From contig NZ_BDGT01000035.1 in the NCBI RefSeq assembly GCF_001748285.1, forward strand, positions 1-64,000: a stretch of 64,000 nucleotides of DNA, given 5' to 3'. Source of the DNA: Thermogemmatispora onikobensis. Lineage in GTDB: Bacteria > Chloroflexota > Ktedonobacteria > Ktedonobacterales > Ktedonobacteraceae. Position numbers and translations under genes: made by a program. Below are positions 1 through 64,000 of the stretch, one piece after another; the first letter of the stretch is position 1; each line of letters begins with the position of its first letter. A model generated the notes under the pieces. That model was given only the letters and a program-made list of their open reading frames with translations. It ran no database searches and was not told the origin of the DNA.

Positions 1-44
1 AGCTTCATCGAGACAGGCATGCACCTCGCTCCTTTCCACAGGCA

Positions 45-73
45 TTGCGATAGGTCCCTGGCTTTGATATAAT
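45..73 (+). promoter_or_regulatory. Sigma-A-type promoter of alaS
   Basis: A -35 element TTGCGA at 45-50 and a -10 element TATAAT at 68-73 are separated by 17 bases. The -10 is preceded by TGA at 65-67, giving an extended -10. The expected start near 80 leaves a leader of about 270 bases before alaS. No T-box core or other riboswitch could be recognised in that leader. Confidence 0.65.
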
Positions 74-347
74 GCCCGTGCACAAATGGCTCTAGTATTA
101 CCTATGCCCGATCTGGCGGGACGCGGCATCGTGCTGGGGAGGACGCTGGTTCTATTATCCACATCGGATCTCATCTACTTATAGCGATCTGGACCGATGA
201 AGGAGCGCACTTGAGCGCTCGCCATACCAACCAAGACCAAGGCACTGAGTGTATCAACCAGATCTGTTTTGGATTGGTAACGCACAAACTGTCCCACTCA
301 GGTGCCGCGGGTGAGCCCGGCCCGATTGTACTAGTGAGGAGGCAGCT

Positions 348-2990
348 GTGTCTGTAAAAGTGCAGCCTACCACTGCTGAAATTCGCCAACGCTTTCTGGA
401 CTTCTTTGTCCAGAAGGGCCACTATCTGATGCCCAGCTCGTCGCTCATCCCGCGCGACGATCCGACGGTGCTTCTGACCACCGCCGGCATGCAGCAGATG
501 ATTCCTTTCTTTCTGGGGCGCGAGACGCCTCCCGCCACGCGGCTCACCTCGGTGCAGAAGTGTTTCCGCACGACGGATATTGATAAAGTGGGCAATGAGC
601 GCACGCTGACCTTCTTCGAGATGCTGGGCAATTTCTCGGTGGGGGATTACTTCAAGCGCGAGGCCATCGCCTATGCCTGGGAGTTTCTGACCCAGGTGGT
701 GAAGATCCCGCCCGAGCGTCTGCACCCAACGGTTCACCCCGAGGATGACGAGGCCCCGCGCTACTGGACGGAGATCACCGGCATCCCCGATGAGGCCATT
801 GTGCGTCTGGAAGATAACTGGTGGGGGCCGCCGGGAGCCGCTGGCCCCTGTGGACCGGATTCGGAGATTTATTACGATCGCGGCGTCGAGCATGGCTGCG
901 GTAAACCAGACTGCAAGCCCGGCTGCGAGTGCGAGCGCTTCCTTGAGATCTGGAACCTGGTCTTTATGCAGTTCTATCAGGACCTCGATGGCAAGCGCAC
1001 CCCGCTGCCGCGCAAGAATATCGATACGGGCATGGGCCTGGAGCGCCTGGCGATGGTGCTCCAGGGCAAGCAGTCTGTCTTTGAGACGGATGTCTTCCGC
1101 GCGATTATCGACCGTTTTGCCACCCTGGCTGGCACGGCCTATGGCCGTGATACGCGCACCGATACCTCGCTGCGCGTGATTGCTGATCACGGGCGCGCTC
1201 TGGTCTTCCTGGCCGCCGATGGCGTCTTGCCCAGCAACGAGGGCCGCGGCTATATCTTTCGCCGCATCCTGCGTCGCGCTGTCCGTCATGGTCGCTTGCT
1301 AGGACTGGAGAAGCCATTTCTGACCGAGGCTGCCGATACGGTGATCGAGCTGATGGGCGGCCACTATCGCGAGCTGCGCCGGCATCGCGATCGCATCGTG
1401 GCGCTGCTCAGTATGGAAGAGAGGAAGTTTAATCAAACGCTCTCCACCGGTCTGCAGCTGCTGACCGAGCTGCTGACTGAGCTGAAGGAGCGTGGCGCCA
1501 CAGTCATTCCTGGGGGCGAAGCTTTCAAGCTGTACGATACCCACGGCTTTCCTCTGGAACTGACGCAAGAGATTGCAGCGGAGCAGGGCTTCACAGTTGA
1601 CGTGGCAGGCTTCGAGGAAGCGATGCGCCAGCAGCAGGAGCGCAGTCGTGCCGCCAGCCCCTTTGCCCAGGCTCGCAACGACCAGCAGCTCACCGAGATC
1701 GCTGGCCGCCTCACGCCGACCACCTTCCTCGGTTACGAAAGCACCAGCGCCAGCGGCAACATTGTAGCGCTGCTCGTCAATGGCGAAGCAGTAGAGAACG
1801 TCAGTGCACCGCAAGAGGCGCTGGTCATTCTGGATCGCACCCCGTTCTATGCCGAGAGCGGTGGCCAAATCGGTGATCGAGGCCTCCTCAAAGGGGCGGT
1901 GGGAACCTTTGTTGTCGAGGATACCCAACGTCCCGTCAAAGGTCTGATCGTCCACTATGGTCGCGTCGCTGAGGGCTACCTGGGCATTGGCGAGACGGTT
2001 CAGGCGGAGGTCGATGCCCAGCGGCGTGAAGACACCATGCGCAACCACAGCGCCACTCATCTGCTGCATAAAGCCCTGCGCGACCTGCTTGGTCCCCAGG
2101 TTGAGCAGCGTGGCTCACTGGTTGAGCCAGAGCGCCTGCGCTTCGACTTTACCTCGCCGCGTGCTCTCACAGGCGAGGACCTGGTTCGGCTCGACGAGGT
2201 AGTGAATAGCTGGATTCGCGCCGACTACCCGGTCATCACTGAAATTATGCCGCTGGAGGAGGCCCTCAAGACGGGGGCAATGGCCCTGTTCGGAGAGAAA
2301 TACGACGAACAGGTGCGCGTCGTCTCGATGGGCAGCAGCAAAGAGCTGTGTGGAGGCACACACTGCCGCGCCACCGGCCAGATCGGCATCTACGTCACCA
2401 CGCAGGAGACGAGCATTGCCGCCGGTATTCGCCGCATTGAGGCTCTCACTGGCCGCGGAGCCGAGCAGTATCTGCGCGGGCGTAAGACGCTCGTCGAAAA
2501 TCTGGCGAGCCGCTTGCAGACCCAGCCGGATCACCTGATCGAGCGCGTTGACCAACTGCGCGACGAGCTGGCCACGCTGCGCCGCCAGCTGGCGCAGTAT
2601 CAGCGAGAAGAGGCCAGGCGCCAGGCGGCCTCATTGGCAGAGCAGGCGCGCGAGGTAGGTGGTGTCCCAGTTGTGGCGGCCAGCGTTTCGGCGCCCGATG
2701 ACCGCGTGCTGCGCGAGGTCGCCGAGATGACGCGCAACAAGTTGGGACGTCCCGGTGTGGTGGCACTCGCCGCCACCTACGAGGAACGAGTGAGCGTGCA
2801 GGTCCTGGTGGCCCCCGAGCTGGTCCAACGTGGGCTCCACGCGGGCACAATTGCCTCCGCCGTTGGCCAGCGGCTTGGTGGCAGGGGCGGCGGTCGGCCA
2901 GAATATGCTCAGGGTGGCGGACGCGAGAAAGAGGCCCTCAGCGCGGCCCTGGCCCTGGTGCCCTCGCTCGTTGAACAGGCCCTGAACTGA
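348..2990 (+). CDS. alaS: Alanyl-tRNA synthetase
   Basis: Class II aminoacyl-tRNA synthetase that charges tRNA-Ala in the cytoplasm. The 880-residue length is normal for the family. The N-terminal part holds the catalytic core and the tRNA-binding region. The editing domain is marked by HSATHLLH near residue 567 and CGGTHC near 668, which together supply the zinc ligands that clear mischarged Ser/Gly-tRNA-Ala. The C-terminal part has a coiled-coil stretch and the Gly-rich DHHA1 region (GGRGGGRPEYAQGGG). The start is GTG at 348, chosen because GAGGAGG lies a few bases upstream. It is transcribed alone from the promoter at 45-73. The identification is secure. Confidence 0.98.
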   Translation: MSVKVQPTTAEIRQRFLDFFVQKGHYLMPSSSLIPRDDPTVLLTTAGMQQMIPFFLGRETPPATRLTSVQKCFRTTDIDKVGNERTLTFFEMLGNFSVGDYFKREAIAYAWEFLTQVVKIPPERLHPTVHPEDDEAPRYWTEITGIPDEAIVRLEDNWWGPPGAAGPCGPDSEIYYDRGVEHGCGKPDCKPGCECERFLEIWNLVFMQFYQDLDGKRTPLPRKNIDTGMGLERLAMVLQGKQSVFETDVFRAIIDRFATLAGTAYGRDTRTDTSLRVIADHGRALVFLAADGVLPSNEGRGYIFRRILRRAVRHGRLLGLEKPFLTEAADTVIELMGGHYRELRRHRDRIVALLSMEERKFNQTLSTGLQLLTELLTELKERGATVIPGGEAFKLYDTHGFPLELTQEIAAEQGFTVDVAGFEEAMRQQQERSRAASPFAQARNDQQLTEIAGRLTPTTFLGYESTSASGNIVALLVNGEAVENVSAPQEALVILDRTPFYAESGGQIGDRGLLKGAVGTFVVEDTQRPVKGLIVHYGRVAEGYLGIGETVQAEVDAQRREDTMRNHSATHLLHKALRDLLGPQVEQRGSLVEPERLRFDFTSPRALTGEDLVRLDEVVNSWIRADYPVITEIMPLEEALKTGAMALFGEKYDEQVRVVSMGSSKELCGGTHCRATGQIGIYVTTQETSIAAGIRRIEALTGRGAEQYLRGRKTLVENLASRLQTQPDHLIERVDQLRDELATLRRQLAQYQREEARRQAASLAEQAREVGGVPVVAASVSAPDDRVLREVAEMTRNKLGRPGVVALAATYEERVSVQVLVAPELVQRGLHAGTIASAVGQRLGGRGGGRPEYAQGGGREKEALSAALALVPSLVEQALN

Positions 2991-3280
2991 GGGCGGCCCG
3001 GCTGATCCGGCCCGAGCGAGGGAGGGGGACCTGCTCGGCCAGCCTTGCCCAGGCCAGGCAGCAGGCATCAGCAGGCCCTCCTCGGGAGAGAGCTGGCTCC
3101 CAGGCGAAGAGAAGGCCAGGGCCGACCTGGCTTGGCTGGCCTGAGCCAGGTATAGAGCAAGGAGCAAAGCAAGGATGCTGCCACACAACACAGGAAGGCG
3201 AAGAGGCATCTCAGGGCAGGCGGTGCACACTAGCTGAGTAGCGGCACAGGGAAGGTGCGAAGGTGCGAAGCTGGTGCCCC

Positions 3281-3309
3281 TTGTTGTCCAGCAGGCATTG
3301 TGTTATAAC
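3281..3309 (+). promoter_or_regulatory. Promoter of the FtsA-like ATPase gene
   Basis: TTGTTG at 3281-3286 and TATAAC at 3304-3309 are separated by 17 bases, with TGT just before the -10. The start would be near 3316. The rest of the 2991-3403 gap is GC-rich with short direct repeats (GGTGCGAA twice near 3255). I see no gene and no good terminator in it. Confidence 0.55.
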
Positions 3310-3403
3310 GTACGTGTAGTGCTCGTGTTCACCTATTAAAGCCTGGACCGAAAGACGGCATGTTCTCTGTGGCATGCATCAACAGGGGATGTTGTGAGTT
3401 CTG

Positions 3404-4738
3404 ATGGTAAAGCTCTTTGACCGCTTGCGCTCTCTCTTCGGGGGACAGATTAGAGAAGGCAGCTACGAGTATGTCCCCGAGGACGGCTACGAGGAGCAGT
3501 ATGGCGACGGGAGTGGGCGCCAGTTCTATACTGCCCTTGATATTGGCACTGAGTACGCGAAGGCGATCGTCTTCGAAGTTGTTGATGACCAGGGCATTGT
3601 GCTTGGCGTAGGCCGGCATCGCCAGAGCTACTCACATATGTCCGATGGCATCGTCACGGATATCGAGGGGGTCATCCAGGGCTGCAATGAGGCTCTGATC
3701 CAGGCTGAGCGAGCTGCTGGCGATATCGTGGCGCCGGACGCGGTGATTGGCATTGCTGGCGAGCTGGTCAAAGGCAGCTCAATCACGGTGACCAAGACCC
3801 GTCAGCAACCAAACAAGTTCATTACGCCCGATGAGCTGGAAAGCCTGATCGGCATGGCTCAGCAGAAGCTGCTGAAGAACGCCCGCGATCGCATTGCAGC
3901 CGAGACAGGATATCAGAATATTGAGGTGCGTCTCACCAATGCCGCGGTGATCTCAGTGCGCGTTGATGGGCAGGTGGTCACGAACCCCATTGGTTTCCGC
4001 GGGCGTCATCTCTCTCTCACCCTCTTCAGCGCCTTTGCACCCCTCATGCAGTTAGGGGCGCTGGAGACGGTGGCTCAGGGTCTGGATCTGCGCCTGGTGG
4101 CCATTGTGGCGGAGCCGTACGCCCTGGCGCGCTGTCTCAGTACCAACGCGAGCGCTGATAGTGGGGCCATCTTCATAGACGTCGGTGGGGGAACTACCGA
4201 TATTGCCCTGGTGCGCCAGGGTGGTATCGAGGAGACGCGCATGTTCGCCCTGGGGGGGCGAACCTTTACGCGGCGTCTGGCGACGGGCAAAGGGCTCTCT
4301 TTGAAGGATGCGGAGAAGCTCAAGGTAATGTATAGCAATGGGGGGATCAAGGGCCATCAGCGCGATGAGATCAGAGCGATTCTGGCTCCCGAGTGCCAGA
4401 CCTGGATGGATAGCGTGGAGCTGCTCATCGAAGAATTGGCCAAGAACGAGCTGCTGCCCCCAGCCATCTATATGGTCGGTGGCGGCTCAGCCCTGCCTGA
4501 TCTTCAAGAAAAACTGCGGAGCTTTCCCTGGACAGAACGTCTACCCTTTGCCCGTCCGCCGCTCATTGAGACGGTCCAGCCGGATATGGTCACCAGCATC
4601 CTTGACCCGCGCCAGCTGTTGCGTGATGCGCAGGATATCACGCCTATGGCCCTGGCCTACCAGGCCATCGAGCTACAGAACGAGAACAGTGTTCTCGAGC
4701 AGGCGCTCTACAAAGTTATCCAGAATATGCATCTCTGA
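3404..4738 (+). CDS. FtsA/PilM-like actin-fold ATPase
   Basis: 444 residues of the actin/Hsp70 ATPase fold. The phosphate-1 motif is DIGTEYAKAI near residue 46, and the phosphate-2 motif is DVGGGTTDIALV near 260. Between them lies a segment like the FtsA 1C/SHS2 subdomain (GIAGELVKGSSITVTK, then a helix). In FtsA this protein tethers FtsZ to the membrane; in PilM it is the cytoplasmic ring of the type IV pilus. The first 40 residues are acidic and probably flexible. The C-terminus ends in a short helix that could be amphipathic, but I cannot prove a membrane anchor. No ftsZ, pilN or pilO is adjacent. The next gene encodes a one-pass membrane protein with a baseplate-J-like exterior, so the ATPase more likely serves that partner. 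The family is sure; the process is not. Confidence 0.8.
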   Translation: MVKLFDRLRSLFGGQIREGSYEYVPEDGYEEQYGDGSGRQFYTALDIGTEYAKAIVFEVVDDQGIVLGVGRHRQSYSHMSDGIVTDIEGVIQGCNEALIQAERAAGDIVAPDAVIGIAGELVKGSSITVTKTRQQPNKFITPDELESLIGMAQQKLLKNARDRIAAETGYQNIEVRLTNAAVISVRVDGQVVTNPIGFRGRHLSLTLFSAFAPLMQLGALETVAQGLDLRLVAIVAEPYALARCLSTNASADSGAIFIDVGGGTTDIALVRQGGIEETRMFALGGRTFTRRLATGKGLSLKDAEKLKVMYSNGGIKGHQRDEIRAILAPECQTWMDSVELLIEELAKNELLPPAIYMVGGGSALPDLQEKLRSFPWTERLPFARPPLIETVQPDMVTSILDPRQLLRDAQDITPMALAYQAIELQNENSVLEQALYKVIQNMHL

Positions 4739-4923
4739 CACGCGAGCGCGCGGCAAGCAGCCAGACAAGAGGGAAGAGTCGTCGCACGTTTCTCCTTGAT
4801 TGTCTTTCGTCCTGGCTGGCAAGCTAGCCAGGGAGCGAGCGTAGACAGGCATGAGACAACGACAGAAGGCAGGGCCCACGTAGAAGCAGTCGCGTGCTGG
4901 CCTGCATGCAGGGAGTAGGGCAC

Positions 4924-7569
4924 ATGTCTGACGAGCAGCAGATTATTTATCTTGGCCCCGAAGAAGAACTGACCGACGTGCGCCAGCGCCTGGAGAAGGT
5001 TTCGGCGCGGCGCCTCATTCTGGTGGTGCCCCCGCAGACCAAATTGCGCAGCCACGTGGGTTGGCGGCTGCTGCATGCACGCACGCGCGAGCTGGGCAAG
5101 GATGTGCTCGTCGTCAGCTCGGATCGTCAGGTCCGGGTGGTGGTCAAGGCTGCAGGTTTCAAGGTGGCCGAGTCTTTGACCTCTCCGCCCAGCAGTCGAG
5201 CGCGCCCGGGCAGCCGGCCTGCACGTACTCCGCAGCATAGCTCTGGCTCACGGTCAACGACCCGCGGCCTGACGGCGCGTACGCGCGCCGAGCAGCAGCG
5301 CAGTTCCGCTGCCGGGGCTGAAGAGAGAGAGGAGAGATCTCTCCTGCCGCGCGCGCCGGTGCCTGGTCAGAGGCCGCTGGAAGAGGGAGACAAGCCAGTC
5401 AGACTGTCCAGCTCTTTCGGGCGTGCGCGCGAAAGCCGGGAACCACTCATCGAAGACCTGGCCAGTCCTCAGCGCCCCGCTGAGGAAAGCGGTTCCGTCC
5501 GCCGATACTCTCAGCCATCGACCGAGCACTCTTATGACTTTCATATCGAACCAATCGATGCCTCCGCGGCGATCTCTCCGCTCCTCCCGTCTGGGCAGGA
5601 GGAGGATGAAGCTGAGGATACGCTGCTGGAGGATTTCCGCACCGCCCAGCACATTCGCCAGGCCGCGCAGCCAGGTCCCGCCCACGCTGCGCCTGCCAGC
5701 ATGGATCGGCAGTCCTATACTACTGCCCCCCTTGAGGCCGGAGAGCACCAGGAAGAGGAGGAGCCAGCTGATCCCTTCAGTCGTATCGAGGAAATCTCCC
5801 CCAGCTCTCTTCCCGAACAGCGCGGAGCCTTCGCTCCCATCGATGAGGTTGAGGACGATATTCCGGCCATCTCGGGGAGGCGCAGAACGCTGCTGGAAGC
5901 CGAGGTCGAGGATCTGGGTGATCAGGGGGATATCGCCCTGCCATCGACGCACCTTTCTGCCGAGCACTGGAGTACCCCTGGTGGGGAAGAACCAGCGGAA
6001 GAAAGCGAAGACTTCCCGTCCCCCGTGTCGGGGTTGGGGGCGCGGAGCTATGGCCGATCAGCCTCGTCGCGATTGAGCAGCTTTGGCGGAGAGCCTGCCC
6101 TGCCCGACGCCGAAGAGGAGGAGAGCGAGATGGGCCTGCCCGATATTGAGGCGCTGCCTACGCGGGCCCTACCTCCCCGCGCTGCCCCTGAGCCTCCTCG
6201 TGTAATCAGCGGCTCGTTGGTCAAGGGAGCGACTGGCCCGGCTGCAGCGAGGGCAGCTCTGCCGGGCCCAACACCACGCGGCCCGGGCGAAGCGGTCACG
6301 GGCCGGCCTCAGAGCAAGGCAACGCCTACCACCAACACCGGGACACGGGTCACTGCTGCTCGCTCCCCCCGGCGACCGGCGAAGACTGAGAGCAGGGGGG
6401 CGCGAGGCCCCTTGCTCTTTGTGGGCCTGCTCGTGCTCTTGCTGGCCCTCGTCGCTGGCCTCGCTTACTATGTTCCCTCGGCTGAGGTGAGTTTTACGCT
6501 CCCTGCACGGGCCTTTAGCCAGAATCTCCAGCTCACCGCCAGCTCTACCACGCGCCTGAACGTGGCCGCTCATACCTTGCCGGCGCAGGTCTTGCTCTTT
6601 AGCCGCAATGCTCAGGCTCAAGGCCGGGCTAGCGGACTGGCCAGGGTTGGCGTGGTCAAGGCCCACGGCACAGTCGAGTTCACCAATAAGGGCACGCGCT
6701 CGCTCGTCATCCCGACGGGTACCATTGTGGCAACTCCCTCGGGCATCCAGTTTAGAACCACTGCCGAGCCGCTGGTTACACCCGGAACTACCTACCCGGT
6801 ACAAGTCGAAGCAGTCAATCCCGGCACCAGCGGCAATGTGCCAGCCAATAGCATCACAGTCATTCCCCCTGAGAGCCTGCAGCAGATTGGGGCCTCTGCT
6901 ACTGAACTGACAGTCACCAATCCTCAGCCGACCTCGGGCGGCGGCCTGGGGAGCGTGCCCCAGGTGACCAGCGCCGACGTCACTACCCTCAAGAACCAGT
7001 TGAATGCTCAGTTGCAACAAGAGCTGCGTGACTGGCTCCAGCAGCAACTGCATGATGGTGATGTGGCTGGTCAACCAGTGGTGCAAGAACAGGTCAATGC
7101 CTCTCCCGCCGTCGGTCAGGTGACCACTACTGGGAGCTTCACAGCGACCCTCACCTTCCAGGCGGCGATCCTGGTGGTCCGCGCCGCAGATATTCAGGAG
7201 GCAGCCCGCGCCGCTCTCAATGCGGCTATCCAGAAACAGCAGCAGGGGTATGAGCTGCTTAGCGAGAAGCCGGTCTCGATTGCACAGCTGAAGGGAGCAT
7301 CCCACAACGGAGGCAGCTCGTTGACGCTGACCTTTACGGCCAGCGGGCTGGTTGGACCTGCCATCAGTGATGAGGAGCTGCAGGGCCAGCTCAGCGGGAA
7401 GGCCAAAGATCAGGCGCTCAACGACCTCAATAGTCTGCTTACCGCCCGTCTGGGGAAGCAGGCCGTGGACATCCAGACCACCATCTCCGTCAATCCGGGC
7501 TTCTATCCCTGGATGCCGCTGCTACGCGACCATATCCATATCCATCGGAACATCGTAACGGTCTCTTGA
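4924..7569 (+). CDS. Membrane-anchored baseplate-J-like protein
   Basis: About 881 residues from ATG 4924, preferred over an upstream in-frame GTG at 4894 because GGGAG sits 8 bases before it. Residues 1-90 form a compact alpha/beta domain (IYLGPEEELTDVRQRLEK start). Residues 90-490 are low-complexity, rich in Ser, Pro, Glu and Arg. One transmembrane helix lies near 496-518 (LLFVGLLVLLLALVAGLAYY). The remaining exterior is beta-rich, and around 585-640 it resembles the baseplate J/gp47 fold (GTIVATPSGIQF followed by GTSGNVPANSI). Baseplate-J proteins are known from phage-tail-like machines, but no other tail gene is here. Its partner is the FtsA-like ATPase 185 bases upstream. I infer a cytoplasmic ATPase driving or positioning an envelope structure through this protein. 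The exact role is unknown. Confidence 0.7.
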   Translation: MSDEQQIIYLGPEEELTDVRQRLEKVSARRLILVVPPQTKLRSHVGWRLLHARTRELGKDVLVVSSDRQVRVVVKAAGFKVAESLTSPPSSRARPGSRPARTPQHSSGSRSTTRGLTARTRAEQQRSSAAGAEEREERSLLPRAPVPGQRPLEEGDKPVRLSSSFGRARESREPLIEDLASPQRPAEESGSVRRYSQPSTEHSYDFHIEPIDASAAISPLLPSGQEEDEAEDTLLEDFRTAQHIRQAAQPGPAHAAPASMDRQSYTTAPLEAGEHQEEEEPADPFSRIEEISPSSLPEQRGAFAPIDEVEDDIPAISGRRRTLLEAEVEDLGDQGDIALPSTHLSAEHWSTPGGEEPAEESEDFPSPVSGLGARSYGRSASSRLSSFGGEPALPDAEEEESEMGLPDIEALPTRALPPRAAPEPPRVISGSLVKGATGPAAARAALPGPTPRGPGEAVTGRPQSKATPTTNTGTRVTAARSPRRPAKTESRGARGPLLFVGLLVLLLALVAGLAYYVPSAEVSFTLPARAFSQNLQLTASSTTRLNVAAHTLPAQVLLFSRNAQAQGRASGLARVGVVKAHGTVEFTNKGTRSLVIPTGTIVATPSGIQFRTTAEPLVTPGTTYPVQVEAVNPGTSGNVPANSITVIPPESLQQIGASATELTVTNPQPTSGGGLGSVPQVTSADVTTLKNQLNAQLQQELRDWLQQQLHDGDVAGQPVVQEQVNASPAVGQVTTTGSFTATLTFQAAILVVRAADIQEAARAALNAAIQKQQQGYELLSEKPVSIAQLKGASHNGGSSLTLTFTASGLVGPAISDEELQGQLSGKAKDQALNDLNSLLTARLGKQAVDIQTTISVNPGFYPWMPLLRDHIHIHRNIVTVS

Positions 7570-7605
7570 GCGTGGCGTAGAAGCGGTAGACGGAGGCAAG
7601 AGGAG

Positions 7606-7663
7606 CGCCGACGGCAGGTAGGCCCGCCCGCCCTGGCTGGCCACTCAGTCCGTCGGCGTTTTT
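7606..7663 (+). terminator. Intrinsic terminator after the baseplate-J-like gene
   Basis: A 9-bp perfect stem CGCCGACGG / CCGTCGGCG (7606-7614 and 7650-7658) is followed at once by TTTTT. The loop is long, 35 bases. It closes the two-gene FtsA-like/baseplate-J-like unit, 36 bases after the stop codon. Confidence 0.75.
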
Positions 7664-7788
7664 GTTGAGTAAGGCCAGGGGTGGGGGCTGCCAGCGGGGA
7701 GCTGGCTGACCCGGCGATCGTCGGACTCGGTCAGGTCGAGAACGGGAGGGGTGCGCAAGCCAACCCTTGCTATTCCTTCCCTGTGGCG

Positions 7789-7817
7789 TAGACAGTGAAG
7801 GGTTCCTTCGTTAGAAT
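7789..7817 (+). promoter_or_regulatory. Promoter of ruvX-mltG-uppP
   Basis: TAGACA at 7789-7794 and TAGAAT at 7812-7817 lie 17 bases apart, each 5/6 to consensus. Transcription should start near 7824, about 70 bases before ruvX. With the terminator at 7606-7663 this explains most of the 323-base gap. Confidence 0.6.
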
Positions 7818-7892
7818 GCTATGGATACTACTCTCTTCTATAGTAAGAAGTAGTAATTAAGAAGAAAAGATACCAGGCTCGTCTAACTTTTT

Positions 7893-8387
7893 ATGATGGC
7901 TCGCATACTGGCTTTAGACGTGGGAGAGGCTCGTATCGGGGTGGCCATCAGTGATGCCTCGCAGATTCTGGCCTCGCCCTATACGACCCTGGAGGTGGCC
8001 GGCAACGAGGCCCGGCTCTGGGAGGCGCTGCGGCGCATCATTGAGGAGAACGAAGTTGAGGCGCTCGTGGTGGGGCTACCAGTCAGCCTTGATGGGCAGA
8101 TCCATCAGCAGGGAGAGCGCGTGCTAGCCTTTGTCGAGCGCTTGAAGCGCCATATCAAGATCCCGGTTCATCTGTGGGATGAGCGCCTCTCAACGGTGGA
8201 GGCGCAGCGTTTGCTCGCAGAGCGGGAGCAGGAGGAGGGAGGGAGGCGTTCCAGGCGTGGTGGTCATCAAGGTGGTCAGGGAAAAAGAGGAAGGAACCGG
8301 CAGGGGCTCGATGCTCTGGCAGCGACGCTTATTCTGCAGCAATTCCTGAATCACCGGCACCAAGCTCCAGAGGAAGCGTCACAATGA
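7893..8387 (+). CDS. ruvX: RuvX/YqgF family pre-16S rRNA nuclease
   Basis: RNase H-fold protein of 164 residues that acts in 16S rRNA 5'-end maturation and is annotated as a putative Holliday-junction resolvase. Visible motifs are ALDVGEARIGVAISD near the N-terminus (first acidic residue D9), VVGLPVSLDG, the family signature DERLSTVEA, and a C-terminal LDALAATLIL with the last catalytic Asp. Between the last two is a Gly/Arg/Gln-rich insert of about 25 residues not usual in the roughly 140-residue family. Two ATG codons are tandem (7893, 7896), so either may be used. The stop codon overlaps the start of mltG by 4 bases, so the two are translationally coupled. Confidence 0.92.
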   Translation: MMARILALDVGEARIGVAISDASQILASPYTTLEVAGNEARLWEALRRIIEENEVEALVVGLPVSLDGQIHQQGERVLAFVERLKRHIKIPVHLWDERLSTVEAQRLLAEREQEEGGRRSRRGGHQGGQGKRGRNRQGLDALAATLILQQFLNHRHQAPEEASQ

Positions 8388-9493
8388 AAGTACGAGGTCC
8401 TCACTCTCCTCGCTCGCGGGGGGCTATTCTCAGCGTCTTTCTCGTCTTTGCCCTGGTCCTGGGTCTCATCTATGTCTCGTGGAACCTGGCCACGGCGGTC
8501 TTAGAGCCTGTCAGCCCGCCTGGACAGGGGCATACAGTAACGGTCGTTGTCCAGGAAAATGAGACGGTACAGCAACTAGCGGACGATCTCCAGGCCAAGG
8601 GACTGATCCGTAACACGCTGGCCTTTCGCCTCTGGGCCAAGATCAAGGGGCTGGACCAGCATCTGCAGGCCGGCGTCTATCGCAACCTGAACAGCAGCAT
8701 GAACATGAGCGACATGATCGATGCGCTCATGACAGGACAGCCCGATGAGATTGCCATACGTGTCCCCGAGGGCTGGCGCCTGGAACAGATTGCCGACAAG
8801 ATTGAGGCAGCGGGCCTACCGCGTTTCAGCAAGCAGGACTTTCTGACCTACACCAAGAATCCGGCCAAGTTCCCCGATCGTAACAAATTTCCTTTTCTCA
8901 AGCAGCTCCCCTCGGGGGCGACGATGGAGGGATTGCTCTTCCCGGACACCTACTTTTTCACCCTTGGGGCGACGACCACCGACGTGATCGATCGGCTGCT
9001 GGAGGAGTTCCAGGCCAAGGTGCAACAGTACCATCTGGACACGAAGGCGGCGGCCAATCATATGAGCCTTTACCAGATGGTCATCCTGGCCTCGATTGTT
9101 GAGCGCGAGGCGGCTTTTGACAGCGATCGCTCATTGATCGCCAGTGTCTACTGGAACCGCATCTATCGCCCTAATGCCGAAACGGCAGGTTTCCTTGATG
9201 CTGATCCCACTGTCCAGTATGCGCGCGATTCACAGCCCGGCACAAAGAGCTACTGGGCGGCTCTGGCCTCTTCGGGTAATCAGGTGCTACCTGATAGCCC
9301 CTGGAACACGTATACACATAAGGGCTGGCCGCCCACGCCGATCTGCAGCCCGAGCCTGGCCAGCTTGCAGGCTGCGGCGTCGCCGGCCAAGACCGACTAC
9401 TACTTCTTCCTGAACCGACCTGATAACGGACGGGCCGTCTTTGCCAAGACCAAAGCCGAATTTGATCAGGAGGTTCAGCAGTACCTGAAGTAA
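8384..9493 (+). CDS. mltG: Endolytic murein transglycosylase MltG (YceG-like)
   Basis: 369 residues. A short basic N-terminus is followed by one membrane helix (about residues 12-32), then an exterior YceG domain. MltG cuts nascent glycan strands and so sets peptidoglycan chain length. The catalytic Glu is in IVEREA near residue 241. The C-terminal half has the family pattern NTYTHKGWPPTPICSPS. It overlaps ruvX by 4 bases; the ruvX-mltG order is common in bacteria and supports both calls. Confidence 0.93.
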   Translation: MKVRGPHSPRSRGAILSVFLVFALVLGLIYVSWNLATAVLEPVSPPGQGHTVTVVVQENETVQQLADDLQAKGLIRNTLAFRLWAKIKGLDQHLQAGVYRNLNSSMNMSDMIDALMTGQPDEIAIRVPEGWRLEQIADKIEAAGLPRFSKQDFLTYTKNPAKFPDRNKFPFLKQLPSGATMEGLLFPDTYFFTLGATTTDVIDRLLEEFQAKVQQYHLDTKAAANHMSLYQMVILASIVEREAAFDSDRSLIASVYWNRIYRPNAETAGFLDADPTVQYARDSQPGTKSYWAALASSGNQVLPDSPWNTYTHKGWPPTPICSPSLASLQAAASPAKTDYYFFLNRPDNGRAVFAKTKAEFDQEVQQYLK

Positions 9494-9528
9494 AGTAAAG
9501 GAAAGAAGCAACGGCGAGAGTAGAGCTG

Positions 9529-10422
9529 ATGAATCTGAATCTCGGACAGGTCGTTTTTCTGGCTCTGTTGCAGGGGATCACCGAGCTTTTCCCCATCAGC
9601 AGCCTGGGGCACACCGTCGTCATTCCCGGGCTGCTGGGTTGGGGGGATCTTGTGGACAACGAGCGCTTTCTGCCTTTGATTACAGCGCTCCACCTGGGAA
9701 CAGCCCTGGCGCTGGTGATCTATTTCTGGCGCGATTGGCTCCAGGTGCTGCGCACCTTGTGGAAAAGCATCAAGGAAGGCCAGGTTCAGCGAGGTACGGA
9801 GGAGTGGGTGAGCTGGCTGATCATTATCGGCTCGATTCCGACAGGAATTTTGGGGGTTTTTCTGGAGAAGCCGCTGAAGCAGCTCTTCGCCTCTCCTGTC
9901 ATCGCTGCCACCTTCCTGGTGGTCAATGGCTCCCTGCTCTTCTTCGGCGAGGCCTTGCGTCGCTATCTCACGGCCCAGGAGGAGCGCCGTCAGGCTCGCA
10001 AGGACGTTAAGACGCTGCTGCGCCCTCTGGCTTCGCTCTCCTGGAAAGAGGCTGTACTGGTGGGGCTGGGCCAGTCCCTGGCTTTGATCCCAGGCATCTC
10101 GCGCTCCGGCGCTTCGATGGTGGCTGGTCTCGGGGTGCGCCTCAGCCATGAGGACGCGGCGCGCTATTCTTTCCTGCTAGGCACGCCGATCATCTTTGCG
10201 GCGGCTGTGCTCGAAATCCCTCAGCTTTTTGGCCTCTCGGGTTCCGTCTTGCTGCTGGTCTTTGCGGGTATGGTGCTCTCTGGGCTGGCGGCTTTCCTCA
10301 GTACTAAATTCTTACTGAAGTATTTTGAGACGGGTAACCTCTATCCTTTTGCCGTCTATTGCTGGGTCGCTGGCCTGGTTGGGCTTGTTTTGCTCTTCTT
10401 CGTATTGCACACTGCCTCCTGA
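9529..10422 (+). CDS. uppP: Undecaprenyl-diphosphatase UppP/BacA
   Basis: Polytopic membrane phosphatase of 297 residues that recycles undecaprenyl pyrophosphate to the monophosphate lipid carrier for wall synthesis. BacA-family overexpression is known to give bacitracin resistance. The two family motifs are present: ITELFPISSLGH near residues 17-28 and PGISRSGASMVAGL near 189. About eight hydrophobic helices can be counted. It lies 35 bases after mltG on the same strand and is likely co-transcribed, joining two wall-building steps in one operon. Confidence 0.95.
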   Translation: MNLNLGQVVFLALLQGITELFPISSLGHTVVIPGLLGWGDLVDNERFLPLITALHLGTALALVIYFWRDWLQVLRTLWKSIKEGQVQRGTEEWVSWLIIIGSIPTGILGVFLEKPLKQLFASPVIAATFLVVNGSLLFFGEALRRYLTAQEERRQARKDVKTLLRPLASLSWKEAVLVGLGQSLALIPGISRSGASMVAGLGVRLSHEDAARYSFLLGTPIIFAAAVLEIPQLFGLSGSVLLLVFAGMVLSGLAAFLSTKFLLKYFETGNLYPFAVYCWVAGLVGLVLLFFVLHTAS

Positions 10423-10622
10423 TTAGGTAGAATTGCTTAGAGGCTGCGGGGCCAGAAAGCCGCTGTCGGTGGGAATCTATCCTATCTGCTGCGGTGGCTC
10501 CCCCAGCCTGGCAATGGCCCCGTTCTGGAGGAGAAGCGTCCTGTCGTCAGCCCCGGCAGGCTTGTCCCCGCGAACCGAGGTCCCTCTTTTGAACTTTTGA
10601 GGAAAAGGTAGGAACACCGCGC

Positions 10623-10802
10623 ATGAAGAACCAGTATCTCTTTTATGCCGCTCTCGCTGTAGGTATTATTCTGCTCATCCTCGGCGTTGTGTTCGAGGTA
10701 ACTCATCATCCTACACGCGGCCTGGTCGGCCTGATCGTCGGTGCGATCCTGCTGATCATTGGGATCGTCGGTATGGTGATGGGGCGGCCCAAGGCGGCCT
10801 AG
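10623..10802 (+). CDS. Small two-helix membrane protein
   Basis: 59 residues from ATG 10623 to TAG 10800-10802. It begins MKNQYLFYAALAVGIILLIL and has two hydrophobic helices (about 6-24 and 33-53) joined by a short loop with HHPTRG, ending in a basic RPK tail. A purine-rich ribosome site (GAGGAAAAGGTAGG) lies upstream. I do not recognise the family. A second small membrane gene of similar style starts 300 bases downstream with a near-identical leader (GAGGAAAGGTGG) and the same MKN start, so the two may be distant paralogues or share regulation. Confidence 0.6.
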   Translation: MKNQYLFYAALAVGIILLILGVVFEVTHHPTRGLVGLIVGAILLIIGIVGMVMGRPKAA

Positions 10803-11109
10803 TTGGGTTGGGTCGGCCTGGCTTGTCGCCTATGTGCTGGCTGTCGTTGTGGCCTTGCCCTGACTGCCTGAACGGGGCAAGGGCGACTTGAGGCGATGAT
10901 AGGCAGCAGCAGGGAGGGGGGGGACAGGGGTCGGTCGGTCCGGAAAGGATGGGGCTGGTTCTCCGGCTCAGGCTTCCTGTTTCTCCCTGGCTTCTCGCCT
11001 GGCCTTTGTGACCAGGCGAGCGCAGAGGTGTCCTGGACGCAGCCAGTGCTGGCTCTCTCCCAAAAAAAGGAGCAAGTAGCCTATTTCTTCCTTGAGGAAA
11101 GGTGGAACG
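10803..11109 (+). other. Intergenic stretch with two hairpins
   Basis: No gene is evident. Two strong hairpins occur: CCTTGCCC pairing with GGGGCAAGG around 10853-10886, and CTCGCCTGG/CCAGGCGAG (10994-11002 with 11012-11020). Neither is followed by a T run. A short GGTC repeat lies near 10931. The structures could be mRNA processing or stability elements between the two small membrane genes. Confidence 0.4.
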
Positions 11110-11322
11110 ATGAAAAACTCTTCTAATCCTGGGGTCTTTATCCTGGCGATCGTGGTAGCGGTCCTGGCGCTGATTGCTGGAGTCTATTATCTGATTCCAG
11201 GCATTCCCCATCTGCTCGCCTCGCCGCCGACCGCTGTGCATGTGAAACACGCGGTCCTCTTTTTCGCTATCGCCATCATCTGCGTCATCGGGGCTTTGGT
11301 GACCCGTCCGCGGGCGGCCTGA
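11110..11322 (+). CDS. Small two-helix membrane protein
   Basis: 70 residues. The ATG at 11110 is preferred over an in-frame ATG at 11092 because GAGGAAAGGTGG precedes it. Helices span about residues 9-30 and 46-64, with a Pro-rich middle (IPGIPHLLASPPTA) and a basic end (TRPRAA). The family is not recognised. The stop codon lies inside a 15-base unit tandemly repeated three times (11317-11361). A strong terminator follows at 11430. Confidence 0.6.
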   Translation: MKNSSNPGVFILAIVVAVLALIAGVYYLIPGIPHLLASPPTAVHVKHAVLFFAIAIICVIGALVTRPRAA

Positions 11323-11361
11323 GCGCTGACTGCCTGAGCGCTGACTGCCTGAGCGCTGACT
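11317..11361 (+). repeat. Three perfect 15-bp tandem repeats
   Basis: The unit GCCTGAGCGCTGACT occurs three times without a mismatch. The first copy contains the stop codon of the small membrane gene. The unit length is a multiple of three and every copy carries TGA in the same frame, so copy-number change would not alter the protein. Confidence 0.9.
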
Positions 11362-11429
11362 GGTGCAGGGTGGAGCGGAGAAGAAAGATTTCCTCCCTCA
11401 GTCTGGAGTTGAAGCAACCAGGAGAAAGG

Positions 11430-11472
11430 CGGGCAGAGAGAGCAGCCACTCACTGCTCTCTCTGCCCGTTTT
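11430..11472 (+). terminator. Strong intrinsic terminator
   Basis: A perfect 16-bp stem, from CGGGCAGAGAGAGCAG (11430-11445) to its complement (11453-11468), has a 7-base loop and is followed by TTTT. It ends the small membrane gene unit and separates it from fmt, which converges from the right. Confidence 0.9.
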
Positions 11473-11556
11473 AGTGACTTGCCCCAGAGGCGGTGGCAGG
11501 CAGTCTTTCTGTGCATCTCCAGGCGGGTTCCTGCTTCCTCTCTGGGCTGGAGCAGC

Positions 11557-12546
11557 CTAGCTGGAAGACCCGAGCACGCTGCCGACGATCTGGGGGTAAC
11601 CGCGGAGGAACTCGGCGGCGCTGACCGCTTTGCGCCCTTCCAGCTGCAGACGACTCACCAGGAGCCAGCCTTCCCCGCAGGCGATTGCCAGCAGCTCCTC
11701 GTCGGCCAGCGTATAGCGGTGCACTGTCCCAGGAGGCAGGCCCGAAGGAAGGGAGCCATCCACAGTCAGAGCGGTGGCCTGTAGAATCTTGAGCAGCTTG
11801 CCCTGCCAGAAGGTGTAGCTAGCGGGCCAGGGGGTATAAGCACGTACCATACGTGCCAGCCAGGCGGCGGGCCGCTGCCAGTTGATCTGGCCGTCCTCCT
11901 TGCGGAGCATACGGGTATAGCTGGCCTGGCTCTCGTCCTGGGGTTGAGGCGTGATCTCGCCAGCGATCCAGCGCGGCAGCGTCTCTAGCAGGGCGGTGGC
12001 CCCCAGCTCTGCGAGTTTAACGCTCAGCGTCTCCGTGGTATCATCAGGGTCAATCGGCAGACGGCGCTGATGGAGGATGGGACCGGTATCGATGCCGGCA
12101 TCGAGCAGCATAATGGTCACGCCGGTCTCGCTCTCTCCCTGCAGGATGGCCTCACTGATCGGCGAGACGCCGCGATATTTTGGTAGCAAAGAGGCGTGGA
12201 TGTTCAAAGTGCCGTAGCGTGGCTGATCAAGCACGGCTTGGGGCAGAATCTGGCCGAAAGCCGTGACGATGTAGAGGTCGGCGCGATAAGCGGCCAGGGC
12301 CTCGATCGTTTCAGGGCGCTTGAGTGAACCGGGCTGCCAGACAGATAAGCCATGAGCAAGCGCAACCTGTTTCACCGGCGAGAAGGCCAGATGGTGGCCG
12401 CGGCCAACCGGCTTATCGGGGCGCGTGATGACCGTCACAATCTCGTAGCCCTCCGCCAGGACGACCCCAGGTCTGGCTCCGCGGATCAAAGCTTCCAGAG
12501 GGGGCACAGCGAACTGGGGCGTGCCCATGTAAATCAGTCGGAGCAT
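11557..12546 (-). CDS. fmt: Methionyl-tRNA formyltransferase
   Basis: 329 residues. It formylates initiator Met-tRNA using 10-formyl-tetrahydrofolate. The N-terminus MLRLIYMGTPQFAVPPLEAL is typical. The catalytic triad is visible as N115 and H117 in NIHASLLPKYRG and D153 in LLDAGIDTGP. The C-terminal OB-like domain follows residue 205. Peptide deformylase, often adjacent, is absent here. It is divergent from the STAND ATPase gene, with about 130 bases between them. Confidence 0.97.
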   Translation of the reverse strand: MLRLIYMGTPQFAVPPLEALIRGARPGVVLAEGYEIVTVITRPDKPVGRGHHLAFSPVKQVALAHGLSVWQPGSLKRPETIEALAAYRADLYIVTAFGQILPQAVLDQPRYGTLNIHASLLPKYRGVSPISEAILQGESETGVTIMLLDAGIDTGPILHQRRLPIDPDDTTETLSVKLAELGATALLETLPRWIAGEITPQPQDESQASYTRMLRKEDGQINWQRPAAWLARMVRAYTPWPASYTFWQGKLLKILQATALTVDGSLPSGLPPGTVHRYTLADEELLAIACGEGWLLVSRLQLEGRKAVSAAEFLRGYPQIVGSVLGSSS

Positions 12547-12588
12547 AGATCTGCTAAGCCTTCTCCCTTCTACGCGAATTACGTCCCT

Positions 12589-12597
12589 ATAATAGCA
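12589..12597 (-). promoter_or_regulatory. Extended -10 promoter of fmt
   Basis: Read on the minus strand this is TGCTATTAT, an extended -10 about 45 bases before the fmt start codon. No good -35 is visible at the expected distance. Confidence 0.45.
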
Positions 12598-12632
12598 TTT
12601 TCAGGCTATCCGCCCCTTGAGGCGTGCCAATA

Positions 12633-12641
12633 TGGTATACT
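12633..12641 (+). promoter_or_regulatory. Extended -10 promoter of the STAND ATPase gene
   Basis: TGGTATACT: the -10 element TATACT spans 12636-12641. The predicted start near 12648 leaves a leader of about 32 bases. The -35 region is weak. Confidence 0.5.
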
Positions 12642-12679
12642 GCACTCACCACAAGTGAAACATCGAGGTACAACGTTGT

Positions 12680-14848
12680 ATGCAAGGGTGGGAATACAAC
12701 AACCTGGTCTCGGGGGGCGGGCAGCCAGGTGGGGGAGCGCCGCCGTTATCGGCTGCTCTTCAACCAACGCCTCAGCGTCAGCAGCAGCTCACATTCGGGA
12801 TCTATTCGACTACACCTCCAGCGACGGAACCTGAGTGCATTCTGCAGCGCGCCGATGAGGTCAATGCGGTGAGGCGCATGCTGAGCAACCCCAATACCAG
12901 CGCGGTCTTTCTGACTGGTGAGCCGGGAGTTGGCAAGTCGACGCTGGCTGCACTCGTCTATAAAAGTATTCAGACCCTGGCACAGGTGGCAAAGGAGCCT
13001 CCGCTGCGGCCACGCTACTTTGTCTGGCTGAGCATTAGCTCTTTTGCCAATCTGCCGGATGTCATCGCTGCTATCCTGCGTAGCATCAACGTTGACACCT
13101 CTACCTTCTTTCTCCTCAAGCCCGAGCAACAAATCGCGGCGCTGGTGCGCGCCTTGCGCCGCCCACAAGAGAGCGCCTTCATTGTCCTGGATCAGTTCGA
13201 GCAGCTGCTGGACCCGGAGACGGCTCAGGGACTGGTCGGACGCGGAGCTTTGGCGGCTTTCTTTGAGATGCTCCAGATGGATCTGGGCACCAGCCGCCTT
13301 TTGCTGACAAGCTATCTGTCGCCCTATGGGCCCCTCAACGATGATGAGAAGCGGGTGCGTTCGTATCTGGTCTCGCGCGTCAGTATTCCCGAGGGGGTTT
13401 CCTTGTTGCTGCAGCGTGGTCTGCAAGGGAGCTATGAAGATCTCTCGTTGGTCTGGCAGCGCTGCGGAGGCCACGTCTTTGCCTTGTTGCTCGTCTGCGC
13501 CCTGGTGCAGCTCTCGGGAATTTCTCTGCCCTATCTCTTGCATGCCGCCGAGTATCAGCCGCTCTGGAGCGGCGATGTCACTCTCCAGACCATCGCCGCC
13601 CTCTATCGCCAGCTCTCTCCAGTGCAAACCTTGCTCTTGCGGGCCCTGGCGCTCTTCTCTGAGCCAGTCCCGCTGGCGGGAATTGTGACGACAGTCACGG
13701 GCCAGTATGCCTCAGCCCATGCCCTGCGCTTTGAACAAGAGTTGCTGCAACTGGTGCAGCTTTCCCTTGTGCAACGCTCCCTCAATGAGGCAGGAGTCAC
13801 CTGCTACGACTTGCATAGCCTGCTGCGCCAGTATGTGCTCGCTGCCTACCTGGAGGGGAATGATCTCCACCATAGCGAGGCGCTGGAGAAGATGCTGGGC
13901 CTGCGTAGCCCTTTGCTGGAAGCCCTGGCGGGCCTGAAACCGGATGCGCCAGAGGCCCGCGAGATCGCCCTGGCGAATAGCCATTTGCAGGTCGCAGCCT
14001 ACTACCGTCGCCTGGCTTTGGAGCAGTGTCCGCCTCGTGAGCAGCGCACTGGTCTGCAGGACGTTGTACCACTGCTGCATGCTATTCGCCATCTCTGCCT
14101 GGGCTGGCGCTGGCAGGAAGCCTGCGATCTGCTCTTCGGCGAAAGCTTGCATGAGAGCCTCATGCGCTGGGGAACGTGGAATACATTGATGAGCATGTAT
14201 ACTGGGATGCTGCCCCCGAGCGGCTTGCTGACACGCCACGATGAGGGCCTGGTCAATAGTCATCTGGGCTTGCTCTATGCTCGCCTGGGTGAGTACGAAC
14301 AGAGCCGGCTCTGCTATGAGCAGGCCCTGGGCATTCAGCAGGCGCTGGGCGATCAGCACGATGCGGCGGTCACCCTGGTCAACATGGGCGAGCTGTATCG
14401 CAGCATGGGGGCCCTGCAGCAGGCCCAAACCTATTTCGAGCAGGCGCTGCTCCTCAATCGCCAACTTGCCGAGCCTGATCCCGAGATCGAGTGCGTGGTG
14501 CTCCATAATCTGGGCCTGCTCTGCCAGACGCAGAAGCAGTATCAGCAGGCCCTGAGTTATTATCAACAATCTCTGAAGCTAGCGCTCCGTACGCAAGAGC
14601 GCTATGATATTGGGATGATCGTTACCAACATGGGCATGCTGCTCTATGAGCAGGGAAGGCAGGTCGAGGGATTGGCCTTGCTCTTCTTTGCGGTCCAGTG
14701 GCGCCAGGCCCTGCAGGACCCGACGGTGAGCACGGTTGAGCTGTTCCTTAGCACCCTGGAACAACGCCTGGGGGCAGAGGCTTTTGCAGGTCTGCGCCAG
14801 GCCGCTTTGCTTCAACAAGAACAATTGGTGAGTCAGCTCTTTGCCTGA
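12680..14848 (+). CDS. STAND-type ATPase with C-terminal TPR repeats
   Basis: 722 residues. A disordered Gln/Pro/Gly-rich head precedes an NB-ARC/AAA-like ATPase: Walker A GEPGVGKST near residues 81-89 and Walker B FIVLDQFEQLLD near 170. A winged-helix-like and helical region follows, and from about residue 530 there are TPR units (LGLLYARLGEYEQSRLCYEQ; LVNMGELYRSMGALQQAQTY). Family members switch by ADP/ATP exchange and oligomerise on sensing a ligand through the repeats; some regulate transcription and others trigger antiviral defence. No effector domain (TIR, nuclease, protease, DNA-binding HTH) is visible, so the output is unknown. A partial hairpin at 14857-14875 follows the stop. Confidence 0.75.
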   Translation: MQGWEYNNLVSGGGQPGGGAPPLSAALQPTPQRQQQLTFGIYSTTPPATEPECILQRADEVNAVRRMLSNPNTSAVFLTGEPGVGKSTLAALVYKSIQTLAQVAKEPPLRPRYFVWLSISSFANLPDVIAAILRSINVDTSTFFLLKPEQQIAALVRALRRPQESAFIVLDQFEQLLDPETAQGLVGRGALAAFFEMLQMDLGTSRLLLTSYLSPYGPLNDDEKRVRSYLVSRVSIPEGVSLLLQRGLQGSYEDLSLVWQRCGGHVFALLLVCALVQLSGISLPYLLHAAEYQPLWSGDVTLQTIAALYRQLSPVQTLLLRALALFSEPVPLAGIVTTVTGQYASAHALRFEQELLQLVQLSLVQRSLNEAGVTCYDLHSLLRQYVLAAYLEGNDLHHSEALEKMLGLRSPLLEALAGLKPDAPEAREIALANSHLQVAAYYRRLALEQCPPREQRTGLQDVVPLLHAIRHLCLGWRWQEACDLLFGESLHESLMRWGTWNTLMSMYTGMLPPSGLLTRHDEGLVNSHLGLLYARLGEYEQSRLCYEQALGIQQALGDQHDAAVTLVNMGELYRSMGALQQAQTYFEQALLLNRQLAEPDPEIECVVLHNLGLLCQTQKQYQQALSYYQQSLKLALRTQERYDIGMIVTNMGMLLYEQGRQVEGLALLFFAVQWRQALQDPTVSTVELFLSTLEQRLGAEAFAGLRQAALLQQEQLVSQLFA

Positions 14849-15742
14849 GTGCCTCTCTCTCCTACTCTAGGAGAGGCTACTTGCTACTGGGGCCGCCTCT
14901 CATAGCGCAAGGGACCTTGCAGTGAACCTGGTCGGTCGCTCCTGGCCAAAAAGGTTCTGTTTGCAAACTTGCTGGAACAGTATGCGTTATAGTAAGTGAC
15001 TACGAATCAGCGACGCTTCCCTATCCAGGACCAGGGTACCGTCCATCAGCGCTGCCGGGTCAGCCAGGCCGAGCTGCTCCGCTGGCGGAGTTGCAAGCTG
15101 ACTGACGAGGGGGATGCTCACCATCGGGGGCGCTGCATTCTATGGCAGTCCCATGCGAGAGGGTAGGGTGTGTTGGCGCCTGCCCGCCCTGGTGTGTTTG
15201 CTTGTTTGGGCAGGTTGCAGCCGCGAGATACCTCGCTTCCTGGCTGGCTAGCGGTTGGCCAGGAGCAACTCCTTTCACGGATGGGTCTATTCTGCCGATG
15301 CGGGGTCCAGTCAGCAGTAGGGTAGGTCAAGCTTGAACGCTTGCTTTGGCTGATCAGTCTCTTTGTTCACCGCCAGCTATGCACCTGCCTTCTCCTTGTG
15401 AGGTTGTCATGGCTATCCCGCAGGATAGCCATATTTTGCGATGCCGTGGGAAAACGGCTCGCCGAAACGTTGTACGTTGCAGTACGCAAGAGGAGGTAAG
15501 GCCCTGGCACGGGGAGAGGGCTACGACTTACAGAGAATGCAGACGGACGAGCCAGCGAGATAGAAACTGCTGCTAGGAAATGGTGAGAATGATGTGGGTG
15601 GTGGCAGGGCCGGAGATGCACAAGGCTCCTGTATTGGAGTGAAGTGAAGTGACCTGGAGCAGAATCAGGGCCATGCGCACATGAATATAGCGCGCATGCC
15701 AACAAGGCTCTCTGCTAGGAAGTTGTCAGGAAGTGAGTTTGA
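14849..15742 (+). other. Long intergenic region with a terminator-like hairpin
   Basis: Nearly 900 bases without a convincing gene; open frames here are short and compositionally poor. A perfect 10-bp hairpin ATGGCTATCC/GGATAGCCAT (15409-15418 with 15423-15432) with a 4-base loop is followed by ATTTTG and looks like an intrinsic terminator. A possible -10 (TATAGT, 14988-14993) lies upstream, so a 400-base noncoding transcript is conceivable. Just before the next gene, a 21-codon frame (15681-15746) ends in TGA overlapping that gene's ATG. Confidence 0.45.
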
Positions 15743-17839
15743 ATGACTGCGAAACGCCAGTTTATCAAGAATCCGGCTCAGATTCTTAATGAGCCTGTTG
15801 AGCAGGAGCCTCAGTCGGGTCTGTGGTCGCCGAACGGTGAGCCAAGGGGGGGAGAAGCCGCGGCGCAGGATCAGCAGGTAGGACCGACTGCAACACGGTC
15901 AACAGGTTCGGGTCTCTGGCAGAAGAGTCCACAGGGCGGGCCGCCGAGGCTCTCTCTGCCCGGTACTGCCGCGCCTGGGGTTCCTTCGTCTCTCTCGACG
16001 CCTGCTGGCCAGTCACCAAACGGAACCGGCGATCTGCCTCTGCCACTTTCTCAACAGGGTCTGCCACCCTTCTCTCTGAATCAGGTTTCATCGCGTCAAA
16101 CGGATGCCAATGTTCCTCTGAATCGCTTGCCTGATCTATTACAGCAGGGATCGGCTCAGCTGCAGCCGCCGGCAGCCTCTGGAGGGCCGCTCAGCTCGCC
16201 GGGCCTGGGTCCCTGGCCTGTCGCGCCCGGCCTCAGTGGGCCAGGCTCCACGCCTGGAATGCCAGGCTATGCTGGTCAGGGCGTTGGTCTGGCGTCGGGT
16301 CCGGGAACGGGACCGTTGGCTATGGGCGGGCCGATGACGGCTCCTCCCTCGACACCGTCGGCTACCTATCCTGTGTCGCTGCCGGGCCTGGGTAGTGGTA
16401 TGCCAGCCGCGGGTGCTACGCCAGGCCTTGACTGGCCGCCCTCGGGCGGCTGGGGAGCGCCACCTCAACAGCTACCTCAGCACGCGGCTCAGCCAGCCAA
16501 CCCGGCCAGTCCTTCGCTCCCTCGCCCTGTCAGGAAGGGACAGAGACGTCGGCGTCGCTTCCCTCTCTGGGCGCGCATCGTGGCTGCGGTCTGCCTGGTG
16601 ATCTTCCTGCTCACGGGCGCTGCGGTCGCTTACTACTACTATGCTTTCGCCGGGACCGTCAATAATATCGTGGGGCAGCAAGTGCCACGCCTGCGCGGTG
16701 ATAGCGGTTCCCATACCTCGCAGAGCAGCAGCAGTGGCTCGATCCTGAGCGGGGGGCGCTTCAACATCCTCTTGCTCGGCAGCGATACCGATGAGAAATT
16801 TGCCGGTCACTATATCGCCCAGACAGATATCGTCGTCACCATTGATCCGGCCACTCATAGCGTTGGCATGCTCTCGATCCCTCGTGATTTCTGGCTGCCG
16901 ATCCCAGGGGTCGGCATGGGCAAACTGGATGAAGCCTATGGCTACGGGGGCGTGGCCCTTTCGCGCGCTACGATCCATGCCGATTTTGGTATCCCGATTG
17001 ATTACTATGCCTGGGTCGGTCTCGATGGCTTTGTCAAGGTGATCGATACGGTCGGCGGGGTCGATGTCGATGTAATGCATCCCATCACGGACGATACCTA
17101 TCCTGATGATGTCGGCAATACAACGGGCGATATCCATGCCTACAAGCGCCTCTATATCGCGTCAGGACCGCAGCATCTGACTGGCCTCCAGGCCCTGGAA
17201 TATGTTCGCTCGCGCCATGCCGACCTGGTGGGCGACTTCGGTCGCTCGGCTCGTCAACAGCAGGTGCTGACGCAGTTGAAGAGCAAGCTGGATAACCCTG
17301 AGATTTTCAGTAAGCTGCAGGAGATCGCTCAGGACCTGAATGGATACGTGAAGACGGACCTCTCTCTGACTCAGGTGCTGGAGCTGATGAATTTTGCTCG
17401 TTCGATCAACACAGCGAGCGTGCAGCGCGTGACGCTAGGTCCGCCTTATTCTCACGCCGCTACTGTGATGCGCAATGGGCTGCCCGTCGATGTCGAGATC
17501 CCCAACTGCGATGCCCTGTTGCCGGTGATCGCGAAGATGTTCGCTCTGGGAGATAAGGCCCAATGCAATATTGGGACAGCAAGCAGTCCCTCGTCGTCGA
17601 CTGTGGCCCAGGCAACGAGTGCAACAGACACGGGCGCGCTCCCAGCCCGTCAATCCTCCTCCTCGGCTGTGATTGACAGCGCGCAGACTGGCAGTCCGCT
17701 GGCGACCGCGGGCCAGATGGCGAATCTCGGCCTGATGAGCCTGCAGGGCAGCAGTAGCGATAACCTCTTAGGTATACGTAGCCTGCTTGAGCTGATGATG
17801 GCCGTCGTCTGTGAGTCGCTGGATGCGGCCAGGGTCTAG
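15743..17839 (+). CDS. LCP (LytR-CpsA-Psr) family wall-polymer ligase
   Basis: 698 residues. The first 270 residues are a disordered Pro/Gly/Gln/Ser-rich cytoplasmic head, followed by a basic patch (KGQRRRRRFPLWAR) and one membrane helix near 278-300. The LCP domain spans about 340-530: FNILLLGSDTDEKF, MLSIPRDFWLPIPG, VGGVDVDV, and the family signature EYVRSRHADLVGDFGRSARQ. LCP enzymes transfer undecaprenyl-linked polymers onto peptidoglycan outside the cell. The C-terminus is a Ser/Thr-rich tail. The head is far longer than in typical LCP proteins. Translation may be coupled to the small frame ending at 15746. The catalytic domain call is firm; the attached polymer is unknown. Confidence 0.9.
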   Translation: MTAKRQFIKNPAQILNEPVEQEPQSGLWSPNGEPRGGEAAAQDQQVGPTATRSTGSGLWQKSPQGGPPRLSLPGTAAPGVPSSLSTPAGQSPNGTGDLPLPLSQQGLPPFSLNQVSSRQTDANVPLNRLPDLLQQGSAQLQPPAASGGPLSSPGLGPWPVAPGLSGPGSTPGMPGYAGQGVGLASGPGTGPLAMGGPMTAPPSTPSATYPVSLPGLGSGMPAAGATPGLDWPPSGGWGAPPQQLPQHAAQPANPASPSLPRPVRKGQRRRRRFPLWARIVAAVCLVIFLLTGAAVAYYYYAFAGTVNNIVGQQVPRLRGDSGSHTSQSSSSGSILSGGRFNILLLGSDTDEKFAGHYIAQTDIVVTIDPATHSVGMLSIPRDFWLPIPGVGMGKLDEAYGYGGVALSRATIHADFGIPIDYYAWVGLDGFVKVIDTVGGVDVDVMHPITDDTYPDDVGNTTGDIHAYKRLYIASGPQHLTGLQALEYVRSRHADLVGDFGRSARQQQVLTQLKSKLDNPEIFSKLQEIAQDLNGYVKTDLSLTQVLELMNFARSINTASVQRVTLGPPYSHAATVMRNGLPVDVEIPNCDALLPVIAKMFALGDKAQCNIGTASSPSSSTVAQATSATDTGALPARQSSSSAVIDSAQTGSPLATAGQMANLGLMSLQGSSSDNLLGIRSLLELMMAVVCESLDAARV

Positions 17840-18212
17840 TCTGCCGGCTGGTAAACCTGGACCAGGCAGGAGGCGAGACCACTGCCTACCTGCCTGCACG
17901 CCCGCCCGCCTGTCTCGGCTGCTGATGCCTGCCTCGCGGAAGAGAAAGAGCGGCAGGCAGTGCTCGACAAATCGGCGAGACGAGGCGGGCCGCTGTGACG
18001 ATTCATAGTGGTGAGAATAGCTATGCCCGGGTGGTGGAGCGAAGGGATGCAAGGGCCAGTCGTTCGCTGCCGGTTGCACAAGATCACAGACTGCGCCTGC
18101 CTGTGGCCTGCCTCTACCCTCGGGCATCATCTCGACCTCAGAACAAGTGAGCGAGCGAGTGAGTGAGCGAGCGCACGCACGAACGAGCGGTTCAGAGAAG
18201 AGAAGAAGAGCG
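17840..18212 (+). other. Intergenic region, no gene seen
   Basis: GC-rich spacer with many GCCTGCC-type repeats. Its last part, 18147-18190, is a degenerate tetranucleotide repeat (GAGC/GAGT/ACGC units) in the leader of the following lipoprotein gene. I see no good terminator or consensus promoter. Confidence 0.4.
18147..18190 (+). repeat. Degenerate GAGY tetranucleotide repeat
   Basis: GTGAGCGAGCGAGTGAGTGA and onward: about eleven 4-base units. It lies 20-65 bases upstream of the lipoprotein start codon. It keeps an open frame ahead of the chosen start, which is why a longer version of the protein is possible on paper. Confidence 0.75.
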
Positions 18213-19418
18213 ATGAAGAAGCAGAGCATCTCGTGGCGCCTGGGCATCTTGCTATCATGCCTGGTGGTTCTGCTACAGGGCTGTCTCTGGTTTGGGGGCG
18301 GCAACAGCGAGTTCAAGCAGACCACGGTCGGGAGCCGTCAGGTGGGGGTCAATCAGAACCCGAATCTCTTCAAAGGGAAGATTTACTTCACCATCGATCA
18401 CAACTTGTGGGTACTGGATGGCCTGACCAATAGCTTGAAGCAGCTCACCAAAGGTCAGACTGTGAGCGACCCGGCGGTCTCGCCCGATGGCAAATGGATT
18501 GCCTTCACAGTGCGCTTCAAGAACTATTCCAACATCGAGTACATGTCGGTCAACGGCGGTTCCTGGCATATGCTGCTCAATGGCAATGGTCATTATTACT
18601 TTGTGCCCGGTCTGGATGTTCCCAAGGACGATTTCAAGTGGAATGCCCAGCCGCGCTGGGCACCCGACAGCAAGCACCTGCTCTTTCTGAGTGATTTCCA
18701 GAAGGAAGACTGGTATCAGTACACGCACTACGATGCGCCGGTGCTCGACCTGCAGATCTACGAGATGTCGATCGATGAGCCTAACAACTACAATGCGGTT
18801 CAGGATGTAGCTTACGCCTATGTTGGTGATGGCGGTAACAGCGATCCTAGTTTTCGCCCTGGCCATTCCGATCAGATTATCTATACCCACTATGCCTACG
18901 ACAACACACGCACGCAGCAGGTGATTCAGCTCTTCATGGAGGACCCAAACGAGATCTCTCGCAAGCCTCATGGCACCTACTATCCTGGACTGCCGGGCTT
19001 TGATCCGGGGATTGCGATCACGCCGCCTGATGTGCAGTGTATACAGCCAGCCTTCTCGCCCGATGGCAACACCATTGCCTACATCCGGCGTGACAAGGAC
19101 GGGCAGATGGGTCTCTATGTCATGCCCACTCCAGAGGGTATCACCACGAACCCGAACGATCCCGCCGTTGAAAAGAAGGCGCTCTTGCCTTACCAGCAGT
19201 CAAAGCTGCTCGTCAAGGGCCAGTTTGTCAGCCAGCCTGTTTGGTCTCCTGATGGGAAAGCGATTGCCTACTTTCTCTACTCCAATGAGGAGTTTAATAT
19301 CTGGCTCCTCAAGCTCAATTACGATCAGAAGACCAAGACCTACAGTCCCGCTGGCAGCCCGATCCAGCTCACCAGCGGTGGAGTCGATGGCGATTCTCAC
19401 CCATTCTGGACGGCATGA
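18213..19418 (+). CDS. PD40/TolB-like beta-propeller lipoprotein
   Basis: 401 residues from ATG 18213; AGAAGAAGAG lies upstream. The N-terminus is a lipoprotein signal (basic MKKQSISWR, hydrophobic core, VLLQGC) with acylated Cys24, so the protein should sit on the outer face of the membrane. The body contains repeated WD40-like/PD40 blades: LWVLDG, VSPDGKWIAF, WAPDSKHLLFLSD, FSPDGNTIAYIRRD, WSPDGKAIAYF. These repeats form a propeller in TolB and in the sensor parts of kinases. A Ser/Thr kinase gene starts 91 bases downstream, so the two could form an outside sensor and inside kinase pair, though no direct link is visible. Confidence 0.8.
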   Translation: MKKQSISWRLGILLSCLVVLLQGCLWFGGGNSEFKQTTVGSRQVGVNQNPNLFKGKIYFTIDHNLWVLDGLTNSLKQLTKGQTVSDPAVSPDGKWIAFTVRFKNYSNIEYMSVNGGSWHMLLNGNGHYYFVPGLDVPKDDFKWNAQPRWAPDSKHLLFLSDFQKEDWYQYTHYDAPVLDLQIYEMSIDEPNNYNAVQDVAYAYVGDGGNSDPSFRPGHSDQIIYTHYAYDNTRTQQVIQLFMEDPNEISRKPHGTYYPGLPGFDPGIAITPPDVQCIQPAFSPDGNTIAYIRRDKDGQMGLYVMPTPEGITTNPNDPAVEKKALLPYQQSKLLVKGQFVSQPVWSPDGKAIAYFLYSNEEFNIWLLKLNYDQKTKTYSPAGSPIQLTSGGVDGDSHPFWTA

Positions 19419-19423
19419 GTGTT

Positions 19424-19454
19424 TTGATGATATACTTACCCTACGCACTATACT
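19424..19454 (+). promoter_or_regulatory. Possible promoter of the kinase gene
   Basis: TTGATG at 19424-19429 and TATACT at 19449-19454 with a 19-base spacer. A second TATACT lies at 19431-19436. It is immediately downstream of the lipoprotein stop codon, so the kinase can be expressed separately. Confidence 0.35.
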
Positions 19455-19509
19455 GGGAACAAATAGTGATCCGTTGATATCACCTTGCCGGGGGATCTGA
19501 GGTAGAGCC

Positions 19510-20481
19510 TTGAGTCAGCTGGAAGGCACACTCATCGCGGGACGCTACGAGATTCGCGAGCACATTGCTACCGGTGGCATGGCCAGCGTCTTTAAGACCT
19601 GGGACCATCGCGTGGAGCGCATTGTGGCCATCAAGGTGCTGCGCTCTCTCGATAAGAATGATCTGCGCGCTGTGGAGCGCTTTCGCCGGGAGGCGCGCGC
19701 GGCGGCGGCCCTGGCCCACCCCAATGCGGTCACCATCTACGATTTTGTGGAGGAGGGCGGGCAGTATTTCCTGGTGATGGAGTATATTCAAGGCCCGACG
19801 CTGAAGCAGCTGATCACTCAGCGCCGCCGCCTGCAGGTGCGCGAAGCCTTTGAAATCGCCTGCCAGGTCTGCTCGGTGCTGCAGGTAGCCCACGCGCGCG
19901 GCTTTATCCACCGCGATATTAAACCTCAGAATATTATGTTGACCTGGAATGGAATCACGCCGCTGACCAACGATTTGAGCAGCGGCCTGTGGGTCAAGCT
20001 GACCGATTTCGGGATCGTGCGCGTGGCCGAGGACGCCGGATTGACCAATAGTGGCATTGTGCTCGGAACGGCTGATTATCTCTCGCCAGAGCAGGCGCGT
20101 GGTGAGACGCTGACAGCCTCCTCCGACCTGTATTCGCTCGGCGTGGTGCTTTTTGAGATGCTGGCTGGACGCCCGCCGTTTGTGGGGCCGACCGCGGTCT
20201 CGATCGCTATGCAGCATGCCTCTACCAATCCCCCGTCCCTGCGTCAGTTTAACCCCGCCTTGCCGATCAGTGTCGAGCGGGTGGTGATGCGCGCACTGGA
20301 AAAGGAGCCGGAGGAGCGTTTCCATTCGGCCATCGAGCTGCAGCAGGCCTTACGGGCTTGCTTGCGTGAGCTGATGCAGCAGGGGCATCCCGCGGTGGCC
20401 TCTCCCTGGCAGGGCCTGGCCTCCCCCGCCGGAGGCGGAGGCCCGCTCTTCCCACCGCCGCCGCAACGCCAGTATCCCTGA
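19510..20481 (+). CDS. Soluble Hanks-type Ser/Thr protein kinase
   Basis: 323 residues. The start is TTG 19510 with GAGGT a few bases before it. All kinase subdomains are present: Gly loop IATGGMASVFK, ATP-anchoring Lys in IVAIKVL (K42), catalytic loop FIHRDIKPQNIM (about 132-143), DFG at about 167, and activation segment GTADYLSPEQARGE. The tail after residue 285 is Pro/Gly-rich with no membrane helix and no PASTA or sensor domain, unlike PknB. It therefore acts in the cytoplasm and must take its signal from a partner, possibly the upstream PD40 lipoprotein. Substrates are unknown. Confidence 0.92.
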   Translation: MSQLEGTLIAGRYEIREHIATGGMASVFKTWDHRVERIVAIKVLRSLDKNDLRAVERFRREARAAAALAHPNAVTIYDFVEEGGQYFLVMEYIQGPTLKQLITQRRRLQVREAFEIACQVCSVLQVAHARGFIHRDIKPQNIMLTWNGITPLTNDLSSGLWVKLTDFGIVRVAEDAGLTNSGIVLGTADYLSPEQARGETLTASSDLYSLGVVLFEMLAGRPPFVGPTAVSIAMQHASTNPPSLRQFNPALPISVERVVMRALEKEPEERFHSAIELQQALRACLRELMQQGHPAVASPWQGLASPAGGGGPLFPPPPQRQYP

Positions 20482-20562
20482 AGAGGATTGGCCCCATCGG
20501 TATCATACTCTTAGAAGAGAACCTGGATGAGAAGGAGGGGCGCTCTCCTAAGCGCCCGCGGT

Positions 20563-20568
20563 TAGAAT
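20563..20568 (+). promoter_or_regulatory. -10 element placing ridA mRNA start at its ATG
   Basis: TAGAAT at 20563-20568 ends 6 bases before the ATG at 20575, so a start at or next to the A of the start codon is predicted, i.e. a leaderless or near-leaderless mRNA. No ribosome site precedes the ATG. A hairpin GGGCGCT/AGCGCCC (about 20538-20556) lies just upstream and may end kinase transcription. Confidence 0.4.
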
Positions 20569-20574
20569 TGCTAT

Positions 20575-20973
20575 ATGGAGCGAACAAAGGTTAGTACCGC
20601 TAGCGCACCTGCCGCCATCGGACCGTATAGCCAGGCGATCCGCTGCGGCCAGTTTATCTATACCTCTGGGCAGATTCCGCTTGATCCTGCCAGTGGCGAG
20701 CTGGTGGGCGACGATGTGGCAACCCAGACCCATCGCGTCTTACAGAATCTACAAGCCGTGCTGCAGGCTGCCGGCAGCTCTCTCTCGCGAGTGGTCAAGA
20801 CGACCGTCTTTCTGGCCCGCATGAGCGACTTTCAGGCAATGAATGCGGTCTACGCTACTTATTTCCCAGAACCGGCACCGGCGCGCTCGACGGTAGCCGT
20901 GGCTGAACTCCCGCGCCAGGCTCTGGTCGAGATCGAGTGTGTGGCGCTCGCTGAGGACCAGGCGGGAGAGTGA
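20575..20973 (+). CDS. ridA: RidA/YjgF family enamine/imine deaminase
   Basis: 132 residues, standard for this small trimeric family. RidA hydrolyses reactive enamine/imine intermediates released by PLP enzymes such as threonine dehydratase, protecting the cell. Family marks: [20 protein letters not shown], the [15 protein letters not shown] helix, and near the C-terminus [20 protein letters not shown] with the active-site Arg and Glu. Its stop overlaps the GTG of dnaA by 4 bases, an unusual pairing that implies co-expression. Confidence 0.93.
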
Positions 20974-22532
20974 TCCGCGTGAATCCAGCCACTCTCTGGC
21001 ACAGGGCGCTCCAGCGCCTGGAGCTGTTGCCTGTCGATGTTGTGGCCAGGGTCTGGCTGCGCACTGCCCGGCTCATGCCCGTTGCTCCCACTCGCGAGTC
21101 ACCTGCCACGGCAGGAGAGAGGGAAACGCTCTCTTTCTGGCTTCTGGTTCCCGATGCTCTGGCCTCTGCTTTGATTCAGCAGCAGTGTCAACCTGCGATC
21201 GAGCAGGCCCTTGCCGAGTTAGTTCAGCAGCCGGTGACACTCAGGGTGGTGACGGCGAGTGGGGCGGCGAGTGACGCTCCCCGGGAGGCTCACGCCGATG
21301 AGGAGATGGAGATGGCCGCTATGGAGGACCGCCAGAGATCAACGGAGACGTTTGTCGCTCGACCGAGTAGAAATGACTCTCCTCCTCCTTCTCCCTACTA
21401 CGATTACGATCTGCCCAGTAAACCACCTGGGCAGGCGCTGCGTGACTCCGCCCTGGCCGAGCCGCTGGCTGGCGGAGCACCTGCCTGGGAGCAGGAGAGC
21501 GCGGGAGCAATGCCCAATCGGCTGAATCCTCGCTATACCTTCGATGCCTTCATTGTGGGCAATAGCAACCGCCTGGCTCACGCCGCTTCCTACGCTGTGG
21601 CAGAGGCCCCCGGCGAGGCCTATAATCCGCTCTTCCTGTATGGGGGGGTCGGCCTGGGAAAAACCCATCTGCTGCATGCTATTGGTCATAAGGGGGCACA
21701 GGCCGGCTTGACGGTACTCTATGTCTCGTCTGAGCAATTTACTAACGAGATCATTAATGCGATTCGTTATCGCACCACCGAGGAGTTTCGCGCGAAGTAT
21801 CGCTCCGTCGATATCCTGCTGGTCGATGACATCCAGTTTATCGCTGGCAAAGAGTCGACTGAGGAGGAGTTTTTCCATACCTTTAACAGTCTCTACGAGA
21901 TGAGCAAGCAGATCGTCATCTGCAGCGATCGCCCCCCCAAGGCTATTGTGAGCCTGGAGGAGCGACTGCGCTCACGCTTCGAATGGGGACTGATCGCCGA
22001 TATTCAGCCTCCTGATCTGGAAACGCGCATGGCGATTCTGCGTGTCAAAGCGGATATGCTGCACTATCCAGTGCCCGATGAGGTCATTGCCTATATCGCC
22101 AGTCGTGTCCAGACCAACATCCGTGAGCTGGAGGGCTGCCTCAATCGCTTGATGGCCTACCAGCAGCTGCATCGCACCGAGCTGACGCTCGATGTGGCGC
22201 GGGCGGCCATGTCATCGCTGGGCAATGGGCCGCGCGAGGTGCAGCTGAGTGGTCGACAAATTGCTCAGGCGGTGGCCGATTACTTCCGCATTCCTCTGGA
22301 GGCCATGTGTGGCAAGCAGCGCGATAAGCAGATTGTGATCCCGCGCCAGATTGCCATGTATCTGATTCGTCAGGAAACCCAGCTCTCGCTGCTGGAAATC
22401 GGCCAGCTCTTCGGTGGGCGCGACCATAGCACGGTGCTGCATGCCTGCGAGAAGATCGAACGGGCTATGCAGCTTGATCCCGGGCTGCGCCGCGATGTGG
22501 TCGCCATCCGCGAGCTGTTGCTGCCGCGCTGA
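20970..22532 (+). CDS. dnaA: Chromosomal replication initiator DnaA
   Basis: 520 residues, somewhat longer than the usual 440-480. Domain I (1-90) is divergent; domain II (about 90-190) is a disordered linker. The AAA+ core has [19 protein letters not shown] (Walker A near 226), [15 protein letters not shown] (Walker B near 283) and sensor motifs. Domain IV ends with the DnaA signature [18 protein letters not shown] near 482, which recognises DnaA boxes. GTG 20970 overlaps the ridA stop. dnaN and recF are not adjacent, and no cluster of DnaA boxes is visible in this window, so either oriC is elsewhere or this is a second DnaA. The family call is certain; its status as the sole initiator is not. 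Confidence 0.95.
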
Positions 22533-22612
22533 ACCAACTCGCTGGCCAACGGCCTGTTGTTCTGCCGGGAATCCTTGCTTGTGCTTTGCCGAACGTTACG
22601 GAAAGAAGATCT

Positions 22613-23410
22613 ATGCTGCCTTATACGACCTACCTGATCGATCTGGACGGCGTGGTTTACCGTGGGAACGAGCTGCTGCCAGGCGCACGCGAGTTCGTGC
22701 AGTGGCTGGAGGCCAACGGTAAAAAGTATATCTTTTTGACGAATAACTCGTTCGCTACGGGTTCACAGATTCTGGCGAAGTTGGAGCGCCTGGGTATCCC
22801 GGCCAGCCCCGAGCATTTGATGAGCGCAGGCCAGGCCGCTATGCAGAATATCGCCCGCCGCTTGCCTGGGGCGCGCGTCTACATTGTGGGAGAGCAGCCG
22901 CTCGTCGAGCTGGCACAGGAGTATGGCCTGACAGTGGTAGAGGTCGATGCGGAGGAGGCTGATGTGGTGCTGGTCGGTCTGGATCGCTTTTTCGATTATA
23001 GCAAGCTGACCTGCGCGGTGCGCATCGTGCTGGCCGGGGCCCTCTTTATTACGATCAATCGCGACCCGTTGCTGCCCATCGCCGGCGGCGGCTTCCTGCC
23101 GGGCTGCGGGACGCTGGCGGCGGCCATCGAGGCCGGTACTGGTGTGACGCCGGAGGTGGTGGGCAAACCGGAGCCAATGCTCTTGGTGGAGGCTATGGAG
23201 CGCCTGGACAGTAAGCCGGAAGAGACCGTCATGATTGGCGATGGCCTGGATGTGGATATTCTGGCCGGTCAGGCCGCCGGGACACATACGATCCTGGTGC
23301 TCTCGGGCCGCAATAGCCGCGCCGATATCGAGGTCTCTCCAATCAAGCCCGAGCACGTCTATGAAGACCTGGCCGATCTGCTGCGCCAGCTGCAGCAGGT
23401 CAAATCATGA
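22613..23410 (+). CDS. HAD-IIA (NagD/phosphoglycolate-type) phosphatase
   Basis: 265 residues from ATG 22613, which has GGAAAG at proper spacing; an upstream in-frame TTG at 22586 is less likely. HAD motifs: LIDLDGVVYRG (D10, D12), LTNNS, VGKPEPML with the motif III Lys, and MIGDGLDVDILAG (motif IV). The C2 cap between motifs II and III is typical of NagD and p-nitrophenyl phosphatase relatives that act on phosphorylated metabolites such as UMP, phosphoglycolate or glycerol phosphate. Substrate cannot be told from sequence. It lies 80 bases after dnaA. Confidence 0.88.
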   Translation: MLPYTTYLIDLDGVVYRGNELLPGAREFVQWLEANGKKYIFLTNNSFATGSQILAKLERLGIPASPEHLMSAGQAAMQNIARRLPGARVYIVGEQPLVELAQEYGLTVVEVDAEEADVVLVGLDRFFDYSKLTCAVRIVLAGALFITINRDPLLPIAGGGFLPGCGTLAAAIEAGTGVTPEVVGKPEPMLLVEAMERLDSKPEETVMIGDGLDVDILAGQAAGTHTILVLSGRNSRADIEVSPIKPEHVYEDLADLLRQLQQVKS

Positions 23411-23519
23411 CGGTTCACGCTCTTCTTCTGTTGACGATGGTCTGTGTGCAGGATTCTCTACGAACGAAGTGGAGATCCTGCTCTTCTTTTGGAGGGGAAT
23501 AGCTTCAGCTCACACGCTG

Positions 23520-23528
23520 TGCTATAAT
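23520..23528 (+). promoter_or_regulatory. Extended -10 promoter of the nuclease-methylase pair
   Basis: TGCTATAAT: TATAAT at 23523-23528 preceded by TGC. Expected start near 23535, about 30 bases before the nuclease gene. The -35 is weak. Confidence 0.6.
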
Positions 23529-23566
23529 GGTGGCATTCCGACAATTCTGCCCTGCTGAGAAAGGTC

Positions 23567-24484
23567 ATGCCTGTCCCCAATTTTCAAGAGTTTCTCTGGC
23601 CTTTGCTGGAGCTGGCTGGCGATGGCCAGGAGCATACCCTGACCGAAGCGGCTGAGCTTGTGGCCCGGCGCTTCGCTCTCAGTGAGACCGAACGCAATGA
23701 GCCGCTTCCCAGCGGGAAACAGGCCAAGTTCTGGAACCGTCTTTCGTGGGCCCGTACGTATCTGCAAAAAGCGCAGTTGCTCGCGAGCACAGGCCGCGGG
23801 CGCTTCCGCATTACCGAGCGTGGTAGGAGGGTGTTGATAGAGCGACCATCGACGCTGGATGTGGCCTACCTGAAGCGCTTCCCCGAGTTCCTGCAGTTCC
23901 TGGCTTCCTCGTCCCATAATGGGCAGTCGCCAGTTGCCGCCCAGGAGGCGCTCGATCGCTCCGGCCAGACTCCCCAGGAGCTGTTAGAGACGACCTATCA
24001 GACGCTCAAGCGCGAACTCGCTCAGGAGCTGCTCGAGCGCGTCAGGAAGAGTACCCCAGGCTTCTTCGAACGGTTGGTTTTGGATTTATTGCTGGCAATG
24101 GGCTATGGTGGCTCGCGCAAAGAGGCGGCCCAGGCGCTGGGTGGTACCGGCGATGGCGGAGTCGATGGCGTGATTTATGAGGACCGCCTGGGTCTCGATC
24201 GCATTTACGTGCAAGCCAAACGCTGGCAAGGGGCAGTTGGCAGCCCCGAAGTGCAAGCATTTGCAGGGGCTTTGATGGGCAAGAAAGCCCGTAAAGGGAT
24301 CTTTATGACGACTGGCACTTTCTCCACCGGCGCCCAAAACTATGCTCGTAGCGTTGATAATCTGAGTATTGTCTTAATCGATGGCGAGCAGATGGCCCAA
24401 TTAATGATCGATCACGGAGTGGGTGTAACTGAAGAAACGCGCTACATCTTGAAAAAGATCGATAGCGACTATTTCGAAGAGTAA
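23567..24484 (+). CDS. Mrr-type restriction endonuclease
   Basis: 305 residues. Residues 1-90 form a winged-helix Mrr N-domain (FLWPLLELAGDGQEHTLTEA; RFRITERGRRVL). Residues 165-290 are the Mrr catalytic domain of the PD-(D/E)xK fold: FFERLVLDLLLAMGYGG, the D in GTGDGGVDGVIYED near 194-202, then Q-A-K in YVQAKRW near 217, and an FAGALMGKKARKGIFMTT core. E. coli Mrr is a type IV enzyme cutting methylated DNA. Here the gene sits 9 bases before a DNA methyltransferase, which instead suggests a two-gene restriction-modification unit, or a methyl-dependent nuclease kept with a partner. Both active-site elements are present, so it should be active. Confidence 0.88.
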   Translation: MPVPNFQEFLWPLLELAGDGQEHTLTEAAELVARRFALSETERNEPLPSGKQAKFWNRLSWARTYLQKAQLLASTGRGRFRITERGRRVLIERPSTLDVAYLKRFPEFLQFLASSSHNGQSPVAAQEALDRSGQTPQELLETTYQTLKRELAQELLERVRKSTPGFFERLVLDLLLAMGYGGSRKEAAQALGGTGDGGVDGVIYEDRLGLDRIYVQAKRWQGAVGSPEVQAFAGALMGKKARKGIFMTTGTFSTGAQNYARSVDNLSIVLIDGEQMAQLMIDHGVGVTEETRYILKKIDSDYFEE

Positions 24485-24493
24485 CTTGTTGAG

Positions 24494-25759
24494 ATGCCGT
24501 GCTCGACCCAGAGAGTGGCAGCGCTGAGACGCAATTACCATCTCAGCTTTCAGGGGAACCGGCCAGAGACGCGCTATGGCTGGCTCAAGCTCACTCCTGC
24601 TCACTCGGTGACGCTGATCAAGGAGCTGCTGGCCGGGCTCCCGCCAGGCGATTCGCTGGTGCTCGATCCATTCTGCGGCACCGGCACGACAGCCCTGGCC
24701 TGCGCTGAGGAAGGGATTCCGTGCGAGACCACCGACATCAATCCCTTCCTGGTCTGGCTGGCCCAGACAAAAACCTACCCCTTCAGTCGCGCCGAAATTG
24801 AGCTGTTCATGACAGCTGCGAGCGATATCGCAGCAGAGCTGTCTCGGCCAGGGGAGGCCAGTTCCGCCTGGAGGCCGCCTCTGCATCAGATCGAAAAATG
24901 GTGGGATGTGCCCTATCTGGAAGTACTGGCTCGACTGTTCGAAGCCATTCAGAGCCGTTCAAAGGTCCTACCCAAAGCCAGCCTCAATCTCCTCCACCTG
25001 GCCTTTTGCCGCACCCTCATGGCCCACTCACAGGCTGGCCCTGGCCATCAGTCCCTCTCTTTTCGACCGGCTCCAACAAGCTACTATGCTGCTTCCCTCT
25101 TTGAAGACACCCCCTGTGCAGAGGTGCTTGCAACCTGGCTGCAAGCGACGCAGTCTCTCGCGGCAGCAGCATACTCGCCCATCAAGGTCATTCCGCGCTG
25201 TATGCTCGGCGATGCCCGCGCCTTACGTTCTTCTCTGGGGCCAGAACGCTACACGTTGGTGCTGACCTCTCCTCCCTATCCCAACCGTATCAGTTATATC
25301 CGTGAGCTGCGCCCCTACATGTATTGGCTGGGTTATCTCAAGAACGGGCGCGAGGCCGGAGAGCTGGACTGGTTAGCTATTGGAGGTACCTGGGGCTCCG
25401 CGACCAGTCAGCTCAGCCGCTGGGAACCACCACCTTCGCTGACGATTCCTTTTGATGATCTCCCCGCCCTTCTCACAAGGATTGCTGATAAGAGTCAGAT
25501 TCTGTCTAAGTACGTCCATAAATATTTCTGCGATATGTATCTACATTTTCAGGAGATCAAACAGGTTTTGCGCAGCTCTGGAAAAATTTACTATATTATA
25601 GGCAATGCAAAATTTTACGATGTAATGATCCCTGTGGAGGCTATCTTTGCTGCGATGCTGGAAGCGCAAGGCTTCTGCGAGATAGAGATTACCACCCTGC
25701 GCAAGCGTTCCTCGAAAAAGGAGCTCTTCGAGTACGTCATCTCCGCCCGCAAGCCGTAA
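24494..25759 (+). CDS. DNA methyltransferase (N4-cytosine/N6-adenine type)
   Basis: 421 residues. The SAM-binding motif I is LDPFCGTGTTALACAEEG near residue 57. The catalytic motif IV is LTSPPYPNRISYI near 258. The order motif I, about 200 residues, motif IV matches alpha-class amino-methylases, with the target-recognition region in between. SPPY is more frequent in N4-cytosine enzymes, but the methylated base cannot be decided. The gene follows the Mrr-type nuclease by 9 bases on one transcript. The ribosome site is weak, suggesting translational re-initiation. From 25540 the DNA turns AT-rich compared with its neighbours, a hint of separate history. Confidence 0.88.
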   Translation: MPCSTQRVAALRRNYHLSFQGNRPETRYGWLKLTPAHSVTLIKELLAGLPPGDSLVLDPFCGTGTTALACAEEGIPCETTDINPFLVWLAQTKTYPFSRAEIELFMTAASDIAAELSRPGEASSAWRPPLHQIEKWWDVPYLEVLARLFEAIQSRSKVLPKASLNLLHLAFCRTLMAHSQAGPGHQSLSFRPAPTSYYAASLFEDTPCAEVLATWLQATQSLAAAAYSPIKVIPRCMLGDARALRSSLGPERYTLVLTSPPYPNRISYIRELRPYMYWLGYLKNGREAGELDWLAIGGTWGSATSQLSRWEPPPSLTIPFDDLPALLTRIADKSQILSKYVHKYFCDMYLHFQEIKQVLRSSGKIYYIIGNAKFYDVMIPVEAIFAAMLEAQGFCEIEITTLRKRSSKKELFEYVISARKP

Positions 25760-25795
25760 GCCGGGAGCAGGAGAGGAGGAAGAATGGAGAGGCAC

Positions 25796-25826
25796 GATGG
25801 CCCTACCTTCGGCAAGCAGGGCCATC
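25796..25826. terminator. Hairpin between converging genes
   Basis: A 9-bp perfect stem GATGGCCCT/AGGGCCATC (25796-25804 with 25818-25826) sits between the methyltransferase and the converging acyl-CoA dehydrogenase. There is no T run on either strand, so termination would be weak or Rho-assisted. Confidence 0.4.
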
Positions 25827-25876
25827 ATGTGCTTCTCATGTGGATGGTCTGGCCGCGGCCCTTGCTCAAGAGTCTT

Positions 25877-27049
25877 TCAGTCCCAGGTGCCGAGGCGCAC
25901 GTAGCCCTTCAGCAGTGCGCGGGCGATAATATAGTGCTGAATCTCGTCCGTCCCCTCATAGATGCGCGTCACGCGCACATCGCGATACCAACGCTCGATG
26001 GGCAACTCCCTGGTATAGCCCATGCCACCGTGAATCTGGAGGGCGCGGTCGACCACGCGATTAACCATATTGGAGCCGTAGAGCTTGGCGATGCTGGCCT
26101 CGTAGCGGTTATCCTGTTTCTGATCGGCCTTCCAGGCCGCGTGCAGTGTCAGCCACTTCGTGGCCTGGATCTCCACCGCCGAATCGGCCAGCATCCACTG
26201 GATAGCCTGGCGTTCAGCGATTGGCTTACCAAAGGTGACGCGCTGGCGGGCATAATCGATGGCCATCTGCAACAGGCGCTCAGCGGTTCCGACGGCGCGA
26301 GCGGCGATCAGCCAGCGCCCCTGACCGATCCATTGCATGCCCAACGAGAAGCCCTGGCCGACCTCGCCCAGCACATGATCCTCGGGCACGCGCACGTTAT
26401 CGAAAAACAGCTCGGCTGGCGACCAGCCGCCCATAGTAGGGATGGGGCGCGAAGTCCAGCCCAGCGCACGGTCCACCAGGAAGCAGGTCACGCCGCCTTT
26501 CTGGGGAGGCTTCTCGCGGTCGGTGACGGCGAAAACCATAGCGAAGTCGGCCTCATTGCCGTTGGTGATAAAGACCTTCTGGCCGTTGATCACCCAGTGG
26601 TTGCCATCTTTGACGGCGCTCGTGCGGATCGCCGAAGGATCAGAGCCGGCTCCCGGCTCTGTGAGAGCGAAGCATGAGATGCGTTTCCCCTCGATCACTG
26701 GGATCACGTATTCTTGCTTCTGCTTCTCGTTGCTATAGTGCAAAAGAATGTTATCGACGCTGCCGCCGAAGCTGAAAGGCACAATGGTGCGTCCCAGCTC
26801 CATCTGGATGAGGGCGGTCATCACCGATCCCAGGTTAGCGCCGCCGTACTCCTCCGGCGTGTTGATACCCCAGAAACCCAGCTCCTTAGCCTTGCGCTGC
26901 AAAGCCCGGTAACGCTCCGGCTCAATCCCCGTTGGGTAGCGCCCTTCATTGCGCAGGACCTCTTGCTCCAGCGGCATCAGTTCACGCTCAACAAACTGGC
27001 GCACGGTCTGCTGAATCAGCTTTTGCTCCTCTGTCAGGGAGAAATCCAC
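25877..27049 (-). CDS. Acyl-CoA dehydrogenase
   Basis: 390 residues of the FAD-dependent acyl-CoA dehydrogenase family, oxidising acyl-CoA to 2-enoyl-CoA. I place the start at GTG 27049, since AAGGAGG lies 5 bases upstream; the ATG at 27070 is upstream of that ribosome site. Motifs: FALTEPGAGSDPSAIRTSA (FAD/substrate binding), IHGGMGYTRELPIERWYRD, and IYEGTDEIQ carrying the usual catalytic Glu. Alpha-helical N-domain, beta barrel and C-terminal helical domain are all complete. Chain-length preference is unknown. It may feed beta-oxidation or branched-chain acid breakdown. Confidence 0.93.
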   Translation of the reverse strand: MDFSLTEEQKLIQQTVRQFVERELMPLEQEVLRNEGRYPTGIEPERYRALQRKAKELGFWGINTPEEYGGANLGSVMTALIQMELGRTIVPFSFGGSVDNILLHYSNEKQKQEYVIPVIEGKRISCFALTEPGAGSDPSAIRTSAVKDGNHWVINGQKVFITNGNEADFAMVFAVTDREKPPQKGGVTCFLVDRALGWTSRPIPTMGGWSPAELFFDNVRVPEDHVLGEVGQGFSLGMQWIGQGRWLIAARAVGTAERLLQMAIDYARQRVTFGKPIAERQAIQWMLADSAVEIQATKWLTLHAAWKADQKQDNRYEASIAKLYGSNMVNRVVDRALQIHGGMGYTRELPIERWYRDVRVTRIYEGTDEIQHYIIARALLKGYVRLGTWD

Positions 27050-27106
27050 GCTGGCCTCCTTGTCGCGCACTAAGGGGACACTTCATCTCAGGTCACCCTG
27101 GCAAAG

Positions 27107-27115
27107 ATTATAGCA
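27107..27115 (-). promoter_or_regulatory. Extended -10 promoter of the acyl-CoA dehydrogenase gene
   Basis: The minus strand reads TGCTATAAT here, about 58 bases before the GTG start codon. No clear -35. Confidence 0.5.
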
Positions 27116-27283
27116 CGCAGTTCAGGAGACGGGAGGGGTAGGGACGCGGTCCGCGCAAACGGGTTCATTTCATCTTTTCCGACTGGCTGCCACTGGCGCT
27201 GGCATTGAGGGATGGCAGGGGAGCCTACCTGAATAGCAGGCGCGGGGCGTCCAGGCTCATGAAGACAAGAAAGGAGTGGCTTT

Positions 27284-27859
27284 ATGCGTGCGATTCGTGA
27301 TTGCGCTGATCATCCCTTGCACTGGCGCGAGGGAACCCTCCGCAGCCATCGGCTGCTGGCGGGAGAAGAGACGCTGGCGCTCATCAGCTTTCAGCGGCTC
27401 GCAGGCACCACGGCCCTGGCTGAGGTGGCCGAGGGACGCTTCTGCTTTGAGCGTCGCGGCCTCTGGCTTCCTCAAGTAGCCATTCGTCAGGGCGATGAAC
27501 ACGGCGAAGAGCTGGCCGTCTTCGAACCTCAGCTGTGGAGCCGCGACGGCATCCTCATCGGCTTGCATGGTCCCCTCTATCGCTGGAGCCGTGTTCATGA
27601 ACGAGGCGCTGAGGAAGGCGCCGTACCCTGCCCCTGTTGGGAGTGGCAGGACCTCACCGAACGTCCCCTGCTGCATTTCAACCAGCTCATTTGCCTGCCG
27701 CACACGCGCATGAGCGGGATGCTGACTATCGAGCCGGTAGCCGCTGGGCTGAGCCTGCTGCCCTTGCTGGCAACACTCGGCTGGTACCTGCTGGTGCTCT
27801 ACGAGCATAGCGCTACCAGACCGCTGCCCGAGATTCACACACCGTGGCCTCGCCGCTGA
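27284..27859 (+). CDS. Conserved-style hypothetical protein with C-terminal membrane helix
   Basis: 191 residues. AAGGAG precedes the ATG. The first 150 residues look beta-rich (alternating hydrophobics: GTLRSHRLLAGEETLALISF; GRFCFERRGLWLPQVAI) with several Trp/Arg pairs. A hydrophobic segment (about 160-178, LLPLLATLGWYLLVLY) could anchor the C-terminus, leaving the beta domain inside. The layout recalls LURP-one/Tubby-like beta barrels, but I see no diagnostic motif and do not assign a function. It is divergent from the acyl-CoA dehydrogenase gene and precedes the M16 gene by 291 bases. Confidence 0.6.
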   Translation: MRAIRDCADHPLHWREGTLRSHRLLAGEETLALISFQRLAGTTALAEVAEGRFCFERRGLWLPQVAIRQGDEHGEELAVFEPQLWSRDGILIGLHGPLYRWSRVHERGAEEGAVPCPCWEWQDLTERPLLHFNQLICLPHTRMSGMLTIEPVAAGLSLLPLLATLGWYLLVLYEHSATRPLPEIHTPWPRR

Positions 27860-28044
27860 TGCCGTTAGCAAGCGGGGCTGCCCTGTGTTTGATCCTACGC
27901 CCTCCGGCCCGGCTTGCTCCCTCGTGGGGGAGGAAGGGTCAGCACAGCATAGGGCTGCAGGCCGTCCCGCCTGGCTGCAGCCGGAATAGTCAGACGAAGG
28001 CGGAGCCGTCGTCAGGCGCGTTGAGCAACGGCGCAGGCCCATTA

Positions 28045-28053
28045 TGATATACT
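28045..28053 (+). promoter_or_regulatory. Extended -10 promoter of the M16 gene
   Basis: TGATATACT, -10 at 28048-28053. The leader to the ATG at 28151 is about 90 bases. No good -35 at 17 bases. Confidence 0.45.
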
Positions 28054-28150
28054 GGCTGTAGTGTAAGGAATCAGCGAAAGGAATCAGCGCAGATCAATCA
28101 GTGGCTCCCCAAAGCTAGCCAGGGAAATTGGAAAGGAAAGTCGCTTCTCT

Positions 28151-29443
28151 ATGGATAGTCAACACGATCTGCAGTTGCCACCGGACTTTTTCTATCATCG
28201 CCTGCCCAATGGCTTAGAGATTATCGGGCAGTATATGCCCAGCCTGCGGTCAGTGACCTTTGGCTTTCAGCTCGATGCCGCGGTGATCCACGAGCCAGAG
28301 GATAAGAGCGGACTGGCCCACCTGTTCGAGTATATGCTATTTCAGGGAACGAAAGAGAAGGATGCTCGCACGCTGAATGAGGCCTTCGAATCGCTGGGAG
28401 CGCGCAAGGGAACGAGCACGACGCTGGAGACAACGCAGGTCTGGGCCCAGATTGTCAATACCAAGCTGGATGCCACCCTGGATCTCTTCCACGAAGTGCT
28501 GCTGATGCCGACCTTCCCCCGCGACGAGTTAGAGCAGATGCGCAGTATTATCCTGCAAGAGATTCGGCGTCGCGACGACGAGCCGATGAGCCGTATCTTT
28601 GATCTGGCCCGCTCACACTTCTACGCCGGCAGCGCCCTCGGACGCCTCATCTACGGAACAGCGGAGAGCGTGCGCGCCCTCCAGCAGGAGGACCTGCTCG
28701 CCTTCTGGCAGGAGCGCTACCGTCCGAATAATGCCCTGCTCTCGATTGCCGGCAACTTCGACTGGGAGCACGTGGTGACCAAGGTCGAGCAGCTCTTTAG
28801 CGACTGGCAGGGGGCGGCCAGCCCCTCGCCAGAACAACATCCGCGCCCCTCGAACACCGTTGTCCTGGAACATCAGGAAGGCAAACAGGAGCACTTGGGG
28901 CTGATGGTGCCCTTCCCGAATTATACCCATCCCGACTACTACGCGGCCCAGATCATCGGTGAGGCCCTCGGCGGCAATATGGCCTCGCGCCTCTTTGTCG
29001 AAGTACGCGAAAAACGCGGCCTGGTCTACAGCGTCTCGGCGGGCCTGAGCAGCAACAAGGCCATTGGGTCGCTGCGCGTCTACGCCGGTACCACCCCCGA
29101 GCAGGGACACGAGTGCCTGGCGGTCATCCTCAATGAACTGCGACGCCTGCGCGAGGAAGGTCTGACCGAGGACGAGCTGGAGCGCGCCCGCGTGCAGCTC
29201 AAGAGCGAGCACATTATGCGCAGCGAAGGATCGGGCGCGCGCATGAGCGCTAACGCCCGCTCGTGGTGGTATGAGCGCCGCCTGCGTACACCCCACGAAG
29301 TCAAGGAGGCCATCGACGCCGTGACCGCCGAGCAGGTCATGCATGTACTGCAGGAATTCTCGCCATTAGAGCCGCTGACGGTGGCCGCCATCGGACCACT
29401 GAGCCGCGCAGAGCTGATCGGTGACCTGCTGCCGTTTGCCTGA
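28151..29443 (+). CDS. M16 family peptidase homologue, zinc site altered
   Basis: 430 residues with the two homologous M16 halves. M16 peptidases bind zinc through an inverted HxxEH motif. Here the motif is GLAHLFEYMLFQGT: His57 and Glu60 are kept, but the second zinc His is Tyr61 (codon TAT at 28331). The rest of the fold is well kept, including REKRGLVYSVSAG, the usual Arg/Tyr pair of the C-terminal half. Paired M16 proteins often have one active and one inactive subunit, so this may be a non-catalytic partner or a binding protein. No second M16 gene is next to it. No signal peptide is visible. Confidence 0.85.
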   Translation: MDSQHDLQLPPDFFYHRLPNGLEIIGQYMPSLRSVTFGFQLDAAVIHEPEDKSGLAHLFEYMLFQGTKEKDARTLNEAFESLGARKGTSTTLETTQVWAQIVNTKLDATLDLFHEVLLMPTFPRDELEQMRSIILQEIRRRDDEPMSRIFDLARSHFYAGSALGRLIYGTAESVRALQQEDLLAFWQERYRPNNALLSIAGNFDWEHVVTKVEQLFSDWQGAASPSPEQHPRPSNTVVLEHQEGKQEHLGLMVPFPNYTHPDYYAAQIIGEALGGNMASRLFVEVREKRGLVYSVSAGLSSNKAIGSLRVYAGTTPEQGHECLAVILNELRRLREEGLTEDELERARVQLKSEHIMRSEGSGARMSANARSWWYERRLRTPHEVKEAIDAVTAEQVMHVLQEFSPLEPLTVAAIGPLSRAELIGDLLPFA

Positions 29444-29478
29444 GCTGTGGTCAACGATGTGGCGGCGCCACCGCCGTC

Positions 29479-29507
29479 TTGACTTTCGTTGTCTCTCAGC
29501 GTACAAT
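29479..29507 (+). promoter_or_regulatory. Strong promoter of the paa-like operon
   Basis: TTGACT at 29479-29484 and TACAAT at 29502-29507, spacer 17. It is one of the best consensus promoters in the window. Start near 29514 gives a leader of about 250 bases, within which CTGCTTGCTC pairs with GAGCAAGCAG (29598-29607 with 29628-29637). Confidence 0.7.
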
Positions 29508-29510
29508 TTG

Positions 29511-29530
29511 ATATGTCCATATGGATATAT
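29511..29530. promoter_or_regulatory. Palindromic operator over the paa-like start site
   Basis: ATATGTCCATATGGATATAT is a 10-bp inverted repeat with one mismatch per arm; the central TCCATATGGA is perfect. It covers the predicted transcription start, so a bound dimer would block initiation. The repressor is not identified; no regulator gene lies in the operon. Confidence 0.6.
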
Positions 29531-29762
29531 GGCTGGAAGCAAACCCTGGCTACCCTTGGGGAAGAGCCAGCCGCGACCTTGCCAATTGCGGGCCTGACTG
29601 CTTGCTCGTGCGGCCAGCGAGCCGTGTGAGCAAGCAGGCTCTGGCAGCGAAGGGCGCGAGGGCCTGATGAGGGAGGAGGTGTGCGTGGGTTTCGCGGGCA
29701 GAAGGTGAGGCGCAGCGAGGGGGCCGGGAGTGGTTTCGTTCCAAGAGCAAGGAGCAACAGCT

Positions 29763-30713
29763 ATGGTCGCACCAGCCTTGCAGAGCGAAGAAGCTCTTTT
29801 GAATCGCATCCGCAGGCAGCAGCTCATCGAAGCGGTGGAGCACATGAGTCCGCTCTATCTTGAAGGGATCAAGCGCATCCTGACGGTCTCCGCCGATACC
29901 GAGCTGATCAGTGCCCCCGCCTATTATCATGCTGCCGTCCATGCCCCCACCTTGAACGCCTTTGGCTCAGCCGTGTCCATTATCCAGGACGAGCTAGGGC
30001 ACGCGCACATTGCCTATCGCCTGCTGCGCGACCTCGGTGTTGACACCGAGCAGCTCATTTTTGAGCGTGATCCGCGCCAGTTCAAGTACCCCTATGCCTT
30101 TGATGTGCCGCTGGATAACTGGGTAGAGCTAATTGTCGCCAACGCCTTTTATGATCGTGCCGGCTATGTCCTGCTCAGCGACGTCTATCACAGCACCACC
30201 TTCGGACCGTGGAAGCGGGCCCTGGTGAAAGTAGACAAAGAGGAGACCTTTCATCTGCGTCATGGCGAGCAGTGGATGCGGCGTCTCAACGCCACGCCGG
30301 ACGGTCACGAGCAACTGCAGAAGGCCGTCGACTGGATGTTCCTGCTGACCGTCGAGTGGTTTGGCTTGCCTGATGACCTGAAGAAGCACAGCGAGCAGCT
30401 GGAGTATGGTTTCAAAGGGCACACCAACGACGAGCTGCGCCAGATCTGGATGTCGACGGCGGTCCCGCTCTGTGAAGAGCTACAGCTGAAGGTGCCTGCG
30501 CACTACGACCCGGAGCAGCAGAAATATGTTCTGGACTGCCCCTTCCCGGCGCAGTTCGACGCCAAAGCCAAGCGCTGGCTGTTGGAGGAAGGCCCGTGCA
30601 GCTGGGACGACGTACTCAAGCGCTGGAAGGCGCGTGGTCCGGCTAACGAGGAGTTTGTCGCTCTGATTCAGCGCGGCAAGCGCGAGATGCTGCGTCTTTT
30701 GGAGCAGGAGTAA
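29763..30713 (+). CDS. paaA: PaaA-like phenylacetyl-CoA epoxidase catalytic subunit
   Basis: 316 residues from ATG 29763, preceded by AAGGAG at 8 bases. It is a ferritin-like di-iron protein. Two E-x-x-H iron-binding motifs are visible: DELGHAH near residue 77 and EETFHLRHGEQW near 161. In the known PaaABCE complex this subunit inserts one oxygen atom into the ring of phenylacetyl-CoA. The following genes give paaD (two pieces), paaB and paaC in one operon, which supports the call. The reductase paaE, the CoA ligase paaK and the ring-opening paaZ are not here, so the true substrate may be another aryl-CoA. Confidence 0.88.
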   Translation: MVAPALQSEEALLNRIRRQQLIEAVEHMSPLYLEGIKRILTVSADTELISAPAYYHAAVHAPTLNAFGSAVSIIQDELGHAHIAYRLLRDLGVDTEQLIFERDPRQFKYPYAFDVPLDNWVELIVANAFYDRAGYVLLSDVYHSTTFGPWKRALVKVDKEETFHLRHGEQWMRRLNATPDGHEQLQKAVDWMFLLTVEWFGLPDDLKKHSEQLEYGFKGHTNDELRQIWMSTAVPLCEELQLKVPAHYDPEQQKYVLDCPFPAQFDAKAKRWLLEEGPCSWDDVLKRWKARGPANEEFVALIQRGKREMLRLLEQE

Positions 30714-30718
30714 GAGCC

Positions 30719-31072
30719 ATGACGGCGGTCTATCCATCGCTGCGTACGCATCCTGCCGATGATCCCAGCTGTCCGGCGCTCTGGGATGCTCTGCGCGAGG
30801 TGACCGATCCCGAGATCCCGATTAGCGTCGTCGACATGGGGCTGATCGTCGACTTGAAGCAGCGCGACGGTGTGGTCAACGTGAAGCTGACCTTCACGGC
30901 TCTGGGCTGTCCCGCGATGGACTTCATTATGGATGATATTCGGGAGCGTCTCCTGCGTGAGCCGGGGGTGCGCGCCGTGCGCATCGAAGTGGTCTGGGAC
31001 CCGGTGTGGAGCAAGGAGCGACTGAGCGAGGAAGGCATCGAGCTGATGCGTACCTGGGGGATCTCGGCATGA
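30719..31072 (+). CDS. paaD: PaaD N-terminal (MIP18/DUF59) domain protein
   Basis: 117 residues, 5 bases after paaA. It is a DUF59/MIP18-type domain: LWDALREVTDPEIPISVVDMGLIVDL, then LTFTALGCPAMDFIMDDI with the conserved Cys. In Proteobacteria PaaD is one chain of about 165 residues with this domain followed by a zinc ribbon and helps mature the metal centre of the epoxidase. Here the chain stops after the DUF59 domain. The ribbon is encoded separately at 32364. The stop codon overlaps the next ATG (ATGA). Confidence 0.85.
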   Translation: MTAVYPSLRTHPADDPSCPALWDALREVTDPEIPISVVDMGLIVDLKQRDGVVNVKLTFTALGCPAMDFIMDDIRERLLREPGVRAVRIEVVWDPVWSKERLSEEGIELMRTWGISA

Positions 31073-31347
31073 AGAGCATGAGCAGCGATCTACAAGCCCC
31101 ACCTGGTGCTGGAGCGGAGGCCGGTCTCGGCCCGGACCGGCCCCGACGGGAAGCCCTCAATGAGCGGCGCGTGTGGCATGTCTATGCGCGGCGCAAGTAC
31201 GATGAGCCGCTCCACGAGATTGGCAATGTGGTGGCCGACGATGTGGAGCTGGCTCGGGTCTATGCGCGCAGCATCTACGACGAGTTCAGCTGGATCGAGA
31301 TGGTGCTGGTGCCGCGCGATTGCATTGTGACCGTGATTGCTCCCTGA
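31069..31347 (+). CDS. paaB: PaaB-like epoxidase subunit
   Basis: 92 residues from ATG 31069, overlapping the upstream stop by 4 bases. The core VWHVYARRKYDEPLHEIGNV followed by ADDVELARVYARSIYDE matches the PaaB pattern (oxidoreductase subunit with repeated alpha/beta unit and exposed aromatic strand). In the epoxidase PaaB bridges PaaAC dimers. The first 30 residues are Gly/Pro/Ala-rich and probably flexible. Length fits the 90-100-residue family. Confidence 0.82.
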   Translation: MKSMSSDLQAPPGAGAEAGLGPDRPRREALNERRVWHVYARRKYDEPLHEIGNVVADDVELARVYARSIYDEFSWIEMVLVPRDCIVTVIAP

Positions 31348-31554
31348 CTCGCCTGGACTGTCTGGATGACTGAGATGTGGCCTCCTCGCCCCTGTTCGAC
31401 AGGCTACTGTACTGTCACTCTGGGCAGGTGGGCCCTGGCCTGGGTAACTCTGAAAGGGGCAGGGAGGAGTGGCTAGCCGCAGCAGCATGCTGCCTGAGAC
31501 GGCTGTGGCTTCTTTCCTCCTCTGCTTGCTGCAAGGTAAAGTGAGCGTGGTGCT

Positions 31555-32367
31555 ATGACAGGTACTGCTGCTGCACGCATCGATAACGCGGCGCTCTTCG
31601 CGGTCCTGGCCTCGCTGGCGGACAATAAGCAGGCGATGGGACGGCGCTATGCCTACTGGGCAAATGGGGCGCCCGCCCTGGAAGCGGCGGTAGCCGCCGC
31701 CGCCATGACTCAGGATGAGATCGGCCACGCGCGCACGCTCTATCCGTTGCTGGAAGATTTCGCTCAGGCGGCCACTGACCCGCGCCAGGTGGCCCCGGAA
31801 ACGCGAACGCTGCGCTACCATCTGGCCTTTCTCGATCGCGAGTTCGCCGGTTGGTCCGATTTTGTAGCCACGAATTTCCTGCTCGATGGAGCGCTGACGA
31901 CCTTTTTCGAGGCCGCGCAGCACTCGGCCTATGAGCCGTTACGACAGCGTGCCCGCAAAATTGTTCAGGAAGAGCAGGTCCATCGCGCACATGCCGAGGG
32001 GTGGGTGCGACGCCTGGCCAGGGCCGGCGGGGCGGTGCGTCAGGCGTTACTCTCCTCGCTGCAACGGCTGTGGGAGGAAACGCTCTGCTGGTTCGGTCCC
32101 GATGATGACCCAGTAATGGGCCAGCTCTACCGTGATGGCTTCATTGATGCCCCGCCAGCGGAGCTGCGCAGTCGCTACCTCCAGCGGGTGATGCCACTAC
32201 TGGAGGGCCTCGCCATCGAGATGCCCGCCCGCTTCGATCCCGAGAGCAAGCGCTGGCTGCCGGAGCAGGCTCTCCCCTGGGAGCGCTGGGAGGCCGACAG
32301 CCGCCGCCTGCGTCCCGCCAGCCAGCAGGCGCCAGAGCAGGCACTGGGAGGGGAGGGTCAGCCATGA
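31555..32367 (+). CDS. paaC: PaaC-like epoxidase structural subunit
   Basis: 270 residues, ferritin-like and related to PaaA. PaaC is the non-catalytic partner in the known complex. Here it still carries two E-x-x-H motifs (TQDEIGHARTLY near residue 56; QEEQVHRAHAEGW near 141), so iron binding cannot be excluded. A 207-base gap with no clear promoter separates it from paaB, larger than elsewhere in the operon. It overlaps the zinc-ribbon gene by 4 bases. The C-terminal 25 residues are a low-complexity Arg/Pro/Gln tail. Confidence 0.83.
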   Translation: MTGTAAARIDNAALFAVLASLADNKQAMGRRYAYWANGAPALEAAVAAAAMTQDEIGHARTLYPLLEDFAQAATDPRQVAPETRTLRYHLAFLDREFAGWSDFVATNFLLDGALTTFFEAAQHSAYEPLRQRARKIVQEEQVHRAHAEGWVRRLARAGGAVRQALLSSLQRLWEETLCWFGPDDDPVMGQLYRDGFIDAPPAELRSRYLQRVMPLLEGLAIEMPARFDPESKRWLPEQALPWERWEADSRRLRPASQQAPEQALGGEGQP

Positions 32368-32597
32368 GCGAGGAGCGCGCTTCTGCGTGGGCCAAAGCTG
32401 AGGAGCACTCGCCCTCGACGGGGCGAGCACGCTGTCCTTTCTGCGGCTCGACGGAGACCGAGCTGTTCTCTCTCTTCGGCCAGCAGCTATTGACAGCGCA
32501 ATATTACTGTAACAGGTGTCATACACCATTTGAGTACATCAAAGACGACGATGTCCTTGAAGACGCGAAGGCGAAGCTGATTTCGCCTGAAGAGTAG
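32364..32597 (+). CDS. Stand-alone PaaD zinc-ribbon domain
   Basis: 77 residues. Four Cys form a ribbon: C24PFC27 and C49NRC52. The block RCPFCGSTETELFSLFGQQ and the CHTPFEYIK end match the C-terminal part of PaaD (CPxCxSxxT, then C..C..PF). Its place in the paa-like operon, overlapping paaC by 4 bases, makes it the missing half of PaaD. The two halves probably act together to mature or stabilise the epoxidase. The last 15 residues (DVLEDAKAKLISPEE) are an acidic helix. Confidence 0.8.
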   Translation: MSEERASAWAKAEEHSPSTGRARCPFCGSTETELFSLFGQQLLTAQYYCNRCHTPFEYIKDDDVLEDAKAKLISPEE

Positions 32598-32612
32598 AAA
32601 GGAAGAACAGCG

Positions 32613-33422
32613 ATGACGACGACGACAGAGCGCGAGCGGACGCTGGTCAACTATAGTGTGAGCGATGGGGTTGCCATCATCGAACTGACGAATCCGCCAG
32701 CCAATACCTACAGCTATGAGATGATGCGCCAGCTTGATGAGGCGATCCTGCAGGCGCGCTTTGATGAGAACGTGCACGTGCTGGTCTTGCGCGGCGCGGG
32801 CGAGCGCTTCTTCTGCGCTGGCGCGGATATCAGCATGCTCAATTCGGTCTCGCCGACCTATAAATACTATTTCTGCCTCCATGCCAATGAAACCCTGCTG
32901 CGGCTGGAGCAGACTCCCAAGCTGGTGATTGCGGCCCTCAACGGCCACACCGTCGGCGGTGGCCTGGAGATCGCTCTGGCCTGCGATATTCGCATTGCGC
33001 GGCGCAATGCGGGCAAGATCGGCCTGCCAGAGGTCTCGCTCGGCGTCCTGCCCGGGACCGGCGGGACCCAGCGCCTGGCGCGGGCCTTGCCGAAGAACAA
33101 GGCCATCGAGCTGATGAGCGAGGGCAAGCTGATCAGCTTTGAGGAAGCTCAGGAGCTTGGCCTGGTCAATTATATCTATGAGCCTGAAAGCTACTGGGAG
33201 CAGATCATGGCCTATGCCAGGCGCTTCTGTCCACCTAACAGCGCCTCGCGCACCGTCGGTCGCATCAAGCGAGCTGTGCAGTCGGGCGCGGAGGTAGCGC
33301 TGGCCGAGGGCCTGGCTCTAGAGCGAGAGCTGCAGCAGCTCTGTTTCCAGAGCGAGGATGCGAAGGAGGGGCTGGCCGCCTACATTGAGAAGCGCCAGGA
33401 GAAGCATTTCACGGGGCGCTGA
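32613..33422 (+). CDS. Enoyl-CoA hydratase/isomerase
   Basis: 269 residues of the crotonase family, 15 bases after the zinc ribbon in the same operon. Oxyanion-hole segments are FFCAGADISML and NGHTVGGGLEIALACD. Both Glu positions used by hydratases are kept, in GGGLE (about 118) and LPEVSLG (about 141). LGVLPGTGGTQRLAR is typical of true hydratases. In the phenylacetate route such enzymes (PaaF, PaaG) act on ring-opened or oxepin-CoA intermediates, so it likely processes the epoxidase product or its beta-oxidation products. Confidence 0.9.
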   Translation: MTTTTERERTLVNYSVSDGVAIIELTNPPANTYSYEMMRQLDEAILQARFDENVHVLVLRGAGERFFCAGADISMLNSVSPTYKYYFCLHANETLLRLEQTPKLVIAALNGHTVGGGLEIALACDIRIARRNAGKIGLPEVSLGVLPGTGGTQRLARALPKNKAIELMSEGKLISFEEAQELGLVNYIYEPESYWEQIMAYARRFCPPNSASRTVGRIKRAVQSGAEVALAEGLALERELQQLCFQSEDAKEGLAAYIEKRQEKHFTGR

Positions 33423-33604
33423 GCAGGTCGGCTTGCCAACCAATCGCCAGAGCAGACAACTGTTCACTCTCAACGACGTAGCTCAGCGATGTCATCGGAT
33501 CTATCCATTCCATGTCTGGGAAGGGCACGACAGCAGCAGCGCGGCCTCGGCCTGCATGCCCGCTTGCTCTGCTGCGGAGGTCGTGCTCTTCCTGGCTCTC
33601 CTGC

Positions 33605-33634
33605 TTTACGTCTTCGCTTCTGAGATGCTACAAT
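33605..33634 (+). promoter_or_regulatory. Promoter of the second hydratase gene
   Basis: TTTACG at 33605-33610 and TACAAT at 33629-33634 (spacer 18) with TGC before the -10. Start near 33641, about 50 bases before the ATG. It suggests separate control from the paa-like operon. Confidence 0.5.
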
Positions 33635-33692
33635 ATTCCTCAACTCCGGCTCAGCGTCTTCTTTTTCAGCAGGATGCAAGCAAGGAAAGGCT

Positions 33693-34307
33693 ATGGCGGA
33701 GATCCATCTGCGCGAGCGCGATGGCGTGCTCTGGCTCATTCTCGATCGCCCTCCGCTCAATATTTTGACGATTGCCACACTCGATGAGATCACACGTGCG
33801 CTGCGGAGTGCTGTGCAGAAGCCACCGCGCCTGCTGGTGATCACCGGGGCAGGTGAGCGGGCATTTAGTGCAGGAGTAGACATACGTGATCATCTCGACG
33901 GGCGTGAGCGAGAGATGTTGCGCGCTGTCTATGACAATTGTGCGGCTTTTGAGCAGCTACGGAGCCGGGGCATTCCGACGGTAGCCCTGGTCAAAGGCTA
34001 TGCCCTTGGCGGCGGTTGCGAGCTGGCGGCCCTCTGCGATACAGTGATTGCGCGCGAAGACGCAGTCTTTGGCTTACCCGAAGTGACCCTGGGAGTCTTT
34101 CCGCCGGTGGCTGCCGCTTACTTTCCCTCCCTGATCGGCTATCAGGCCGCTATGCGTCTCATCTTGACTGGCGAAACCCTGAAGGCAAGAGAAGCTTTCC
34201 GCCTTGGTCTGGTGCATCAGGTATTACCAGCGCGGCGCTTCCTGAGCGAAGCTGAGGAATTACTGGTGATGCTGGCCACGCTGGGTCAGCGCCAGGCACG
34301 CTCATAG
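33693..34307 (+). CDS. Short crotonase-family protein
   Basis: 204 residues, about 55 shorter than the family norm at the C-terminus, so the trimer-forming helices are reduced. The active-site core is complete: AFSAGVDIRDHL, YALGGGCELAALCDTV (Glu about 110), GLPEVTLGVFPPVAA (Glu about 131). The VFPPVAA segment resembles cyclohexadienoyl-CoA hydratases of anaerobic aromatic degradation more than it resembles PaaF. Function within aryl-CoA breakdown is an inference from this motif and the neighbours. ATG 33693 is preceded by AAGGAAAGG. Confidence 0.82.
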   Translation: MAEIHLRERDGVLWLILDRPPLNILTIATLDEITRALRSAVQKPPRLLVITGAGERAFSAGVDIRDHLDGREREMLRAVYDNCAAFEQLRSRGIPTVALVKGYALGGGCELAALCDTVIAREDAVFGLPEVTLGVFPPVAAAYFPSLIGYQAAMRLILTGETLKAREAFRLGLVHQVLPARRFLSEAEELLVMLATLGQRQARS

Positions 34308-34552
34308 GAGCCTCTACGGCGCAAAGCTATCCTCTGAGTTGCTCCTCCGCTTGCTACTTATCGGCAGCGGCCTGCGGTGCCGTAACGTAAAGGAGCGGCG
34401 TCTGGGCCATAGCCGGTGCTCTCTGTCTTCCTGCTCCTGGTCGAGGGAACTTTCTCGCCGCTTTCAACGTTTTTCCCATGAAGGCAGCAGCCTCTTGGGA
34501 CTGCCCTCGTGAGCTGAGCAATAGAGAATTGTTGGGCGTAAGGAGATCGTCT

Positions 34553-35101
34553 ATGCGTCATAGTAAGGTTTTTGGTATTCGTTGCAGATCATGGTGGTTT
34601 GTCATTGTTCCAGCCTTAGTGGCGCTACTGGTGGGACTGAGTGCCTGTGGCACTAACTCCACGGCGACTGGTGCGGGCAGTCAAGCGACTCCCTCACCGA
34701 CGAAGAGTGTCCCCACGCCCACAGCTACGACTGTCAAGGGATATGGCACCAGTCATGGCTGTCCCAGCGACGTAGTGGTCAATGCGCCGTTGCCGGCCCA
34801 GGCAGTGATAGTGAAGAGCGCGCAGAACGGGCAGACAATTACGGTGCACCGAGGTGCGGTGGTGATTTTCGAGCTGCCTTTTGGTCAGCGCTGGGGGACG
34901 CCGGCAGGCTCTCAAGGAGTGTTGGAGCTGCAGCAGCCGGCGGGGTATGCCTCCCAGCAGGCTCACGCCTGTATCTGGCGCTATGTGGCCCAGGGCAGTG
35001 GACAGAGCGAAGTCGTCTTTTCGGCTCGCCCGCTCTGTCAACCGCATCAACTCTGCCCGCAATATGTTCTGCGTCTCTCCTTCACCATTGCGGTCCAGTA
35101 A
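34553..35101 (+). CDS. Secreted lipoprotein of unknown function
   Basis: 182 residues from ATG 34553; AAGGAGAT lies just upstream, so the in-frame ATG at 34478 is not used. The signal peptide ends in the lipobox LSAC (Cys32). A Thr/Ser/Pro linker follows. The mature domain is beta-rich (AVIVKSAQNGQTITVHRGAV; VVFSARPLCQPHQLC) and contains several Cys that may form disulfides. The G-Q-T-I-x-V-x-x-G pattern followed by strands is reminiscent of Ig-like chagasin inhibitors, but that is a guess. It converges on the antiporter gene. Confidence 0.7.
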   Translation: MRHSKVFGIRCRSWWFVIVPALVALLVGLSACGTNSTATGAGSQATPSPTKSVPTPTATTVKGYGTSHGCPSDVVVNAPLPAQAVIVKSAQNGQTITVHRGAVVIFELPFGQRWGTPAGSQGVLELQQPAGYASQQAHACIWRYVAQGSGQSEVVFSARPLCQPHQLCPQYVLRLSFTIAVQ

Positions 35102-35273
35102 GCCCGTAGCAGCAATGCGATACTGCTGCTGGTGCCAGCGGAGCTGGACGCAGCGCTTTAGCAGCCTGGCTGCTTTATGAGAGGGCGTGGCTGGCTGGCT
35201 TAGTGGAGCAAGCTGGCCCGGCCAGTGCTGCGCTCATCGCTTCGGAGAGAGGAGCTGGGACAGGAAAGGAGCC

Positions 35274-36620
35274 TCAGCGATCTTCTGCTACCTGTCCGGT
35301 TCCCGACTTGCCAGGGGCCGCAGGTGGTGGCTGATCCGCCTCAGCATCGGAGTCGGCAGCAATCTGGTGGTCACGCAAAGAAGGCAGCCGGAGCAGGAGC
35401 CAGCGCATGCTGAGCCCCTGGACGAGCAGGGTGAAGAGCACAACGGCTCCGGTGGAGGCCAGGATGAGCGGGCGCTGTGGCAGCGTCAACGGCAGTGCCA
35501 GGGCCAGAGCGAGCGAAAGCGCACCGCGCAGTCCTCCCCAGAAGATGACCAGTTGCCAGGTGAAAGGCAAGAGGCCCTTGCGTCCGGCAATGGTCAGCCA
35601 GGAGCGGGCAGCCAGCAACAGGACCAGGAACAGGCGTGCCAGCAGTACCACGCCGATGGCAAAGGCCGCGCTCAGCAGGCTGACCAGGGCTCCCCCTGGC
35701 AGTGGTGGCAAGGCGAGCGGATTCAATTGAGCGCCGATCAGCAAGAAGAGTAGAGCGTTGGCGATGAAGGCCACAACGCTCCAAAAAGTGTCGACCGCGG
35801 CGCGGGTGGTGGCAGACATGCCGATGCGTCGGCCATAGTTCCCGAGGAGCAGACCGACCACGATCACCGTAATGATGGCCGAGAGATGGAGGCGATCCGC
35901 CAGCAGGTAGAGGCCATAGGCGGCGAGGATCGTCAGGCCGATCTCGCTCAGGGCGTCGTCGATGTGGCGTAGCAGCTGACAGAGCAACCAGCCGCCGAAG
36001 AGACCCAGGACGAGGGCGCCTCCCCCTTCTAACAGGAAGAGCAGCAACCCCATCAGGGGCAGGGGCAGGCCCGTGGCAGGCTGGGTGGACTCTGCTGGGA
36101 GGGCCAGCAGGACGACGGCCAGAAAAACCTGGTAGAGTGCGCCGGCCACGCCGTCATTGAAAAGGCTTTCGCCCTCGATGATCACCGCCAGGCGCTCATC
36201 GAGATGGAGCTGGCGAAAGAGGCTCAGCACGGCCACTGGATCGGTGGGCGACAGAATGGCTGCCAGCAGGAAAGCGACCCTCCAGTCAAGCCCTTCCAGC
36301 CAGTGGAGCAGGGCAGCGATCAGACAGAGCGAGAGAATCAGCCCCGGGCCGGCGAGGAAGAAGATGCTGCGCCACTCGTTCTTGAGCAACTGCCAATTCA
36401 GCGACCAGGCCCCTTCGAAGAGCAAGGCTGGCAAGAAGACAAAGAGCACCAGCTCAGGGTCAAGTTGCAGCGGAGGAAGGAGATGAAGGGCGCTTAAGAG
36501 CAGCCCGACGATCACCAGGCCCAGGGTATAGGGAACGGCGATCCAGCGTGTGACCAGGATGGTCACCAGAGCAATGAGCAAGAAAAGGATAAGGTAGCTC
36601 TCCACCAGTGGGATCGGCAT
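35274..36620 (-). CDS. CPA1-family Na+/H+ (cation/proton) antiporter
   Basis: 448 residues with about 12 membrane helices. The ion-binding helix signatures of CPA1 exchangers are present: LSPTDPVAVLSLF near residue 125-137 and IIEGESLFNDGVAGALY near 147-163. It should exchange Na+ (or K+) for protons to keep cytoplasmic pH and salt balance. The start codon ATG 36620 follows GGAGGT at ideal spacing. The last 30 residues are a hydrophilic cytoplasmic tail. The gene has a leader of about 370 bases with a terminator (see 36895-36938). Confidence 0.92.
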   Translation of the reverse strand: MPIPLVESYLILFLLIALVTILVTRWIAVPYTLGLVIVGLLLSALHLLPPLQLDPELVLFVFLPALLFEGAWSLNWQLLKNEWRSIFFLAGPGLILSLCLIAALLHWLEGLDWRVAFLLAAILSPTDPVAVLSLFRQLHLDERLAVIIEGESLFNDGVAGALYQVFLAVVLLALPAESTQPATGLPLPLMGLLLFLLEGGGALVLGLFGGWLLCQLLRHIDDALSEIGLTILAAYGLYLLADRLHLSAIITVIVVGLLLGNYGRRIGMSATTRAAVDTFWSVVAFIANALLFLLIGAQLNPLALPPLPGGALVSLLSAAFAIGVVLLARLFLVLLLAARSWLTIAGRKGLLPFTWQLVIFWGGLRGALSLALALALPLTLPQRPLILASTGAVVLFTLLVQGLSMRWLLLRLPSLRDHQIAADSDAEADQPPPAAPGKSGTGQVAEDR

Positions 36621-36894
36621 GCAATGCGACCTCCTTTCTTCGGATTCCGAGGCGTGTGCAAGTCGTGACTTGAAGCGCCTCTGGCTCGCTCCGCACCAGC
36701 CTGCTTCTCGCCCCGAAACGAGAGCATGGCTGACCTCCTTCTTCTCCTGTCATGGGCGATGCCAGACTGAGTTTGATCCGCTTCCCTCGACCGGCGCGAG
36801 TGTGGCGTGTGGCATACACGCGGAGACAGAAGCGGGGGGCAGCGCCGGGGAGGCTGATCCTGCGCTGAGCGGAACGAGTAAAAGTGTGCGGTAA

Positions 36895-36938
36895 AGAAAA
36901 GAGGAGTGCCGGGGCCGACCAGACTTCCCGGCACTCCT
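36895..36938 (-). terminator. Intrinsic terminator inside the antiporter leader
   Basis: On the minus strand GAGGAGTGCCGGG pairs perfectly (13 bp) with CCCGGCACTCCTC (36926-36938 with 36901-36913), followed by TTTTCTTT. It lies between the promoter at 36994-37023 and the antiporter start at 36620, so it either attenuates the antiporter or ends a short RNA of about 90 bases. Confidence 0.75.
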
Positions 36939-36993
36939 CAGTCTATGAGCGAGAAAACAACGTATGCTTTCGCTTTCGATGCCTGTCCATTTT

Positions 36994-37023
36994 AGTATAG
37001 GGGAGGATAGCCGATGCTGGCAA
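36994..37023 (-). promoter_or_regulatory. Minus-strand promoter upstream of the antiporter
   Basis: TTGCCA (37023-37018) and TATACT (36999-36994) on the minus strand, spacer 18. Transcription from about 36987 reads through the terminator at 36895-36938 toward the antiporter. The remaining leader (36621-36894) contains a short minus-strand frame from 36726 with a strong ribosome site (GAAGGAGG) that runs into the antiporter gene. Confidence 0.5.
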
Positions 37024-37169
37024 GGGGGTGCTGCTGGCTCAGGGGCACACCAGCACCAGTTTGGGCTGAGGACCATAGAATCGGGATCGACCTGCTCTCT
37101 CCTGGCGGCCAGCGCATGCAAGCAGATGGGAAGGGGAGGCAACAATTTTCACAAAGATCTCCGATCCGC

Positions 37170-37198
37170 TTGTCAGTGAGGACCTCCTCTTCTATAAT
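37170..37198 (+). promoter_or_regulatory. Promoter of the CoxG-like gene
   Basis: TTGTCA at 37170-37175 and TATAAT at 37193-37198, spacer 17. Near-consensus. Start about 37205, leaving a 30-base leader containing AAGGA. Confidence 0.7.
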
Positions 37199-37234
37199 GA
37201 GGGCGGCAATTATTGATCTTTAAGGAATTATCCT

Positions 37235-37960
37235 ATGGACGTTGAGGGAGCATACACACTCCAGGCAACTCCTGAAGAAGTATGGAAATGCCTGATGGAT
37301 CAACAGATTCTCCGCCAGGTCCTGCCGGGGGTAGAGCACCTGGAGGCTCTGGATGAGAATCGCTATGCCATCAGGCTGGCTGTCAGGCATGCCCCGCTGC
37401 GAGGTAGTTACGAAGGGCTGGTCACTGTCTCTGATCAAGAGTACCCTCACTGCTATCGCATTACCGTCGAAGGTGAGAGCCGCCACGGTCCAGTGCGGGG
37501 AGAGGGTTGGGTGCGTCTACTGCGGCGTGAGCATAATACCGTCGTCTCCTACCAGGGGGTTTTGAACGTTGGGCGGGCTGGTCTCTTGCCCGCACCTGTG
37601 TTGCGCGGCACAACCAAAATGCTCATTCAGCAGTTCTTCCTGGGCCTGGCTGACCAGCTGCGCGTGATGCGCCCGCCTGAGATCGAAGAGGCCTCGGAAG
37701 TAGCGGCCCAGCCAAACCAGGTGAGCGCTCAGCGTCAGGAACGGGCCTGGCCGCCAGAGGCCATCAGGGCCAGTGAGTCAGGTCTACCAGCTAGGGGCAG
37801 AACGCCGCTCCATAGCCTGGTGCGCCGTCTGCGCCTCGGAGGCGGTGATCCGCAGGCAGAAGAGCGCTGGGTGCAGGCGATCCGCCGTACGGCCATGCTG
37901 GCGGTCCTGCTCTTGCTTGTCTGGGTAGGAACCAGGCTACCGCGGCGATTGCTGGCCTGA
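37235..37960 (+). CDS. CoxG-like SRPBCC protein with membrane tail
   Basis: 241 residues. Residues 1-150 form a CoxG/SRPBCC lipid-binding-type domain: MDVEGAYTLQATPEEVWKCL, LPGVEHLEALDENRYAI, and RGEGWVRLLRREHNTVVSY. CoxG is known from carbon-monoxide dehydrogenase clusters, where it helps anchor or mature the enzyme at the membrane. The C-terminal half has a flexible linker and ends in one membrane helix (MLAVLLLLVWVGTRL). No coxMSL genes lie in this window, so a role in CO oxidation is only possible, not shown. The architecture supports membrane recruitment. Confidence 0.82.
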   Translation: MDVEGAYTLQATPEEVWKCLMDQQILRQVLPGVEHLEALDENRYAIRLAVRHAPLRGSYEGLVTVSDQEYPHCYRITVEGESRHGPVRGEGWVRLLRREHNTVVSYQGVLNVGRAGLLPAPVLRGTTKMLIQQFFLGLADQLRVMRPPEIEEASEVAAQPNQVSAQRQERAWPPEAIRASESGLPARGRTPLHSLVRRLRLGGGDPQAEERWVQAIRRTAMLAVLLLLVWVGTRLPRRLLA

Positions 37961-38410
37961 AGACACGTCAGGTTCTCTCTCTGATCCTGGCACCAGTTCA
38001 GGCAGGCCGGGTGCAAGAGGCGAGGGAACGAGCGAAAGGCGGCTCTCTTCGCCCGTCTTCGCGCTCCCTGGCCCGGCGGTGCCTTGTCCTTTGGCTCTCT
38101 GTCCGCCAGACCAGGCATGATCGGAGCAGAGAGCCTGCCACGAGCGCGCAGCGCACGCCGGACAAGGGCAGGCGTACGCCTTCTCCTTGTTCACCATAGT
38201 ATTCCGGTGCTTATCTGCTCGCCATCTGCTTCTTTCTTTGCTCTGTCCTGTGCCACCAACGAGAACGCGCCCCTTTTCTCCTCTCTTGTGGCGGTCGTCA
38301 TCCTTGCTGCCTTGCCACTCCTGGGCTGCCCTCACAGCAGCCTGCCTGGCTGAAAGGCGTCGCTCCTCGCCGCTTCACCGGAGGAGGCTTGTCCGACAGG
38401 CGGGCAGGCC
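37961..38410 (+). other. Intergenic region between converging genes
   Basis: 450 bases. Short open frames have low-complexity, Arg/Ser-rich translations without ribosome sites and are not credible. I see no clear hairpin terminator, promoter or repeat of note. Confidence 0.4.
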
Positions 38411-38914
38411 CTACTGGTGATGGCTGAGATAGGTGCGCACGCACAGCGTGAAGAGCAGGTAGCCTGCGTAGAAAGCGACCAGATACTGAAAGAGGTCGAA
38501 GAGGCCCGCGAAGGGGCTATCCCAGACAATGTAGCCGCTGGCCGTTGCCGCGCGGGCGTAATCGAAGAGCGCGCGCACCAGTGGTGTCGCGACCAGGAGG
38601 GCGATCGCCACCCACTGCCAGGAACGGCGATGCCAGAGCAGCCAGATCGCCAGATAGCCAATGCCCCCGTAGATAAAGATGTCAGGGATATAGAAAGGCA
38701 GAGGCAAGTGGAGCACCAGGCCGGGAAGCGTATAATGCCACAAATGGAGATAGTAGGCCAGGAGATCGGCCAGCATATTGATTACTGCCATGACAAGGCC
38801 GCCGAGGAGCGCCACCAGCGTTGGCACGCGCCCGGGCCGGGTGAAGAGCAGCACGGCCAGATAGACCACCAGGATAAAGGGCACATCCAGCACAAGATAG
38901 GCTACCAGATCCAT
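38411..38914 (-). CDS. Polytopic membrane protein, unknown
   Basis: 167 residues. The start is placed at ATG 38914 (a TTG directly before it is possible), with GGGAGG upstream. About five membrane helices are predicted from hydrophobic runs: VAYLVLDVPFILVVYLAVLL, VALLGGLVMAVINMLADLLA, IFIYGGIGYLAIWLLW, WVAIALLVATPLVRAL and LFQYLVAFYAGYLLFTL. A YYLHLWHY motif between helices 2 and 3 recalls small carotenoid-cyclase-like or CBO0543-type families, but I do not assign it. It is divergent from nadE, with an AT-rich spacer between them. Confidence 0.65.
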   Translation of the reverse strand: MDLVAYLVLDVPFILVVYLAVLLFTRPGRVPTLVALLGGLVMAVINMLADLLAYYLHLWHYTLPGLVLHLPLPFYIPDIFIYGGIGYLAIWLLWHRRSWQWVAIALLVATPLVRALFDYARAATASGYIVWDSPFAGLFDLFQYLVAFYAGYLLFTLCVRTYLSHHQ

Positions 38915-39052
38915 CAAGGGGAAAAACCTCCCAACGCTGAGTCAGTTGTAATATTATGGTAAAAATTTTGCCACTCTGCCAGCCGGCGTTACCTGCGAGC
39001 GCCATTGCAGCCGCAGCCGCGGGGCAGCGCTGGCAAGGAAGGGAGCCTTCCC

Positions 39053-40825
39053 ATGCATATCGTACCCCTGCGTATTGCGCTAGCGCAGATCAACGTCACG
39101 GTCGGTGACCTGGACGGTAACGCCGAGAAAATCTGGACGGCCATGCGTGAGGCGCATCAGGCTGGTGCGCACATCGTCTGCACACCGGAGCTGGCGCTCA
39201 CTGGCTATCCTCCCGAGGATCTGCTGCTCAAACCGGGCTTCGTCTCCGCAAACCTGCGTCGCCTGCAGTGGCTCATCGAGCGCAGCAAGGAGCTGCCTGG
39301 GTTGACAGCGATCATCGGCTATGTTGATCGTGACGAAGACATCTACAATGCAGCAGCGGTCATCGGCGGTGGGCGCCTCTACGGCACCTACCATAAACAC
39401 TATCTACCAAACTATAGTGTCTTCGACGAGTACCGCTACTTTCAGGCCGGACGGACAGCGCCCCTCTTTCTGATCAATGGCGTCCATGTTGGCATTACGA
39501 TCTGCGAGGATATCTGGTATCCGGCTGGCCCGTTGACCCTGCAGGCCCATGCTGGAGCCGAGGTGATTATCAATATCAATGGCTCGCCCTATCATGCCGG
39601 CAAGCGCCATTTCCGTGAGCAGATGCTGGCGACGCGAGCCGCCGATAACGGCCTGATCGTGGCCTATCTGAATCTCGTCGGCGGCCAGGACGAGCTGGTT
39701 TTTGACGGCGGCAGTATGGTCTTCAACGAGCAGGGGCGGCTGATCGCGCGGGCCAAACAGTTTGAAGAGGATCTCCTGGTGGTTGATCTTGACGTTGCCT
39801 CCGTCTTCCGCTCACGGCTGCACGATCCTCGCCGGCGCCAGGAGCGACTGGAGCTGCACCCTGAAGAAGTCCCCATGATTGTCGTCTCCGCCGAGAGCAT
39901 GCCCCCGCCGACCCTGGACGGGCGCCCGCTGCTTGGTACCAGCCAGCGTATCGAACCAGCGCTAGAGCGGCTGGCAGAAATCTATGCGGCCCTCGTCTTG
40001 GGCACGCGCGACTATGTGCGCAAGACCGGTTTCAGCAAAGCCATCGTGGGACTCTCGGGCGGCATCGACTCCTCTCTGACGGCGGTCATTGCCGCCGATG
40101 CCCTGGGGGCCGAGAACGTCCTCGGTGTTTCCATGCCATCTGCTTACTCCTCCGAAGGGAGCAAGACTGATGCCCGGCAACTGGCCGAGAATCTGGGCAT
40201 CCAGCTCATCACCGTCCCCATTGAAGAGATCTTCCGCACCTCGCTGCGCGTCATGGCGCCGGCCCTGGGCGAAGGCGATCACGGCCTGGCCGCCGAAAAT
40301 CTGCAGGCGCGCATCCGGGGAAACATTCTGATGACCATCTCTAACAAGCTAGGGCCGATTGTGCTAACCACAGGCAACAAGTCCGAGATGGCCACCGGCT
40401 ACAGCACGCTCTATGGAGACATGGCTGGCGGCTTTGCCGTTCTCAAAGACGTACCCAAGACCCTGGTCTACGAGCTGAGTCGCTACCGCAACTCATTGGG
40501 CGAGCGTCCGGTCATTCCGCAGGCAGTCCTGGAAAAAGCTCCCTCAGCCGAGCTGCGTCCGGGCCAGAGAGATAGCGATAGTCTGCCGCCCTACGAGCTT
40601 CTCGACCCTATTCTCCAGGCCTATGCCGAGGAAGATCGCAGCTTTGAAGAGATGGTAGCGATGGGCTTCGATCCGGGCCTGGTTGAGCGCGTCATGCAGC
40701 TGGTCGATCGGAGTGAATACAAGCGCCGCCAGGCTCCGCCGGGAGTGAAGATAACGCCACGCGCATTTGGGCGTGATCGTCGCCTGCCGATTACGAACCG
40801 CTACCGTGATCGGCCCGAGGGATAG
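39053..40825 (+). CDS. nadE: Glutamine-dependent NAD+ synthetase
   Basis: 590 residues from ATG 39053, with GGAAGGGAG upstream; an in-frame ATG 16 codons earlier is unlikely. It makes NAD+ from deamido-NAD+, ATP and glutamine. The N-terminal nitrilase-fold glutaminase has its Glu-Lys-Cys triad: Glu in [14 protein letters not shown], Lys in [14 protein letters not shown], Cys in [10 protein letters not shown]. The C-terminal synthetase has the ATP P-loop [14 protein letters not shown] and the [18 protein letters not shown] segment. Both domains are intact, so ammonia can be supplied in cis by channelling. Confidence 0.97.
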
Positions 40826-40954
40826 CAGAGGCGAGGCTGCTTCCCGAGCCGACTGGCGTTCTGTACTGGGGAGTACCCACCCAACCTGGACCCTGACGAA
40901 TGGGGCGAGAGTGACCGGTTAAAAAAGCTGTCGGGGGCGTTTCTCCTAAAGAGG

Positions 40955-40983
40955 TTAATCGATCTGGTATACTTAAAACTACC
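40955..40983 (+). promoter_or_regulatory. Promoter of glmS
   Basis: TGGTATACT with -10 at 40978-40983; a weak -35 TTAATC at 40955-40960 lies 17 bases upstream. Transcription should start near 40990, about 20 bases before the ribozyme. Confidence 0.5.
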
Positions 40984-41011
40984 AACCGGTGCTTTGATCG
41001 TCCCAGTGAGT

Positions 41012-41165
41012 AGCGCAAGGGCCGGGCTACAGGAGGGGCCACGGCTGACGAGGTGGGGGCTGTTCGGACGAATCAGCGGGGAGCCCCCAGGGAAGATCAC
41101 TTCCCTGTGAAGGGAGCGCACAAAACTGGCTGGCAACGGCCAGGACAAAACGCTCTCAGTGATAT
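41012..41165 (+). ncRNA. glmS self-cleaving ribozyme/riboswitch
   Basis: The leader of glmS carries the hallmarks of the glucosamine-6-phosphate-activated ribozyme. A41012 precedes GCGC, the expected cleavage site. It is followed by a GCCGGGC...GCC-CGGC stem (P1), then the invariant GCTGACGAGG, a GGGGGCT/AGCCCCC pairing around CAGCGGGG, a hairpin AGGGAA/TTCCCT, and a 3' double-helix region with CACAAAAC and CTGGC/GCCAG closed by GGAGCG/CGCTCT. Order and spacing match the known fold. When the product glucosamine-6-phosphate accumulates, the RNA cuts itself and the mRNA is destroyed. The gap to the glmS ATG is about 130 bases. The element is best known from Firmicutes. Confidence 0.9.
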
Positions 41166-41293
41166 AGCTGGAGCAGGGCTATTCCGGGCGGAAGAGGGTG
41201 CCGTCCAGGCACCGGGGGCGGCCTGTCTTTGGCGGTCTGGAGCAAACCTGTTCTCTCTATACCACATCACAGACGGAAAGGATACCCTGCCTC

Positions 41294-43162
41294 ATGTGCG
41301 GGATTATTGGCTACGTCGGTGCCGCTGGCACCGATGTTACGTCCATTTTGCTTGACGGGCTACGTCGACTTGAATACCGGGGCTATGACTCTACCGGCAT
41401 TGCTGTTCTGACGGCCAGTGGCGAATTGCAGGTCTATCGCCGTGCAGGCAAGCTGGCCAATCTGGCGGCAGCGGTCGAGAACGGGGCCCGTCCAGCCCCC
41501 GGTTCCCTGGGAATCGGTCATACCCGCTGGGCCACCCACGGGCGTCCCAGCGATACCAATGCCCACCCGCATGCCGACTGCGACGGGCTTATCACCGTGG
41601 TGCATAACGGCATTATCGAGAACTATGCCGAGCTGCGCCAGCGCCTGGAACAGGAAGGGCATTCCTTCCGTTCCGAGACCGACACCGAAGTATTGGCTCA
41701 TCTTGTTGAGCGTGCCTATCGCGGCGAAGCCCAGGGTGATCTGCTGGAGGCCGTACGTCTGGCCCTGCAGCCTGTGCGTGGCTCCTATGCTATGGCCGTC
41801 CTCTGTCGCGAGCAGCCCCAGCTTCTGGTCGGGGCGCGCTACAACGGCCCCTTCCTGGTAGTGGGCCTGGGCGAGCGCGAGCACTTTCTGGCCTCCGATA
41901 TCGCGGCCTTCCTCAAGTATACGCGGCGGGTCGTCATCATTGACGAAGGGGAACTGGTGGCCCTGCGGCCCGAGGGCCTCACCATTCAACGTCTGGATGG
42001 GACCTTTGTCGAGCGAGCCCCGACCACCGTCGAGTGGGACGCCGAAGCCGCTGAGAAGGGTGGCTACCCTCACTTCATGCTCAAAGAGATTTATGAGCAG
42101 CCAGAGGCCTTCACGCGCTCGCTGCTGGGGCGCGTGCGCGCGGGTCAGCTCTGCCTGCCCGAGTTGGAGGCGCTCCAGCACTCCGGGGCCTTGGAGAAGG
42201 TCAGGCGCATAGTCATTGTTGCCTGCGGTACCTCCTATCACGCGGGCCTGGTCGGGAAATATGTCATCGAGCGCTGGGCGCGTCTGCCCGTCGAAGTGAT
42301 CACGGCGGGAGAGTTCCGCTACGCTGATCCCCTGGTCGGGCCGGACACCCTTTGTATCGCTGTTACCCAATCGGGTGAGACCGCCGATGTGCTCGTCAGC
42401 GCACGTCAGGCGCGAGAGCAAGGGGCGCCAGTCGTGGCCATTACCAATGTTGTGGCCAGTGCAGTGACGCGACTGGCCGACGCCGTGCTCTATATTCAGG
42501 CGGGGCCGGAGATCTGCGTGGTGGCTACCAAGACCTTCATTGCCACCCTGGCCCAGCTCTACCTGCTTGGTCTCTTCCTGGGCCTACAGCGAGGCACCCT
42601 CCGTCCCGAGCGGGCCAGTGAGGTCTTGCAGGCCCTGGAGCAGCTACCGGCAAAGATTCAGCGGATTCTCGACCGCGCGGCGGCGAATGATCCCATTGCG
42701 CCACTGGCACGTGAGCTGGCCCCGCTTCAGAGCGTCATGTTCATCGGGCGCGGCGTGGGCTACCCGACAGCCCTGGAGGGTGCCCTCAAGCTCAAAGAGG
42801 TTTCCTACATCCACGCCGAGGGCTTCCCTGCTGGCGAACTCAAGCACGGCTCTATCGCCCTGCTTGATCCTGAGACGCCGCTGGTGGCCATTGCTACGGC
42901 CTCGCACGTCTACGAAAAAGTGGTCAGCAATATGCAGCAAGTCCGCGCGCGCGACGCCCGGGTGATCGCAGTGGCCACCGAGGGAGACGAAGCCATTCGC
43001 GAGCATGCCGACGTCGTCCTCTACGTACCGCCGACACTGGAGGAGCTGAGCCCTGTGCTGGCGGCGATCCCCCTTCAGCTCCTGGCCTATCACGCGGCAG
43101 TCGCCCGTGGCTGTAACGTTGATCAGCCGCGCAACCTGGCCAAGTCGGTGACCGTGGAGTAG
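41294..43162 (+). CDS. glmS: Glucosamine-fructose-6-phosphate aminotransferase (isomerising)
   Basis: 622 residues from ATG 41294. That start is required because the catalytic nucleophile is the Cys directly after Met (MCGIIGYVG). It makes glucosamine-6-phosphate from fructose-6-phosphate and glutamine, the first step to UDP-GlcNAc for the wall. Residues 1-220 are the class II glutaminase; two SIS domains follow (ACGTSYHAGLVGKYVIERWA; VTQSGETADVLVSARQA; RGVGYPTALEGALKLKEVSY). The C-terminus PRNLAKSVTVE is diagnostic. It is controlled by the upstream ribozyme. Confidence 0.98.
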   Translation: MCGIIGYVGAAGTDVTSILLDGLRRLEYRGYDSTGIAVLTASGELQVYRRAGKLANLAAAVENGARPAPGSLGIGHTRWATHGRPSDTNAHPHADCDGLITVVHNGIIENYAELRQRLEQEGHSFRSETDTEVLAHLVERAYRGEAQGDLLEAVRLALQPVRGSYAMAVLCREQPQLLVGARYNGPFLVVGLGEREHFLASDIAAFLKYTRRVVIIDEGELVALRPEGLTIQRLDGTFVERAPTTVEWDAEAAEKGGYPHFMLKEIYEQPEAFTRSLLGRVRAGQLCLPELEALQHSGALEKVRRIVIVACGTSYHAGLVGKYVIERWARLPVEVITAGEFRYADPLVGPDTLCIAVTQSGETADVLVSARQAREQGAPVVAITNVVASAVTRLADAVLYIQAGPEICVVATKTFIATLAQLYLLGLFLGLQRGTLRPERASEVLQALEQLPAKIQRILDRAAANDPIAPLARELAPLQSVMFIGRGVGYPTALEGALKLKEVSYIHAEGFPAGELKHGSIALLDPETPLVAIATASHVYEKVVSNMQQVRARDARVIAVATEGDEAIREHADVVLYVPPTLEELSPVLAAIPLQLLAYHAAVARGCNVDQPRNLAKSVTVE

Positions 43163-43224
43163 AGAAAAGAAAAGAAGAAGGTCCGGCGCTGCGAGCGCTG
43201 GCGGACCGCGGTGAGCGAGCAAGA

Positions 43225-43257
43225 AGGGTCCGCCTCCCGCAAGAGGAGGCGGACCCT
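43225..43257. terminator. Hairpin terminator between glmS and the transglycosylase gene
   Basis: A perfect 13-bp stem AGGGTCCGCCTCC / GGAGGCGGACCCT with a 7-base loop, followed by ATTCGTT. Just before it a second hairpin reuses GGTCCG/CGGACC (43180-43208). It lies between converging genes and may serve both strands. Confidence 0.65.
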
Positions 43258-43412
43258 ATTCGTTGCGAGGTGGTTGCAGTCGGAGGATAGTGAAGGAAGA
43301 AGTGTCGCAGAGTGAGTTATTAAGGGACACAGAGTCTGCACAGCAGAGCAGTGGACATAGTCGGCTGCCCGGCGAGACAATGGCCGCTCGTAGCCTATCA
43401 CTGGCTGCCTGA

Positions 43413-44651
43413 TCAGATGCCCATGATGCGATAGACGTAGTTCTGGGTTTCGGCTGGCATGCAACTCAGCCAGGCGCCGCCGCAGGAGTTGAGGGCGTTT
43501 TGCAGGTTGCCGGAGCCGGCGTTATAGGCGGCCAGGGCTTTAGCGTAGTCACCACCGTAGCTACGGGCATAGCTGGCCATCAGGCGGGCGGCTCCACGCA
43601 GGGCCTCAACTGGATTCCAGGGATCAATGCCCAGGCCCGCGGCAGTACTGGGCAGAAACTGAGCGATGCCCACAGCGCCCGCGGGTGAAACCGCATAGGG
43701 GTTGAAGCCGCTCTCAGTATTGATCTGGCGCACGAAGTAGACAGGCGAGATACCGGCGTCGAGAGCTGCCTGCTGGGCGATGAGGACATAGGGACTGTTA
43801 GGGATGGTCATAAAGGGCAGATTGGGCGGGTTGAAGTTGAGGAGGGGGGTGCCCCCGCCCCCGCCATTATTGGCATCCGTTGGCTGCTGGTGGGCGGCAA
43901 TCTGCCAGGCCGTTTGCTGATTCTGAATCCATTCCCTGATCCCGCCGAGAAGAGGAACGGCGTTGCCACCGGCTAGCGGTGAGAGCGTAAGCATCGTCAC
44001 CAGGATCGCCATGACCAGCACTGTGAGAATAATGCTCTGGCGCTGGCGGACGCTCAACCGCCGCGGATTCGCCGGCTCCTGCGCCGGCTGGCGGGGCCGC
44101 TCGGCAGGGATGACTACCATACGCCGTGGCTGCTCCAGTGTCGCCTGCAGAGTGGCAAACAGGTCGACCAGATTGCCTGTGGTTTGGGGCTGACGCGGTA
44201 GCTCTGCAAGCTGATCGGTCGTTCCCGAGCCTTCCGCCAGGGCCGCCGTTGACAGCGGCTGGGGGAGCGAGACGGGCAGGGGAGCTGGCGGCACTGCTGG
44301 CTCAGGCTCTGGGCCTGGAGCAATAGCCAGGTATTGATCAGTGGTCGGCGTCAGCTGCCTCCGCAGTGGCTCCGTCGTGAAAGGAGCGGTGGCACCGGAA
44401 GTACCAGGCTGCTCATGGGAGGGCAGGCGACTGGATACGGTGGAGAGCGGGCCGGTCGCCGGCCAGGAAAATGGCCCAAAAGGAGCAAACTGATGATGGA
44501 CCTGCTCACCGGGCCTGGCCGTGGTCTGTGGTCGTGAAGAGGCCTCTACTCCTGAAGCTGAACCGGCTAAGTGCACTCCTTGTGCCTGCTCGCCCGCCGA
44601 TTCAGGCCCTCCGACACCCTGAAACGGCGGGAACGGGCGAAACTGCGGCAT
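43413..44651 (-). CDS. Membrane-anchored lytic transglycosylase (SLT domain)
   Basis: 412 residues. Residues 1-200 are a disordered Pro/Gln/Thr-rich cytoplasmic part, followed by one membrane helix (IILTVLVMAILVTMLTLSPL, about 213-232) and an exterior C-terminal SLT/goose-lysozyme-like domain: YFVRQINTESGFNPYAVSPA with the catalytic Glu, GAVGIAQFLPSTAAGLGID, and AKALAAYNAGSGNLQNAL. It cleaves peptidoglycan between MurNAc and GlcNAc. The long disordered head parallels the LCP protein at 15743, suggesting a shared way of attaching wall enzymes inside. A role in wall growth or in passage of envelope machines is possible. Confidence 0.9.
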   Translation of the reverse strand: MPQFRPFPPFQGVGGPESAGEQAQGVHLAGSASGVEASSRPQTTARPGEQVHHQFAPFGPFSWPATGPLSTVSSRLPSHEQPGTSGATAPFTTEPLRRQLTPTTDQYLAIAPGPEPEPAVPPAPLPVSLPQPLSTAALAEGSGTTDQLAELPRQPQTTGNLVDLFATLQATLEQPRRMVVIPAERPRQPAQEPANPRRLSVRQRQSIILTVLVMAILVTMLTLSPLAGGNAVPLLGGIREWIQNQQTAWQIAAHQQPTDANNGGGGGTPLLNFNPPNLPFMTIPNSPYVLIAQQAALDAGISPVYFVRQINTESGFNPYAVSPAGAVGIAQFLPSTAAGLGIDPWNPVEALRGAARLMASYARSYGGDYAKALAAYNAGSGNLQNALNSCGGAWLSCMPAETQNYVYRIMGI

Positions 44652-44865
44652 ATTTGATCAACCTCGCTGCTCTGCTGACGTTTTACCTGGTTGTGAGTCT
44701 ACCTGCATAGACCAATGTGTGTCAATTTAGCCAGGCGCAGGAGCAGCGCAAATTAGTACCAAACTCCCAAACACCGGCCCCAGTCTTAACCCGGACACTC
44801 GATCTGATTCAAATGCCGCTAATAACTCTGATATGATCTGTCGACCAGGAAGGATTGCGGTCAGC

Positions 44866-45861
44866 TTAACTGGCTGACAGCCGGGCACCCGCCTCGCTGG
44901 CGCTGGGGCCCAGCAGCTCGCTGGCTTGCCAGGCGCTGAGGCTCGTACGCAACGCTGCGAGGATAGCCTGCTGAGTCGGGGTGGTCGCCTGGGGTGCAGT
45001 ACCTGGCTGCTGGCTGGAGAAGCCCAGGTAGAGCAGAGTGCGTGCCAGGCTGAGGGCTTCGTAGTAGTTGGCACTGGCCAGGGCCTCTAAGAGCACAGGC
45101 AGGGCGAATTGCAGGCGCCGGCGCGGCAGCAGACGCAGCAGCGCGCTGCTGTCAGCGACGACGCTGTTGCGCGCCCACGGCAGGGCATCGTAGTCGTCGG
45201 CAACGGCCTGGGGACTGGCAATCGCCCGGACAAGCAGGCGGACGGCTCGCTGGGGAGCCTCGGCGCGCAGCCGGCGCGTTAAAGCGCTGGCGGCCCCCAG
45301 ACGAACGATGGGCGCCTCGTGGGCCTTGAGCAGAGCCAGCAAGCGAGCGCGCACGATCGGCTGATCGCCGGCGAGCTGGGCCAGGGCCAAGGCCAGCGCC
45401 GCTCGTAGACGAGCCTCCTTTTCCTCCTCCAGGCGGCGCAGCAGGATGGGCTGCAGTTGTCTCTCCTCCTCGGGAAGCCAGGAAATCAGATAGAGGCTAT
45501 GCAGGCGCAGCTGCGGCTCGCTGGCCTCCACCAGCTCCAGATAAAGGGGCAGGCCCCTTAACAAAAGGCTGCGCAGGCTCTCTGGCTCGCTGGTCGCAGC
45601 GCTTGACGTGGCTGGCCAGTCGCGCGCCAGCTCGGCCAGCAGGAGCACGAGCGCGGCCCGCTCAGGCAGCTCCGGCTGACGCAGCAAGCTCAGCAAGGCT
45701 GTTACGATGGTGGCCCTGTCTTCTTCCGACCAATCGCTCTTAAAAAGCCGATAGAGGGTGGCACTACGATGCGGCAGGTCGTCCCGGGTCAGTTGCTGAA
45801 CCAGGGAAAGTGGCGCAGAGCATGCCCCGGCTTCTGTTGGTATTGTCTTCTCGCTCTTCAT
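44866..45861 (-). CDS. HEAT-repeat protein
   Basis: 331 residues. The start is placed at the ATG at 45861; an in-frame ATG 26 codons upstream has no better ribosome site. The chain is almost wholly alpha-helical with repeated Leu/Ala/Arg pairs (RATIVTALLSLLRQPELPER; LALALAQLAGDQPIVRARLL; VRLGAASALTRRLR), typical of HEAT/PBS-lyase-like scaffold repeats. No catalytic motif is visible. Such proteins bind partners; which one is unknown. It is on the same strand as the transglycosylase, 214 bases upstream of it. Confidence 0.7.
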   Translation of the reverse strand: MKSEKTIPTEAGACSAPLSLVQQLTRDDLPHRSATLYRLFKSDWSEEDRATIVTALLSLLRQPELPERAALVLLLAELARDWPATSSAATSEPESLRSLLLRGLPLYLELVEASEPQLRLHSLYLISWLPEEERQLQPILLRRLEEEKEARLRAALALALAQLAGDQPIVRARLLALLKAHEAPIVRLGAASALTRRLRAEAPQRAVRLLVRAIASPQAVADDYDALPWARNSVVADSSALLRLLPRRRLQFALPVLLEALASANYYEALSLARTLLYLGFSSQQPGTAPQATTPTQQAILAALRTSLSAWQASELLGPSASEAGARLSAS

Positions 45862-46095
45862 GGTGGACTCAGGCTTTCGCACGACGTGCGCTGGAACGGC
45901 AGTGAAGCCGCCTGCTCCTGCCAGTGGCTGGCAGCGCACGCAGGCCGCTGTACTCGAACATATTTTCAGGGTCTTTCTCTCTATTTCTCACCCGGCCCGG
46001 AGAAAACGGAAGAGGAAAAAAGGGCGAGACAGCTTCAAAAGGTGTAGCATTGCTAATAAGGTGAGAAAGTGTCAATGGGCGAGCAATCGAATCGG

Positions 46096-46668
46096 TCACT
46101 CCAGGTCGATGATAAAGGCTGAGGTCAGCGTTGGCTGGACGATTAATTGACGATAGATCTCTCCCATGCGCTCCGGAGAGTACGGCATATCGTGTTCGAT
46201 CCACCACTGGATGAGGGCAATAGAGGAAGCAACCAGATGGTGGGCAGCAATTTCTGCCGGCACCGGGCTATCTGGACGCGGCTTGTTCTGGCGCAGGACA
46301 TTTTCGCTGCCGCGCTGAATGACGTGCTGGACCAGCGAGGCCGGTCCACGGCTGCCCAACAGAACCCGCACTACTGCGCTGTGGTCCGCAACATAGCGAA
46401 AGATGAACTGACCGACCGTCGCTGGATCGCGGCCCGGCTGCTGCCCGAGCAGAAGCTCCAATAGCTCGTTGATGACCACATCGGCTACATCGCGTAATAG
46501 CTCATCTTTATCGCGGTAATGACGGAAAAAGGTAGCGTAGCCGATATCTGCGCGCTCGGTGATATCACGAATGGTGACGGCATCGTAGCCTTTCTCGGCA
46601 ATCAAGGCCAGCAGTGCCTGTGCCAGCAAGTTCTGCGTGCGCTTCACGCGCCGATCCCGGACGTGCAT
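46096..46668 (-). CDS. TetR family transcription regulator
   Basis: 190 residues. The N-terminal HTH is clear: KRTQNLLAQALLALIAEKGY, TIRDITERADIGYATFFRHY. The C-terminal ligand-binding and dimer domain is helical and not specific. It is divergent from the cytochrome P450 gene, the classic layout of a local repressor. Palindromes overlie both the regulator's own -10 and the P450 -10, so it may control itself and the P450. The ligand is unknown. Confidence 0.92.
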   Translation of the reverse strand: MHVRDRRVKRTQNLLAQALLALIAEKGYDAVTIRDITERADIGYATFFRHYRDKDELLRDVADVVINELLELLLGQQPGRDPATVGQFIFRYVADHSAVVRVLLGSRGPASLVQHVIQRGSENVLRQNKPRPDSPVPAEIAAHHLVASSIALIQWWIEHDMPYSPERMGEIYRQLIVQPTLTSAFIIDLE

Positions 46669-46749
46669 GGCTCGGATGTGCGCCTCCCCCAGTAAAAAGA
46701 GCTGCTCGCCGCGCCGCTATCGGCAAACGGCAGAGCTTTTCCGCTGTAC

Positions 46750-46766
46750 CGTGCTATTATAGCACG
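46750..46766. promoter_or_regulatory. Palindrome over the TetR gene -10
   Basis: CGTGCTATTATAGCACG is a perfect 7+3+7 inverted repeat. On the minus strand it contains TGCTATAAT, an extended -10 for the TetR gene (-10 at 46756-46761). An operator overlapping the promoter would allow autoregulation. Confidence 0.6.
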
Positions 46767-46831
46767 TCCGGCTAGAAGGCGCGCGCCCGGCTCTCACCGG
46801 CGAGCCTGCCCGCCGCTCCCCTCGCCAAGAT

Positions 46832-46865
46832 TTGATATCACAAATATATTATGATATACTATATC
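46832..46865 (+). promoter_or_regulatory. P450 promoter with overlapping palindrome
   Basis: TTGATA at 46832-46837 and TATACT at 46855-46860, spacer 17, with TGA before the -10. The perfect palindrome GATATACTATATC (46853-46865) covers the -10 element. Start near 46867, leader about 70 bases. Confidence 0.65.
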
Positions 46866-46937
46866 TCATAAAGGATGAAAGCCAAGAGGGTCCAGCCTGA
46901 AGAAGGGAGGACCCAGAGATGAGGGGAGAGACCAGCA

Positions 46938-48263
46938 ATGGAGAGCAGGATCGTAGCGCCTGCCCGAGGGCCGGAGCCAGCCGAGGAAAGCGGGCGGCGG
47001 CTCTGGGGAGGGGAGCAAAAGACGGCCCGTTGTTTAGAGCGAGCGGAGCCAGCGATCGAGCCTGACCAGGCGGGAGTCTGGCATGTCCGGGCCTTCAAAG
47101 AGGCCCGGGCCATCCTGCGCAGCAGTGCTGTGCGTCAGGCTGGTTTTAAAGCTGAAGTGCTGGCGCTGCTGCCCCGTCTCATGCGTCTGCCGCTGCTCTA
47201 CAGCGACGGCCAGGAGCACCAGCAGCAGCGGCGGCAGACGGCTCGTTTTTTCGCGCCGCGCGTAGTCAACGAGCAATATCGGAAGCTCATGGAGGCCGTG
47301 AGTGAGCAATTGATTGAGAAGCTGCTGCGGAGGAGGAGGATTGACCTGAGCCGGCTCACGCTGGAGATGGCCGTGCGTGTTGCCGCCGAAGTAGTAGGGC
47401 TGACCGACAGTTGGCTGCCGGGCATGGCGCGCCGACTGGAAGCTTTCTTCCGCTATCCCATTCAGCGCCTCAGTCCTGACCCGCGGACCTGGCTCAATTT
47501 TCTGGGCCTGCAGTGGGCCATTCTGCGCTTCTACTGGCTAGACGTACGTCCGGCGATTCGGGTGCGGCGCCGGCAGCCGCGCCAGGACGTCATCTCTCAT
47601 CTGTTGGCCCAGGGCTATAGCGCGCGCGAGATTCTCACCGAATGTGTCACCTATGGTGCTGCCGGCATGATCACCACGCGCGAATTCATCGGCGTTGCAG
47701 CCTGGCATCTGCTAGAGCAGCCAGCTCTGCGCCAACGCTTTCTACAGGCTCCAGAGGAGGAGCGCCTCGCCCTGCTGGAGGAGGTGCTTCGCCTGGAGCC
47801 GGTAGTGGGTCACCTCTATCGTCGCACCAGCCAGGAGCTGATCCTTGCCGGGGCCGGCGAGGATCAGCTGCGCATTCCGGCGGGGGCCATCATCGACCTG
47901 CACATCTATGCCATCAACGCCGACGAGCGGGTCGTAGGAGAGCAAGCGCGGCGGCTCTGTCCGGGGAGGACCTTGCACGAAGAGCGCGTTCCGTCCTCGC
48001 TGATGGGCTTTGGCGATGGCGCGCACCGCTGTCCTGGGGCGCCCATCGCCATGCAGGAAAGCGACATCTTTCTGCGGCGTCTGCTGGCGCTACCGGGACT
48101 GCGCCTTGAGCGTTCGCCGCGGCTGCGCTGGAACAAGCTCATCTGTGGCTACGAGCTGCGCGACCTCATTGTGTCGCTAGACGAGAGCGGCTCCCGGCCT
48201 CATGCGGCAGGCCCAGCGCTGGGGGTAGCCAGTCCGACCGCTGCTGCTCTCGGGGAGCCTTAA
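46938..48263 (+). CDS. Cytochrome P450
   Basis: 441 residues, soluble bacterial class. Motifs: I-helix TYGAAGMITTREFIGVA near residue 238, ExxR in LEEVLRLEPVVGHLYRRT, and the haem-binding loop FGDGAHRCPGAPIA with the axial Cys near 364. The I-helix normally has an acidic residue before the Thr (AGxD/ETT); here it is Ile, which would change proton delivery and may mean an unusual reaction or a peroxide shunt. No ferredoxin or reductase gene is adjacent. The substrate is unknown. It ends 4 bases inside the converging GH57 gene. Confidence 0.92.
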   Translation: MESRIVAPARGPEPAEESGRRLWGGEQKTARCLERAEPAIEPDQAGVWHVRAFKEARAILRSSAVRQAGFKAEVLALLPRLMRLPLLYSDGQEHQQQRRQTARFFAPRVVNEQYRKLMEAVSEQLIEKLLRRRRIDLSRLTLEMAVRVAAEVVGLTDSWLPGMARRLEAFFRYPIQRLSPDPRTWLNFLGLQWAILRFYWLDVRPAIRVRRRQPRQDVISHLLAQGYSAREILTECVTYGAAGMITTREFIGVAAWHLLEQPALRQRFLQAPEEERLALLEEVLRLEPVVGHLYRRTSQELILAGAGEDQLRIPAGAIIDLHIYAINADERVVGEQARRLCPGRTLHEERVPSSLMGFGDGAHRCPGAPIAMQESDIFLRRLLALPGLRLERSPRLRWNKLICGYELRDLIVSLDESGSRPHAAGPALGVASPTAAALGEP

Positions 48264-49723
48264 GCCTTCTGCAGCACGTAGCCAGCCTCCAGCAAGGCTC
48301 TTCCCTGCTCCTGGCCCGGCGCGCCAGCGGGACGTGTGCGCGTGCTGCGTGCGGTGCTGGCCCGGGCCAGGCGGGCGCGCAGGCGCTCCTGGCGGGCCAC
48401 CGTCGTCGGCAAATACGGCTCCATCGCCCGGATCGCATTCAGATAGACCTGCTGCTGCTCGCGAATCACGCCGTCTGGTCCCAGCTCCCACCACTCGCGC
48501 GGCGTAAAGTAGGCCGAGACCTCCGCCTCGGGGCCGCTGCGTCCGAACCACTGGATCAGGTGCAGATTATCGGACTGGGCCAGCCAGATAGCCAGATCGA
48601 GCAGCTCCGGATTCTCCGTCAGGCGCGCCATGCCATAGACCTGGCCCATGAGCTGAAAGATCGTCTGCTGGGCGCTATTGCCCAGGAAAAACTCCATGCC
48701 GCCGCTACCGGCCCAGGTGGTCGGATAGACGGGCAAGGGCAGGTGATAGGCGCGCTGCTGGAAGCGGGAAATCAGCTCGCTGGGCGTGCGTGTTTGCACA
48801 CCACGGCGAGCCAGCTCAGCGGGCAGGGCGCGCATGAACTCGAAGATACCGCTATCGACGCGGTGGTGTTCACCGAAGGTCTCATAGTCCCAGCCGAGCA
48901 GCAAGAAATCACCCCAGGTATGGGCGATCCAGTCGGCGTAGCGATCGGCGTAGAGCGGGTAGCCCGACCACGAGCGATTAGAGAAGCGATAGCCCACATC
49001 GTCGCTCAGGTCGAGGTGACGCGCCAGCAGATAGGGGCCGCGTTCGCGATCGCCGACGACAGCGTTGCGGCTGCGGTGATTGCCGCTGCTGCGTCGGCCT
49101 GGGGTCGTAGGAGGACGGTAGGTCTGCGGTGGTAGCGCGTAGGGCTGCTCCTCGGTGTAGTGGTAGAGGTGGGTACTCTCGCGCCAGCCCAGCACCCAGG
49201 GGCGGCCATCCATCAGTGCCCCCCGGAAGCCGGCCAGATCCAGCGCATGATAAATCGTCACCGACATGCACATCTCGGTCGTGTCGGTCACCTGGGGGCG
49301 CTTCCCAAAGATGCGCTCGATCTCCTCAGCCATCCATTGCATGCGAGCAATAAAAGCCGGCAGATCGAGCAAGAACAGAAAGCTGTGGTACGGTTCCACG
49401 CCGATAATTTCCACGTTCTCATGCGCTACCAGCTCGCGGAAGAGGTCCAGCAGGGCGGGGTCCCAGGCCTCGGCCTGGCGCAGGAACGAGAGCGAGAAGC
49501 CGATCGAGAGATGGAGGCCCTGGCGCACCAGGTCCAGGAACATGCGCGTTGCCGGGTAGTAACAATAGGTAGCCACCTTACGAAAGTAGCGCTCGTTCAT
49601 CCGCTCGTCGAAGAGGCAGCGCCCTATATCCTCGATCGAGGCGCCCCGCGGAATCGGCTGCGCGGGCAGCTTGAGGCGGCGTGGCTGATGCACCACGGTA
49701 TAAATGGCAAGCTCAGCAACCAT
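48260..49723 (-). CDS. Glycoside hydrolase family 57 protein
   Basis: 487 residues. GH57 enzymes act on alpha-glucans (amylase, branching or glucanotransferase activity). Conserved regions visible: the HQP motif in IYTVVHQPRRLKL, a YHSFLFLLDLPAFIARMQ helix, and LLGWDYETFGEHHR near residue 275 with the acid Asp/Glu cluster. The C-terminal third is helical. The start is 12 bases after the glycosyltransferase stop on the same strand, so the two are one operon for alpha-glucan metabolism. Exact activity cannot be fixed from sequence; the nucleophile region is hard to align by eye. Confidence 0.85.
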   Translation of the reverse strand: MVAELAIYTVVHQPRRLKLPAQPIPRGASIEDIGRCLFDERMNERYFRKVATYCYYPATRMFLDLVRQGLHLSIGFSLSFLRQAEAWDPALLDLFRELVAHENVEIIGVEPYHSFLFLLDLPAFIARMQWMAEEIERIFGKRPQVTDTTEMCMSVTIYHALDLAGFRGALMDGRPWVLGWRESTHLYHYTEEQPYALPPQTYRPPTTPGRRSSGNHRSRNAVVGDRERGPYLLARHLDLSDDVGYRFSNRSWSGYPLYADRYADWIAHTWGDFLLLGWDYETFGEHHRVDSGIFEFMRALPAELARRGVQTRTPSELISRFQQRAYHLPLPVYPTTWAGSGGMEFFLGNSAQQTIFQLMGQVYGMARLTENPELLDLAIWLAQSDNLHLIQWFGRSGPEAEVSAYFTPREWWELGPDGVIREQQQVYLNAIRAMEPYLPTTVARQERLRARLARASTARSTRTRPAGAPGQEQGRALLEAGYVLQKA

Positions 49724-49734
49724 AACCCGAACCC

Positions 49735-51048
49735 CTACTTCAGCACGATGTTCTGTTTTCGTGCCAGAAACTCCAGCTTACTGATGAGGTTTTCAATGAC
49801 CTGATCCCAGAGGAATTGCTCAGCCGTGCGGAAGCCTGCGCAGCGGATGCGCTCCTGCTCTTCGGGATGGCGGCCCAGATGGAGCAGATAGCCGACGATC
49901 TCATCGGGATCATCGGTCTCGGTCACAATAGCGTTCTCGAAGGAGATGGCGTAGTCCTCGCCGGTACAGCCGGTAACGGCGATGCCGCGGGCGGCCATGA
50001 CCTCCAGAGCTACCAGGCCGAAAGGCTCGTGACCGCTGTTGGCGAGGGTAGCGTCGGCGGCGTGGTAGATGCTGCGCACGAACTCCTCGGGCAGGAAGAA
50101 ACGGAGGTTGTAGATGTCGGCGGGGCCGGCATTGGCAACCGCCTCGATGCACTGCTCCAGTGTAGGGCGCTGGGCAATGACATCGCGAATGACCAGCCCG
50201 CGATGATAGGCATGACTGAGCACCTCGGCCCCATGCGGCTCGATGCCGCCACGGACAAAGAGGGTCACGGGGTGGCCACTGTGCTTGAGACGGGCCACGG
50301 CCTCAATGGCCATCATCCAGCGCTTGTCAGGGTCGAAGCGCCCGATCTTGAACAGGAAAAGGCGCCGTGGATCACCCTGGCGGGCGATCTCTCGCAGACG
50401 AGTGGCGATGGCCGGATCGACTGGAGTCAGGTGGCGGGCTGGGATGCCGTTGGGAATCACCAGCGGGTTAACGCCTAGCTCCCACATCTTGTGCTTCATA
50501 TACTTGCTGACCGTGCAGAGGGTGGTCACATAGCTCAGGCGGCCCCAGTTAATACGGTGCAGCGACATCAGACTGTTGAGGTTCCAGAGCATCAGGACGC
50601 GCTGGCGGATGCCAAACCAGTGGAGCAGGTCGGAGATGCGACACATCACCTCGGCAGTATGCCAGTCTTCGCCCATGATCACCACCAGCTTCCCCTCTTC
50701 GACTGCCGGGCGCGCGATTTCCTCGTAGATGTGCTGGGGAACGCTCTCATTATAGTCGTAGAGCTTCTGCTCCTCACCGTCATAAACGCCGTTGGGATAA
50801 TATTTGCTGACCCACTGCGACCAGCGCTTCAGGATCAAGCGACCGTCGACACGGCGCTCCACCGGGGGCTTGTAGGGGTCGCCGATAAAGATGAGATGGG
50901 TGGTGTAGCCCTGGGTGGCCAGAGCCTCGCTCAGCTCGGTGACCCGTGTGCCCAGGCCGCCGGCGGTCGAATAGACGTCTGGCCCCTCAAAGCATAGCAG
51001 CACAAAGAGTGTGTTCTCTGGCGAGATAGCTCCCTCTAGTTCAATCAT
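49735..51048 (-). CDS. Glycogen-synthase-like glycosyltransferase (GT4/GT5)
   Basis: 437 residues from ATG 51048 (AAGGA upstream). GT-B fold: an N-terminal DVYSTAGGLGTRVTELSEAL loop like the KxGGL motif of starch/glycogen synthases, GEDWHTAEVM, TVSKYMKHKMWELGVNPLVI, LFKIGRFDPDKRWMMAIEAV, and EPFGLVALEVMAARGIAVTG with the donor-binding E-x7-E. With the GH57 gene directly downstream, it probably builds an alpha-glucan or a related sugar such as a storage or compatible solute. The acceptor is uncertain. Confidence 0.85.
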   Translation of the reverse strand: MIELEGAISPENTLFVLLCFEGPDVYSTAGGLGTRVTELSEALATQGYTTHLIFIGDPYKPPVERRVDGRLILKRWSQWVSKYYPNGVYDGEEQKLYDYNESVPQHIYEEIARPAVEEGKLVVIMGEDWHTAEVMCRISDLLHWFGIRQRVLMLWNLNSLMSLHRINWGRLSYVTTLCTVSKYMKHKMWELGVNPLVIPNGIPARHLTPVDPAIATRLREIARQGDPRRLFLFKIGRFDPDKRWMMAIEAVARLKHSGHPVTLFVRGGIEPHGAEVLSHAYHRGLVIRDVIAQRPTLEQCIEAVANAGPADIYNLRFFLPEEFVRSIYHAADATLANSGHEPFGLVALEVMAARGIAVTGCTGEDYAISFENAIVTETDDPDEIVGYLLHLGRHPEEQERIRCAGFRTAEQFLWDQVIENLISKLEFLARKQNIVLK

Positions 51049-52022
51049 AGCTGGTCTGTCCTTATTGTATTCTGTTCTAGTGAGAAGAAGGACTGGACTG
51101 GATTGCGCCTTTGGCTTCCCGTCACCTTGCTGAGAGGCTGGCGTGCTGGCCGGCCAGGGCGATATGGGCAGGGCCGACCGCAGGCGGCAGGCGCAGCAAA
51201 GACCAGCGCGGTCAATCAATCGGTCGGTCGGTCGCCTGACGACTGGTGCCACTGGTGCTGCTGCAGCGATAGGTGTTGCTCTCAGTTCCTCTCTACGCTA
51301 AGCGGCCAGCTCCGTTGGCCAGCCGACCTGTGGGCGGTGAGCAGCGCAGCGACTGCCACTGCTGCCGGCCAGGAAACGAGCACGGGAAGCCCGTGACCTT
51401 CCATTGCGATCCCGTGCGTGGTCGGGCGCGATAAGCGGCTTTGCACCGGTACGCCTGGCGCATGTGCACGGCGTGGAGAGACGTGCGCATCCGCTGGCGT
51501 GCATCTCCTATGAATCGTCTATGAGTGGGATGACTGCGGCTGTGTGTCGGCGACACTCCTTCCTTGGGCTGTCGTTGCTGATCCGTCAGAGGGAGAGGCG
51601 AGGCTCTCCTCGGGTTGCACCACTGTCTACCCTGGCTGTGGGCCGCTGGGAAGAGACGGCGTCTTTGCTCACGCTTGCCTTGCGTCTGGCCTAGAAGCGG
51701 GCAGTGCTGGAAACATCGCCTCTGCTCATGTCTAGTATACCATCTCCTCTGCAATAGCAATCGGACAATCCTCTCGCGGCCTGAGCCCTCTCCCCTTGAC
51801 GCTGGCAACGGCTAGAAAAGAACAGCTTTGGCTCTGGCCTGGTGCCGACGTCCTTTGTATATAGAGGCATAGCTCAATCAGCTCTGAATTGTGCTTCACT
51901 TATGATGAAAGACCATTTGTGCTTTTCTTGGAGGAAGTCTACACAGAAGAGCGGACATCCGTCTGTACGTCTTTCTGAGGGGCGATAAACGAGGAGTCGT
52001 CACGGCTTAGGAGAGCGAAGGA
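51049..52022. other. Long divergent intergenic region
   Basis: 974 bases between the glycosyltransferase and a kinase gene. Nothing credible is coded. A minus-strand extended -10 TGGTATACT (51742-51734) would give the glucan operon a leader of about 680 bases; a nearer minus-strand -10 TACAAT (51069-51064) is also possible. A GGTC/AATC tetranucleotide repeat lies at 51210-51234. Confidence 0.4.
51210..51234 (+). repeat. GGTC/AATC tetranucleotide repeat
   Basis: GGTCAATCAATCGGTCGGTC and onward, about six 4-base units, in the upstream region of the glucan operon. Confidence 0.7.
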
Positions 52023-52886
52023 ATGATGTGTGTGAAAGAAAGCCCTGATGAGAGTGAACTTGAGCCTGGGACGCGGCTGGGCAACTATGTCCTGATTCGT
52101 CGGCTTGGCGAAGGGGGGATGGCGCGCGTTTATCTGGCGCGTCAGATCTACATCGAGCGTCTGGTTGCCATCAAAGTGTTGCGTCTGCGGGCCTCGGCCC
52201 ACGAGGCTGAAGAGCTACGGCGGGAGGCCAGCCTGCTGGCCCGCTTGCCGGCGCATCCCCACATTATCCAGGTTTACGAATTTGGCTTTGCTGGTCCGGT
52301 GCCCTATCTGGTGATGGAGTATGCCCCCTATGGAAGCATGCGCAGCTACTGTGGAGGGGGGGTCTGTCTCCTGCCGGGCGAGGCCTGTCGCTATCTGCGG
52401 CAGGCGGCGGCGGCCCTGCAGACCGTGCATCATTATGGGCTGGTGCATCAGGATGTCAAACCTGACAACCTGCTGCTGGTTAAGCCGAACCATCTCCTGC
52501 TGAGCGACTTTGGCATCGCGGCCTCCTTGCGCCTGGCGCGTCTGAGGGCGACCCACACGCTGGTGGGCACCGCGGCCTACATGGCTCCTGAGCAGTTTGA
52601 AGGGCGGCCCAGCATAGCCAGCGACCAGTATGCCCTGGCGGTAGTCCTCTACGAGTGGCTGTGCGGGACGCCGCCCCTGGTCGGCTCATTTCTCGAGTTA
52701 CAGCAGCTTCACCAGCGCCGGGTGACGCTGCCCTCGCCGCGGGAGCATGTGCCCACGCTGCCGCCGGCCATTGAGCCGGTGCTGGCGCGGGCCCTGGCGC
52801 ACGAGCCGCACCGGCGCTATCCCAGCATCTGGGACTTTGCCAGGGCCTGTGAGTGGGCCTTGCTGGAGAGAAGAAAACGCCTGTGA
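52023..52886 (+). CDS. Soluble Hanks-type Ser/Thr protein kinase
   Basis: 287 residues, essentially only the kinase domain. Gly loop LGEGGMARVYLAR, Lys in LVAIKVLRL, catalytic loop GLVHQDVKPDNLLLV (HQD instead of HRD), DFG in LLSDFGIAASL, activation segment GTAAYMAPEQFEG. HQD lacks the Arg that usually contacts the activation-loop phosphate, so activity may not need autophosphorylation there. No membrane or sensor domain is present. Two ATG codons are in tandem at the start. A terminator follows at 53007. Confidence 0.9.
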   Translation: MMCVKESPDESELEPGTRLGNYVLIRRLGEGGMARVYLARQIYIERLVAIKVLRLRASAHEAEELRREASLLARLPAHPHIIQVYEFGFAGPVPYLVMEYAPYGSMRSYCGGGVCLLPGEACRYLRQAAAALQTVHHYGLVHQDVKPDNLLLVKPNHLLLSDFGIAASLRLARLRATHTLVGTAAYMAPEQFEGRPSIASDQYALAVVLYEWLCGTPPLVGSFLELQQLHQRRVTLPSPREHVPTLPPAIEPVLARALAHEPHRRYPSIWDFARACEWALLERRKRL

Positions 52887-53006
52887 CGACCGCGCGCGCA
52901 GGGGTGGGGCTGTGCCTGGCCTGGAAACGGAAACAGCTCGCCAGCCAGAGCCAGGCTGGGCCGCGTGGGTCCAGTCGGTTCCGGCTGGTCCACCAGGGAA
53001 GGAGAA

Positions 53007-53036
53007 AGCCAGGCGCGAGCGCCGGGGCGGCTTTTT
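53007..53036 (+). terminator. Intrinsic terminator after the kinase gene
   Basis: AGCC-GGCGC pairs with GCGCC-GGCT (53007-53016 with 53019-53032, small bulges), followed by TTTTT. Confidence 0.6.
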
Positions 53037-53886
53037 AGCTGTGGATGTGGGCGAAGAGGTCGTTTTCGCCTGGCAAATCGGGGCCGACGCGCGTAGCGGC
53101 AAGCTGATAGCACTCGTACCCTCGCCAGCGCCTCTGGATCTCCTGGGGGATGCGGGCCATGACGCCCACGGTTCCCAGCTGTGTCCGGTGGCAGGCCCAG
53201 GCGCGATCTTTCAGATCCAGCACCGGGGCCACATCGAGAGCGACGCTGATCTGCTCATCGGGAATGCCGAGCTGATCGAGGTCGCTGCCGCGTAGAGCGG
53301 TTCCCTCCAGGGAAAGATCTTGTTCTTTGAGCCATTCGGCCAGGGCCTGGATGCCGCTCCGTGGAAAGCCGGTGTAGTAGAGCTTCGAGACGGCGTGCGC
53401 CGGTCCGTGCTCGGGATATTGGGCCTCATCGGCGGCGGCGTAGAAGGCGCCGGTGGTGTAGCGATAGATGGCGATATGGTCGGGATGGCCGTAGCCACCG
53501 GTTTCGTCGAAGGTCACCATGACCTAGGGGCGGAAGGCGCGAATAATGGCGACCAGCTTGCCGATGACGTCGGCAGGAGGGGCCTGGATAAAGGCCCGCG
53601 GGTCGTTGTTATCGGGCGTGCCTGCCATCCCTGAGTCGCGGTAGTCAAGAAACCAGAGGTGCCCTATGCCCAGGACGTCGGCGGCGGCGCGCAGCTCTTG
53701 TTCGCGCACCTGGCCGAGGTTCTCGGGCGTGGCTAGAACAGGATCGGCAATTTCTCCGACTTCGCCCCGCGTGGCACAGACCAGGCCGGTCTCAACCCCT
53801 GCCTGACCGTAAAGGATGAAGGCCCCGCTCATGCTGCCTTCATCGTCGGGGTGGGCGAAGACGCCCAGCAGTCGCCGTGTTGCCAT
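53035..53886 (-). pseudogene. PIG-L/LmbE-type deacetylase broken by an in-frame amber codon
   Basis: Two open parts in the same frame, 53886-53527 and 53523-53035, are separated only by TAG at 53526-53524. Together they would encode a normal PIG-L deacetylase of about 283 residues: zinc motif FAHPDDEGS at the N-terminus, then RAFRP-stop-VMVTFDETGGYGHPDH, ending DLPGENDLFAHI. The full chain resembles the MshB/Mca group, which deacetylate or cleave GlcNAc-inositol thiols. TAG replaces a position where Gln (CAG) would fit, so one C-to-T change explains it. Both parts look otherwise intact, so the lesion is recent, a sequencing error, or suppressed. An ATG right after the stop (53520) has no ribosome site. 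Confidence 0.82.
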
Positions 53887-54066
53887 GTCTCTCTATCCCC
53901 TTTGTACGAGCTAGCTGCGTGGAACCGGCTCTACTCTAGCACCGCCGTCGCCCGCTGTCAATTGCAGCCACCGGGCCGCTGGCTGGTCGGCTGCAATGCT
54001 TTTCGCCTATCCCTAAAGGTTAGAGGAGGAGATTGCAATAATACTCTATCTTTTCGGAGAAAAATG

Positions 54067-54075
54067 TGGTACACT
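54067..54075 (+). promoter_or_regulatory. Extended -10 promoter of phoU
   Basis: TGGTACACT, -10 at 54070-54075. The leader to phoU is about 230 bases and includes a TGGC repeat (54188-54216). The rest of the 53887-54313 gap shows no gene. Confidence 0.45.
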
Positions 54076-54187
54076 GAACGGGGTAGGGTCGGCGGCTTAT
54101 GGCCGCCTGGTGCCCAGTCCAGCGGTGGCAGGGAAGCGCAGACCGCGAGGCGGCAGGTCGTGGCCAGCCTGCTGGCTTGCTTGCTCG

Positions 54188-54216
54188 TTGGCTGGCTGGC
54201 TGGCTGACTGGCTCGT
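54188..54216 (+). repeat. TGGC tetranucleotide repeat in the phoU leader
   Basis: TTGGCTGGCTGGCTGGCTGA and onward, about six units, 100 bases before the phoU start. Confidence 0.75.
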
Positions 54217-54313
54217 CTGGTAGGCTGGCCCGCTCATTCCTCTTGCGTGCTGCCTACGTTAGCTACCTGCCTGCTTTTTAAGGCGAGCTGACTTTGTGCA
54301 AGGAGAGAGATTG

Positions 54314-55120
54314 ATGACGCGAACGTTGCTTGATAAAGAGCTACAGGAGCTGGATCAGCAGATCAATCAGCTTGGCGCGATGGTTGATGAGGCGCTCAAG
54401 AACGCGCTTGAGGCTTTACGCAGTGGCGACCAGGCGCGCTCGGGCATGGTCATAGAGGCGGATGCACGTGTCGATAGCCTGCGCGCAGCTATCGAGGAGC
54501 ATACGATTCGGCTGCTGACCCTCCAGCAGCCGCTGGCGGGTATGGACCTGCGCTATCTGACAGCGGCTCTTTCGATCGCCGGTGATCTGGAGCGCATTGG
54601 CGATGGAGCGGCGGGCATTGCCACAATCATTCTGCGTATGATGCCGCTGCGGGCTGAGGCGGTCTCGCAGGTGGAGGTTGATAGCCGTCTGGCCGATGAG
54701 GGGGCAGGCAACGGTCCAGCCTCGGCTCAAGTGGCAGGGCGGCAGGAGCATCATCGCGTCAGCGAGGCCTCGATTATGCAGGGGATTCTTGACCTGGGGC
54801 AGGAGGCGCGGCGCGTGCTGCAGGGCACGATGCAGGCCTTTGCCCAGCGCGATGCGGCGGCGGCCCGCCATCTCTGGCAGGAGGATGATGTGGTCGATGT
54901 GCGCTATCACCTGGTGCGCCATGATCTGATGGCTATGCTGGCGGGGGCTCAGGCAATTCCCGCTCTGCAGAGCGATCCGCGTATCCTGCAGCGCGCGACG
55001 TACTTGCTCTGGATCGCCCACAAGCTGGAGCGCGTTGCTGATCACTGCACCAATATCTGTGAGCGCATTGTCTTTATTGTCGAAGGCGAGGCGGCTATCG
55101 CTGAACGCGAGCAGGAGTGA
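54314..55120 (+). CDS. phoU: PhoU-type phosphate signalling protein
   Basis: 268 residues from ATG 54314, with AAGGAGAG just upstream. Two PhoU three-helix bundles: MTRTLLDKELQELDQQINQL with RYLTAALSIAGDLERIGDGA in the first, and RRVLQGTMQAFAQRD with HKLERVADHCTNICERIVF in the second; the E/D-x-x-R-x-x-D patterns are metal-binding. PhoU normally restrains the PhoR kinase through the Pst transporter. No pstSCAB or phoBR genes are in the window. A Gly/Gln-rich linker between the bundles is longer than usual. Confidence 0.93.
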   Translation: MTRTLLDKELQELDQQINQLGAMVDEALKNALEALRSGDQARSGMVIEADARVDSLRAAIEEHTIRLLTLQQPLAGMDLRYLTAALSIAGDLERIGDGAAGIATIILRMMPLRAEAVSQVEVDSRLADEGAGNGPASAQVAGRQEHHRVSEASIMQGILDLGQEARRVLQGTMQAFAQRDAAAARHLWQEDDVVDVRYHLVRHDLMAMLAGAQAIPALQSDPRILQRATYLLWIAHKLERVADHCTNICERIVFIVEGEAAIAEREQE

Positions 55121-55185
55121 GCCAGCAGACCGATTGCCGTTGGCGGGAACGACGAGACCGGGCAGGCTCCGACAGGGCCTGCTCG

Positions 55186-55214
55186 TTGCACGTCTCGGAC
55201 AACTGTGCTACACT
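55186..55214 (+). promoter_or_regulatory. Promoter of the carbonic anhydrase gene
   Basis: TTGCAC at 55186-55191 and TACACT at 55209-55214, spacer 17, with TGC before the -10. The start near 55221 falls at the beginning of a CATC/CACT/GCCT tetranucleotide tract (55220-55277). Confidence 0.65.
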
Positions 55215-55219
55215 GGAAC

Positions 55220-55277
55220 TCATCCATCTATCCATTCATCCTTTCACTCATGCACTCACTGGCCTGCCTGCCTGGCC
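55220..55277 (+). repeat. Degenerate CATY/CACT/GCCT tetranucleotide tract
   Basis: CATCCATCTATCCATTCATC then TTTCACTCATGCACTCAC and GCCTGCCTGCCTGG. It forms the first half of the carbonic anhydrase leader. Confidence 0.65.
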
Positions 55278-55348
55278 TCCTGTGGGATGGGCCGCGGGGG
55301 ACCACTGCCGGCATGCAGGTGCAGGAATATCGGCGAAAGAGGTACATT

Positions 55349-55936
55349 ATGCTGGATGAGGTTCTGGAGCATAATCGACGCTTTGTGGCCGAGCACCAGC
55401 TGGCGTCGCTGAGCCATTTGCCCCAGCGACGGACGGCGGTGGTTACCTGTATGGACTGCCGCCTGGTGGGCTTGCTGGAGCAGGCCCTGGGGTTGGAGCG
55501 CGGTGATGTTGTTGAATTACGCACGGCGGGGGCGACGGTGGCCGTTCCTGGGCGTGAGGGGGAGGGGGTCAACAGCGATTTGATTCGCTCGTTGGCGGGA
55601 GCTATCTATTTGCTGGGCGTGCGTGAGGTGCTCGTCATCGGCCATACCAACTGTGGCCTGGCCCATGTCGATCCGGCGGCGTTGACTGGCTCGATGCAAG
55701 CGCTGGGGGTGGAGCCGCAGGGTCTGATCGAGCGCTATGGTCTGGGTGATCAGGCGGGTCTGGTGCGCTGGCTGGGAGCCTTCTCTCAGCTAGAGGAGAA
55801 TGTGCGCGAGGTGGTGCAGTTTATTCGCAACAGTCCTTTCCTGCCCAGATTGCCGGTCCACGGCCTGGTGATCGATGTGGTCAGCGGCAGGTTGGAGCTG
55901 GTTGATCGCGACACCCGTCCGGGGCTTGCTGGCTAA
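55349..55936 (+). CDS. Beta-carbonic anhydrase family protein
   Basis: 195 residues from ATG 55349 (AAAGAGGT upstream); a longer in-frame version from 55205 has a poor N-terminus. Zinc ligands of the family are present: C34-x-D36-x-R38 in TCMDCRL and H99-x2-C102 in GHTNCGL. These match the Cys-Asp/Arg dyad-His-Cys pattern of beta enzymes that interconvert CO2 and bicarbonate. The chain lies in the small single-domain clade. Cytoplasmic, no signal peptide. Confidence 0.87.
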   Translation: MLDEVLEHNRRFVAEHQLASLSHLPQRRTAVVTCMDCRLVGLLEQALGLERGDVVELRTAGATVAVPGREGEGVNSDLIRSLAGAIYLLGVREVLVIGHTNCGLAHVDPAALTGSMQALGVEPQGLIERYGLGDQAGLVRWLGAFSQLEENVREVVQFIRNSPFLPRLPVHGLVIDVVSGRLELVDRDTRPGLAG

Positions 55937-56088
55937 GGGGAGAGAGCGCGCTGGAGTGGCTGGGCCCTGAGAAGGTCAGGGCGTTCCACTCCAGGCTCAG
56001 GCATGGCTTCGCGACTGATGCGTCAGGCATAGTGGAGTGGATGGGCCGGGAGGGGTGCGGCTGTGGTCTGTACGTCAGCGCGAAAATC

Positions 56089-56097
56089 TGCTATAGT
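56089..56097 (+). promoter_or_regulatory. Extended -10 promoter of the RNase D-like gene
   Basis: TGCTATAGT, -10 at 56092-56097. Start about 56104, leader about 48 bases to the chosen ATG. Confidence 0.45.
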
Positions 56098-56151
56098 GGG
56101 AGACACCTCCAGGTTGATAGTCAGGTAGCGTTTCTAGCTTTTGTGACCAGG

Positions 56152-57348
56152 ATGGCAGAAGCGTTGAAAGACAGAGATGCTTCGCCGGAACCAGGCGCTC
56201 AAGAGAAAGTTCAGCCGGGTTATCTTGGCCCGACGCCTCCGCCCAGTCGCCCGCCGGCCAAAGGGCAGCGTCTCTATGTAGAGCGACCGGAGCAATTGCT
56301 CGATGCTGTCGAAGTCTTGCGCACGGCCCGCATTATCGGAGTCGATGCTGAGTTTGTCCAGGGCCGCTCGCGGCTCCTGGGCGAGAATGGTCCGTCTCAT
56401 CGCCTGGCTCTGCTGCAGTTAGCGATCGATGGTCAGTGCTTCGTGATTGATGCCTGGCGCCTCGCTGATCTCTCTCCTCTGGCCGTGGTCACTGAGAATG
56501 CGGAGATCAGTATTCTCTTGCATGGGGCGGGGGCCGATCTGCACGTGATGGCCGAGCGCGGTCTGAATGTGGCGCACTACTTTGATTTGGAGGCCGCGAG
56601 TCGCTCGATCTTCGGCCAGAACGAGTCGTCGCTGGCGGCGATGCTGCAGCGGGCCTTTGGCATCCATCTTGATAAGAGTCTGCAGCGTACCGATTGGGCG
56701 CGGCGCCCGTTGCCGCCGGCGATGGTTGCTTATGCGGCGCGGGATGCTGAGATGACGCTGGCCCTCTACTATTGGCTGGATGAGCACTATCACGATATTC
56801 TGGTGCTCCATGAGTACGTCGGCGAGCTGGAGCCGGTCGCTGACTGGATTGAGCCGTTTCTGCGCGGGTCGTCGTCGCTGCCCGCCGAGTTGGCGGTGGC
56901 CGAGGCGCGCGCGAAGGGGCTGTTGAGCGACGAGCAGATCTATGCCGATTGCCGTGCAGCCCTGGCGAGCCTGCGCCATCCCATGCGCCGCAGTCGGCTT
57001 CTGCGCCTGATCGCCGATCTCTCGCTGAGCGGCCTGGCGCCCGAGCTGGAAGCCTTGCTCAAGGCGCCAACCTCCGATGAACGTGCCGCCGCGGCGCGCG
57101 CGTTGGGCCGCCTGGGCCACCAGAGCAGCCGCGAGGCGATCCGCTCCCTCTTGCAGGACCCTGTCTACGATGTGCGCAAGGCTGCGCAGTCTGCCCTGCG
57201 TACCCTCAATGCTTCTCCTCGTCCGCTGACCGCCCAGCCGACGCGCCTCACCGATGGGTCCCGCAGTTGGACGATCGGCGAGGAGAGCGACGATGCTGCC
57301 GACGATAGCGATTGGAAGGCCCGCCTCCGCTCACTTATGGATGAGTGA
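56152..57348 (+). CDS. RNase D-like 3'-5' exonuclease fused to HEAT repeats
   Basis: 398 residues from ATG 56152; a GTG at 56143 is an alternative, neither having a strong ribosome site. The DEDDy exonuclease core is complete: D65-x-E67 in GVDAEFVQG, D129 in LLHGAGADL, and Y194-x3-D198 in VAYAARDAEMT. Where E. coli RNase D has two HRDC domains, the C-terminal half here is instead HEAT/PBS-like (LAPELEALLKAPTSDERAAA; AARALGRLGHQSSREAIRSL). RNase D trims tRNA and small RNA 3' ends; the HEAT part may bind another protein. It overlaps the converging queD gene by 14 bases. Confidence 0.87.
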   Translation: MAEALKDRDASPEPGAQEKVQPGYLGPTPPPSRPPAKGQRLYVERPEQLLDAVEVLRTARIIGVDAEFVQGRSRLLGENGPSHRLALLQLAIDGQCFVIDAWRLADLSPLAVVTENAEISILLHGAGADLHVMAERGLNVAHYFDLEAASRSIFGQNESSLAAMLQRAFGIHLDKSLQRTDWARRPLPPAMVAYAARDAEMTLALYYWLDEHYHDILVLHEYVGELEPVADWIEPFLRGSSSLPAELAVAEARAKGLLSDEQIYADCRAALASLRHPMRRSRLLRLIADLSLSGLAPELEALLKAPTSDERAAAARALGRLGHQSSREAIRSLLQDPVYDVRKAAQSALRTLNASPRPLTAQPTRLTDGSRSWTIGEESDDAADDSDWKARLRSLMDE

Positions 57349-57769
57349 GTGGCTGGCGCTCGCCTCGATAGCTGGCGCTGTTGTTATCGGTCTCGATGAG
57401 CCGGACCTCGTAGAGCAGGCCCGGCGGGAGGGCAACCTCCAGCCGCTCCCAGAATTTGATGACCAGGTTCTCTGTGGTGGGAATGCTCTCGCGTAGCCAG
57501 GGCACGTCGTAGTTGAGGTGGCGATGATCGACCTGGTCGACAATTTCGCGATGCATGATCTCACGCAGCTCCGCCAGGTTCATGAGCATGCCCGTGCGGG
57601 GATCTGGCTCCCCACACAGTGTGACTTCCAGCGTGTAGTTGTGCCCATGCCCGTTGGGATTGGCGCATTTGCCGTAAAGTTCCCAGTTTTCGCGCTCGCT
57701 GAGGGCCTCGCTCCAGAGTCGATGCGAGGCGCTGAAGCTGGCGCGGCGCGTTAAGTAGACCGTTGCCAT
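57335..57769 (-). CDS. queD: 6-carboxy-tetrahydropterin synthase (QueD/PTPS)
   Basis: 144 residues from ATG 57769. Zinc His ligands: FSASHRL and the pair in NPNGHGHNYTLEV, with catalytic Cys in GKCANPNGHG. TENLVIKFWERL and YEVRLIETDNNSASY are typical of the family. It converts dihydroneopterin triphosphate to 6-carboxy-tetrahydropterin for queuosine/7-deazaguanine synthesis; PTPS-type activity for folate or biopterin cannot be fully excluded. queC and queE are not nearby. It shares 14 bases with the RNase D-like gene end. Confidence 0.92.
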   Translation of the reverse strand: MATVYLTRRASFSASHRLWSEALSERENWELYGKCANPNGHGHNYTLEVTLCGEPDPRTGMLMNLAELREIMHREIVDQVDHRHLNYDVPWLRESIPTTENLVIKFWERLEVALPPGLLYEVRLIETDNNSASYRGERQPLTHP

Positions 57770-57846
57770 AGTCCCGTCTTGTCTCCCGTCTTGTCCACTC
57801 ACTGGCTGACTGCGGCTGCTGGCAGATGGCGCCCAGACGAACGGCT

Positions 57847-57877
57847 CTCTGTCTGTCTGTCTGCCTGCCTGCCTGCT
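57847..57877 (+). repeat. CTGT/CTGC tetranucleotide repeat
   Basis: CTCTGTCTGTCTGTCTGCCT then GCCTGCCTGC, about seven units, between the SDR end and the queD start. Confidence 0.75.
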
Positions 57878-57933
57878 CGTGCCTTGTCGCTTGTTCTCCT
57901 CGCCTCGGCTGACTGACTGCTCCTCTTGGCTCG

Positions 57934-58653
57934 CTAGGCGTTGCTGTAGATCTCCAGGTTGGTGCCGCTGAGCCTGCGCCCGCTGTCGTCGGCCAGGAAG
58001 AGCAGGATCTCGGCCATGTCCTCTGCGCTCATGCCGGGCTTGAGATGGGGTGCGGCCTGGCGCAGCATGTCGGTGTCGACGGCTCCTGGACTGACGGCGC
58101 AGACGCGGATGTTGTGGGCTTTGCCTTCAAGGGCCAGGATTTCGGTCAGGCTGGCGACCCCTGCTTTGGAGACGTTGTAGGCGCTCAGACCCGGGAATTT
58201 TTCGACACCCTTGACTCCCGAGAGCGATGAGAGGTTGATGATGACGCCCTGGCCCTGCTCGGCCATCAGGCGGAAGGCGGCCCGACAACAGAGGAAGGTA
58301 CCGCGCAGGTTGACGGCCAGCACACGGTCCCAGGTGGCCGTATCCATTTCGCGGAAGGGACACAGGGCGACGATGCCGGCGCTGTTGATGAGGATGTCGA
58401 CGCGCCCGTAGTGAGCGCGGGCCTGCTGAAAGAGGCGCTCGACATCTTCTTCGCGGGCAACGTCCCCGGCAATGGCGAGGACCCGGCTCCGGCCCCCCTG
58501 GCGCTCGATGCGGGTGCGCGTCTCGTCGAGATGCTCTGGTGTGCGGCTGAAGAGGACGAGATTGGCCCCTTCGCGCGCGAAGCGCTCGGCGGTGGCGCGC
58601 CCGATGCCTCGGCCAGCTCCGGTGATGACGGCGACTCGATCTTTGATGCTCAT
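57934..58653 (-). CDS. SDR family oxidoreductase (FabG-like)
   Basis: 239 residues, Rossmann-fold short-chain dehydrogenase using NAD(P)H. Motifs: TGAGRGIGRATAERFA (cofactor loop), NSAG, catalytic Ser in INLSSLSG, YNVSK with Tyr and Lys, and PGAVDTDML. Substrate class unknown; similar enzymes reduce 3-ketoacyl groups or oxidise alcohols. The -10 TATAAT ends 7 bases before the ATG, so the mRNA is predicted leaderless. Confidence 0.92.
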   Translation of the reverse strand: MSIKDRVAVITGAGRGIGRATAERFAREGANLVLFSRTPEHLDETRTRIERQGGRSRVLAIAGDVAREEDVERLFQQARAHYGRVDILINSAGIVALCPFREMDTATWDRVLAVNLRGTFLCCRAAFRLMAEQGQGVIINLSSLSGVKGVEKFPGLSAYNVSKAGVASLTEILALEGKAHNIRVCAVSPGAVDTDMLRQAAPHLKPGMSAEDMAEILLFLADDSGRRLSGTNLEIYSNA

Positions 58654-58660
58654 GTTCGGA

Positions 58661-58669
58661 ATTATAGCA
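58661..58669 (-). promoter_or_regulatory. Extended -10 of a leaderless SDR transcript
   Basis: Minus strand TGCTATAAT. The -10 ends at 58661 and the ATG begins at 58653, 7 bases later, so the start point coincides with the A of the codon. No ribosome site exists. Confidence 0.6.
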
Positions 58670-58754
58670 AACGCAGACAGGCTTTTTCATGCTCTCCTGT
58701 TGTGACGCTGCCGGTTCGGAGAGAGCTGGGGGCCGCGCCGCCAGAAAGGGGGAT

Positions 58755-58784
58755 TTGACAGCGACCAGGCTTGTGGCGCACAAT
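58755..58784 (+). promoter_or_regulatory. Promoter of the GT4 gene
   Basis: A perfect -35 TTGACA (58755-58760) and CACAAT (58779-58784), spacer 18. Start about 58791, leader 130 bases. Confidence 0.6.
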
Positions 58785-58921
58785 GCTCCTGATGAGGGCG
58801 AGCGCGCCGGGAGGAAGGGCTGGGGCTGGCTGGGCGCGACGGGGTGGGTAGCACTGGTTGCTGTTGTCAAGCTTGCTCTCGTTTTGTTTGGAGGAGGGAG
58901 GCGAAGGTAGCGACGAAGACG

Positions 58922-60175
58922 ATGCGACTGGCGCTGATTACTCCCTGGGTGGTGGTGCCGCCGATGATCGGCGGGCTGCAGATCCGCTTTTATCAGTTGC
59001 AGTGCCTGCTGGCGCACCTGGCTGGCGCGCAGGGGCTGGCCGTGTGGGACCTGCGCGAGGGCGGCCCGGTCTCGCTGGAGGAGCCGCCACTCTCCGATCC
59101 ACGGCGCCCCGAGCTGGCGGCTTTTGGGCCGCCACATGGTATGCGCGCCCTGGGGCTGCGCCTGCGCCATCTGTGGCCAGGCTATGTGGCTCCCTCGCTG
59201 GCGAGCCAGCGCCGGCGCCTGCTGGACTGGCTGGCGCAGCAGCAGGCGACCCATGTGGTGCTGGTTCATCCTTACGCCAGCGAGCTGGCGCCGGTGCTGA
59301 AGCGACGTGGGCTGCATGTCTTTATCGATTGCCATAATGTTGAAAGCGAGCTGGCGCTACAGCTGGCTGAGCTGGCCGGCTCGCCGCGCGAGGCGGAGGA
59401 GGCACGCCTGCGCCACCTGGTCTTTCGTCGACGTGAGCGGCGCTGCTTTCCTGCTGCTGATGAGGTCTGGCTGCCGTCGGAGGAGGATGTCCACCGCCAA
59501 CGGCAGGTTTGTGGTTCCGGTGCAGGGCTGCGGCTGCGCGTCGTGCCAAACGCCCTCGACCTGCGCCAGTATGAGCCGCCGCCGATGCCAGAGGCTGCCG
59601 GGGCCGACGTTGCAGTGGAGGAGAGCCTGGATATTGTCTATCCGGCGGAATTTGGCTATGGTCCCAATGTGGAGGCGGCGGCTTTGCTGAGTGAGCGTAT
59701 TCTGCCTGCCGTGCGTCGTCACTGTCCGCGGGCGCGCCTGGTGTTGGTTGGGCGCGATCGCTATGGGCTGGTGGCCTGTCTGCGCCGTGAGCCGGAGGTT
59801 GTCGTCACTGATACCGTCCCGGATGTGCGCCCCTATCTGGCGCGGGCGGCGGTTGTGCCGGTGCCGCTGCGGCATGGTTCCGGCACCCGCTACAAGATCC
59901 TGGAGGCCCTGGCGCTCGCGCGCGCTGTGGTCACGACGCCACGCGGGGCCGAAGGTCTGGCTCTGCGCGATGGTGAGCATGTGCTGATACGTGAGCTAGA
60001 GGACTTTGGCGAGGCGATTGTGACCCTGCTGCGCGATCGGCGGCTGGCGTGCCAGCTTGGGCGTAACGGGCGGCTCCTGGTCGAAGAGCGCTATTCCTGG
60101 GAGGCCCTTGCTCCACTGCTGCGCGCGGCCCTGGAGGGAAGGGGGGAGACGTCGGGGCAAAGCGGTGCTTGTTGA
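58922..60175 (+). CDS. GT4 family glycosyltransferase
   Basis: 417 residues from ATG 58922; the ribosome site is weak. GT-B fold: MRLALITPWVVVPPMIGGLQ with the Gly-rich acceptor loop, HVFIDCHNVESELALQLAEL, VVPNALDLRQYEPP, ARLVLVGRDRYG, and the donor motif GSGTRYKILEALALARAVVT followed by RGAEGL. Similar enzymes transfer hexoses in cell-surface or exopolysaccharide pathways. No other polysaccharide genes are adjacent, so the pathway is unknown. Confidence 0.85.
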   Translation: MRLALITPWVVVPPMIGGLQIRFYQLQCLLAHLAGAQGLAVWDLREGGPVSLEEPPLSDPRRPELAAFGPPHGMRALGLRLRHLWPGYVAPSLASQRRRLLDWLAQQQATHVVLVHPYASELAPVLKRRGLHVFIDCHNVESELALQLAELAGSPREAEEARLRHLVFRRRERRCFPAADEVWLPSEEDVHRQRQVCGSGAGLRLRVVPNALDLRQYEPPPMPEAAGADVAVEESLDIVYPAEFGYGPNVEAAALLSERILPAVRRHCPRARLVLVGRDRYGLVACLRREPEVVVTDTVPDVRPYLARAAVVPVPLRHGSGTRYKILEALALARAVVTTPRGAEGLALRDGEHVLIRELEDFGEAIVTLLRDRRLACQLGRNGRLLVEERYSWEALAPLLRAALEGRGETSGQSGAC

Positions 60176-60189
60176 AATGACTTGGCATC

Positions 60190-60198
60190 TGTTATAAT
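60190..60198 (+). promoter_or_regulatory. Extended -10 promoter of the DUF4388 gene
   Basis: TGTTATAAT, -10 at 60193-60198; a -35 TTGTTG lies 18 bases upstream (60169-60174), inside the end of the GT4 gene. The leader holds a GACG repeat. Confidence 0.55.
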
Positions 60199-60288
60199 GC
60201 ACCAAGTGTACTCTCCGGAGCATCAGGCGGAGACCGAGGCGCCGAGGCAGTGGTGGCCAGGCTGGGCTAAGCTGGGCTGAACCGGGCT

Positions 60289-60325
60289 GATGGACGGACG
60301 GACAGACGGACAGACGGACGGACGT
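60289..60325 (+). repeat. GACG/GACA tetranucleotide repeat
   Basis: GATGGACGGACGGACAGACG and onward, about nine units, in the leader of the DUF4388 gene. Confidence 0.8.
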
Positions 60326-60388
60326 GGCCAGGTATGACGAGAGGAGAGGACAGGTGGCGAGGAGGCAAGTCCCATTCGAGGGGGAACT

Positions 60389-61654
60389 ATGACGACGAAT
60401 ACCAGACTCTTGCAGGGGTCGCTGAGAGATTTCGGGCTGGTTGAAATTCTGCAGATGATGGAGCTGGGGTCGGCGACGGGTGCCTTGCACTTGAAGCACG
60501 AGCAGGGGCGGGTCGGTATTCTCTATTTCAGCGATGGCAAGATCGCCAACTGCTCTGAGCTTGATCCGTGCGCGCTGACCCTGGGCGATGTGCTTCAGCA
60601 ATTGGGCATGGCCACCTACCACGAGGTGGAGTGGGCCTTTAATCAGCAGCTTCAGGACGCTTTCGGGCGCCGCATCGGCGAGCGCCTGATTGCTATGCGC
60701 GTCATTAATGAGCAGCAGCTCTACGAGGCTCTGCGTACGAAGGCACTATGGACGGCGCGCGAGTTGGCTCTCTGGCGCGAAGGCACCTATGAGTTCATCA
60801 CCAGTCCGAAGAAGCAGGCCTTTCTGCCCTATGGAGAGCAGCCGCTCGATCTGGAGATTGTGCGCGTGACGATGGAGATGGTGCGCTACTCTGATGAGTG
60901 GGAGCAGCTCAAGCTGTATCTGCCCAATGGAATGCGCACTATTCTGCAACTGGTGCCGACGATTCCTTACCCGCTTAGCTTCAATGGGCGGGTGATCGAG
61001 GTGCTGCAGCGGGTGACGATCCACCGCTGGGTCCGCAAGATCGCCACCGGCCTGCGCCGGCCCGAGCTGGAAGTGGCGCGCGATCTGGCGACGCTCGTTC
61101 AGCAGCGGCTGATTGTCCCGCTGGCGGAGGAGCCGCATCCCCCTTCGCGCGGCGCTCGCACGGTTCGCTTGCCTGGTCCTGCTGAGCGGATGCGCATGGA
61201 GAGCTTCGAGCTGCTGAATCTGATCAGCCGCATGGAGCAGGATTGGTATAAGCGCAAGAATCCGGTGGAGCAGTTGCCGGCCCTGGTGCACTATATTAAC
61301 TGGACGATGGAGGCCCTGGCCGAGACCTGCCGCGCCAATGGCACCGAGCTCGATCCCAATACGCTGGAGGCCCTGCTGACACGCGAGCACCTGCGCTATA
61401 TGGGCAACTACAAGTTCATTATCCAAAACAATCGCATCGAAGTGGAGAATTTCACGGCCCTCTGCCATGAGGTGCTCCACGGCGATCTGCAGCGCTCCAA
61501 GGAGTTCTACGAGGAAGCGCTCTCGGTGCTTTCGCGTATCCTGCGCGTGATCTTTGAGACCATTAACTCGCGGGTGGCCTCGCTCTATGAGCGGCTGGAG
61601 AATCAAGAAGTTTGGGAAGCCTTCTTCTCGCTCTTTGAGCCTCCCCAGAACTGA
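60389..61654 (+). CDS. DUF4388 (PatA-N-like) domain protein
   Basis: 421 residues. Residues 1-110 are a DUF4388 domain: LQGSLRDFGLVEILQMMELG, TGALHLKHEQGRVGILYFSD, GKIANCSELDPCALTLGDVL. Residues 110-170 continue a DUF4388-like helical part (RRIGERLIAMRVINEQQLYEA). The C-terminal half is helical with no known motif. DUF4388 occurs in gliding and two-component signalling proteins, usually with receiver or PilZ domains; none is seen here. Likely a cytoplasmic signalling scaffold. Confidence 0.78.
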   Translation: MTTNTRLLQGSLRDFGLVEILQMMELGSATGALHLKHEQGRVGILYFSDGKIANCSELDPCALTLGDVLQQLGMATYHEVEWAFNQQLQDAFGRRIGERLIAMRVINEQQLYEALRTKALWTARELALWREGTYEFITSPKKQAFLPYGEQPLDLEIVRVTMEMVRYSDEWEQLKLYLPNGMRTILQLVPTIPYPLSFNGRVIEVLQRVTIHRWVRKIATGLRRPELEVARDLATLVQQRLIVPLAEEPHPPSRGARTVRLPGPAERMRMESFELLNLISRMEQDWYKRKNPVEQLPALVHYINWTMEALAETCRANGTELDPNTLEALLTREHLRYMGNYKFIIQNNRIEVENFTALCHEVLHGDLQRSKEFYEEALSVLSRILRVIFETINSRVASLYERLENQEVWEAFFSLFEPPQN

Positions 61655-61848
61655 GCCTGAACCTGCCTGGTCAGGCCAGGCGGCCAGGAAGGAAAGCGGC
61701 CTGACGCCTGACCTGAGAGGGCAGCGGCGCTGCGCTGCATATGAGGTGCGCCTCATCGCGTCGGTTCGAACCGCAGCCGGGCGGGCGATCCTCGGGAGCC
61801 GCGGGCCGCTGCCCGAGATGAGATGTGCTGGACGCCGGTCAGGGCAGG

Positions 61849-63345
61849 CTATTCATAGACAACGGCGACGGTCTTGACCTCGCTGTAGTCGGCGACGGCG
61901 TTGGGGCCCAGCTCGCGGTGGCCATTGCCGCTGGCCTTCATTCCTCCGAAGGGCATATGGATCTCCGAGCGCGTGGTTGGCGCGTTGACGTAGATCAGCC
62001 CAGACTGGATGTCGCGCATGGCGCGGAAAGTGTAGTGAGTGCTGCGGGTGAAGATGGCCGTTGAGAGGCCATAGATGGTGCTGTTGGCGATGCTAACGGC
62101 TTCTTCGTAGGAGGCCACCGGGATGATGGAGACGAAGGGACCAAAGATTTCCTCACGGGCGATGCGCATCTCGGGCTGGACTTCGCCGAAGATGGTCGGC
62201 TGGTAAAAGGCGCCGTCGCTGTATTCTCCCTCGCGCAGTGGATTGCCCCCATATAGGAGCCGGGCCCCTTCGTGCTTGCCCAGCTCGGTGTACTCGTGCA
62301 CGGCCTGCACGCGCCCCCGGTTGACGAGCGGTCCCATGTCGACGTCTTCGCGCAGGCCATCGCCGATGCGCAGGTCGGCGGCAGCCTCGATGAGGCGCTC
62401 GCTAAACTCGGAGACAACGGCGCGGTGCACGATGACGCGGCTGGTGGCTGTGCAGCGCTGGCCGGTGGTGCCAAAGGCCCCCAGGGCCACGCTGGCGACG
62501 GCGCGCGGCAGGTCGGCGTCCTCCAGCACGATGACGGCGTTCTTGCCGCCCAGCTCCAGCGCGCAGCGGCGCAGGTCGCGCCCGCACAGCTCGGCGACGC
62601 GCCGTCCGACCTCGGTCGAGCCGGTCAGCGAGATCATATTGACGTCGGGATGGCTGGCCAGGGCCTCGCCCAGGGTGCCACCAGGCCCGGTGACAACGTT
62701 CAAGAGACCATCGGGCAGGCCGGCCTCCTGCAAGACCTGGGCCAGTTTGAGGGCCAGCAAGGGGGTGTCGCTGGCGGGCTTCAAAACTACGGCATTGCCG
62801 GCCTGCAGGGCGGGAAAGGTCTTCCAGGCCGGGATGGCCAGGGGGAAGTTCCAGGGGGTGATCAGCCCGACGACGCCGAGTGGCTGGCGCACGGTCAGGT
62901 AGAGCTTGCCGCGCTGAACCGAAGGGACGGTCTCGCCTTCGGCACGCCAGCCGTCGCTGGCAATATAACGGGCGACGTCAATAGCCGTCTGGACTTCGCC
63001 CCGCGCCTCGTTCAGGATCTTGCCCATCTCGCGCGTCATGAGAATCGCCAGCTCTTCCTGGCGCGTCTCCAGGATCTGGGCCGCGCGCAGCAGGATCGCG
63101 GCCCGCTGCGGCGCCGGTGTGGCCGCCCAGGCGGGTTGTGCCTGGCGCGCGGCGCGCACGGCCTCATCAAGGTCGGCGACGCTCGATTGCTGGTAGTAGC
63201 CAATGATTTCGGAGCAATGGGCCGGGTTGGTGCTGACGAAGGTGGCCCCGCTCGCCGAGGGGCGCCACTGGCCGCCGATGAAGTTATAGAAGACCGGCGG
63301 CTCGCTGCGCGCCGGAAGGTCTGTCTGGACGTGTGGCTGTGTCAT
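61849..63345 (-). CDS. Aldehyde dehydrogenase (NAD(P)+)
   Basis: 498 residues from ATG 63345, with GAGGAG about 11 bases upstream. ALDH superfamily: VGLITPWNFPLAIPAWKTFP (cofactor), LTGSTEVGRRV, catalytic Glu in ALELGGKNAVIVLE, catalytic Cys in TTGQRCTATSRVIV, and EEIFGPFVSIIPV. Similar sequences include aldehyde dehydrogenases for semialdehydes and glyceraldehyde. A role in amino-acid or aromatic breakdown cannot be told apart. It converges on the DUF4388 gene, with a 194-base spacer. Confidence 0.93.
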   Translation of the reverse strand: MTQPHVQTDLPARSEPPVFYNFIGGQWRPSASGATFVSTNPAHCSEIIGYYQQSSVADLDEAVRAARQAQPAWAATPAPQRAAILLRAAQILETRQEELAILMTREMGKILNEARGEVQTAIDVARYIASDGWRAEGETVPSVQRGKLYLTVRQPLGVVGLITPWNFPLAIPAWKTFPALQAGNAVVLKPASDTPLLALKLAQVLQEAGLPDGLLNVVTGPGGTLGEALASHPDVNMISLTGSTEVGRRVAELCGRDLRRCALELGGKNAVIVLEDADLPRAVASVALGAFGTTGQRCTATSRVIVHRAVVSEFSERLIEAAADLRIGDGLREDVDMGPLVNRGRVQAVHEYTELGKHEGARLLYGGNPLREGEYSDGAFYQPTIFGEVQPEMRIAREEIFGPFVSIIPVASYEEAVSIANSTIYGLSTAIFTRSTHYTFRAMRDIQSGLIYVNAPTTRSEIHMPFGGMKASGNGHRELGPNAVADYSEVKTVAVVYE

Positions 63346-64000
63346 AGAAAAGGTCACTCCTCGCTGAGAATCGTCACATTCACGTCATTCTGTGGGAACA
63401 GCGCGGGATCGGCTTCGATCAGCGGCTGCTGGCTGCTGGCTGGCCTGGCCGCTGGCAGCCGATCCTCATTATAGCATACCAGTACCTGTGCTCCTGATCT
63501 GCTGAGTCAGGTTGATCTGCTCACACCTTGACTCAGGCTGTTCGTCTGACCTACATGCTCTACGTGTGACTCGTCTGCATAGTCAGGTGCCTACCTGGAA
63601 GTTTTCTCAGCCTTCTTCCCCGACCTTCTGACGGTGCGCTCCGTCCGACGGAAGACTATACTGTTCCGTGGGTGACAAGACCCGTGGGAGCGTACCATGC
63701 CCCCTGCCCGGAGCCTGTTGCATTGTGGAACCCGGCAGGCCCCGGTGTCTGGCGGGCAGGCCATACTCTCTGACAGAAGCGTGCGAGGCGTCAGACTGGC
63801 CTGCCCGGCGCCAGGGAAGTCATCGGACGTGGCTTCAAGGGTTCCGGCACGGTCCGACTGCCACGGGTCGCACACCTGCCCCTGTCCTTTGTTGAACAGA
63901 GGTGCCAGACAGAGGGCAAAGCCTCATTGACCCCGCGCCCGTTGCGCCTGGCCTGGTCTCTTCTCAGCCTGTCCGGGCTGCGGTCCAGCGAGCGAGCTGA
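63346..64000. other. Right-end noncoding region
   Basis: A minus-strand extended -10 TGCTATAAT (63476-63468) would serve the aldehyde dehydrogenase gene about 120 bases away. From 63620 several short hairpins follow (GACGG/CCGTC near 63630; GGGT/ACCC near 63672; GCCTGCC repeats to 63815). Open frames here show no recognisable domain. It might be the edge of a mobile element, but I cannot show it. Confidence 0.3.

Follow-up and report, generated by a model that had tools for sequence, protein, structure and literature searches.

A predicted glmS ribozyme ahead of glmS in Thermogemmatispora onikobensis and ribozyme-like RNAs ahead of nitrogen-assimilation genes in Anaerolineae

The RNA in the glmS leader

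Whether the leader of glmS in Thermogemmatispora onikobensis, a member of the Chloroflexota, contains a glmS ribozyme, and how such an RNA came to be there, are the questions raised by the 64-kb stretch of DNA analyzed in this study (the window). The Rfam covariance model of the glmS ribozyme, RF00234, matched positions 41,001–41,167 of the forward strand over its full length (model positions 1–167) with 69.6 bits, well above the gathering score of 37 (E = 6.1e-14). The window gave no further Rfam match, and the whole genome (5.56 Mb searched) contained no further match to RF00234. A model built from 38 relatives of the class, the window copy included, gave 180 bits at the element and 4.8 bits at the next-best place in the window. 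The minimum free energy of the element was −73.2 kcal/mol (z = −4.96), a value reached by none of 200 shuffles, and the unconstrained fold of minimum free energy consisted of the expected nested helices P1, P2, P3, P4, and P4.1. A preliminary description of the window, which had recognized a glmS ribozyme upstream of glmS in a Chloroflexota-like genome, is supported by the model match and by its position, and the motifs on which it relied, i.e., A41012 followed by GCG (41,013–41,015), the core motif GCTGACGAGG (41,044–41,053), the GGGGGCT/AGCCCCC pairing (41,055–41,061/41,082–41,088), and CACAAAAC in the 3' domain (41,119–41,126), were all found. The Rfam match starts slightly 5' of the start given there, and the 3' end corresponds to the P3.1 strand at 41,159–41,163.

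All features of the element lie on the forward strand, and the core is numbered here according to the 66-nt core of PMC7125110. Self-cleavage is predicted between A41012 (A-1) and G41013 (G1), at the same bond as in the preliminary description, and A-1, G1, C2, G3, and C4 are invariant in the 38 relatives. The A|GCGC motif of the cleavage site is accompanied by the conserved core GACGAGG (41,047–41,053, from the alignment). The 5' strand of P2.2, C2–G7 (41,014–41,019), pairs with the segment CAGCGG (41,074–41,079), which comprises the 3' strand of P2.2 and a core G, through C41014–G41078, G41015–C41077, C41016–G41076, and G41019–C41074 (G7–C52); the first three of these pairs are invariant, A41017 and A41075 form a mismatch, and A41018 is bulged. 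The three base pairs of P2.1 are formed by 41,049–41,051, within the conserved core, and TCG at 41,064–41,066; they are 100% paired, with one compensatory change from A-U to C-G, and complete the double pseudoknot. Alignment and fold together delineate the P1 hairpin (41,020–41,046; strands 41,020–41,028 and 41,037–41,046, with a bulged A41041 and a purine-rich loop), P2 (41,056–41,061/41,082–41,087, which 41,054–41,055 could extend), the P3 hairpin (41,088–41,107), and the P4/P4.1 domain (41,112–41,157; roles from PMC11602151). The last of these consists of P4 (41,112–41,118/41,151–41,157), the A-rich internal loop IL4 (CACAAAA/GACAAAA), and P4.1 (41,126–41,132/41,137–41,143) capped by the GNRA loop GCAA (41,133–41,136). 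The L3 segment ATCAC (41,096–41,100) pairs with the 3' tail GTGAT (41,159–41,163) to form the P3.1 pseudoknot.

These helices are supported by the alignment of the 38 class members, in which 45 base pairs were scored: 92.3% of the pair cells form standard pairs, compared with 34–43% when the partners are slid by 1–3 columns. Two-sided changes occur at 31 of the 45 pairs, including four of the five pairs of P3.1 and one pair of P2.1, while the cleavage site is invariant and GACGAGG nearly so. The six pairs counted in P2.1 and P2.2 are paired in 100% of the relatives and mostly invariant, i.e., the P2.2 pairs and two of the three P2.1 pairs never vary; the support for the double pseudoknot is therefore conservation together with the known structure, and its covariation rests on the single P2.1 pair. 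At one locus of the class (L128:2986–3156, forward strand), GACGCGG replaces the usual core sequence, and a G-C pair in P2.1 compensates for it; the residue concerned does not vary elsewhere in the class.

The window copy agrees with RF00234 in all helices, the double pseudoknot, P3.1, IL4, the GNRA loop, the cleavage site, and the place before glmS. It differs around the core, where the family consensus AUCGA...GCGGAUG is replaced by UUCGG...GCGGGGAG, a combined change shared by most of the class, and also in P2.2, where GCGCAAG/CAGCG leaves the A·A mismatch, while a U6–A53 pair is possible in most other class members. Deinococcota are reportedly the source of glmS ribozyme variants with extra stems, and many Chloroflexota copies from outside the class resemble these in having hairpins inserted between P2 and P2.1; the window copy is free of the insertion.

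Inheritance, regulation, and the P2.2 variant

The comparison with the leaders of class relatives, which had been proposed in the preliminary description, found the ribozyme in 40 of 47 genomes, placed before glmS in nearly all of them, in 24 of 26 genera, and in all 14 genomes of good quality (completeness at least 90%, contamination at most 5%). In a sample of the phylum, 125 of 400 genomes match RF00234, 111 of them above the curated score (the sampled-phylum figure is also given as 90 of 284), and a Deinococcota control genome matches as well. Of the two explanations offered earlier, wider distribution or transfer, the former is thus borne out, and the latter is not needed, because presence in the class is near-universal and the ribozyme and GlmS diverge together: among the 38 class members, ribozyme identity correlates with GlmS identity (Spearman 0.84; 0 of 999 permutations as high). 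The wider distribution itself is no surprise, since the family was known outside Firmicutes before, as a survey has reportedly described.

A recent horizontal transfer of the ribozyme-glmS unit from Firmicutes would accord with the family being best known from Gram-positive bacteria (PMC11477304), but it is very unlikely in view of its presence in 14 of the 14 good genomes and 24 of the 26 genera and of the way in which ribozyme identity follows both GlmS and taxonomic family (0.77 within families versus 0.62 between them). The correlation fits vertical descent in the class and leaves the origin undated, because a ribozyme transferred together with its gene would produce it too. An ancient transfer, older than the class, may have occurred; GlmS was compared within the class. 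A plasmid search with the leader as the query gave no match. A chance resemblance in a leader devoid of any ribozyme can practically be disregarded, given the E-value of 6e-14, the covariation, and the place before glmS in nearly all relatives. Judging from the RF00234 match, the covariation, the presence of all elements, the position before glmS, and the near-universal occurrence in the class, we consider it highly probable that the leader is a self-cleaving glmS-class ribozyme, activated by glucosamine-6-phosphate (GlcN6P) and most likely inherited vertically inside the taxonomic class. As far as can be read from its sequence, the element is a well-conserved, ordinary representative of a known family. 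That family is usually described from Gram-positive bacteria, and the element would be part of a branch of it that spans the phylum and is apparently inherited.

The ribozyme lies in the 5' UTR of glmS, 126 nt upstream of its ATG. The gene, encoding glutamine--fructose-6-phosphate transaminase (41,294–43,162, forward strand), is the predicted target of regulation; its product begins with MCGIIGYVG at ATG 41,294 and scores 786.7 bits with the family model TIGR01135 (cut-off 418), and the genome contains no other full-length glmS. Abundant GlcN6P, which GlmS produces, would bind to a pocket preformed by the P2/P2.1/P2.2 double pseudoknot, and the amine of the bound GlcN6P, which acts as the general acid in this ribozyme class (PMC6154101), would promote the cut between A41012 and G41013. 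An mRNA cut by the ribozyme is targeted for degradation (PMC11477304), and the shortened glmS mRNA would then be degraded, with RNase J as a candidate nuclease, so that GlmS synthesis would drop after the decay of the mRNA. Cleavage followed by decay is plausible because RNase J is encoded in the genome (658 bits). The same nuclease has reportedly been implicated in the decay of cleaved glmS mRNA in Bacillus subtilis. Regulation of glmS by RNA self-cleavage, as suggested in the preliminary description, can be soundly inferred. A search of the leader for a sigma-70-like promoter found none, which in Chloroflexota is weak evidence against this reading. Directly upstream of the leader lies nadE, encoding an NAD+ synthase of the PRK13981 type (39,053–40,825, forward strand).

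The P2.2 helix of the window copy raises the question of activity. In most class members, GCGCAUG stands opposite CAGCG, which allows a U6–A53 pair and leaves A5 as a bulge; the genus of the window (six of six genomes) and a few other members have GCGCAAG, which leaves an A5·A53 mismatch. In the core of the T. tengcongensis ribozyme, changes at position 5 or 53 cost ~1000-fold in vitro, but natural sequences conserve the 5/53 pair poorly, and the authors put forward other ways of pairing P2.2 in which the bulge is shifted (PMC7125110). The RNA might therefore fold as a glmS ribozyme and, owing to its weakened P2.2, be slow or inactive, serving mainly as a structured leader or an RNase target. 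The mismatch in all six genomes and the cost observed in vitro would both agree with such a loss, but an inactive ribozyme is expected to lose its core, and A-1, G1, and the core do not change within the genus, with the other core residues conserved as well, which makes slow or absent cleavage very improbable. The genus represents a natural test of the proposed shifted-bulge pairings.

RNAs before nitrogen-assimilation genes in Anaerolineae

The lead worth pursuing is a second copy of the RNA found before nitrogen-assimilation genes in Anaerolineae, another class of the Chloroflexota. The phylum survey revealed genomes with two RF00234 matches, the second of which had no glmS downstream, and a search of the order of one such genome gave matches in 105 of 151 genomes; in 52 of these, a match exceeded the curated score. 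Among loci taken from that order, with two-match genomes chosen first (the share of glmS in the set is not a census), the downstream genes besides glmS were glnA (25), glutamate-synthase-like genes (4), a glutamine synthetase gene of a second type (1), and amtB accompanied by a PII gene (1). With family models, the curated cut-offs are exceeded by GlnA and Amt, while the PII match lies below its own; the models also support the second GlnA type and the glutamate synthase domain.

The RNAs before glnA have a shifted P2.2 bulge, and in many genomes an ordinary copy exists before glmS too. A C stands at position 4 of P2.2 in 34 of the 37 glmS copies that were parsed and in 0 of 25 glnA copies, counts that are approximate since they were read by pattern; the contrast holds across several families, and the Fisher value of 2e-14 overstates the evidence because the genomes are related and not independent. 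All 37 parsed glmS copies and 11 of the 25 glnA copies have G at position 26. An assignment of this residue, the G of UGAC, as the catalytic guanine was rejected because position 26 is part of the 26·7-52 base triple (PMC7125110); the idea that catalysis is lost in some nitrogen-type copies rested on that assignment and was dropped with it.

A DNA pattern for the shifted P2.2 form, run on named genomes, matched at least 80 loci, a set that cannot measure the frequency of the shifted form because the pattern selects it. Among the matches listed, 72 of 80 belong to Chloroflexota, mostly labelled Anaerolineales or Anaerolineaceae and including the cultured Bellilinea, Levilinea, Longilinea, and Pelolinea, while the other 8 listed lack the rest of the extended core and were rejected as chance matches. 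Again among the matches listed, glnA lies downstream in 50 of the 72 Chloroflexota loci, within ~650 nt of the cleavage site in 43 and further away in 7, in six of which an ada/ogt-like gene and an EamA-like gene come before glnA; the remainder of these listed loci have glutamate-synthase-like genes (8), the second GlnA type (1), glmS (1), or no recognized gene (12, namely 11 in which the available sequence ends within 1 kb and L263, where the gene arrangement is unrelated).

In an alignment of 34 of the matches listed, 92.3% of the cells are paired, and two-sided changes occur at 27 of 44 pairs, some of them in helices that the pattern does not cover. A-1, G1, C2, G3, ACGAGG, and GCGG are invariant in these 34, with A-1, G1–G3, and ACGAGG being part of the pattern itself, and P4 as drawn holds in 59% of the cells, in a region that aligns poorly. 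The nitrogen-gene copies thus have the core residues and all helices of the family, with covariation. In a cmscan of twelve loci, L093, a separate single case, was the only one to reach the RF00234 gathering score, and the 11 loci with a nitrogen-gene copy fell below it; several glnA copies in other genomes pass it (42.9–47.7 bits). Annotation therefore finds some of these RNAs and misses many.

We lean toward the view that, in Anaerolineae, a duplicated glmS ribozyme was recruited to nitrogen assimilation as a functional regulator that has gone unreported, whichever ligand it uses. The RNA may sense GlcN6P, with a retuned threshold, as a sign of glutamine sufficiency. Alternatively, it might have drifted to another ligand, which seems the less likely option, and a rather improbable one, because the examined core residues are unchanged. 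Glutamine riboswitches of cyanobacteria (glnA RNA and Downstream-peptide RNA) act on nitrogen-assimilation genes, as the position of the Anaerolineae RNAs would allow them to do, and have an unrelated fold, in contrast with the Anaerolineae RNAs, which align to the glmS ribozyme throughout. No earlier report of the ribozyme before nitrogen genes was found in the titles and abstracts of the literature searched, the likeliest distribution surveys being outside its coverage; one survey is said to list two exceptions to the placement before glmS. If recruitment did take place, the regulon of this catalytic riboswitch would reach beyond glmS and link amino-sugar supply to glutamine synthesis, which would be a larger result than the window ribozyme and would concern an RNA often missed by current annotation.

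Individual loci with ribozyme-like RNAs

Ribozyme-like RNAs directly before glnA are found at L052, L054, L056, L059, L060 (395–602), L167, L171, L299, L305, and other loci. Those before genes with a glutamate synthase domain (L176, L201, L218, L214, L262, L271, and L279) are mixed at P2.2, with three retaining GCGC as glmS copies do. The RNA before amtB and the PII gene (L185:801–1015, forward strand) has U, not A, ahead of the cleavage site. At L093 (2872–3113, reverse strand), a ribozyme over the Rfam threshold precedes a DegT/DnrJ/EryC1 aminotransferase gene, an arrangement observed in a single genome (8% contamination). The RNAs at L235, L237, L245, L251, L282, and L296 head an apparent row of an ada/ogt-like gene, an EamA-like transporter gene, and glnA, and at L235 a 6S RNA (1595–1770, forward strand; 74 bits) lies just upstream of the ribozyme-like RNA.
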